A DNA stretch of 29,010 bases from a virus, in the IMG/VR virus record IMGVR_UViG_3300029986_000062, positions 1 to 29,010 of that record; one strand, written 5' to 3'. The notes below the pieces were generated by a model that did not search any database, was not told the origin of the DNA, and saw nothing but the letters and a program-made list of their open reading frames with translations. Position 1 is the first letter of the stretch. The number at the start of each line of letters is the position of its first letter. The translations under genes and the position numbers were made by a program. Positions 1 through 29,010 of this stretch are shown here, in pieces.

Positions 1-102
1 TGGACTTGGTTGGTTGAGGTGGAATCTCCAAACCCCTGAGCAATCGCCTGGGCTGGATGGTTCAAAGGGATTAAATGGCGCTACTTGAACCTTGCCCAAA
101 AG

Positions 103-475
103 TGCGCCAAAACTCGGTATGGTTTTTGTTGCTGGTAGGCAGAATCGTAATATCTCCCAATCCCCCTACATCCTCCTACATGGCGACACAAGAGCAGTCA
201 CCAACATTGCGCCAAAATCTGGCACGATACTTGTTCCTGATAGGCAAAATCGCACTATTTCTCGATCGCCCTACATAGACTTACATGGCGATACAAGAGC
301 AGTAGCCACAAGTGCGCCAAAATCCGGCATGATACTTGATGCTATTAGGCAGAATCGCCTAAAGTGCTATCTCCCAATCGCCCTACATAGACTTACATGG
401 CGACATTAGAGCAGTAGCCAACCCTGCGCCAAAATCTGGCACGATACTTGATTATACAAGGCAACTATTGCATGT
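103..475. repeat. tandem repeat array, about 3.5 copies of a 105-112 bp unit
   Basis: Copies start at 103, 208, 313 and 425, each with TGCGCCAAAA. The spacings are 105, 105 and 112 bp, and the last copy is partial and diverging. Shared landmarks are GCCAAAATCTGGC (an imperfect inverted repeat), a GATACTTG block, AGGCARAATCG, a TCTCNCAATCGCCC block, CTACATAGACTTACATGGCGA and AGAGCAGTAGCCA. Copies 2 and 3 are most alike; copy 1 is the most diverged. The 112-bp spacing of copy 3 reflects a small insertion after AGGCAGAATCGCC. Function unknown; such units may be protein-binding iterons or transcribed structure. Confidence 0.85.
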
Positions 476-496
476 CTTATCTCTCAATTGCGTAAT

Positions 497-835
497 GTTC
501 CCATAGACTGTCCGTCTATCTGGGGAACGTCATGCAAGGTTGCGCATGAGCTTCAAAGACTGTTCACTCGACTGGTGAACGTCATGCAAGCGTTCCCAAC
601 CTGTTCACCCCTAACCTTGCGAGGTGATCCAGTATCATGCTTGCCCTACATAGACTGTCCGGCCGGGCAGTGAACGTCACGCAATGCTGCACATGAACTG
701 TCCGGTTAACCGGGCAGCATCGCGCAATGCTCCACATGACTGTTCTATCAATAGGGCCGGATCATCCGAACATGGGGCAAACTCCCGCAAGTGCTCCACA
801 GACTGTTCAGGCCAGGCTTGAACGTGGAGCAAGCC
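497..835. repeat. array of about seven short hairpin units with compensating stems
   Basis: Units begin at about 506, 558, 600, 653, 695, 738 and 801, 42-63 bp apart. Each opens with (A)GACTGTYC or a close variant, then an inverted repeat, then often GAACGTCAYGCAA and a tail resembling GCTSCACATG. The stems differ but still pair: GTTCCCATAGAC with GTCTAT-ctg-GGGAAC (497-528), GTTCAC with GTGAAC (562-580), CTGTCC with GGGCAG (655-670), CTGTCCGG with CCGGGCAG around TTAA (698-717), and GTTCA with TGAAC (805-823). A second small hairpin follows some units, such as GCAA-gcc-TTGC. Paired changes suggest selection on structure in RNA or single-stranded DNA. Confidence 0.75.
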
Positions 836-875
836 TTGCACGTTCTCCCATCTCGGTCCCTGCTACCTCTCTATA

Positions 876-896
876 GACGTTGAATTAAATAACGTC
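876..896. promoter_or_regulatory. perfect inverted repeat before the small terminase gene
   Basis: GACGTT and AACGTC flank a 9-base AT-rich centre (gaattaaat), ending 11 bases before the ATG at 908. It may be an operator, or a hairpin in the leader of the packaging mRNA. The centre and right arm, TGAATTAAATAACG (881-894), recur exactly at 4963-4976 upstream of the scaffold gene. GGAG at 899-902, right after this element, is the likely ribosome-binding site. Confidence 0.4.
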
Positions 897-907
897 ATGG
901 AGTAGTA

Positions 908-1369
908 ATGGCTGATAGTGGTATTAAGAAGAAAGTAAACTTAGGTGGAAGACCGCAAGGGCGACTAAACAAGATTCCAGTTGCTATTAAGAACTACATA
1001 ATGGAAGCACTTGAAGCAGGAGACGGAGCTACAGCGTTTTTTACAAAGCTTAAAGAGAATGAACCTAAAGCCTTTGCCAATGTGGTTGCAAAGCTGCTTC
1101 CAAAGGAAATTAGAGAAGAGATTTCAGGAGACAATACTGTTAATATTAAGGTAGTATATGATAATACCAGTAGACAAGATAATGTTATAAATGCTAATTT
1201 GGTAACAAATGCACTACCAGACAATGCTGATTATGCTGTTGGTAGTGATTATGAAGATAGCGAAGATGAAGTAGAAGAATTAGAATGTAAGCCAGACTAT
1301 AATGCTATGCAGAAATATATAGAAGAACAAAAGAGCCTATCTACAGATGCTCATAGGAAAATGATTTAA
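908..1369 (+). CDS. putative terminase small subunit (DUF5681-like N-terminus)
   Basis: A 153-residue protein placed directly before the large terminase, where the DNA-recognition subunit of the packaging motor is usually encoded. The N-terminus contains GGRPQGRLNKIP, followed by a helical stretch with NEPKAFANVVAKLLPKEI near residues 50-70. This pattern is common in small proteins found beside phage terminases (GRPKGSxNK, or DUF5681, type). The C-terminal half, about residues 105-125, is strongly acidic and probably flexible. It does not resemble the P22 gp3 sequence. GGAG at 899-902 supports the start. The terminase role rests mainly on position and on the N-terminal motif. Confidence 0.7.
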   Translation: MADSGIKKKVNLGGRPQGRLNKIPVAIKNYIMEALEAGDGATAFFTKLKENEPKAFANVVAKLLPKEIREEISGDNTVNIKVVYDNTSRQDNVINANLVTNALPDNADYAVGSDYEDSEDEVEELECKPDYNAMQKYIEEQKSLSTDAHRKMI

Positions 1370-1373
1370 GTTT

Positions 1374-2720
1374 ATGACAGAAATAAAGTTTGAACTACCA
1401 CCAATTGTAGCACCACTCATTACTAAACAAATGCGGTATAAGGTGCTGTATGGAGGCAGAGGGTCAGGGAAGACTGAGAGTATAGCCAGATCCCTTATCC
1501 TAATTGCCTCAAATCCAGCTATTTGGAATAAGAGCAAGACAAAAGTTCGTATCCTATGCACCAGAGAAGTCCAAAACTCGGTTAGACAGTCCGTTCATTC
1601 AACATTAAAAGACATCATCATGAACTATGGTCTAACTTCTATCTTTGAAGTTACAGATAAAGCAATTAGATGTATTAAGAATGGTTCTGAGTTTATCTTT
1701 ACTGGTCTATCGTCTCTGACGGCTGATAGCATAAAGTCCATCTCAAACGTAGATATAGCATGGTTAGAAGAGAGTCAGACGCTAACACAATACTCTCTTG
1801 ATTTGCTACTACCTTCAATTAGAGCTAATGATAGTGAAGTATGGTTTTCCTTTAATCCACACTTAAAAGATGATCCAGTTTACAAGATGTTCATCACTAA
1901 CGGCCATATTCTGGATAACGCAATTATTATCAAGATGAACTATACGGATAATCCATTCTTTCCAGAAGTCCTACGGAAAGAGATGGAGAGAGCAAGAAAA
2001 GATCCGGCTGGACATGACCGATTTAACTGGATTTGGCTTGGGGAGTGCTTAGAACATTCACTCGCTACGGTCTTTGCTGGAAAGTTTGCCAGTTATGACT
2101 TTACTCCGAATGAGAGTCTATGGAGTCCAATGTTTGGCTCTGATTTAGGCTTTGCTGAGGACCCAACTACGCTAATCAAGTGTTGGGCCTACGAAGATGA
2201 ACTATATGTGGAATATGAACTCTTTGAAAAGGGTCTTGAGATAGATAGGATGCCAGCAGCTTTTGACTTCATAAACCCAAGAAAACCAGCAGAAACACGT
2301 AAATATATCATCTATATGGATTGTGCCAGACCTGAAACCATCTCCTACATGAAGAGGAATGGTTATCCAAGATGTATGCCAGTTAAGAAATGGTCAGGCT
2401 CTATTTTTGATGGTATTGAACGTCTTCGCTCATTCAGCAAGATTATTATTCACCCAAGATGTATTAATATCTTAAAAGAGTTTGAAACATACTCATACAA
2501 AACTGACCATCTGACAGGGCATATTCTTCCAGACGTTGAAGATAGAAATAACCATGGGATTGATGCTCTAAGATATGCCATCCAGCCTCTAATTCTCGGT
2601 CATAAGTTCAAAAAGATTGAGGATAGAGAGAAAGAGCCAGAATTAGACTCATTTGGAAGACCAATTAGAGGACAGCGTATCAGTTCAGCATACCTTTCAC
2701 CAAATTCATTTATGTTATAG
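1374..2720 (+). CDS. terL: phage terminase large subunit (packaging ATPase and nuclease)
   Basis: A 448-residue motor that translocates DNA into the prohead and cuts it. The N-terminal ATPase has Walker A GGRGSGKT (residues 27-34), an arginine-rich stretch LCTREVQNSVRQS (61-73) and Walker B VDIAWLEE (126-133). The C-terminal RNase-H-like nuclease shows three acidic positions: D257 in GSDLGFAEDPT, D316 in YMDCARPET and D397 in NNHGIDALRYA. This layout is typical of the Terminase_3/PBSX-type family. The length is complete for the family and all expected motifs are present. The start lies four bases after the small-subunit stop, so translation is probably coupled. Confidence 0.95.
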   Translation: MTEIKFELPPIVAPLITKQMRYKVLYGGRGSGKTESIARSLILIASNPAIWNKSKTKVRILCTREVQNSVRQSVHSTLKDIIMNYGLTSIFEVTDKAIRCIKNGSEFIFTGLSSLTADSIKSISNVDIAWLEESQTLTQYSLDLLLPSIRANDSEVWFSFNPHLKDDPVYKMFITNGHILDNAIIIKMNYTDNPFFPEVLRKEMERARKDPAGHDRFNWIWLGECLEHSLATVFAGKFASYDFTPNESLWSPMFGSDLGFAEDPTTLIKCWAYEDELYVEYELFEKGLEIDRMPAAFDFINPRKPAETRKYIIYMDCARPETISYMKRNGYPRCMPVKKWSGSIFDGIERLRSFSKIIIHPRCINILKEFETYSYKTDHLTGHILPDVEDRNNHGIDALRYAIQPLILGHKFKKIEDREKEPELDSFGRPIRGQRISSAYLSPNSFML

Positions 2721-2749
2721 CACTTAAATTATAGAAGAGATATACACTA

Positions 2750-4933
2750 ATGGCCAATAAGAAGAGAGTAGTAATACCAAAAGATGATGTAGTAGAAGAG
2801 TTAAAAGAACGCTTTGGACTCGCCTTTGAATCCTCAAAAGAGCAGAGACAGAAAAGTTATGATGATTACCTCTTCTGCGACCCTGAGAAGCAATGGGATC
2901 CGATTATCAAGGCTCAGAGAGAGTCAGAGGGTAAGCCAGTCTTCTCCTTTGACCGTATCAATCAGCAGGTTAAACAGATCACCAATGCCCAGAGAAGTAA
3001 TAGACCAGCAGTTAAGATTAATCCTTGTAACAATGAGGCTGACAAGGATACTGCTGAAGTATACGAAGGTCTAATTAGACATATTGAGTATATTAGTGGT
3101 GCTGATCAGGCTTATGATACTGCCTTTGATTGGTGCGTTAAAACTGGTGTTGGATACTATCGTCTAAGAACTGCCTACTTGGATGATACTACCTTTGACC
3201 AGGATATCATCATTGATAGAATTGTTAATCCATTCTCAGTCTACATTGATCCAGCCTATAAGACGGCAGACGGTTCTGATATCTCATGGGCAATTATCAG
3301 CGAAGATATTACGGTAGAAGATTTTAAGGAACAGTATCAAGAGTCTAAGCTGGTCAATTTCAACCAAAACTCTTGGATGAGTTTGGGAGATGAGGAGCCA
3401 GATTGGTTCACCTATGGCAATAGTGGTAGAACTGGTTGCCGTATCTGCGAATACTGGAAGAAAGTTACACAAAAGAAGACACTATGTAAGCTGGAAGATG
3501 GACGATCTTTATATGAAGATGAGTTAAAGGAAGAAGATAAAAAGAGAGTAGAAGCCAAGAGAGACGTTATCACTGAAAGTATCAAGTGGTATAAGTGTAA
3601 CGGTATCGAAATCTTAGATGAAGGTGAATGGGCTGGTAAGTATATTCCAATCATTCCAGTATTTGGAGAAGAGTATCATTTAGATGGTTCTTCTGTCTAC
3701 TCTGGTATGGTTCGTAACTGTAAGACTGAACAGCTTGAGCTAAATATCGTCAAAAATAACATGTTGGAAGTTATTGCTCTTGCTCCAAAGGCTCCATGGG
3801 TTGGTCCTATGGGTTTTGTTGGAGATGGAGACAATAAGCGAGCATGGGAGACAGCCAATCGGGTTAACTATCCATACCTTCAGTATGCCTCTGCTGATGA
3901 CCAGGGAAACCCGCTTACTCCACCAGAGAGATTGAATCAGGAACCAGCCATTCAAGCCTTCATTGAAGCAACAAATATGGCTGAGAACGATATTAAGACT
4001 ACCAATGGTCTGTATGATCCATCTCTGGGTAACAAGATGGCTAATGACCAGTCTGGTTTAGCTATCAAGGCGCTTCAGAATCAAGGTTCACTTGGCAACT
4101 ATAACTTTTCAGACAATTTGAGTAGAGCTATTCGTTTGGAAGGTCTAATGTTGATTGACCTGATTCCGCATATCTACGATACCAAACGAACTATCCGTAT
4201 CATTGGCATAGATGAAGAACATAAGATGGTTCAAATTGACCCAAATGCTCCAGTAATGTCCCTATATGATGAAAGCTATGCTGATTTAGACGGAGTTGAG
4301 CGGATTTTTAACCTTAAAGCTGGGAAATATGATGTAACTGTCTCTTCTGGACCATCATATCAGACTAAGCGGATTGAAGATGCCAACATTCTCTTTGAAC
4401 TGATTGGGAAAGATCCAAATCTAATGGCTCAATATGCTGATATCGTTTTCCAGGCTCTTGATAGTCCCATTGGCTTACAGATGACTGAGAGAGCACAGAA
4501 GCTATTGCCTCCACAACTCCAGCCTAAGAGTAAGGGTGGTAAGCAGACCTTAGACCAGCTTCAACAGCAGGTTCAGGAACAGCAGGGCATGATTCAGCAG
4601 CTAACCCAGACTCTCCAGAAAGAGACAGCCTTAGCAGATAAGCAACAGAACGAACTACAGATTGCCCAACTTCAACAGCAGACTGAACTACTGAAGCACA
4701 AGACACAGATGGAACATGACACTAACAAGATTGTCTTTGCCTCTCAGATGGAAGAACTAAAGATGAAGGCTGAACAGTCCCATGAGGCACTGACAGCCAT
4801 TCAGAAACACCTGCTGGCAATGGATATGGCTACCCACAATGCCTCTCTGGATACCATCCCAGCACCACAGAGCACTCCAGCCCCAGGCACAGACCAGGCA
4901 TCAAGCCAGGCTATTCCTGAAGGGCAGCTATAG
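2750..4933 (+). CDS. portal protein, P22 gp1-like
   Basis: A 727-residue protein, close to the 725 residues of the P22 portal. It should form the dodecameric ring at one head vertex through which DNA enters and leaves. The N-terminal third carries patterns usual for P22-type portals, such as FDRINQQVKQITNAQRSNRPAVKI split around residues 65-90. The core contains TTNGLYDPSLG and NDQSGLAIKALQNQG. Residues about 600-690 are rich in Gln, Leu and Glu and are predicted to be coiled coil, matching the long C-terminal barrel of P22 portals. The tail (about 700-727) is Pro/Ala/Ser-rich. GAAGAG a few bases upstream is the likely ribosome-binding site. Confidence 0.92.
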   Translation: MANKKRVVIPKDDVVEELKERFGLAFESSKEQRQKSYDDYLFCDPEKQWDPIIKAQRESEGKPVFSFDRINQQVKQITNAQRSNRPAVKINPCNNEADKDTAEVYEGLIRHIEYISGADQAYDTAFDWCVKTGVGYYRLRTAYLDDTTFDQDIIIDRIVNPFSVYIDPAYKTADGSDISWAIISEDITVEDFKEQYQESKLVNFNQNSWMSLGDEEPDWFTYGNSGRTGCRICEYWKKVTQKKTLCKLEDGRSLYEDELKEEDKKRVEAKRDVITESIKWYKCNGIEILDEGEWAGKYIPIIPVFGEEYHLDGSSVYSGMVRNCKTEQLELNIVKNNMLEVIALAPKAPWVGPMGFVGDGDNKRAWETANRVNYPYLQYASADDQGNPLTPPERLNQEPAIQAFIEATNMAENDIKTTNGLYDPSLGNKMANDQSGLAIKALQNQGSLGNYNFSDNLSRAIRLEGLMLIDLIPHIYDTKRTIRIIGIDEEHKMVQIDPNAPVMSLYDESYADLDGVERIFNLKAGKYDVTVSSGPSYQTKRIEDANILFELIGKDPNLMAQYADIVFQALDSPIGLQMTERAQKLLPPQLQPKSKGGKQTLDQLQQQVQEQQGMIQQLTQTLQKETALADKQQNELQIAQLQQQTELLKHKTQMEHDTNKIVFASQMEELKMKAEQSHEALTAIQKHLLAMDMATHNASLDTIPAPQSTPAPGTDQASSQAIPEGQL

Positions 4934-4962
4934 CAGTCTAATTGACTATTTTAACCACAAGA

Positions 4963-5020
4963 TGAATTAAATAACGATTAGTAAGTTTACGGGAACTGTA
5001 AACCCGGCTTAACCTTGGGA
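4963..5020 (+). promoter_or_regulatory. possible regulatory leader before the scaffold gene
   Basis: The 92-base gap between portal and scaffold genes is long for this operon. It contains TGAATTAAATAACG (4963-4976), identical to 881-894, and a perfect hairpin GTTTAC-gggaact-GTAAAC (4985-5003). Only a weak purine run (TTGGGAAA) precedes the scaffold ATG, so the hairpin may affect translation or mark a processing site. A 14-mer shared once could occur by chance in AT-rich DNA, so the promoter reading is tentative. Confidence 0.3.
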
Positions 5021-5025
5021 AATCC

Positions 5026-5883
5026 ATGTCAGAAGAAAATGTAGCAGAAGTAGAACAAGCTTTAGTGTATGACCGATCAGAACGTTTAGCAGCAAAAGTA
5101 GCAGCAAGGGAAGTTCCAGAAGTAGAGACTAAGGCAGTAGAAACATCATCTGAAGAATCTAATGATTCTGAAAACAATGTAGATCCAGAAACTACAGAAA
5201 CCAATGCCGATGGCGACTTAGAAGAGAATGAATCTGAAGACTCTGGTGAAGAGTCTGAAAATATAGCTGAATCAGAACCAGCTACTAAGAAGAAAACCGG
5301 GATTGAAAAGCGTATCAATAAGGTTGTGAAAGAACGTGAAGAAGCTAAGCAAGAGGCTGCATTCCTACGTGGTCAGTTAGAGGCTCTGACGGGTGGACAG
5401 GGAAACCAAGTTGCTCCAGAGATTCAACCTGTAGCAGACCCAAATATGCCAGATCCCAGCAGATACACCGATCCAATCAAGTATCAAATTGACCTTGGCA
5501 TCTATCAAGCTCTTGAACAACAGAAGTTTACCGCAAAGATTCAAGAGGCTAAGACTAAACATCCTGACCTCGATGAGTTGCTAAAGAAGAATCCAACTGA
5601 CAATCCAACACCAGAAATGGTCCAGCTTATCAAAGATTCTGAGGTAACTTCAGAACTCTATTACTACTTTGCCTCACATGCTAATGAATACAATGAAATC
5701 AATAGAATGAATACGCTAAACAAAGCTAAAGCTATTGGTAAAATCGAAGCAAAGTTAACAGAACAAGTATCTAAAACTGAAACCAAGGTTGCCGTAAGTA
5801 AGGCACCAAAACCTATTACTCCAGTTAAGGCACAGAACGTAAAGCCTATGCTGGAGAAGAAAACAAAGTATGAAATATACTAA
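5026..5883 (+). CDS. scaffold protein, head assembly
   Basis: A 285-residue protein between portal and coat genes, the usual place of the phage scaffold that templates procapsid assembly and then leaves. Residues about 30-90 are highly acidic (Glu/Asp/Ser/Thr-rich). Next comes a basic helical stretch with KKTGIEKRINKVVKERE (about 88-104) and a probable coiled coil to about 125. The last 40 residues are rich in Lys and Pro, as expected of a coat-binding tail, and this fits P22-type scaffolds in general style. Sequence conservation in this family is weak, so the call depends on position and composition. The Shine-Dalgarno is poor (see the leader feature). Confidence 0.82.
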   Translation: MSEENVAEVEQALVYDRSERLAAKVAAREVPEVETKAVETSSEESNDSENNVDPETTETNADGDLEENESEDSGEESENIAESEPATKKKTGIEKRINKVVKEREEAKQEAAFLRGQLEALTGGQGNQVAPEIQPVADPNMPDPSRYTDPIKYQIDLGIYQALEQQKFTAKIQEAKTKHPDLDELLKKNPTDNPTPEMVQLIKDSEVTSELYYYFASHANEYNEINRMNTLNKAKAIGKIEAKLTEQVSKTETKVAVSKAPKPITPVKAQNVKPMLEKKTKYEIY

Positions 5884-5898
5884 ACATAAGGATATATA

Positions 5899-7158
5899 AT
5901 GGCTACTATTTTACAGAATGCATTTAATAACATTGGAGATATTGCTCCTGAAGCAATGGACGTTCTCCAGAATAACCTAACTTTCTCTCGGACTGTATCT
6001 CACAAATATAGTAAAGCCTGGGAAAGTGCTGGTGGTCGAATTGGTGATACCTATAACATCCGTATTCCAGGATACTATGGCCGTGTTGCTGGTTCTGCTG
6101 CTGTTCCTACTGGATATAATGATGTTCCAGTTCCAGTAACTCTAAAGCAGTATAACAGTTCAATCTATTTCTCTGATTTTCAGATGCGCTTAAACGTTGA
6201 TGAGATGAGAAAGAATGTTCTGGAACCTCTCTTAGAGCCTCTTTGGGAGGGTATGGACGCAGATGGTATTGCTCTCTACTCAGGTATCAATCAGTTTGCT
6301 GGAACTCCAGGAACCGCAATCGTAAACCAGACTCCTTTCCTAAATGGTAAGGCAACTATGGCTGTCCAGTCTGCTAAGCCACAGGGCAGAGATTGTAACG
6401 GCCTTCTAAACCCCTTCATGGAAGCCTCTATGGTCGGTGCTTTCCCTGGTATGTTTAATCCTCAGTCACAGTTAGGTGAGGATATCGTAAAGGGTGAAAT
6501 TAGCGGAACCTATTCAGGCGTTAAGTATTTCTCAACTGCCAATCTTCCTACCTTCACTCTTGGAACTTGGGGAACCTCAAACCCTGTAGTTGCTGTTACC
6601 ACAGGTGCAACTGATGGTGGTTCATCCTTCAATACCACTGGTTGGGCCTCTGGTGCATCTACTCTAAATGCTGGTGATTGCTTTACCATCGCTGGTGTAT
6701 ATGCCTTCAACCCTGCTAATAGACAGGCTACCGGAACTCTAAAACAGTTCACCGTTCTAAACAAGGTGTCTGATACTGCTGGTGCTATCACTATTTCAGT
6801 CTACCCAAACATGTATCTAACTGGTCCTAACCAGAATGTAACTGCTCTACCTGTTTCTGGATCTTCAGTCTACATGTGGAGTGCTGACGGAACCGCTCCT
6901 ATCCTAACCTCAACTGGTAAGGTCTCTCCTACCTCACTTCTTTTCTATGAGGATGCATTTACCCTTGCAACTGCTGATTTAGAGTCAATTGATGATTTAG
7001 GTGGTAAGAGTGTTCGTATCAAGGATAAGAGAACTGGTATCAATCTTCGTCTCTCTAAGTGGTGGGACGGTATGGGCGGCCAGCAGCTAATTCGTGCTGA
7101 CATCCTCTATGGTTGGGCTATGCCACGTCCAGGCTTTGCTTGCCGGATCGTAAGTTAA
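5899..7158 (+). CDS. major capsid protein, P22 coat-like
   Basis: A 419-residue shell protein, close to P22 gp5 (430 residues). It begins directly with a mature-looking sequence, so no cleaved pro-region is expected. N-terminal features typical of the P22 coat family include VLQNNLTFSRTVSHKYS, GGRIGDTYNIRIP and VPVPVTLKQYNSSIYFSD. The middle region (about residues 215-320) is Gly/Thr/Ser-rich and probably holds the inserted surface domain. The C-terminus has DDLGGKSVRIKDKRTG and ILYGWAMPRPGFACRI, which match the end of this family. AAGGATATATAAT immediately upstream is nearly identical to the leader of the next gene, suggesting similarly strong translation of both. Confidence 0.93.
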   Translation: MATILQNAFNNIGDIAPEAMDVLQNNLTFSRTVSHKYSKAWESAGGRIGDTYNIRIPGYYGRVAGSAAVPTGYNDVPVPVTLKQYNSSIYFSDFQMRLNVDEMRKNVLEPLLEPLWEGMDADGIALYSGINQFAGTPGTAIVNQTPFLNGKATMAVQSAKPQGRDCNGLLNPFMEASMVGAFPGMFNPQSQLGEDIVKGEISGTYSGVKYFSTANLPTFTLGTWGTSNPVVAVTTGATDGGSSFNTTGWASGASTLNAGDCFTIAGVYAFNPANRQATGTLKQFTVLNKVSDTAGAITISVYPNMYLTGPNQNVTALPVSGSSVYMWSADGTAPILTSTGKVSPTSLLFYEDAFTLATADLESIDDLGGKSVRIKDKRTGINLRLSKWWDGMGGQQLIRADILYGWAMPRPGFACRIVS

Positions 7159-7200
7159 GAATTAAAGATAAGAATAATAGACTAAAAGGATATATATAAT

Positions 7201-7671
7201 ATGGCTACTTTTAATGGATATGCTGTAACTGCTAAGTTACCAGAGTTTCCACTTTCAAATAACATTACCGCTGCTTCAACCGCTACTATTGCGGCTCCTG
7301 CTGGCACCACTTCTCTAACTGCTGTAATGCAGGGTATCGGTGGTTCAATCACTCCAACTTCATACAATAACGCTCTGATCGCTGTTAGTGGTCAGATGGT
7401 AAATGCCACTGTTGCCGATGGTGCAACTGTTGACATTCGGTATGGAACCGGAACCGCTCCTGTGAATGGTGCTGCTGTAACTGGCACCCTTGTAGGCATT
7501 GCCCAAACTTCAGGTTCAATCACTGCTGGTCAGAAATCAGGTTTCTCTGTCGTAGCCGTGGTAAATGGTCTGATCCCAGGCACTACATACTGGGTTGATG
7601 CCTCTCTGATGGCTGTAACTGGTGGAACTGCTTCAATTTCTGGTATTACTGTAACTACTGTAGAACTTTAA
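7201..7671 (+). CDS. putative head decoration protein sharing a domain with a tail fibre
   Basis: A 156-residue beta-rich protein directly after the capsid gene, where decoration or stabilising proteins often lie. The leader AAAAGGATATATATAAT resembles that of the capsid gene. Residues about 32-156 align closely with residues 225-348 of the tail-fibre protein at 11043, sharing IRYGTGTAPVNGAA, GTLVGIAQT, QKSGFS and GTTYW. The fold is therefore a virion surface domain used twice in this phage. No enzymatic motif is visible. A decoration role is inferred from position only; an adhesin or spike role is equally possible because its relative is part of a fibre. Confidence 0.65.
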   Translation: MATFNGYAVTAKLPEFPLSNNITAASTATIAAPAGTTSLTAVMQGIGGSITPTSYNNALIAVSGQMVNATVADGATVDIRYGTGTAPVNGAAVTGTLVGIAQTSGSITAGQKSGFSVVAVVNGLIPGTTYWVDASLMAVTGGTASISGITVTTVEL

Positions 7672-7688
7672 TAGCATTAGTCAGTATT

Positions 7689-7728
7689 TGACCATCCATT
7701 CTAATGTTTGGGTGGCCATTTCTGTATT
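7689..7728 (+). terminator. probable rho-independent terminator after the capsid and decoration genes
   Basis: TGACCATCC (7689-7697) pairs with GGGTGGCCA (7710-7718) with one A-C mismatch and one wobble, around a 12-base loop. TTTCTGTATTT follows. A partial terminator here would give high coat-gene mRNA and lower downstream expression, a common arrangement in phage late operons. Confidence 0.55.
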
Positions 7729-7752
7729 TAAGTATAGAGGTAAAAGATATAC

Positions 7753-8148
7753 ATGATATTTCCAGTATGGTTATACCATCCACAAAAAGACAGTTTCTAT
7801 TGTCCAAGTGAAGCCTTTTTTAATAGTTTACCTGATAAAAATGAATGGTCAGATGAGCAAGTTAAGAAGGTGGAACTCAAAGAAGATTGTAGTAAATGTA
7901 TTGAATACAAAGATGAAACATTTGATGCTTTAAGACTGCTAAAAAAGGCATTAAAAGAGATTGATGACCTCCAGAGACACGTTAGAACTCTTGAACGCTG
8001 GAGAGATGCCCATAAGGTTAAGAGAAAGCACAGACGATCCAACACACTACTTACAAGACTCAAAAATGACGCAGAAGCAGCATTAGCTAAAAAGATACAA
8101 GAAGAAGAAATAAGTATAGTGGAAAAATATAATGATCTTAACGGCTAA
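7753..8148 (+). CDS. hypothetical protein with coiled coil
   Basis: A 131-residue protein I do not recognise. The first 50 residues contain three cysteines (about residues 17, 46 and 49, the last two as CSKC) and aromatic residues, which may form a small zinc-like or disulfide-linked knuckle. Residues about 58-125 are helical and highly charged, with LRLLKKALKEIDDLQRHVR predicted as coiled coil. Its 3' end overlaps the next gene by 17 bases, so it is co-translated with the gp4-like connector. Its position between decoration and connector genes suggests a minor head or assembly role, but nothing in the sequence proves that. Confidence 0.65.
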   Translation: MIFPVWLYHPQKDSFYCPSEAFFNSLPDKNEWSDEQVKKVELKEDCSKCIEYKDETFDALRLLKKALKEIDDLQRHVRTLERWRDAHKVKRKHRRSNTLLTRLKNDAEAALAKKIQEEEISIVEKYNDLNG

Positions 8149-9067
8149 ACAGATAATCCAAAGTGCTCTAATGATGCTCGGTGTTATTGACCCTGAAAAT
8201 AGCAACTCAGAGCCAGAATCAGGTTATCAGAATGCCCTAATCGCCTTGAATGACATGATTGGATCTTGGAACCTTGAAAATCTGTTGGTATATGCCGTCA
8301 ATATCAACACCTTCACCTTCGTAGCTGGTCAACAGGTCTACCAGGTTGGTTCTCAGAATCCCTTTGTGGCCAATATCCTTGGCTCGACCATGACAGTCAC
8401 CGCTGGTACTCCCATCGTGGAACCAGGTGCAACCCTGATCGCTGGTGGAGTGCCACCCAGCACCACAGTTACCGGCCTTCTTACAGGCAATCAGTATGGC
8501 TTGTCCTGGACAGCTCCTAACCCAATCACTCAGGTTCAGGCCGGTCTGTGTATCGGAACCAACTGGAACATTCCCAGACCAACCCGTATCCAGTCCTGCT
8601 CAGTCCTCTATCCAGGTGCAGCGGGCCAGCAGGTAGAGATACCCATCTCAATCATTGATGTTGACCATTGGCAGTCTATTTCAGTCAAGAGTATTGAATC
8701 AATCTTTCCAACTGCCGTATATAACGATACTAACTATCCTTATATGAATCTCTATTTCTATCCTGTTCCAGCTACATCTTGTAACTGTGTTCTGTATACA
8801 TGGGACCAATTAGAAGAAGTAACAGGATTAATATCATTGATAGATGTTCCACAAGGATATAATGAAGCTCTGAAATACAATATGGCAGTTCGTTTGGCTC
8901 CATATTATGGTGTTGAACCAAGTCAAACAGTAGTCCAAATGGCTATTAGAAGTAAGAGCAACATTAATGATATCAATAGTGGTATTCCCATTATGACCAT
9001 TGATTGCTTTGGTCGGAATGGTACTGGCTCTATTGGATTAAAGAGCAGAGGTTTTAATGTCCCATAG
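8132..9067 (+). CDS. head-tail connector, P22 gp4-like, with inserted beta module
   Basis: A 311-residue protein resembling P22 gp4, the accessory protein that assembles under the portal and closes the filled head. The N-terminus (SALMMLGVIDPENSNSEPE, then ALIALNDMIGSWN) is typical of the family. NWNIPRPTRI near residue 144 and ALKYNMAVRLAPYYG near 250 match later family landmarks. P22 gp4 is only 166 residues. The extra length includes residues about 75-143, a Thr/Gly/Val-rich block with STMTVTAGTPIVEPG that interrupts the usual run from the YQVG turn to NIPRP. By count, 8381-8500 is 59 per cent GC against 37 per cent at 8881-9000, supporting acquisition of that block. Confidence 0.82.
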   Translation: MILTAKQIIQSALMMLGVIDPENSNSEPESGYQNALIALNDMIGSWNLENLLVYAVNINTFTFVAGQQVYQVGSQNPFVANILGSTMTVTAGTPIVEPGATLIAGGVPPSTTVTGLLTGNQYGLSWTAPNPITQVQAGLCIGTNWNIPRPTRIQSCSVLYPGAAGQQVEIPISIIDVDHWQSISVKSIESIFPTAVYNDTNYPYMNLYFYPVPATSCNCVLYTWDQLEEVTGLISLIDVPQGYNEALKYNMAVRLAPYYGVEPSQTVVQMAIRSKSNINDINSGIPIMTIDCFGRNGTGSIGLKSRGFNVP

Positions 9068-9085
9068 TGGAGATAGATAAGAGAT

Positions 9086-9325
9086 ATGCCGATTTACGAT
9101 AGACGTTGTTTGAACTGTAAGCACCTTGAAACAGATTTATATGAGAAAGTGAACGATGTAGGAGCTAAGGAATGTGCCGAATGTGGCAAGGTAGAGCTTC
9201 AGCGTCTTCCTTCAGCACCACACATTGATTCACGCTCACTAAACATCACAAATCACTGGATTGAAAAAGAGAATGAAAAATGCCTTGCCAGTGGCGGCAA
9301 AGTTCATGAACCAATCAGACTTTAA
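9086..9325 (+). CDS. small zinc-ribbon protein, FmdB-like
   Basis: A 79-residue protein beginning MPIYDRRCLNC, with paired CxxC motifs at C8/C11 and C30/C33. This spacing and start are characteristic of FmdB-type zinc ribbons, which are widespread in bacteria and also found in phages. The tail after residue 45 is short and polar. No catalytic group is present, so it is probably a zinc-stabilised binding or assembly factor. It lies between the connector gene and the fibre genes with a purine-rich leader (GGAGATAGATAAGAG). Its job in the virion cycle is unknown. Confidence 0.8.
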   Translation: MPIYDRRCLNCKHLETDLYEKVNDVGAKECAECGKVELQRLPSAPHIDSRSLNITNHWIEKENEKCLASGGKVHEPIRL

Positions 9326-9356
9326 CAAATAACCAAGAAAGAGAGAGATAGATAAA

Positions 9357-9665
9357 ATGTCAGCAACATATTTTGGAACAAGATCAAGCGTTGGGGATAT
9401 GAGCAATGACCCTCTGCCTAAACCATCATCAAGTGTGGTCCATTTTGAAGCATTCTGTAATAATGCCGGAGCAGCAGCAACAGTAACCTTCTATGGATCC
9501 ATTTCAGGTGCAACTAATGCTTGGACTTCGCTTGGAACCATTTCGCTAACTGGAACAACCGTTGGAACATTAGTTGTATCAACTGTTAACTATTCATACT
9601 ACAAAGCAACTGTAACTGCAATATCTGGAGCTGGTGCTGTAGCTACTGCATTTATGGGTAATTAA
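9357..9665 (+). CDS. hypothetical small beta-rich virion protein
   Basis: A 102-residue protein of mostly small and hydroxylated residues (Ala, Thr, Ser, Gly, Val) with alternating hydrophobic positions, suggesting a beta-sandwich. Motifs such as TVTFYGSISGATNAWTSLGT are like those in small phage structural proteins and fibre-associated domains, but I recognise no named family. AAAGAGAGAGATAG lies upstream as the ribosome-binding region. It sits directly before two tail-fibre genes and may be a fibre-associated or adaptor protein; that role is inferred from position. Confidence 0.65.
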   Translation: MSATYFGTRSSVGDMSNDPLPKPSSSVVHFEAFCNNAGAAATVTFYGSISGATNAWTSLGTISLTGTTVGTLVVSTVNYSYYKATVTAISGAGAVATAFMGN

Positions 9666-9696
9666 GACGATAAATATAATAACAAGAGTATAACGC

Positions 9697-11028
9697 ATGA
9701 CATATAACAGCGCTGCAACTATTGCTACAAATCCAATTCTAACATTTACTGATAATATAACTGGTCTTCCTCTTGCTGGTGGTAAGCTTTATACATATGC
9801 CTCTGGAACTACAACTCTACAGGTAACATATACAGACAACACTCTAACAACTCAGAATCCCAATCCTATCACACTCAACAACTATGGACAGGCTACTGTC
9901 TGGCTTGGACCTCTAAACTATCGTTTCAACCTCTTGAATGCTGCTGGGGTGACTCAGGCAGGCTATCCCATGGATAATATCCAGCCTGCGAGTAGCACAA
10001 GCATTTTTTCAACCCTATCGAACAATACTCAGGCTTCAAGTGGTGCTGGACTTATCGGGTTTAATCCTTCTCTGACATATCCATTAGGGACTGTTGGCTA
10101 CAATTTAAGCTCACTGGGCTCCTTCCCAAGTAATCTTGCCCTAAACACCCTTCCAATCAATGGTTCTGGATTGGTTGGGTATGCAAGTAGCAATGCCTAT
10201 GCTTATGGAACGGTTGGTGGTGCATTAAACGCAAGTGCTGCTAATTATTCTAATCTGGCTCTTAACTCAAGTGCATCAAATGGTGCTGGTCTGGTTGGGT
10301 TCTCTGCTCTAAATACCTATAGTGCTGGAACAGTTGGATATGCCTTGAACAATGTTCCAGCATTTGTTGGGCAGAGCAAGTTCAATTTTACTCCGTCAAC
10401 CAATGCAGCGCCAAACGTTGGAGATGTTTGGTTTGATTCAGCACAACATAGTTTAACTTCTGCGGACGGAGCGGCTGGTAACCCACTGAAAGTAGTGAAT
10501 GGTGGTGTCATCGCAGTTCAGACGATATACCCGGCTGGAAATGTCAGCGCCTCTGTTACTCCAGCTGCTACCGGAACTCAGTATCCACTATATACCAGTT
10601 CTGACTACTCTGGCACCTTCACCCTCCCGGCTAACTTCTTCGTGCCTGGGAAGACCATCGACATTGATTTCATCATCCAGGCTTACTCCACATCCGTATC
10701 CAACACTATCTCGATCTGGTTAGATGGTATCGGAGCTTGGGGTGCTGTGGGTGTTACTATTCCTCTCAATTGCACTACTTTCTTGCAATACCACGCCACT
10801 CTAACCTGCAGTTCGGCTGGAGGTGCCGGGGTAGCCTCGATATTCGGAATGCACTCTCTGGTAAATCTGGGTGAATCAAACACTGGATACGTCCAGCCTA
10901 ACACCCAGAACCTCAACAACAACACCAGTTTCTCGACCCTGGTAAGCCACACCATAACCCTTTTTTACACAGAAACCCAGTTGTTTCAGGTCTACAAACA
11001 GTGTATGAAGATTACCTCTAACTACTAA
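9697..11028 (+). CDS. tail fibre or spike protein 1
   Basis: A 443-residue protein with the head-binding N-terminus common in podovirus fibres and spikes: GLPLAGGKLYTYASGTTT (about 23-40), a YTDNTLTTQNPNPITL stretch and TVWLGPLNYRF near residue 70. Residues 116-137, 156-177 and 196-217 are three repeats of the pattern GxGLxGFxxxxxYxxGTVGxxL, spaced exactly 40 residues. The C-terminal half (about 265-443) is beta-rich and probably carries the receptor-binding or trimer domain. Its DNA (about 10500-10950) reads as more GC-rich than the N-terminal part. It is a paralogue of the next gene over the N-terminal 95 residues. Confidence 0.8.
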   Translation: MTYNSAATIATNPILTFTDNITGLPLAGGKLYTYASGTTTLQVTYTDNTLTTQNPNPITLNNYGQATVWLGPLNYRFNLLNAAGVTQAGYPMDNIQPASSTSIFSTLSNNTQASSGAGLIGFNPSLTYPLGTVGYNLSSLGSFPSNLALNTLPINGSGLVGYASSNAYAYGTVGGALNASAANYSNLALNSSASNGAGLVGFSALNTYSAGTVGYALNNVPAFVGQSKFNFTPSTNAAPNVGDVWFDSAQHSLTSADGAAGNPLKVVNGGVIAVQTIYPAGNVSASVTPAATGTQYPLYTSSDYSGTFTLPANFFVPGKTIDIDFIIQAYSTSVSNTISIWLDGIGAWGAVGVTIPLNCTTFLQYHATLTCSSAGGAGVASIFGMHSLVNLGESNTGYVQPNTQNLNNNTSFSTLVSHTITLFYTETQLFQVYKQCMKITSNY

Positions 11029-11042
11029 ATGATTGGAATAAG

Positions 11043-12089
11043 ATGACTATTGCAGCTTCAGCTATAACTTCACCACTATTCAGTGAGACAGACACTAACG
11101 GAAATCCTCTCGCTGGTGGTCAGGTGTTCACTTATCAGGCAGGAACTAATACTCTTTTGGCAACTTATACAGACGCTACATTGACAGTTCCAAATACCAA
11201 TCCAGTCATTCTTGATGAGTATGGTAAGGCTATGATCTGGCTTGGAGCTTCAGCCTACAAGATTAACGTTCTTGATATAAATGGAGTCCAGCATCCAGAG
11301 TATCCAAGAGATAACTTGCAATCTCCATCTGCAATTGGCCTATCAACAGCTATTGCAAGCGCCTATGCTGCCGTTGAATCCGATCTGTCCAGCACAACCT
11401 CTAATTCCCTTGGTGCTTCTCTGATTGGCTATAACCCTGCTCTAACCTATCCCGCAAATACTGTTGGCTCTGCATTTTCGTCATATGCTTCTTTAGCCTC
11501 TTCTCCTATATTTACTGGTTCAGTGACATGTCCAACAATAAATACATCTGGAGCCGGAATAAGCTATGGAACTGTTCCTATTGGTGCTCTAAATCTGACA
11601 GGAACTCCAAATAATACAACGTATTTAAGAGGTGATGGTAGTTGGGCTGTCCTTGCTAATGGGTATGCAATTCTGTCTTCTGCTGGAGCTTTGGCTACCC
11701 ATACCGCAGCTTCTCCAACTGGAACAACTTCAACTACAGCCGTCATGATGGGTGCTGGTGGAACTATAACTCCAGTATTGAGCACAAGAGTCATTGTAAC
11801 AATTAGTGGACAGATGGCTAATGCTACTGCTGGAGATGGCGCAACAATAGATATCAGATATGGAACTGGGACCGCTCCTGTCAACGGTGCTGCTGTTATT
11901 GGAACATTGGTTGGTATTGCACAAACAGCAACCAGCGTAACAGCGGCTCAAAAGTCTGGATTTAGCATCTCATATCCCATTACAGGGCTAATTGTTGGAA
12001 CTACATATTGGTTTGATATTTCATTAATGGCTATTACTGGTGGAACAGCAACTATTGCCGGAGTAACAGCTTTTGCAAGAGAAGTATAA
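11043..12089 (+). CDS. tail fibre or spike protein 2 with decoration-like C-terminal domain
   Basis: A 348-residue protein. Residues 1-95 are paralogous to tail fibre 1 (NPLAGGQVFTYQAGTNT, VILDEYGKAMIWLG). One copy of the repeat motif appears as GASLIGYNPALTYPANTVG (about 124-142). Residues about 186-203 hold LTGTPNNTTYLRGDGSWA, a linker motif common in phage tail fibres. Residues about 225-348 closely match the decoration-like protein at 7201. The gene starts 14 bases after fibre 1, and GGAATAAG precedes the ATG. Two fibres with the same anchor but different tips suggest a branched or alternative receptor apparatus. Confidence 0.8.
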   Translation: MTIAASAITSPLFSETDTNGNPLAGGQVFTYQAGTNTLLATYTDATLTVPNTNPVILDEYGKAMIWLGASAYKINVLDINGVQHPEYPRDNLQSPSAIGLSTAIASAYAAVESDLSSTTSNSLGASLIGYNPALTYPANTVGSAFSSYASLASSPIFTGSVTCPTINTSGAGISYGTVPIGALNLTGTPNNTTYLRGDGSWAVLANGYAILSSAGALATHTAASPTGTTSTTAVMMGAGGTITPVLSTRVIVTISGQMANATAGDGATIDIRYGTGTAPVNGAAVIGTLVGIAQTATSVTAAQKSGFSISYPITGLIVGTTYWFDISLMAITGGTATIAGVTAFAREV

Positions 12090-12112
12090 AAAGAATAAGA
12101 CTGGAATATAAC

Positions 12113-15100
12113 TTGAAATACCAAAACTTTGTTGGGCCTACATACTCTTTACAGTCACTGAATTATGATTGTGAGCGGACAATAAACCTCTATCCCGAAA
12201 AGAATGAGATTGGAACTGGAAAAGAGCAAGAGGTAGCAATGCTCTGTTCAACTCCAGGTCTAACTCTTCTTCATTCACTGCCACGTTCACCAATCAGAGG
12301 TATTCACTATACAGCTAATGGCTACATCTATGTAGTAGCTGGCAATGGTCTATACAATCTAACTACAACAGATGGTATCAGCTATACGCACACTCTGCTT
12401 GGGTATCTTCAGACTTCAACAGGTCCAGTATCAATTGCCGATGGCGTTCCTAATATGTATTTGGGAATTGCCAACACTGGACTAATCAATCAGGTGGTTA
12501 TTGTTGATGGTTCTACTGCTGGATTGTGCTTTGAAGAAGGAACTATTAAGATATACCAAATTGGACCAAGTAGTCTAACTATTGCTGCTGGTTCTTTCGT
12601 GTCGGGATATGAGTATACCATTCTTACTGTTGGAACAACCAATTTTACTACAATTGGAGCCGCTAACAATAATATAGGAACTTCCTTTGTTGCTACTGGT
12701 GTTGGAACTGGAACAGGAACGGCTACTTACTACACTGCTTCAGGCTATGCGGGTTCTGCTTTCGTCACTTTCCAGGATGGCTATTTCTTCTTCTCCCAAC
12801 CTCAGACCATCTCTGGTTTCTATGCTGCTGACCCTCTGAACATCTCTGACCTGGACGTTTTTAACGTGAATCTGGGTTCTGACCAGGTGTCTCGGGTCAT
12901 CTCTGACCATGGCATCCTCTGGGCCTTTGGAAATCGGAGCCTGAGTGTATGGCAGAACACAGGTGGTAGCTCAACCTCCAATACCTTCCAGCAGATCCCA
13001 GGTGCAGAAGCAGAGGGAGGTTGTAACGCTCCCTACAGCATTGCTCAGGTCGCTGGGCAACTCATCTGGACCACCAATGATGATCGAGGCTATGGAGCCG
13101 TCTTTGTGGCTCTGGGCTATCGTGGCGTCCGTATCTCAAACCATGCTGTAGAACAGTGGCTCCAGTCCTTTGAAGACATCTCAGGAGCTACAGCCTGGAC
13201 CTATCAAGAGGGTGGACATTCCTTCTACTGTCTTAACGTTCCTGGATCTACTACAACTTGGTGCTATGACACTGTCGCTCAAATGTGGAGTGAGAGAGCC
13301 TACTTTAGCTCAGGTTCATACTCACGTGATTTAGTGTCTTGTCATGCTAACGCTACTATTAGTGGCATTGGTTCTATTCATTTAGTGGGAGACTATCAAT
13401 CTGGTAATATCTACAAGCTTGATGGTGGCAACTATACACATAATGGAGTGCCAATTAGAAGAATGAGAACCGCACCACACGTTAGCGGTTCCTATAATCG
13501 GGTATTCTACTCTGCTCTCCAGGTTGACTTAGAAGCTGGTGTTGGTTTGGGTGGTGCTGGATATCAAGTATTAGATGGATATTCAAATGCTGTAACTACA
13601 ACTACCGCTACAAATACCTATCTTGCTGGAAATGGGCCAACTTATACACTGACTGGAAATGATGGACTTCCAGCACTTCCAACAGGGACAGTAACCGTCA
13701 CAGGTAATAGTAGCAACTGGTCAAATAGCTACACGGTAAATACTGCAACGGGAGTGGTAACTATCAATTCTGCTGCTTTGCCCGTGACCTATGCAAACTT
13801 TGGAACTGGGAACGGAACACAGACTACCTTTTCTATCCCTAATTTCTACTCTGAGAGTGTGGCAAGCTATTCAATTTCAGTGACTGACTGGAGGGGGACC
13901 TTCACCCCTGCAATTTATCCCGCGTATCATGAGAATCTATGCCAGTCTTCCTATGATTTTAATTACGCTGGAATCTGGACATTAACAGGTGTCAATGCTG
14001 TTCCTTCTTCCTGGGCTCCTGTAATCGTTACTGTTGCTACTACGGCAAATAGACCGTCATCTTACAGCACAAACAATCTAACCGTATCAAATCCAGCCTA
14101 TGCCTATGGAGCAACTGGGCTAACTTGTGCTACATCAGGTAATGCTGCTACTGCCAATATAACCGGAACTGGAACGATAACGTCTGGTTCGATTACATAT
14201 AGTGGTTTTAGTGGTGGTGCTTTTACTGGAACCTTAAACATCGGTGGCCTTTTTGGGACCTATTGGGGTGCTCTGCCAATTACTCTTTCAATTTCACATG
14301 ATGGTGGTGGGAATCAACAGATTACCAATTTGGGCAATCCGTTAGGCTCTGCTTCTGTTGTGTCAATCTTTATCTCTGTTGCTTCTCTGTCAACATTAAC
14401 CGTAACTCTAACTTTATCATCCACCTTTATTCAGTCAAATATAACACTTTATGATATTGTTTGCTTGAACTACAGTGTTGCAACTGGAATAAACACAATC
14501 TATGCTCCAGATGGTTCAAATACTGGAACATTCTTGACTGAAGATAGTTCTCTTGCCCTACATCAAATCTCAACAACATATCCGCTCAATTCACCAGGAT
14601 TCAAGGTGTTTTCTGTGTATGCCTTAGCTGGTGATGCAAACAGATACCTTCAGTTAGGAATGGGTGATCAAGCGGAATACGGAGTCTATTCAAATACTGT
14701 TGTATATAATATATCATCGGGTTCAATCGTAAGTGGATCAGGTGGAACTATTACACCAATCGGTAATGGCATTTATAGGTGCTCAATTTATAACTATGAA
14801 GGTGTTGGCTATTCTCCTACTGGAAATAGTAGCACCGGAATTGCTACGATTTCATTGCTGAACTCTGCCTCTTCTTCTGTTCCTTCATACTCTGGAAACG
14901 GAAAGAGCATGATTGGAATCTGGGGTGCTCAGATTGAGACTGTTTCAGCATCTCCATATCTACCAACTCCATACCTGTCAACTGCTGGTGGGACAAGTAT
15001 AGATTATTGCTTGCTGTATCCTCAAACTGGTTCGGTTTCCTTCAACAATGCTCCATTTGCTGCTGTAACTCAAAATACTACAACTGGAATACCTGTCTCA

Positions 15101-15445
15101 TACATTTCAATTCCAGCAGCTACTATTTCAGCAACAGTAACGGTGAACTCTCCACAATCTAAACCAACTGAATATCAAGCATCATTCCAGTATCAAGAGA
15201 ATGTGCCGAATTATGTTAATATAGGGACTGACCCCCATATTTCGCTATCCTATTCAGATGATGGCGGGCATACCTTCTCAAGTGAGAAGAGTGTATCAAT
15301 TGGTAAAATTGGAGATAGATATAGACGTGCTATCTGGAGACGTTTAGGGCAGTCAAGAGATAGAGTGTTTCGTGTTACATGCTCAGATCCAGTTAAGTTA
15401 ACGCTATTAGGCGCAAGGATAGATGCAGTTGTAGGAAATAAGTAA
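12113..15445 (+). CDS. P22 gp10-like tail hub protein with large inserted sugar-binding block
   Basis: An 1110-residue protein starting at TTG. The start is chosen because MKYQNFVGPTY and ERTINLYPEK match the family N-terminus. P22 gp10 (472 residues) forms the hub below gp4 that holds packaged DNA in. Family-like parts are residues 1-150, 215-482 (for example RGVRISNHAVEQWL) and 1036-1110, with LSYSDDGGHTFSSEKSVSIG and RAIWRRLGQSRDRVF. Two blocks are inserted: residues about 152-210 (AAGSFVSGYEYTI, then VGTTNFTTIGAANN), a module seen in other phage tail proteins, and residues about 483-1036. The latter includes a lectin-like region (about 830-965) with FSVYALAG, IGNGIYRCSI and MIGIWGAQIE. 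Confidence 0.85.
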   Translation: MKYQNFVGPTYSLQSLNYDCERTINLYPEKNEIGTGKEQEVAMLCSTPGLTLLHSLPRSPIRGIHYTANGYIYVVAGNGLYNLTTTDGISYTHTLLGYLQTSTGPVSIADGVPNMYLGIANTGLINQVVIVDGSTAGLCFEEGTIKIYQIGPSSLTIAAGSFVSGYEYTILTVGTTNFTTIGAANNNIGTSFVATGVGTGTGTATYYTASGYAGSAFVTFQDGYFFFSQPQTISGFYAADPLNISDLDVFNVNLGSDQVSRVISDHGILWAFGNRSLSVWQNTGGSSTSNTFQQIPGAEAEGGCNAPYSIAQVAGQLIWTTNDDRGYGAVFVALGYRGVRISNHAVEQWLQSFEDISGATAWTYQEGGHSFYCLNVPGSTTTWCYDTVAQMWSERAYFSSGSYSRDLVSCHANATISGIGSIHLVGDYQSGNIYKLDGGNYTHNGVPIRRMRTAPHVSGSYNRVFYSALQVDLEAGVGLGGAGYQVLDGYSNAVTTTTATNTYLAGNGPTYTLTGNDGLPALPTGTVTVTGNSSNWSNSYTVNTATGVVTINSAALPVTYANFGTGNGTQTTFSIPNFYSESVASYSISVTDWRGTFTPAIYPAYHENLCQSSYDFNYAGIWTLTGVNAVPSSWAPVIVTVATTANRPSSYSTNNLTVSNPAYAYGATGLTCATSGNAATANITGTGTITSGSITYSGFSGGAFTGTLNIGGLFGTYWGALPITLSISHDGGGNQQITNLGNPLGSASVVSIFISVASLSTLTVTLTLSSTFIQSNITLYDIVCLNYSVATGINTIYAPDGSNTGTFLTEDSSLALHQISTTYPLNSPGFKVFSVYALAGDANRYLQLGMGDQAEYGVYSNTVVYNISSGSIVSGSGGTITPIGNGIYRCSIYNYEGVGYSPTGNSSTGIATISLLNSASSSVPSYSGNGKSMIGIWGAQIETVSASPYLPTPYLSTAGGTSIDYCLLYPQTGSVSFNNAPFAAVTQNTTTGIPVSYISIPAATISATVTVNSPQSKPTEYQASFQYQENVPNYVNIGTDPHISLSYSDDGGHTFSSEKSVSIGKIGDRYRRAIWRRLGQSRDRVFRVTCSDPVKLTLLGARIDAVVGNK

Positions 15446-15446
15446 A

Positions 15447-15638
15447 ATGACAAATATAATCAGAATACCACCACATAATGTTCCGGTCGTTGACTCTAAT
15501 GGGCAGATGACTCCGGCATGGCGTTCCTTTTTTAATGAACAGGTAGTTAGCACTGTAAATACTGTTGTAGCAAACCAGGAAACAGCACTAACAACTAATG
15601 ATACAACTGTAGCTCAATTGCTACTACACAATTCTTAG
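15447..15638 (+). CDS. small hypothetical virion-module protein
   Basis: A 63-residue protein beginning near IRIPPHNVPVVDSNGQMTPAWRSF, split here at residues 5-28. This proline-rich start followed by an aromatic MTPxWxxFF motif is common in small proteins encoded beside podovirus tail genes. The remaining residues form a Thr/Val-rich helix. It occupies the slot where P22 encodes the 233-residue tail needle gp26, but it is far too short for that protein. The start lies one base after the gp10-like stop, so translation is likely coupled. Function unknown. Confidence 0.7.
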   Translation: MTNIIRIPPHNVPVVDSNGQMTPAWRSFFNEQVVSTVNTVVANQETALTTNDTTVAQLLLHNS

Positions 15639-15645
15639 GTATAAT

Positions 15646-15990
15646 ATGGGATTAACAACTGTAACACCAGCACATTTAACAAATAGTCAACTTACAACGG
15701 CTCCAAAGTTGCTCTATACTTGTCCAGCTAATACATTTGTAAAAATAACTGCCGCAACATGCACTAACATTCTTGGTCAAGCGTCCAGCGTTACTCTCCA
15801 TTACGTTCCTGCTGGTGGTGTAACTTCAACGGCTACTCAGGTTGTCTCTGGAAGTTCCGTAGCTGGTAACTCCAGTTATAATGCCCAGGAGCTTGTAAAC
15901 CATATTCTAACTCCTGGTGATCAGATTTGGGGAAATACTGGCACTGGTGGTTCTATTAATACAAACATTTCAGGGGTCCAATTTAGCTAA
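15646..15990 (+). CDS. hypothetical beta-rich virion protein
   Basis: A 114-residue protein with a beta-sandwich-like pattern: KLLYTCPANTFVKITAATC, then ASSVTLHYVPAGG and a C-terminal LVNHILTPGDQIWG. Similar small proteins are found among phage structural genes, but I cannot name a family. AGGTATAAT precedes the ATG, and the stop overlaps the next start (TAATG). It lies between the hub gene and the gp14-like gene, so a minor tail or plug component is possible. Confidence 0.65.
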   Translation: MGLTTVTPAHLTNSQLTTAPKLLYTCPANTFVKITAATCTNILGQASSVTLHYVPAGGVTSTATQVVSGSSVAGNSSYNAQELVNHILTPGDQIWGNTGTGGSINTNISGVQFS

Positions 15991-16439
15991 TGTATTCTTT
16001 TGAGATAGAATCAGATATTGAGATAATAAAAAAAGTTATAACAAGTGATAATAATAGAGCGTGGTCGTTTGAAGATGGGCAAGTGCCTGAAGGATGGCAA
16101 CCAAGAATGGATGGCATTCTGTATATAGCCAACTACAGACATGATGTATTTGCCGGTTTAATTGGTTTAGTAGAAATAAGTATAGATACAGTTGAAGCAC
16201 ATGTTTTATATCTACCAAGTGTATATGGTCATGCTGTTGAAACTGGGAAGCATTGCATGGAATGGATTTGGAAGAATACAGAATACAGGAAGCTAATGGC
16301 TCCAGTTGTTGATAATAATGAGTTGGCACATCGGTTTCTTGCAAAGCTTGGATTTACTAAAATTGGAACTATAGAAAAGAAGTGGAAGAAGGATAAAAGA
16401 ATGCACGATTTAGATATCTATTTGAAAGAGAAGGAGTAA
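15990..16439 (+). CDS. GNAT-fold protein in the position of P22 gp14 (DUF2824-like)
   Basis: A 149-residue protein with the C-terminal GNAT signature DNNELAHRFLAKLGFTKIG (about 113-131) and a preceding strand AGLIGLVEI. This is the acetyl-CoA-binding fold, although the central R/QxxGxG/A loop is not clearly present (the equivalent region reads VYGHAVETG), so catalytic activity is uncertain. In P22 the gene between the tail genes and the ejection proteins is gene 14, a DUF2824 protein of similar size related to the acetyltransferase clan, and the order is the same here. A role in head or ejection-protein assembly is therefore more likely than a metabolic one. It overlaps the preceding stop by one base. 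Confidence 0.75.
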   Translation: MYSFEIESDIEIIKKVITSDNNRAWSFEDGQVPEGWQPRMDGILYIANYRHDVFAGLIGLVEISIDTVEAHVLYLPSVYGHAVETGKHCMEWIWKNTEYRKLMAPVVDNNELAHRFLAKLGFTKIGTIEKKWKKDKRMHDLDIYLKEKE

Positions 16440-16442
16440 ACC

Positions 16443-17129
16443 ATGGGAGGAATTGCGTCCGCTGCGGGCTCAATTGCAGATGGTTTCATTGGTAACAGTG
16501 CAGCTATTACTGCTGCTAATGCTGAAGCTGGAGGCTATGATAGTGCTATAAACACTGCTCAGAATGTATATAATACAAACTCTGCTAATTATACTCCATA
16601 TATCAATTCTGGAGCAAAGGCTAATCAAGAGTTATCAAATGAGACTGGAACTAATGGTGCTCTTGGTCGTCAATTTACACAGACAGATTTCCATCAAGAT
16701 CCAGGTTATCAATTTGATATGCAGCAAGGTTTAAGTGCTATCTCTAATTCAAATAGTGTGAGAGGTGGTGCTTTATCTGGTGGTTCTCAGAAATCAATGA
16801 GCAACTATGGAGAACAGCAAGCATCCAATGAGTTTAACAATGCTCGTAACTACTTTACACAAAATCAAAACCAGAATTATAGCCAACTGTCTGGATTATC
16901 CCAACAAGGTTTATCCGCTACACAGGGTTTAGGTCAACTTGGCAGTCAATATAGCACTTCTGTTGGAAACTCTCAGATTGGTATCGGTAATGTAATGGGA
17001 CAAGAGGCTTTAGGTAAAGCTTCTGCACAAGAGGGAGCAATCAATGGTTTTACCTCTTCTTTAGGTGGACAGCAAACAGGCTACTCTGGTTCAGGACTAT
17101 CACAAATCGTGGGATTATTTAGCTCATAA
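16443..17129 (+). CDS. DNA ejection protein, gp7-like
   Basis: A 228-residue Gly/Ser/Gln/Asn-rich protein. DPGYQFDMQQGLSAISN (about 83-99), then RGGALSGGSQKSMSNYGEQ and ASNEFNNARNYF are characteristic of a widespread podovirus family annotated as DNA transfer or injection protein (gp7-type). The N-terminus includes a short Ala-rich hydrophobic helix (about 10-30), and the rest is predicted mostly helical and flexible. Such proteins are packaged in the head and leave with the DNA. GGAG lies upstream. It is the first of three consecutive ejection genes, matching P22 order 7-20-16. Confidence 0.85.
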   Translation: MGGIASAAGSIADGFIGNSAAITAANAEAGGYDSAINTAQNVYNTNSANYTPYINSGAKANQELSNETGTNGALGRQFTQTDFHQDPGYQFDMQQGLSAISNSNSVRGGALSGGSQKSMSNYGEQQASNEFNNARNYFTQNQNQNYSQLSGLSQQGLSATQGLGQLGSQYSTSVGNSQIGIGNVMGQEALGKASAQEGAINGFTSSLGGQQTGYSGSGLSQIVGLFSS

Positions 17130-17144
17130 AAGAGGATATAAGAA

Positions 17145-19193
17145 ATGGCATATGGTAACTACGGATTAGGTGGACTCGGTTCAAACTCATTAGAGGTTGT
17201 GCCTACTGTTGCTCCTTACAATCCTCTTGTTTCTGCTCAGGTTGGGCAGATGATAGCAAATACAAACTATACAAACACTAATAATGCTGGACTCCAGGCA
17301 ACACAGGCTGCACAAGCTCAAGCTGCTACTGATTCTGCACTCGTAAGAGCGGCTGCACAGAAGGCTATCAAGTGGACTCCAGCCGGTTCCAATGTGGTCC
17401 AGGCTCCAGACCAAGCAGGGCAGGGCACACAGGCTCCAGCAGACCAGGCAGGGCAGCCTATCAACTACAACTCACTATCCAGTCAGACTAATACAACTAC
17501 TCCTGCTCAACCCGTCAACTACAACACACTATCCAGTCAGTCCAACCCTGCTGCTCCTCAGAACAGCCCAAGTGCCTATGTCGATCCGAACAGTGCCAGG
17601 GCTGGAAAGTATGGCATCTCAACTCCAGCGGCTCCTGTGGGAACTCCAGTCCAGTCCTATCCACCTCTAACTCCTGCTTCTCCTTCTGATCCAAAGGTTC
17701 TATCTGATCCGGTTCTATCCTCTATTGCTGGTGCTCACAATACCAGTGATACATCTATGGCTGTTGGTTCTAATCCTACCTTTAATGCTGTTCAGACCTA
17801 TTCTGGTGTTGGTCCAGATGGTAAGGTCGGCAACTTCACTGTTGATAGAACTTCTATTCTCCAGGACTTGCTTGCTAATGGTCGCGGAGACTTGGCCGAT
17901 GGATTAGTTAGTAAGTGGACAGATGCAGACTTACAGAGTGAGAAGGCGAAACAAACTGCTCTGGTAAACCAACATGCCCAGTTGGCCGGTATGCTCTCTG
18001 CATTTCAGGCACTTCCAAATGCTCTCAAGCCTGGAGCGTATCAAAGTTATGTAACACAGATGAAACAGGATGGTATAGACCCTTCTGCTTTTGGTCTTCC
18101 AGCTACTTATGATCCAACAAATAAGGATAGCGTTGCTGCTGTTTCTTCTTTTGCGGAACAAGCTAAAACTGTTGCAGATAGAGATAAGGAAAACTTTGAA
18201 GCTGTAAATGCTACACTAAATCAACAGAAGGATAATGAAACTGCAAGACATGATAAGGCGGATGAATATCTAAAGAGTCAGCAGAACAGAATTGAAGCGT
18301 TTAAGGCGTCTCAGGCTGTTAATGCTCTCTCTGGCTCAAATCTTGTCGGTCCTGCCTTTGTTGCTACTCTTGATCCAAGCGTAGTGAATACATTGAAAGG
18401 TGTTGCTACTGGAACTCTTAAGCTTCCAGGAAGAGGAGCCCAAACTTCGCAACTTCTCATTGCTGCTCATCAGGCTTTTCCAGATGTTGATATTGCTGGT
18501 GCTCAGAAGTTAACCGCAGATTTAGGAGCTTCTAACGCTGGAACTTCTGGTGGTATTGCTGAAGGTTCTAATAAGACTCTGGAACACATTGGAGTAATGA
18601 TGGGAGCGGATCAGGCTGCTGGTGGTGCTGGAAATTGGCTTCCTAACTGGGCTGGTAGCGCTCTGAACGCTACTGAAAATGCCGTCACAGGAAACAATGC
18701 TCGGAATGCTTGGGATGCTGCACATAGCGCAACTCTAAATGAAATGGCACGTAGTTTTAAGGGTGGACCTCCAGGAGAAAACGAAGTTATCAGAGACATG
18801 AAGACCCTATCTTACAGTGATACTCAGGCTCGTAAACAGAGGGTTTATCAAGCTTACTCGGATCTTCTTCAGGGTCAGACTGGAGCGGTAGAGAGTCAAC
18901 GTAAGGCAATGTATGGACAGCTTGATCCAGGAACAAGTCTCCTTACAAGCAAGGCTCAACAGGTCTATTCAGCACTTCATGGAGGCTCCACCAGTGGTCT
19001 TCTGCCTGCCTTTGATGCTGCTGGAGCTGGTCAGGGTGGACAGGCACCAGGTCAGGCACCATCTGCGCAGGCTCCAGGTGCTCTAAACTCTGTTCTCTCA
19101 GATGCTAAGACAGCTATTGCCCAGGGAGCACCAAGAGCAGCAGTATTAGCAAGAGCCAAAGCACATGGATTTGATTTAACTGGAAAGTTGTAA
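17145..19193 (+). CDS. DNA ejection protein, gp20-position
   Basis: A 682-residue protein. Residues about 50-190 are low complexity (Ala/Gln/Pro/Thr/Ser) and contain two near-identical stretches, NYNSLSSQTNTTTPAQ and NYNTLSSQSNPAAPQ. Residues about 260-400 are helical and charged. A later segment (about 445-620) with SNKTLEHIGVMMGADQAAGG, NWLPNWAGSALNA and ARSFKGGPPGENEVIRDM resembles conserved parts of ejection proteins in other podoviruses. The C-terminus returns to Gly/Ala/Pro-rich sequence. Position between gp7-like and gp16-like genes supports the role. No lytic enzyme motif is evident. AGAGGATATAAG precedes the ATG. Confidence 0.78.
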   Translation: MAYGNYGLGGLGSNSLEVVPTVAPYNPLVSAQVGQMIANTNYTNTNNAGLQATQAAQAQAATDSALVRAAAQKAIKWTPAGSNVVQAPDQAGQGTQAPADQAGQPINYNSLSSQTNTTTPAQPVNYNTLSSQSNPAAPQNSPSAYVDPNSARAGKYGISTPAAPVGTPVQSYPPLTPASPSDPKVLSDPVLSSIAGAHNTSDTSMAVGSNPTFNAVQTYSGVGPDGKVGNFTVDRTSILQDLLANGRGDLADGLVSKWTDADLQSEKAKQTALVNQHAQLAGMLSAFQALPNALKPGAYQSYVTQMKQDGIDPSAFGLPATYDPTNKDSVAAVSSFAEQAKTVADRDKENFEAVNATLNQQKDNETARHDKADEYLKSQQNRIEAFKASQAVNALSGSNLVGPAFVATLDPSVVNTLKGVATGTLKLPGRGAQTSQLLIAAHQAFPDVDIAGAQKLTADLGASNAGTSGGIAEGSNKTLEHIGVMMGADQAAGGAGNWLPNWAGSALNATENAVTGNNARNAWDAAHSATLNEMARSFKGGPPGENEVIRDMKTLSYSDTQARKQRVYQAYSDLLQGQTGAVESQRKAMYGQLDPGTSLLTSKAQQVYSALHGGSTSGLLPAFDAAGAGQGGQAPGQAPSAQAPGALNSVLSDAKTAIAQGAPRAAVLARAKAHGFDLTGKL

Positions 19194-19196
19194 GAT

Positions 19197-22052
19197 ATGG
19201 GTTTATTTGATGATTTAGTTCCACAACAATCTAAGCAAGCTGGCCTGTTTGATGATTTAGTTCCGTCAAGTGGTGCTGTTGGTGCTAACAATCCACAATA
19301 CAATGATGCTGGTGCTGCAAGATTGGGCACTTCATACGGTCAGTCTCAGGCAAATCAACAACCTTCTGCCTGGAACAGGGCAACAGCTATGGCAAATCGG
19401 CTCTCTTCTATTGGTCTGATTGGTCTTACCGCTCCTGCTCAGGCTGTTCTTGGTGCCTATTCTCACACTGGCCTTCCTGGTGCTCAAGCTGCTGGACAGA
19501 CTGTAAATAATCTCCAGTCATACGGGAATGAGCTTATCAGTGGTGCTCCACAGGCATTAGGACTTCCATCAAATCAACAGGGTTATGATTTAGGTGGTGT
19601 TGGAGATGCTATTAAGACTGCTGGATCTATGGTTTCTGGTGCTGCTTTAGGTCAGGCTACAGGTCTTAACTCTCTAATTGGTGGTATTAACAGCTATCTG
19701 CCTCAAGCAAGTTCCTATCTTGGTCGTGCTGCTTCATCTGGCTTGGGTGGAGTTGTAGGTGGAACTGGCTATGGTGCTCTGAATGCTGCTACTACTCCAG
19801 TTGCTCCAGGTGATACATACGCAAACCACTTAGCACAGAACCTTAAGGGTGGTGCTCTGACTGGTGGTGTTGTGGGAGCAGCAATTCCAATGGTTCTTGA
19901 CGCTCCTGAAGCTATTGGAAACGGTATGGACTCAATCAAGAGTGGTGGTTTAGCTGCTAAGAAGATTGCGCTTGGAACTTCTAAGGTTTCACTACCTGGT
20001 GAGATTCTGACTGGTGAAAGTGTGAATGATGTAATGGCAAATGCCCAGAGTAATCCAGCATTTGAAGGGAAGACCATCCCCGAGATTCAGCTTATCTCAC
20101 AAGGAACTGGAGAGAATGCTTCTAATGCTAAGTCTATCATTCAACGTCTAACTGTTGCTGCTGGTAATGAAAATAGTGTTGGTCTTTCAATCGGTGATAT
20201 AAGCCAAGATCCAAAACTACAGATAAGGGAGCAAGGCTTAGAAGGTGCTCCAGGAAATGTCGTTCTAAATGCCCGGCAGACCCAAGGAAGTCAGATAAGA
20301 CAGGCAATCATGGATCAACAGAGCAAGTATGATGGTGTTGCTCAGTCTACTAAATATGATTTTGACACTCCATCCCCGTATACTCAACCAATGCCAAATC
20401 GTCCACTCAACCCTGAGATTGACGATATTGACAGTATGACTCCTACTGTGTCTGAAGCTGCTGGGGCTGGAGACAAGGGAGCACAATACCTCCAGACTGA
20501 GATGGCTAAGGCCAATACAAATCCTAAGATAATCCAGGCATCTCTTGAGGGTCAATTCTGGAAGAATAGACAGATTTCAAGTGCTGCCTATAACTCATTT
20601 AATGACTATCTGAATGGTGCTGCTGATGGTGAACTTGTTGATGTAAGCTCTACCGTCCAAGACATTAAGCAGGCAAGAGCAGATAACAGAACGTCTCCTG
20701 GGTATGATCCAGCTATCGAAGAACTGCTAAAGCGATACGAGACAAATCTAACAAATCCTTCTGCTGACATGAGCTATCCAAATGTTCAGAAGTCAATATC
20801 ACAGATGGAAGGTGAGATTGAAGATTTGAAGGCAAGTGGTAATCGGTCAGCAGCAAGAACACTATTTCAAGTAAAGAATGGTCTAAATGGTAATGTCACT
20901 AACTTTGTCCAGTCTACCCTTGCGGATGACCCTGGAGCACTCGCAACATTTGGAAAGGCAGATACTTACTATAAGCAGAATGTTCTACCTTTCCAGGATC
21001 CAGATAGCGGTATCTCAAAGATTATGAATGGTATTGATGCTGATAAGGCTGTTTCTCCACTCTTTACGGATAGTAGCCCAGACCAATTTTCGCGTATTTT
21101 CTCACAACTGGACAGTAAGGGTCAAGCTGCTGTTAGGGCTGAGATGGTAGGAAGAACTGAAGATGCTGCTACCAGAATGAAGAACTTTCAAGGTATCAAT
21201 ATACCTTCGGTAGCCAGATTTCTTGAGAATAGGTCGGATCAGGTAGCAACAGCTTTTGGCAATGATAATAGTATTTCTGCTCTATCGAATCTTATTAGAA
21301 ATATACCAAGAGCAGGATATCAGTCTAATTTGGCTAAGTCTATGAGCTTTATTCAGCCCGGCAATATCTTAAGAAGTCAAGTTGCTGGAGGTGTTGGGGC
21401 TGGTTTGGGTGGTCTGCCTGGTTATGCGATGGGTATTGCTGCGGAAACTGGTGGTGAAATTGGCTATAACAACATGATAGGAAAGGGTTTAATGGCTCCA
21501 AACTTGGGAGAATATACCAGACCTGTTCAACCTGTCTCTCCATCTGCTCCTGTCCAGACAGCTTTGCCCTTCAATGTGCCAACCCTGGCAGACAAGAGCA
21601 CTTCAGTTCCGTCAAGTGTCGATCCTGGGTTCCAGTCTCAGTATCAGCAGGCCAGACCCATGCCCTATCAGATGCCGGCACTCTCAGATAGCTCTACACT
21701 TCCCACACAACCTCCAAGAGCAATGCCATACGTCCAGAGATTAGGCATGTATCTTTCATCTTCATCAACTGGACTGGCAACACCTGGACTTGCTCAACTT
21801 CCCGAATACAAGCCTCCAGTTCCTTTAGGTGGTCCTGTAGCTCTCGCTCCACAGACTCCAGCACTTCCACCCTATCCAGAGGCAGTAGGACGGCTCAATG
21901 GTCCTGTCTATCCACCAGCACAGACTATGAAGATGATGTTGAAGGGCCGTGGCATTCAAGTCTATGAACCTAAGAGTATGTCCGAATATGCTGCTATCCC
22001 TTCTGGTAGTGTCTACAAAAGTGTTAGTGGTTCATTTGGAATTAAACAATAA
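19197..22052 (+). CDS. large DNA ejection protein, gp16-position
   Basis: A 951-residue protein. It begins with a duplicated GLFDDLVP motif (residues 2-9 and 16-23), typical of large phage internal proteins. Residues about 55-90 and 130-240 are Gly/Ala-rich and hydrophobic (IGLIGLTAPAQAVLGAYS, then GALTGGVVGAAIPMVL), suggesting membrane contact during genome entry. Residues about 260-700 are helical and charged. Another glycine-rich segment follows at about 725-760 (GGVGAGLGGLPGYAMGIA), then a Pro-rich tail. P22 gp16 is 609 residues, so this is longer. I see no transglycosylase or peptidase signature. It starts 4 bases after the previous stop. Confidence 0.78.
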   Translation: MGLFDDLVPQQSKQAGLFDDLVPSSGAVGANNPQYNDAGAARLGTSYGQSQANQQPSAWNRATAMANRLSSIGLIGLTAPAQAVLGAYSHTGLPGAQAAGQTVNNLQSYGNELISGAPQALGLPSNQQGYDLGGVGDAIKTAGSMVSGAALGQATGLNSLIGGINSYLPQASSYLGRAASSGLGGVVGGTGYGALNAATTPVAPGDTYANHLAQNLKGGALTGGVVGAAIPMVLDAPEAIGNGMDSIKSGGLAAKKIALGTSKVSLPGEILTGESVNDVMANAQSNPAFEGKTIPEIQLISQGTGENASNAKSIIQRLTVAAGNENSVGLSIGDISQDPKLQIREQGLEGAPGNVVLNARQTQGSQIRQAIMDQQSKYDGVAQSTKYDFDTPSPYTQPMPNRPLNPEIDDIDSMTPTVSEAAGAGDKGAQYLQTEMAKANTNPKIIQASLEGQFWKNRQISSAAYNSFNDYLNGAADGELVDVSSTVQDIKQARADNRTSPGYDPAIEELLKRYETNLTNPSADMSYPNVQKSISQMEGEIEDLKASGNRSAARTLFQVKNGLNGNVTNFVQSTLADDPGALATFGKADTYYKQNVLPFQDPDSGISKIMNGIDADKAVSPLFTDSSPDQFSRIFSQLDSKGQAAVRAEMVGRTEDAATRMKNFQGINIPSVARFLENRSDQVATAFGNDNSISALSNLIRNIPRAGYQSNLAKSMSFIQPGNILRSQVAGGVGAGLGGLPGYAMGIAAETGGEIGYNNMIGKGLMAPNLGEYTRPVQPVSPSAPVQTALPFNVPTLADKSTSVPSSVDPGFQSQYQQARPMPYQMPALSDSSTLPTQPPRAMPYVQRLGMYLSSSSTGLATPGLAQLPEYKPPVPLGGPVALAPQTPALPPYPEAVGRLNGPVYPPAQTMKMMLKGRGIQVYEPKSMSEYAAIPSGSVYKSVSGSFGIKQ

Positions 22053-22068
22053 GAAAGAGTAAGAGATA

Positions 22069-22359
22069 ATGCTACAACCCTACATGCACGTTCCACAATC
22101 TCATCAGTTAGCCTTTAAATCTGCCTTTGGAGAGCCTAATGCGTCACAACTCATTCCATCTGCTGAAAGTGGAGTTGTGAATGGTCCTCTAATTCCAAGT
22201 GCCGTCCTCTCTCCAGCTATTCATGAGAAGGTAAAGCCAAAGATGATGCACTCCCTCATTCACTCTGCCGTCAAATCGGCCAATCCCGATGCAGGGCAGG
22301 GAGGTGGACAGCCTTCTCTTGGTGGTTTGGCCCAACTTGGAAATATAGTCAAATCTTAG
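22069..22359 (+). CDS. small hypothetical protein after the ejection genes
   Basis: A 96-residue protein that I do not recognise. It is proline- and serine-containing, with two repeats of an LIPSA motif (about residues 27 and 41), a lysine/histidine-rich helix (HEKVKPKMMHSLIHSAVKSA) and a Gly-rich end. AAGAAAGAGTAAGAGAT lies upstream as the ribosome-binding region, and spacing to both neighbours is short, so it is probably the penultimate gene of the late transcript. A minor virion or assembly role is possible from position alone. Confidence 0.6.
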   Translation: MLQPYMHVPQSHQLAFKSAFGEPNASQLIPSAESGVVNGPLIPSAVLSPAIHEKVKPKMMHSLIHSAVKSANPDAGQGGGQPSLGGLAQLGNIVKS

Positions 22360-22388
22360 AAATAAATGTATGTAGATTGGGACAAGAC

Positions 22389-22697
22389 ATGATTGATGTA
22401 GTAAGTTCGTTAATGATTATTGGAACTGTAGGTGGTTTCTTTACTGCCGGTTATAAGGTGTTGGATAGTAAGGTTGAACCAATAAACAAGATGCTTTTGG
22501 ATATACAACTACATCAAGCAAACATTGAAAATACATATCTAAAGAAAGATGTATACAACGCCGAAAGTAAGCAGGTAGATAGTAAGATTGTTGATATTGC
22601 TAATGAGACAAGAGAAGAGTTAAGAGAAGAAATTAAAGATACTGAAGAGAGACTAACCAAAAGAGTTGAAAAGATTGAGCAGGTAGTTTTTAAGTAG
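22389..22697 (+). CDS. small membrane-anchored coiled-coil protein
   Basis: A 102-residue protein if it starts at ATG 22389; a TTG at 22377 would add four residues. It has one N-terminal transmembrane segment (SSLMIIGTVGGFFTAGYKVL) and then an amphipathic, highly charged helix to the end (ETREELREEIKDTEERLTKR), predicted coiled coil. Similar TM-plus-coil proteins of about 100 residues are common in phage genomes near tail or lysis genes. It resembles an inner-membrane spanin in outline but lies before a terminator, away from the lysis genes at 26845-28133. Function not assigned. Confidence 0.7.
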   Translation: MIDVVSSLMIIGTVGGFFTAGYKVLDSKVEPINKMLLDIQLHQANIENTYLKKDVYNAESKQVDSKIVDIANETREELREEIKDTEERLTKRVEKIEQVVFK

Positions 22698-22722
22698 TAG
22701 TCCAATGATAGAAGATAGTAGA

Positions 22723-22755
22723 AGACCCACCAGTTACATTAGTGGGTCTAATTTT
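22723..22755 (+). terminator. rho-independent terminator ending the late operon
   Basis: AGACCCAC (22723-22730) and GTGGGTCT (22742-22749) form a perfect 8-bp stem around an 11-base loop, followed by AATTTTG. It lies 26 bases past the last structural-module gene. Confidence 0.85.
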
Positions 22756-22766
22756 GTCTGAATGGT

Positions 22767-22785
22767 GTTTCTTGGGCTCTGGATG
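22767..22785. repeat. 19-bp direct repeat, left copy
   Basis: GTTTCTTGGGCTCTGGATG is identical to 24424-24442. Both copies lie just after a terminator hairpin. The interval between them holds two accessory genes. A weaker gapped match (CTGGGCT-GGATGG-TTCA) occurs near 50-65. Confidence 0.85.
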
Positions 22786-22788
22786 GGT

Positions 22789-22840
22789 TCAGGAGATGCT
22801 GGATGAGGCTGGAGGTGTCACTGTCTCTCTGTGCTCCTGA
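22789..22840 (+). other. GC-rich leader of the accessory cassette, with long-loop inverted repeat
   Basis: TCAGGAG (22789-22795) and CTCCTGA (22834-22840) are a perfect 7-bp inverted repeat enclosing a purine-rich 38-base loop. The rest of 22841-22954 has no gene and no convincing sigma70 promoter. The hairpin may belong to the 5' leader or to the junction of the inserted cassette. Confidence 0.35.
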
Positions 22841-22954
22841 GATGCCGTCTCAAAAGGGCACTCTGCCAGGTATCCAACTCCCAAGCGAATAGTTCATATC
22901 GACCCAGGAAGGATTAGGGAATATCCTGAGAAGCATAAAAGCACTGGAGAAGAT

Positions 22955-23566
22955 ATGAGGTTCCCAACGTTCGTTGTCGTGTCCGGCGTCCTTGTGATGC
23001 TGACCCTTGGTTGTGATATGTTCAAGAGTAACGAGACTCTTATCACAGAAAAGGCATGGGCTGAGTTCCGAGAAAAGCTCAAAAGCCCATCAACGGCAAA
23101 ATTAGTATCCGGTCAAGTATATGAGTCAAAAGATAAAGCCGATAACCTGAAAACTTATATAAAGTCTAATTTTCTTATAGAGTCATTGGCGAGAAACATT
23201 GATCTTTTGAAGATTGCCAACAGATCACCAACCATCAATGATAAAAACATTGATAAAGTTAAAAACGATATTATTATTGAAACAAAACAATTTGATGATA
23301 AACATCTGTGTGCTGGCTTAGGTGAAGAACTGTTTAACAAAAAGACATGTAAGGAAGTATCTAAGGTATTGGTGGCAGATTTGAATAGTGTAACCAAACA
23401 AGAAACTGATAATTTAGCTAAAAATGCTACGCTCAAGTTCTACACTGTATGTATTGATTACGATGCCCAAAATAGTTATGGTGCGGTCTTACGTGGGGAG
23501 ACTTTTGGTAAGGTAATAGAGACTGATTCTGGATACATTAGAATTGTAGATTTTATTGGTCAATAG
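22955..23566 (+). CDS. predicted lipoprotein, accessory (moron-like)
   Basis: A 203-residue protein with a signal peptide (VVVSGVLVMLTLGC) ending in a lipobox-like LTLGC, with Cys20 as the lipidated residue. Residues about 32-55 contain EFREKLKSPSTAKLVSGQVY, similar in style to small lipoproteins with a KDPSSAKF-type motif. Two further cysteines (about 117 and 130) could form a disulfide. The C-terminus (VCIDYDAQNSYGAVLRGE, then GYIRIVDF) looks like a compact beta domain. GGAG five bases before the ATG supports the start. An outer-membrane or periplasmic role such as superinfection exclusion or envelope modification is an inference from location and lipidation. Confidence 0.75.
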   Translation: MRFPTFVVVSGVLVMLTLGCDMFKSNETLITEKAWAEFREKLKSPSTAKLVSGQVYESKDKADNLKTYIKSNFLIESLARNIDLLKIANRSPTINDKNIDKVKNDIIIETKQFDDKHLCAGLGEELFNKKTCKEVSKVLVADLNSVTKQETDNLAKNATLKFYTVCIDYDAQNSYGAVLRGETFGKVIETDSGYIRIVDFIGQ

Positions 23567-23598
23567 CTTTAGTCCGTATCAGGGATAAGGGAAGATGG

Positions 23599-24354
23599 AT
23601 GATGTTGCTTGAGGATACTCCAAACTTCTGGTCTTCGTTTTGGACTGCCATAGGTGCCTTGGGTTCTATCGCTGCGGCGGGTGGTGCTTGCTATGCTGCG
23701 TTCCAGGCCAGGGCCACAGTTGGAGAGATGAAGAGTGAAAGGCTGGAACGGAGAAGACTTGAGGAGCCGGAACTGTCAATAGACGGTGCTTCTATTTTAA
23801 CTCCAGACAGCATTGATACTCCAATTTTTGTTTATCATATTAACATCAACAATATAAAAGAGAGTAAGATATTGGATATGAAATATGTAATAGCATTATT
23901 CTATAAAAACGATAATGGTGATAATACTTTAGGCGTTTCTTTAGTGGTTTGCGAAAGGTGCTATGGATCTTGTCCAAGAACGCTACATGGTAGTTGCACT
24001 ATATTTAATGCAAAGTTTTCAGAAAGAACTATTAGCAAATCAATAGGTTTTTTTGTTGTCAAAGATATATATTTGAATGAAAAAAGGATTATTGGTCAAT
24101 TGAACCATATGGGTGAGTGGGATGACGTTTTTGAGAGTAGATTTGCGCATTCAAGACCAGTTGAGTTGGTCGCAATGGCTGACGGCGGTAGAAAAGACTC
24201 TACCGCCGGTATCACCGTATTGGAAGATAATGTTAAAGAAGAGATTATGAGTTCCATTGTGAGTAAAATTAAAGATAAAGAGACATTGGCTTTTGTTAAT
24301 TCATTTGTGAAGATAAATAAAGAGTCACCATGGTTTATAAAAATCTTTCGGTAG
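23599..24354 (+). CDS. membrane-anchored accessory protein with C-terminal cytosolic domain
   Basis: A 251-residue protein of unknown function. Residues about 10-34 form one transmembrane helix (WTAIGALGSIAAAGGACYAA). A positively charged helix follows (EMKSERLERRRLEE), which should place the rest in the cytoplasm. From PELSID (about residue 57) a beta-rich domain begins that resembles the corresponding part of the protein at 28264-29010. By count, 23641-23760 is 57.5 per cent GC and 23821-23940 only 24 per cent, so the anchor and domain have different origins or constraints. AAGGGAAG lies upstream. It follows the lipoprotein gene by 32 bases and probably shares its transcript. Confidence 0.75.
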   Translation: MMLLEDTPNFWSSFWTAIGALGSIAAAGGACYAAFQARATVGEMKSERLERRRLEEPELSIDGASILTPDSIDTPIFVYHININNIKESKILDMKYVIALFYKNDNGDNTLGVSLVVCERCYGSCPRTLHGSCTIFNAKFSERTISKSIGFFVVKDIYLNEKRIIGQLNHMGEWDDVFESRFAHSRPVELVAMADGGRKDSTAGITVLEDNVKEEIMSSIVSKIKDKETLAFVNSFVKINKESPWFIKIFR

Positions 24355-24400
24355 TTGAATTAACAATTTGTAACATTCATAGTGCTGTAGACAAGGAAAA

Positions 24401-24422
24401 GCCCTTCGATTACTCAAAGGGC
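24401..24422. terminator. bidirectional terminator between the accessory cassette and the leftward cluster
   Basis: On the minus strand GCCCTTTGA-gtaa-TCGAAGGGC forms a 9-bp stem (one G-T wobble) with a tetraloop, followed by TTTTCC. On the plus strand the same stem has one mismatch and is followed by CGTTTCTT. It can stop rightward transcription from the cassette and leftward transcription from the 24529-25071 genes. Confidence 0.75.
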
Positions 24423-24423
24423 C

Positions 24424-24442
24424 GTTTCTTGGGCTCTGGATG
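24424..24442. repeat. 19-bp direct repeat, right copy
   Basis: Identical to 22767-22785 and placed directly after the terminator hairpin at 24401-24422. Confidence 0.85.
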
Positions 24443-24528
24443 AGCCTACAAGCTGTCAAATGGTCCTTATCGACTATTGGCCCATTCCATCTTTTTGCTT
24501 TAACCTTGAAGGCCGTTATAGCGTTTCG

Positions 24529-24690
24529 TTAAATATCCTCTGGGTAGATACGTTCAAAGAGTAGTGCTTGCCTAATCTCTTCCTTCTCTCGCTCAAGTTC
24601 TTTGATTTGCTGGAGTGCTACCGCTAATGCCTCTTCAACCTTATGATTTCTACACTTGAGAGATGCGAGTATTAACTTTCTGTCTACCAT
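24529..24690 (-). CDS. 53-residue coiled-coil protein beside the HNH gene
   Basis: Reading the minus strand from ATG (24688-24690) gives 53 codons and TAA at 24529-24531. It starts immediately after the stop of the HNH gene, so translation is probably coupled. The product begins MVDRKLILASLKCRNHKVEE and continues as a charged helix (QQIKELEREKEEIRQALLFE) predicted to be coiled coil. No family is recognised. It might be a DNA-binding or endonuclease-associated partner, but this is only inferred from the tight linkage. Confidence 0.6.
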   Translation of the reverse strand: MVDRKLILASLKCRNHKVEEALAVALQQIKELEREKEEIRQALLFERIYPEDI

Positions 24691-25071
24691 TTATGCCACC
24701 TTCTTTCTTGAATACTTTGGAACGTAATTTTTACCATATCTGTTATATTGTATATTTTTCTTAAAAGATATCAATTCAAGATTTTCAAATCTATTGTCTA
24801 ACTTGTTCTCGTTGATGTGGTTCAGACACATTCTTGTTCCATCGGTATCAAACTTGTCATAACTTCCATTGAAGGTAAGCCAAACAATCTGATGAAGTGG
24901 CAGACTCTTCTGAACCTTATTTCCAAGATAAAAGCAGATGTAGAGATACCCATTCGGTGCCAGGGTCTTGGTCATCTTGTGAGGTTCTGAAGCCTTGAAC
25001 GAGTAGACTTCATAAGTTTTTGTATCAAAGTAGTAGTTTGTTAAAGTAGGAATCTGAATTAGACGTTCCAT
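24691..25071 (-). CDS. HNH endonuclease, homing-type
   Basis: A 126-residue protein with the HNH_3 pattern: LPLHQIVWLTF gives His60, LNHINENKLDNR gives Asn84-His85 and Asn93, and FENLELISFKKN closes the motif. This is the compact ββα-metal nuclease used by free-standing homing endonucleases in phages. The N-terminal 55 residues are an unusual beta-rich extension (YYFDTKTYEVYSF, then GYLYICFYLGN); no NUMOD DNA-binding repeat is visible. AAGGAG seven bases before the ATG is a strong ribosome-binding site. It is transcribed against the late genes. A packaging-linked HNH is less likely because it is far from the terminase. Confidence 0.85.
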   Translation of the reverse strand: MERLIQIPTLTNYYFDTKTYEVYSFKASEPHKMTKTLAPNGYLYICFYLGNKVQKSLPLHQIVWLTFNGSYDKFDTDGTRMCLNHINENKLDNRFENLELISFKKNIQYNRYGKNYVPKYSRKKVA

Positions 25072-25132
25072 TGAAAGCTCCTTATTGCTTATCTACTGTT
25101 TAATTCATAAATAGTGGACAAGGTTTGGAGCA

Positions 25133-25164
25133 TAAAAATAGCCCAGATAGTGAAAAACTGGGCT
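25133..25164 (-). terminator. leftward rho-independent terminator
   Basis: On the minus strand AGCCCAG and CTGGGCT form a perfect 7-bp stem (25140-25146 with 25158-25164) around an 11-base loop, followed by ATTTTTA. It lies downstream of the gene at 25223-26047 and separates it from the HNH gene, which therefore needs its own promoter in 25072-25132 or readthrough. I see no clear promoter in that gap. Confidence 0.82.
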
Positions 25165-25222
25165 AAGGTGTTGAACGTGTATGAGAAGAATTATTTCAGT
25201 ATATTTGAGTAGTCATGAGAAG

Positions 25223-26047
25223 TTAGCCAGCCATGTTTTCCATCATCTCCAGGTCTTCAGTGTCGGTCTGGTCGTCAGTATCGATGTCTTCCAGAACCTC
25301 CAGCAAGTCTCCAGAAACAATCCACCAGCTTGAACCATCTGCTTTCAGCCAACCCTTGCCGAACATCTCTGAACAGGTCTGGTTTATCACTGAGGTAGCT
25401 GGAGCATTGGGAACGAGTCTGAAATCTACCTTGACCTTCATCCCGCGCTTGTCCTGGGTTTGAGTCCAGTTCTGGAGGATGTAGGCAAGTGGCTCTCTGA
25501 ATCTTGGCTTGAACTGACTCATCAGCTTGTCCAGTTGGCTCTGAGAGATGGCGGATAGGGCAGGGCTGGTAAGCGTGGCTGGTGGAACTGGTGAGACTGT
25601 CTGAGGCATTGGAGCGGGTTCTGTGTGGGCTGGAGCATCATTCTTCTCTTCTTCCAGTCTGACCTTTTCCCGTATTGCATCGATATCAACAATCTTTCTG
25701 GTTTGGTAGTCGGATAACTCTTGCTCTAACTCAATAATCCGCTGTTCCAATCGCTGAATCTTGCTGTCTTTCGCCCAATTTGACTCTTTTAGCTGGTTTA
25801 GCTCTGTTGTGTCAATGGTTGTAGTGGTTATAACTGGAGGAAACCAAAGATAGTATAGGCTCTTGTTTTGTGCTCTGTATCTGGTCGTTCCTTTGCTCCA
25901 GTATAGAGTTAGCAGTGACTTTGAAACTGTCCTGTTTGTCTCTTTGTTAGGGCGATGACCAAGAGCAATAACAAGGTCTGCAATCTTGATACCATTGCTT
26001 GTGTCCATTCGCTGTAGTGCAGCCTTGATGTTGTCTCGGTCAATCAT
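25223..26047 (-). CDS. putative winged-helix coiled-coil protein with acidic tail
   Basis: A 274-residue protein I do not recognise by name. Residues 1-70 look like a winged-helix domain (NIKAALQRMD, IKIADLVIALGHRP, RTVSKSLLTLYWSKG, then an aromatic wing). Residues about 82-130 are predicted coiled coil (KIQRLEQRIIELEQELSDY). A Pro-rich linker (about 138-165) leads to a C-terminal domain with PRFREPLAYILQNW and GWLKADGSSWWIVSG. The last 25 residues are very acidic (DIDTDDQTDTEDLE). AAGGA lies upstream. Following a ribbon-helix-helix gene, it may be a regulator or a replication protein. The acidic tail is reminiscent of partner-binding tails such as that of SSB. Confidence 0.7.
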   Translation of the reverse strand: MIDRDNIKAALQRMDTSNGIKIADLVIALGHRPNKETNRTVSKSLLTLYWSKGTTRYRAQNKSLYYLWFPPVITTTTIDTTELNQLKESNWAKDSKIQRLEQRIIELEQELSDYQTRKIVDIDAIREKVRLEEEKNDAPAHTEPAPMPQTVSPVPPATLTSPALSAISQSQLDKLMSQFKPRFREPLAYILQNWTQTQDKRGMKVKVDFRLVPNAPATSVINQTCSEMFGKGWLKADGSSWWIVSGDLLEVLEDIDTDDQTDTEDLEMMENMAG

Positions 26048-26058
26048 TATTATATTCC

Positions 26059-26211
26059 TTACTTGCTAAGATACGCTTCAATCGCTCTTACGATAGCTCT
26101 TGCCAGTGGCTCATTGTTTTCCGTTGCTATTACTTGCAAAGCATCCCGCTGTTTTTGTGTGATGGTAGTTTTTACTTCAACGTTCGGCACTAATAGTTTT
26201 GGTCTGCTCAT
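26059..26211 (-). CDS. 50-residue ribbon-helix-helix (Arc/CopG-like) DNA-binding protein
   Basis: Minus-strand ATG at 26209-26211, TAA at 26059-26061. The product starts MSRPKLLVPNVEVKTTITQK and ends RAIEAYLSK. The pattern is one beta strand (VEVKTTIT), helix A (QKQRDALQVIATEN), a turn (NEP) and helix B (LARAIVRAIEAYL), as in Arc, CopG and related phage repressors that bind operators as dimers. AAGGA lies about nine bases upstream of the ATG. It is the first gene of a leftward pair with the winged-helix gene, 11 bases ahead of it. The palindromes at 26230-26439 are candidate targets, so autoregulation is likely but inferred. Confidence 0.8.
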   Translation of the reverse strand: MSRPKLLVPNVEVKTTITQKQRDALQVIATENNEPLARAIVRAIEAYLSK

Positions 26212-26250
26212 TGTAGCTATTCCTTAAAATGTAGTTCAATCGTGACTACA

Positions 26251-26278
26251 TATATAATTCGTCCGTTTCGGTGGTCAA
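26251..26278 (-). promoter_or_regulatory. probable sigma70 promoter for the leftward ribbon-helix-helix operon
   Basis: On the minus strand TTGACC (26273-26278) is followed after 16 bases by TATATA, close to consensus -35 and -10 spacing. The transcription start would fall in the inverted repeat TGTAGT-n9-ACTACA (26230-26250), which is well placed to be an operator. Confidence 0.6.
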
Positions 26279-26291
26279 CTAAAGCAACTTT

Positions 26292-26327
26292 GAAAATATA
26301 TTTTCGTGTATCCATAGGTATGGATAC
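26292..26327. promoter_or_regulatory. operator-like palindromes
   Basis: GAAAATATATTTTC (26292-26305) is a perfect 14-bp palindrome. GTATCCATAGGTATGGATAC (26308-26327) is an inverted repeat with 9-bp arms and a GG centre. They lie upstream of the leftward promoter. Confidence 0.65.
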
Positions 26328-26404
26328 AGGCTAATTATCCGCTCTGTATTGGAGTTAGCGCGATTGAATCTGTATAAATCAAGTAGTTCCAACAAAATTA
26401 GCGT

Positions 26405-26439
26405 GTATCCATACCTATGGATATACCTGTATCCATACC
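26405..26439. promoter_or_regulatory. second GTATCCATA operator plus a half-site
   Basis: GTATCCATACCTATGGATAT (26405-26424) repeats the site at 26308-26327 with a CC centre and one end change. It is followed by a half-site GTATCCATACC (26429-26439). Centres of the two full sites are 97 bp apart, which would allow a looped repressor complex. Confidence 0.65.
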
Positions 26440-26461
26440 ATAAAGATGGAAAGTGCTGGCA

Positions 26462-26566
26462 ATGTTAGAGAAAAAAATGTCTAACTATTTTGAATGGATA
26501 TTGTCTAAAATCGTTAGAAGTGCTGGTAGAGATGAAGAAACACAATATAGGCTAAATATGAATTAA
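26462..26566 (+). CDS. possible 34-residue small protein
   Basis: ATG at 26462 opens 34 codons ending TAA at 26564-26566. The product begins MLEKKMSNYFEWILSK and is short, charged and helical. GGAAAG about ten bases upstream is a fair ribosome-binding site, and the frame starts right after the operator cluster. No family is recognised and frames of this length occur by chance, so this is a low-confidence call; a regulatory leader peptide is an alternative. Confidence 0.3.
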   Translation: MLEKKMSNYFEWILSKIVRSAGRDEETQYRLNMN

Positions 26567-26567
26567 A

Positions 26568-26590
26568 AGATGTGAGCAAAGCGAACATCT
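26568..26590 (-). terminator. possible leftward terminator
   Basis: On the minus strand AGATGT and ACATCT pair around an 11-base loop containing GC-ttt-GC, followed by TTTTAATT. It could keep antisense transcription from the right out of the operator region. Confidence 0.4.
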
Positions 26591-26611
26591 AATGAAAAGT
26601 AGTTAGATATG

Positions 26612-26647
26612 ATAGTGGCAATACTATATCATTGATAGTGGCACTAT
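26612..26647. repeat. two related palindromes ATAGT-n-ACTAT
   Basis: GATAGTGGCAATACTAT (26611-26627) contains ATAGT and ACTAT. GATAGTGGCACTAT (26634-26647) contains the perfect palindrome ATAGTG-G-CACTAT. They are direct repeats of one another 23 bases apart, and may be binding sites for another regulator. Confidence 0.5.
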
Positions 26648-26811
26648 ATACATGATGAAAAGACTGGACATATACTTTTCTTTGAGTTGGTTAAACTTTC
26701 ACTTTAGAAAATGGTCAGTTCACCCGATTAAAACCTGTAGGGTTTGAAAATAAAAGTTACAAGCTACTTGGTAGAAGCAACTCGCTAAAACAGTCCAGGT
26801 TTTATATATAC

Positions 26812-26842
26812 AGGTCAGGTATTAACCCTGATCTGTTATTTT
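26812..26842 (+). terminator. probable terminator or attenuator before the lysis-like genes
   Basis: AGGTCAGG (26812-26819) pairs with CCTGATCT (26827-26834) with one G-T wobble around a 7-base loop, followed by GTTATTTT. It lies just before the first lysis-like gene, so it would act as an attenuator or as a barrier to upstream transcription. Confidence 0.65.
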
Positions 26843-26874
26843 GTATGGATGAACTAAGTATTGGAGCATATTTC

Positions 26875-27081
26875 ATGTTTGACTATCTGAAACAAGTTAT
26901 CAATAAGGACTCTAACGTATCGTGTTCTAATTTTTGTGGTGTTGAACTGACTACGGTAATAGCGTTCTCTATTCTTCTAATCGCTATTTCTACCGTATTT
27001 TTCCACCAGCCGCATGATACAGCACTCGGTCTATTGCTTGGAACTAATCTGCTTCATAATATCTGGGGCAAGAGAGATTAA
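26875..27081 (+). CDS. small holin-like membrane protein
   Basis: A 68-residue protein when started at ATG 26875, chosen because GGAG (26863-26866) lies eight bases upstream; an in-frame ATG at 26845 would add ten residues but sits in the terminator tail without a good ribosome-binding site. It has a strong transmembrane helix (VIAFSILLIAISTVFF) and a second hydrophobic segment (TALGLLLGTNLLHNIWG), ending in KRD. Two short helices and a charged C-terminus fit a holin that permeabilises the inner membrane. It precedes a two-TM protein and a peptidoglycan-type enzyme. No holin family is recognised, so the role is inferred. Confidence 0.6.
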   Translation: MFDYLKQVINKDSNVSCSNFCGVELTTVIAFSILLIAISTVFFHQPHDTALGLLLGTNLLHNIWGKRD

Positions 27082-27086
27082 AGACT

Positions 27087-27716
27087 ATGACAATCAAGAC
27101 TAAGTTAATAATAATCTCCAGCGTTATTCTGATAGTAGCTATTTCTATCTTATCATTCCATATCTATGATAGGCACAAGGCAAACCTTAAGCTAACTCAA
27201 GATAGCGCCATTGTAGCTCTTGCTTCTACTATCATAACCGATAAGCAAGCAACAGTGACCCTACAGACAAAGTTGAGCACAGACCTGGCACCGATCCACC
27301 ATCTCCAGCCCATCGCTCATGCTGCCAAGACTGAGGCCATAGCAAACGTGCTCCAGCTTGAGACAGACCATCCGGCAGAGAAGGCAGACATAGACCTGGT
27401 TGCCCAACCTCTTGAGCAGGCAATCACTGACCAAGAGCAGGTCACAGAGGCCACACAGACAGCCCTGGATGATGCCCAGTCCGTTGATGCCTCCCAGGAT
27501 AAGACTATTGACGACCAGACAGCCCTGGATGATGCCCAGTCCGTTGATGCCTCCCAGGATAAGACTATTGACGACCAGACAGCCCAACTCCAGAACTACC
27601 AGGCTGACATAGCAACTACTGAGCAACAGGTCAAGACTGAGACGACAAGAAAGGTTTGGTATCGTAGGTGTTTCTTTGTTGTTGCTTCAATTATTCTAAT
27701 TCATATCGCACTATAA
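27087..27716 (+). CDS. two-transmembrane coiled protein with duplicated 20-residue unit
   Basis: A 209-residue protein with transmembrane segments at both ends: about residues 6-24 (KLIIISSVILIVAIS) and 195-209 (CFFVVASIILIHIAL). Between them lies a hydrophilic Gln/Asp/Thr-rich helical region. Residues 124-143 and 144-163 are identical copies of QTALDDAQSVDASQDKTIDD, from a perfect 60-bp tandem duplication. Lying between the holin-like gene and the cell-wall enzyme gene, it sits where a spanin could be found. However, a C-terminal transmembrane end with no lipobox is unlike the standard i-spanin or u-spanin. It may be an atypical spanin or an unrelated envelope protein. Confidence 0.65.
   Translation: MTIKTKLIIISSVILIVAISILSFHIYDRHKANLKLTQDSAIVALASTIITDKQATVTLQTKLSTDLAPIHHLQPIAHAAKTEAIANVLQLETDHPAEKADIDLVAQPLEQAITDQEQVTEATQTALDDAQSVDASQDKTIDDQTALDDAQSVDASQDKTIDDQTAQLQNYQADIATTEQQVKTETTRKVWYRRCFFVVASIILIHIAL
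27456..27585. repeat. perfect 60-bp tandem duplication inside the two-TM gene
   Basis: Bases 27456-27515 and 27516-27575 are identical, and 27576-27585 begins a third partial copy. The unit is 60 bp, so the frame is kept and 20 residues are duplicated. Perfect identity suggests a recent event or a slippage- and recombination-prone repeat. Confidence 0.95.
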
Positions 27717-27734
27717 TACCTATAAAGACGAAAA

Positions 27735-28133
27735 ATGACTAATCTTAACTATCAAATTACTACTGGTAAACTTACAGACGATAATGAGAACCTGATTGCT
27801 ACTGGCTTCTCTGGAAACAATAGTAGACAGAAGGTTAATCCTAAGCATATCCAGGGCATGAACAATCCAGCATATGTAGGACTGCACTGTATCGGTGCTC
27901 TGCCTCCAGGTGTCTACACTCTTGGAGCCTGGGGAACTCATCCAGAAGTAGGAGAGGATAGCGCAAGCCTAACTCAAATCGAAGGTGAGACATACGGCCG
28001 GAACGATTTTTACATCCATGGGCCTGGAACTAATGACCCTCAGAACTCTTCAGAAGGTTGCATAGTTATTCCACATGACCAGCGACTTAAAGTAATGGCT
28101 CTTGCACCATCAACTATCACCGTGTCTGTCTAA
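27735..28133 (+). CDS. tlde1/DUF2778-like peptidoglycan enzyme, candidate endolysin
   Basis: A 132-residue single-domain protein with no signal peptide. Features of the DUF2778 (tlde1-like) L,D-transpeptidase-fold domain are visible: MNNPAYVGLHCIGALPPGVY (42-61), TYGRNDFYIHGPGTN (86-100) and SSEGCIVIP (105-113). The predicted catalytic pair is His95 and Cys109. Known tlde1 proteins are bacterial interbacterial effectors that cut or exchange D-amino-acid ends of peptidoglycan peptides. Here the gene follows a holin-like and a two-TM gene and I see no other lysozyme, amidase or peptidase in the window. It is therefore a candidate endolysin that would reach the wall through the holin. A wall-modifying accessory role is the alternative. 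Confidence 0.8.
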   Translation: MTNLNYQITTGKLTDDNENLIATGFSGNNSRQKVNPKHIQGMNNPAYVGLHCIGALPPGVYTLGAWGTHPEVGEDSASLTQIEGETYGRNDFYIHGPGTNDPQNSSEGCIVIPHDQRLKVMALAPSTITVSV

Positions 28134-28276
28134 TGCATTTCACTATCTTAACTCCACCAATTTCTGTGAACAAGTTATACATCTCTCAGGGCCGATTTAG
28201 AAAGCTGTCTCCAGATACCCGAGCCTTTAAGCTGAATGCTGGGACTGAAATGCTCGAACAGCTTCAACACCTATAG
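28133..28276 (+). pseudogene. truncated RusA-like resolvase, N-terminal fragment
   Basis: ATG overlaps the preceding stop (TAATG at 28131-28135) and opens 47 codons to TAG at 28274-28276. The product starts MHFTILTPPISVNKLYISQG and continues RFRKLSPDTRAFK. The pattern TxPPxSxNxxY, GR, LSPxxxAFK matches the N-terminus of RusA-family Holliday junction resolvases, which are about 120 residues. The catalytic aspartates and most of the fold are missing. The last bases overlap the 3' end of the opposing gene at 28264. It is most likely a remnant cut by insertion of that gene, although a small functional protein cannot be excluded. Confidence 0.6.
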
Positions 28277-29010
28277 GTCTGGTTTTCTATATCATTTGAG
28301 ACTAAAGATTTTAAGAAACGTATGAACCTATTTTGATAAATCCGTTTCAAAAAGCGTTTACTGGATGGGGTATTCAGCGATTCTTTGAGAATGCTATCAA
28401 TTCCAGAACTATGGTTCTTCTTTAATAGTGCTCGAATATGTTTTATTAGAGAAGTTGGTATCTGTGGATGGATGTTAGCGTATCCTATTAAATTATCTTC
28501 GATCGTTAATCCGTGTTGATTCACTTCTGAACGTGGTAAACTATCAAAATCCCATTCAAGTTCTTTATCGGTTGGAACATAATTACGACTAATGAATCTT
28601 GTCGTATATGAATTAAAACCTATATTTCCGAATACATCTGTTGTTTTGGTGATCAGCACAATCTTTGTTCTATTCTCAAAGAATCGTAAGATTGGGCATC
28701 CCAATACAATATCTTCTGCTTCATTTCCGTGTCTAAAGGAAAAGTCATAGAAACAAATGTTTGTATCGGGAACATCTGGGTATATTAAAAAGGTAATCCA
28801 CTCTATCATGTGGAGCTTGTTTTGTTTCGTATTCTTGATATCAAATAAAATACTTGATGTATTGTGTATGTCTCCAGCTACAAGAAGGCTTATTTCTGTA
28901 AGCTGCAAATCTGGTTTTGACCTTGCAAGTTCATCTTGTCTTGTCTTGTTAGCGTTATGAATACTCACGAATGATGCAATAGCAGAAGCACAGGCTCCAA
29001 TGCCAGCGAT
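28264..29010 (-). CDS. membrane-anchored accessory protein, 5' end outside the window
   Basis: The frame stays open from the stop at 28264 to the window edge. A GTG at 28966-28968 could start it, but the residues before it (IAGIGACASAIASF) form a transmembrane helix continuous with the frame, so the true start is probably beyond 29010. After the helix comes NANKTRQDELARSKPDLQL, then a beta-rich domain. The anchor, the charged stretch, the P-D/E-L turn and a later NxxxNK segment parallel the protein at 23599, so both seem to belong to one family. The gene is AT-rich, on the opposite strand to the lysis-like genes, and overlaps the RusA fragment. Function unknown. Confidence 0.75.
   Translation of the reverse strand: MAGIGACASAIASFVSIHNANKTRQDELARSKPDLQLTEISLLVAGDIHNTSSILFDIKNTKQNKLHMIEWITFLIYPDVPDTNICFYDFSFRHGNEAEDIVLGCPILRFFENRTKIVLITKTTDVFGNIGFNSYTTRFISRNYVPTDKELEWDFDSLPRSEVNQHGLTIEDNLIGYANIHPQIPTSLIKHIRALLKKNHSSGIDSILKESLNTPSSKRFLKRIYQNRFIRFLKSLVSNDIENQTYRC

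Follow-up and report, generated by a model that had tools for sequence, protein, structure and literature searches.

A possible moron-like accessory operon between 19-bp direct repeats in a P22-like podovirus

The sequence analysed here (the window) is a 29,010-base IMG/VR fragment of a P22-like podovirus, in which two genes of the + strand lie between two exact copies of a 19-bp direct repeat, GTTTCTTGGGCTCTGGATG, at 22767-22785 and 24424-24442 on the + strand. The arrangement is one of repeat, two-gene operon, terminator and repeat, set in the gap where a rightward block of genes meets a leftward block. It is tentatively interpreted as a moron-like accessory operon that lies where the late gene block ends and was gained by recombination, and is best read as a well-formed single example of familiar phage mosaicism, that is, an ordinary moron-like cassette.

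The repeat had been reported by a first-pass annotation of the same sequence, and both copies proved to be exact and to lie where it had placed them. If two local tandem arrays (71-742 and 27456-27575) are excepted, no other exact direct repeat in the window is as long, and no third copy with up to 3 mismatches is found anywhere in the window, where shuffled sequences lead to an expectation of 0.03. There is no similarity outside the 19 bp on either side of the two copies, the homology ends sharply, and the idea of extended homology around the repeats was thus rejected. Bearing on whether the pair might be an artefact of assembly, a 19-bp repeat is shorter than the usual assembly k-mers. The 19-mer is absent from all other IMG/VR viral contigs, including those related contigs by which the sequence is extended some 2 kb upstream of the window, and within the GTDB genomes a single match was found, in a Parcubacteria genome and apparently in-frame within coding sequence (VSWALD), which fits chance because roughly two hits are expected in 257 Gb. 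A widespread element was therefore rejected, and the suggestion that the repeat might be found at the edges of cassettes in other phages was not borne out, as it occurs at no other edge.

Each copy of the repeat is preceded by a terminator-like hairpin. The left hairpin (AGACCCAC...GTGGGTCT, 22723-22750, + strand) folds at -12.7 kcal/mol alone, is followed by the tail ATTTTGTC, and is separated from copy 1 by a gap of 16 nt. The right hairpin (AGCCCTT...AAAGGGCC, 24400-24423), which provides the two genes with a terminator of their own, has T-rich tails on both strands and is bidirectional in appearance; it abuts copy 2, with GTTTCTT, the opening 7 nt of the repeat, forming the T-rich tail of the terminator in the + direction. 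The earlier view that each copy lies directly after a terminator thus holds for copy 2 and is approximate for copy 1. Folding identifies both hairpins, whilst a simple terminator scan, the hits of which are overall at chance level, missed the left one and reported the right one on the - strand. Both edge hairpins can act in both directions.

Readings of the repeat pair other than the gain of an accessory block were also weighed. Of 300 sequences simulated for the window under a third-order Markov model, 1% contain a repeat of at least 19 nt, which agrees with the earlier claim that a 19-mer repeated by chance is unlikely, and the probability becomes far less once it is considered that both copies are intergenic and bracket one two-gene + strand operon, with the noncoding share of the window past base 900 being 6.6%. 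For these reasons chance is a poor explanation, and that the pair is a meaningless product of chance or drift, with the two genes being stable members of the genome, appears decidedly improbable, even allowing for the simulated windows that do contain such a repeat and for the fact that exact repeats of 18-31 nt also occur in isolation, with hundreds of bases between the copies, in some related phages. The repeat might also be what a mobile or homing event left behind, either a duplication on insertion or the repair of a double-strand break after cutting by the HNH endonuclease that is encoded on the - strand at 24691-25071. In phages, HNH genes promote the exchange of the DNA around them, and this one lies beside the right boundary, about 250 bp from copy 2. 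However, it is located outside the repeats, no transposase was found and the edges lack long inverted repeats, and this origin is considered improbable. A transposon or integron cassette was rejected, with no recombinase match in the two genes and no long inverted repeat pairing the edges.

The main rival, against which the HNH reading is the weaker, is that the 19-mer is a regulatory element placed after two terminators, for example one that contributes the 5' arm to an RNA hairpin by which termination is reinforced or the newly made end of the transcript is shielded, in which case it would be conserved for this job and would not be a scar of recombination. Both copies can indeed pair, as the 5' arm, with different 3' arms around a shared loop, TGGAT, as a 16-bp hairpin at 22764-22800 (+ strand) for copy 1 and as GGGCTC-TGGAT-GAGCCT, with approximate limits of 24430-24448 (+ strand), for part of copy 2. 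When the repeat is kept fixed and random stretches are placed downstream, these fold equally well in just 0.4% of trials for copy 1 and 3.6% for copy 2; the hairpin is suggestive, mainly at copy 1, and the first bases of copy 2 double as a terminator tail. Yet more than two copies would be expected of such an element, and neither the 29-kb window nor those related contigs which continue upstream of it contain a further one, the identity stops abruptly with unrelated 3' arms, and Rfam gives no match. Regulation is thus regarded as a somewhat unlikely explanation of the pair. It has also been considered that the 19-mer serves this podovirus group as a site dedicated to exchange, a half-hairpin after terminators that allows different accessory operons to be swapped at one place, with the two proteins forming a two-part entry-exclusion system, which seems very improbable.

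The gain of an accessory block by recombination is the most economical reading, as it would start from a coherent empty site. Judging from the layout and the hairpins, the removal of one repeat-to-repeat unit would leave an ordinary convergent terminator region, which is coherent since either hairpin can function in either direction. This empty site would have comprised the gene at 22377-22697, a terminator, one repeat and the leftward genes. The first of these, on the + strand, encodes a 106 aa protein with an N-terminal hydrophobic segment and a coiled coil, and closes the late operon; the leftward genes include a small ORF of 53 aa (24529-24690, - strand) that is convergent to the cassette. 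A block of repeat, two genes and terminator may have entered by recombination, which would have left a repeat on both sides, and recombination between the repeats could excise the block with one repeat remaining. The two genes have no recombinase match, and no transposon ends were found at the edges. Gain and loss in this way is plausible, with no close relative in the searched data spanning the site.

The portal protein of the phage has 33-38% identity to the P22-like portals of GenBank phages, and an identical portal is found in four IMG/VR contigs (L003/L005, L006, L007 and L008) that are effectively the same virus, which is present in the IMG samples 3300029914, 3300029908, 3300029913 and 3300028268. 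These contigs align with the window at 100%, apart from one 17-bp deletion in L007, and the furthest of them reaches window position 20728; a further contig, L009, is 6 kb long and has a portal of 58% identity. All 5 of the related contigs with at least 58% portal identity stop before the cassette. The deletion in L007, at window position 1462, is all that distinguishes this contig from the window along 8.7 kb, and both removes and frameshifts the P-loop region of the large terminase gene; it is either an assembly error or a defective variant.

Probing IMG/VR with the left and right flanking genes and with either cassette gene recovered no second copy. No genuine copy of the cassette genes was found in 9 P22-like phage records and 4 distant IMG/VR relatives that were searched whole, and a candidate relative of the lipoprotein in L004 was rejected as a short coincidental match to an unrelated gene of an unrelated contig. 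In the distant relatives (28-39%) the adjacent 951-aa gene is undetected as well as the cassette genes, and absence of the cassette from them is therefore weak evidence. The comparison of empty sites with distant P22-like phages was dropped, these being too diverged. In the related phage DSL-LC05 (L016, 2842-3580) there are direct repeats of 22-33 bp between small early genes, possibly a parallel case of repeats at the edges of accessory genes.

The operon opens with a leader (22786-22954, + strand) with a GC content of about 0.49. No Rfam match was found in it and it folds no better than shuffled sequences, and a riboswitch or other known RNA was rejected. Nor was a sigma-70-like promoter above background found in 22698-22954 by a scan for which the hits are overall at chance level and the consensus may not be that of the host. 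A good ribosome site, CTGGAGAAGAT-ATG, precedes the first gene (22955-23566, + strand), which on translation gives a protein of 203 aa that carries a signal peptide and has, in its lipobox, Cys20 next to an Asp at +2. The second gene (23599-24354, + strand) begins 32 nt further on and encodes a predicted membrane protein of 251 aa, which on hydrophobicity and charge has one transmembrane span near residues 17-35, with negative charges before the span and positive charges only on its C-terminal side; beyond it a charged helix and then strands are predicted at low confidence. The earlier proposal that a lipoprotein and a membrane protein lie between the repeats is supported by a lipobox that fits the PROSITE rule and by the one hydrophobic span of the second protein.

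For neither of the two proteins did Pfam or NCBIfam give a significant family match, PADLOC a match to any defence model up to E = 1, or the phage and plasmid collections a relative, whilst the C-terminal half of the lipoprotein has a weak match (7e-6) to phrog_2320, the function of which is unknown. Single-sequence structure models, with mean pLDDT of 32 and 38, are too poor for a fold search. In enterobacterial lipoproteins Asp at position +2 leads to retention in the inner membrane, and by this rule the cassette lipoprotein may be retained there in the host of this phage. Both proteins might conceivably act at the host inner membrane, for example by hindering the entry of DNA from other phages. 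Neither protein has a family match that backs superinfection exclusion, which is a guess, or modification of the envelope, but the predicted membrane topology does not contradict such a role. Should the repeat mark the edges of a gained block, it could serve in uncultivated P22-like phages as a simple means of locating accessory genes that are interchangeable, and the two membrane proteins would be candidates for phage exclusion, the case being so far one example without a comparator.

The first-pass annotation had suggested that the cassette is a discrete moron, and whilst its anatomy and its position between rightward and leftward blocks agree with this, its overall base composition does not. 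The definition of a moron applied here is that quoted in PMC1524935, under which base composition should be distinct from that of the neighbours; both cassette genes have an overall GC of 0.37-0.38 and a GC3 of 0.35, inside the range of the other genes of the contig. Within the two genes GC3 falls from the N-terminal anchor to the body, from 0.61 to 0.28 and from 0.54 to 0.29 respectively, with the N-terminal parts at 22955-23119 and 23599-23802 near 0.5 and the bodies near 0.3. Breaks in GC3 are also seen elsewhere among the genes of the window, and those in the cassette are thus no more than a hint that anchors and bodies have different origins or a mosaic history.

The product of a leftward gene cut by the end of the contig (28264-29010) has a layout like that of the cassette membrane protein, with one transmembrane span, a charged helix, P-x-L and strands. 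Paralogy of the membrane protein with 28264-28968 was rejected, there being no BLAST support and a single-sequence hhalign match that is weak (E 0.006, probability 6%).

Further repeats occur elsewhere in the window. About 650 bp of noncoding sequence before the small terminase gene (71-742) contain two repeat families, with units of about 105 bp at 71-463 and spaced units of 40-100 bp at 502-742, and two units of this array contain TGGCACGATACTTG, which is near the sigma-54 promoter consensus; the array is also present in L006 and L007. A perfect 60-bp tandem duplication (27456-27575) is found within a gene for a membrane-anchored coiled-coil protein that is weakly spanin-like (27087-27716). 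In a gap of 633 bp there are inverted repeats (26306-26440) around the palindrome ATCCATAGGTATGGAT, beside a small gene (26059-26211) with a likeness, by eye, to CopG-type regulators, and it is possible that these inverted repeats are the operators of a phage switch.

Of the known systems, the morons of lambdoid phages are like the cassette in being short blocks of one or two ORFs that lie between the operons of a phage and have a terminator to themselves, with no homologue found in related phages, the products here being uncharacterised and membrane-associated. The cassette differs from them in that no promoter of its own was found and its overall GC is not clearly unlike that of its neighbours, and direct repeats at the edges are no part of the definition in PMC1524935. 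In T4-like phages the PeSLs, stem-loops between genes that contain an early promoter and are densely distributed, have been proposed to mediate the shuffling of accessory genes (Arbiol 2010 and Comeau 2014, to the extent that they are cited in PMC4503421 and PMC5931544). The cassette resembles these, as there described, in its intergenic stem-loop elements; it differs in having just two copies, no promoter that could be found, and a shared 19 bp that does not include the terminator stem, and a T4-type PeSL cassette was rejected on the number of copies and the promoter. SieA is an inner-membrane protein. It serves P22 in superinfection exclusion (PMC10883804) and offers a comparison for the setting of the cassette, as exclusion is in that case the work of a protein from a phage whose portal is of the P22 type; the likeness seen is one of phage type, no sequence relation to SieA having been found for the cassette genes.
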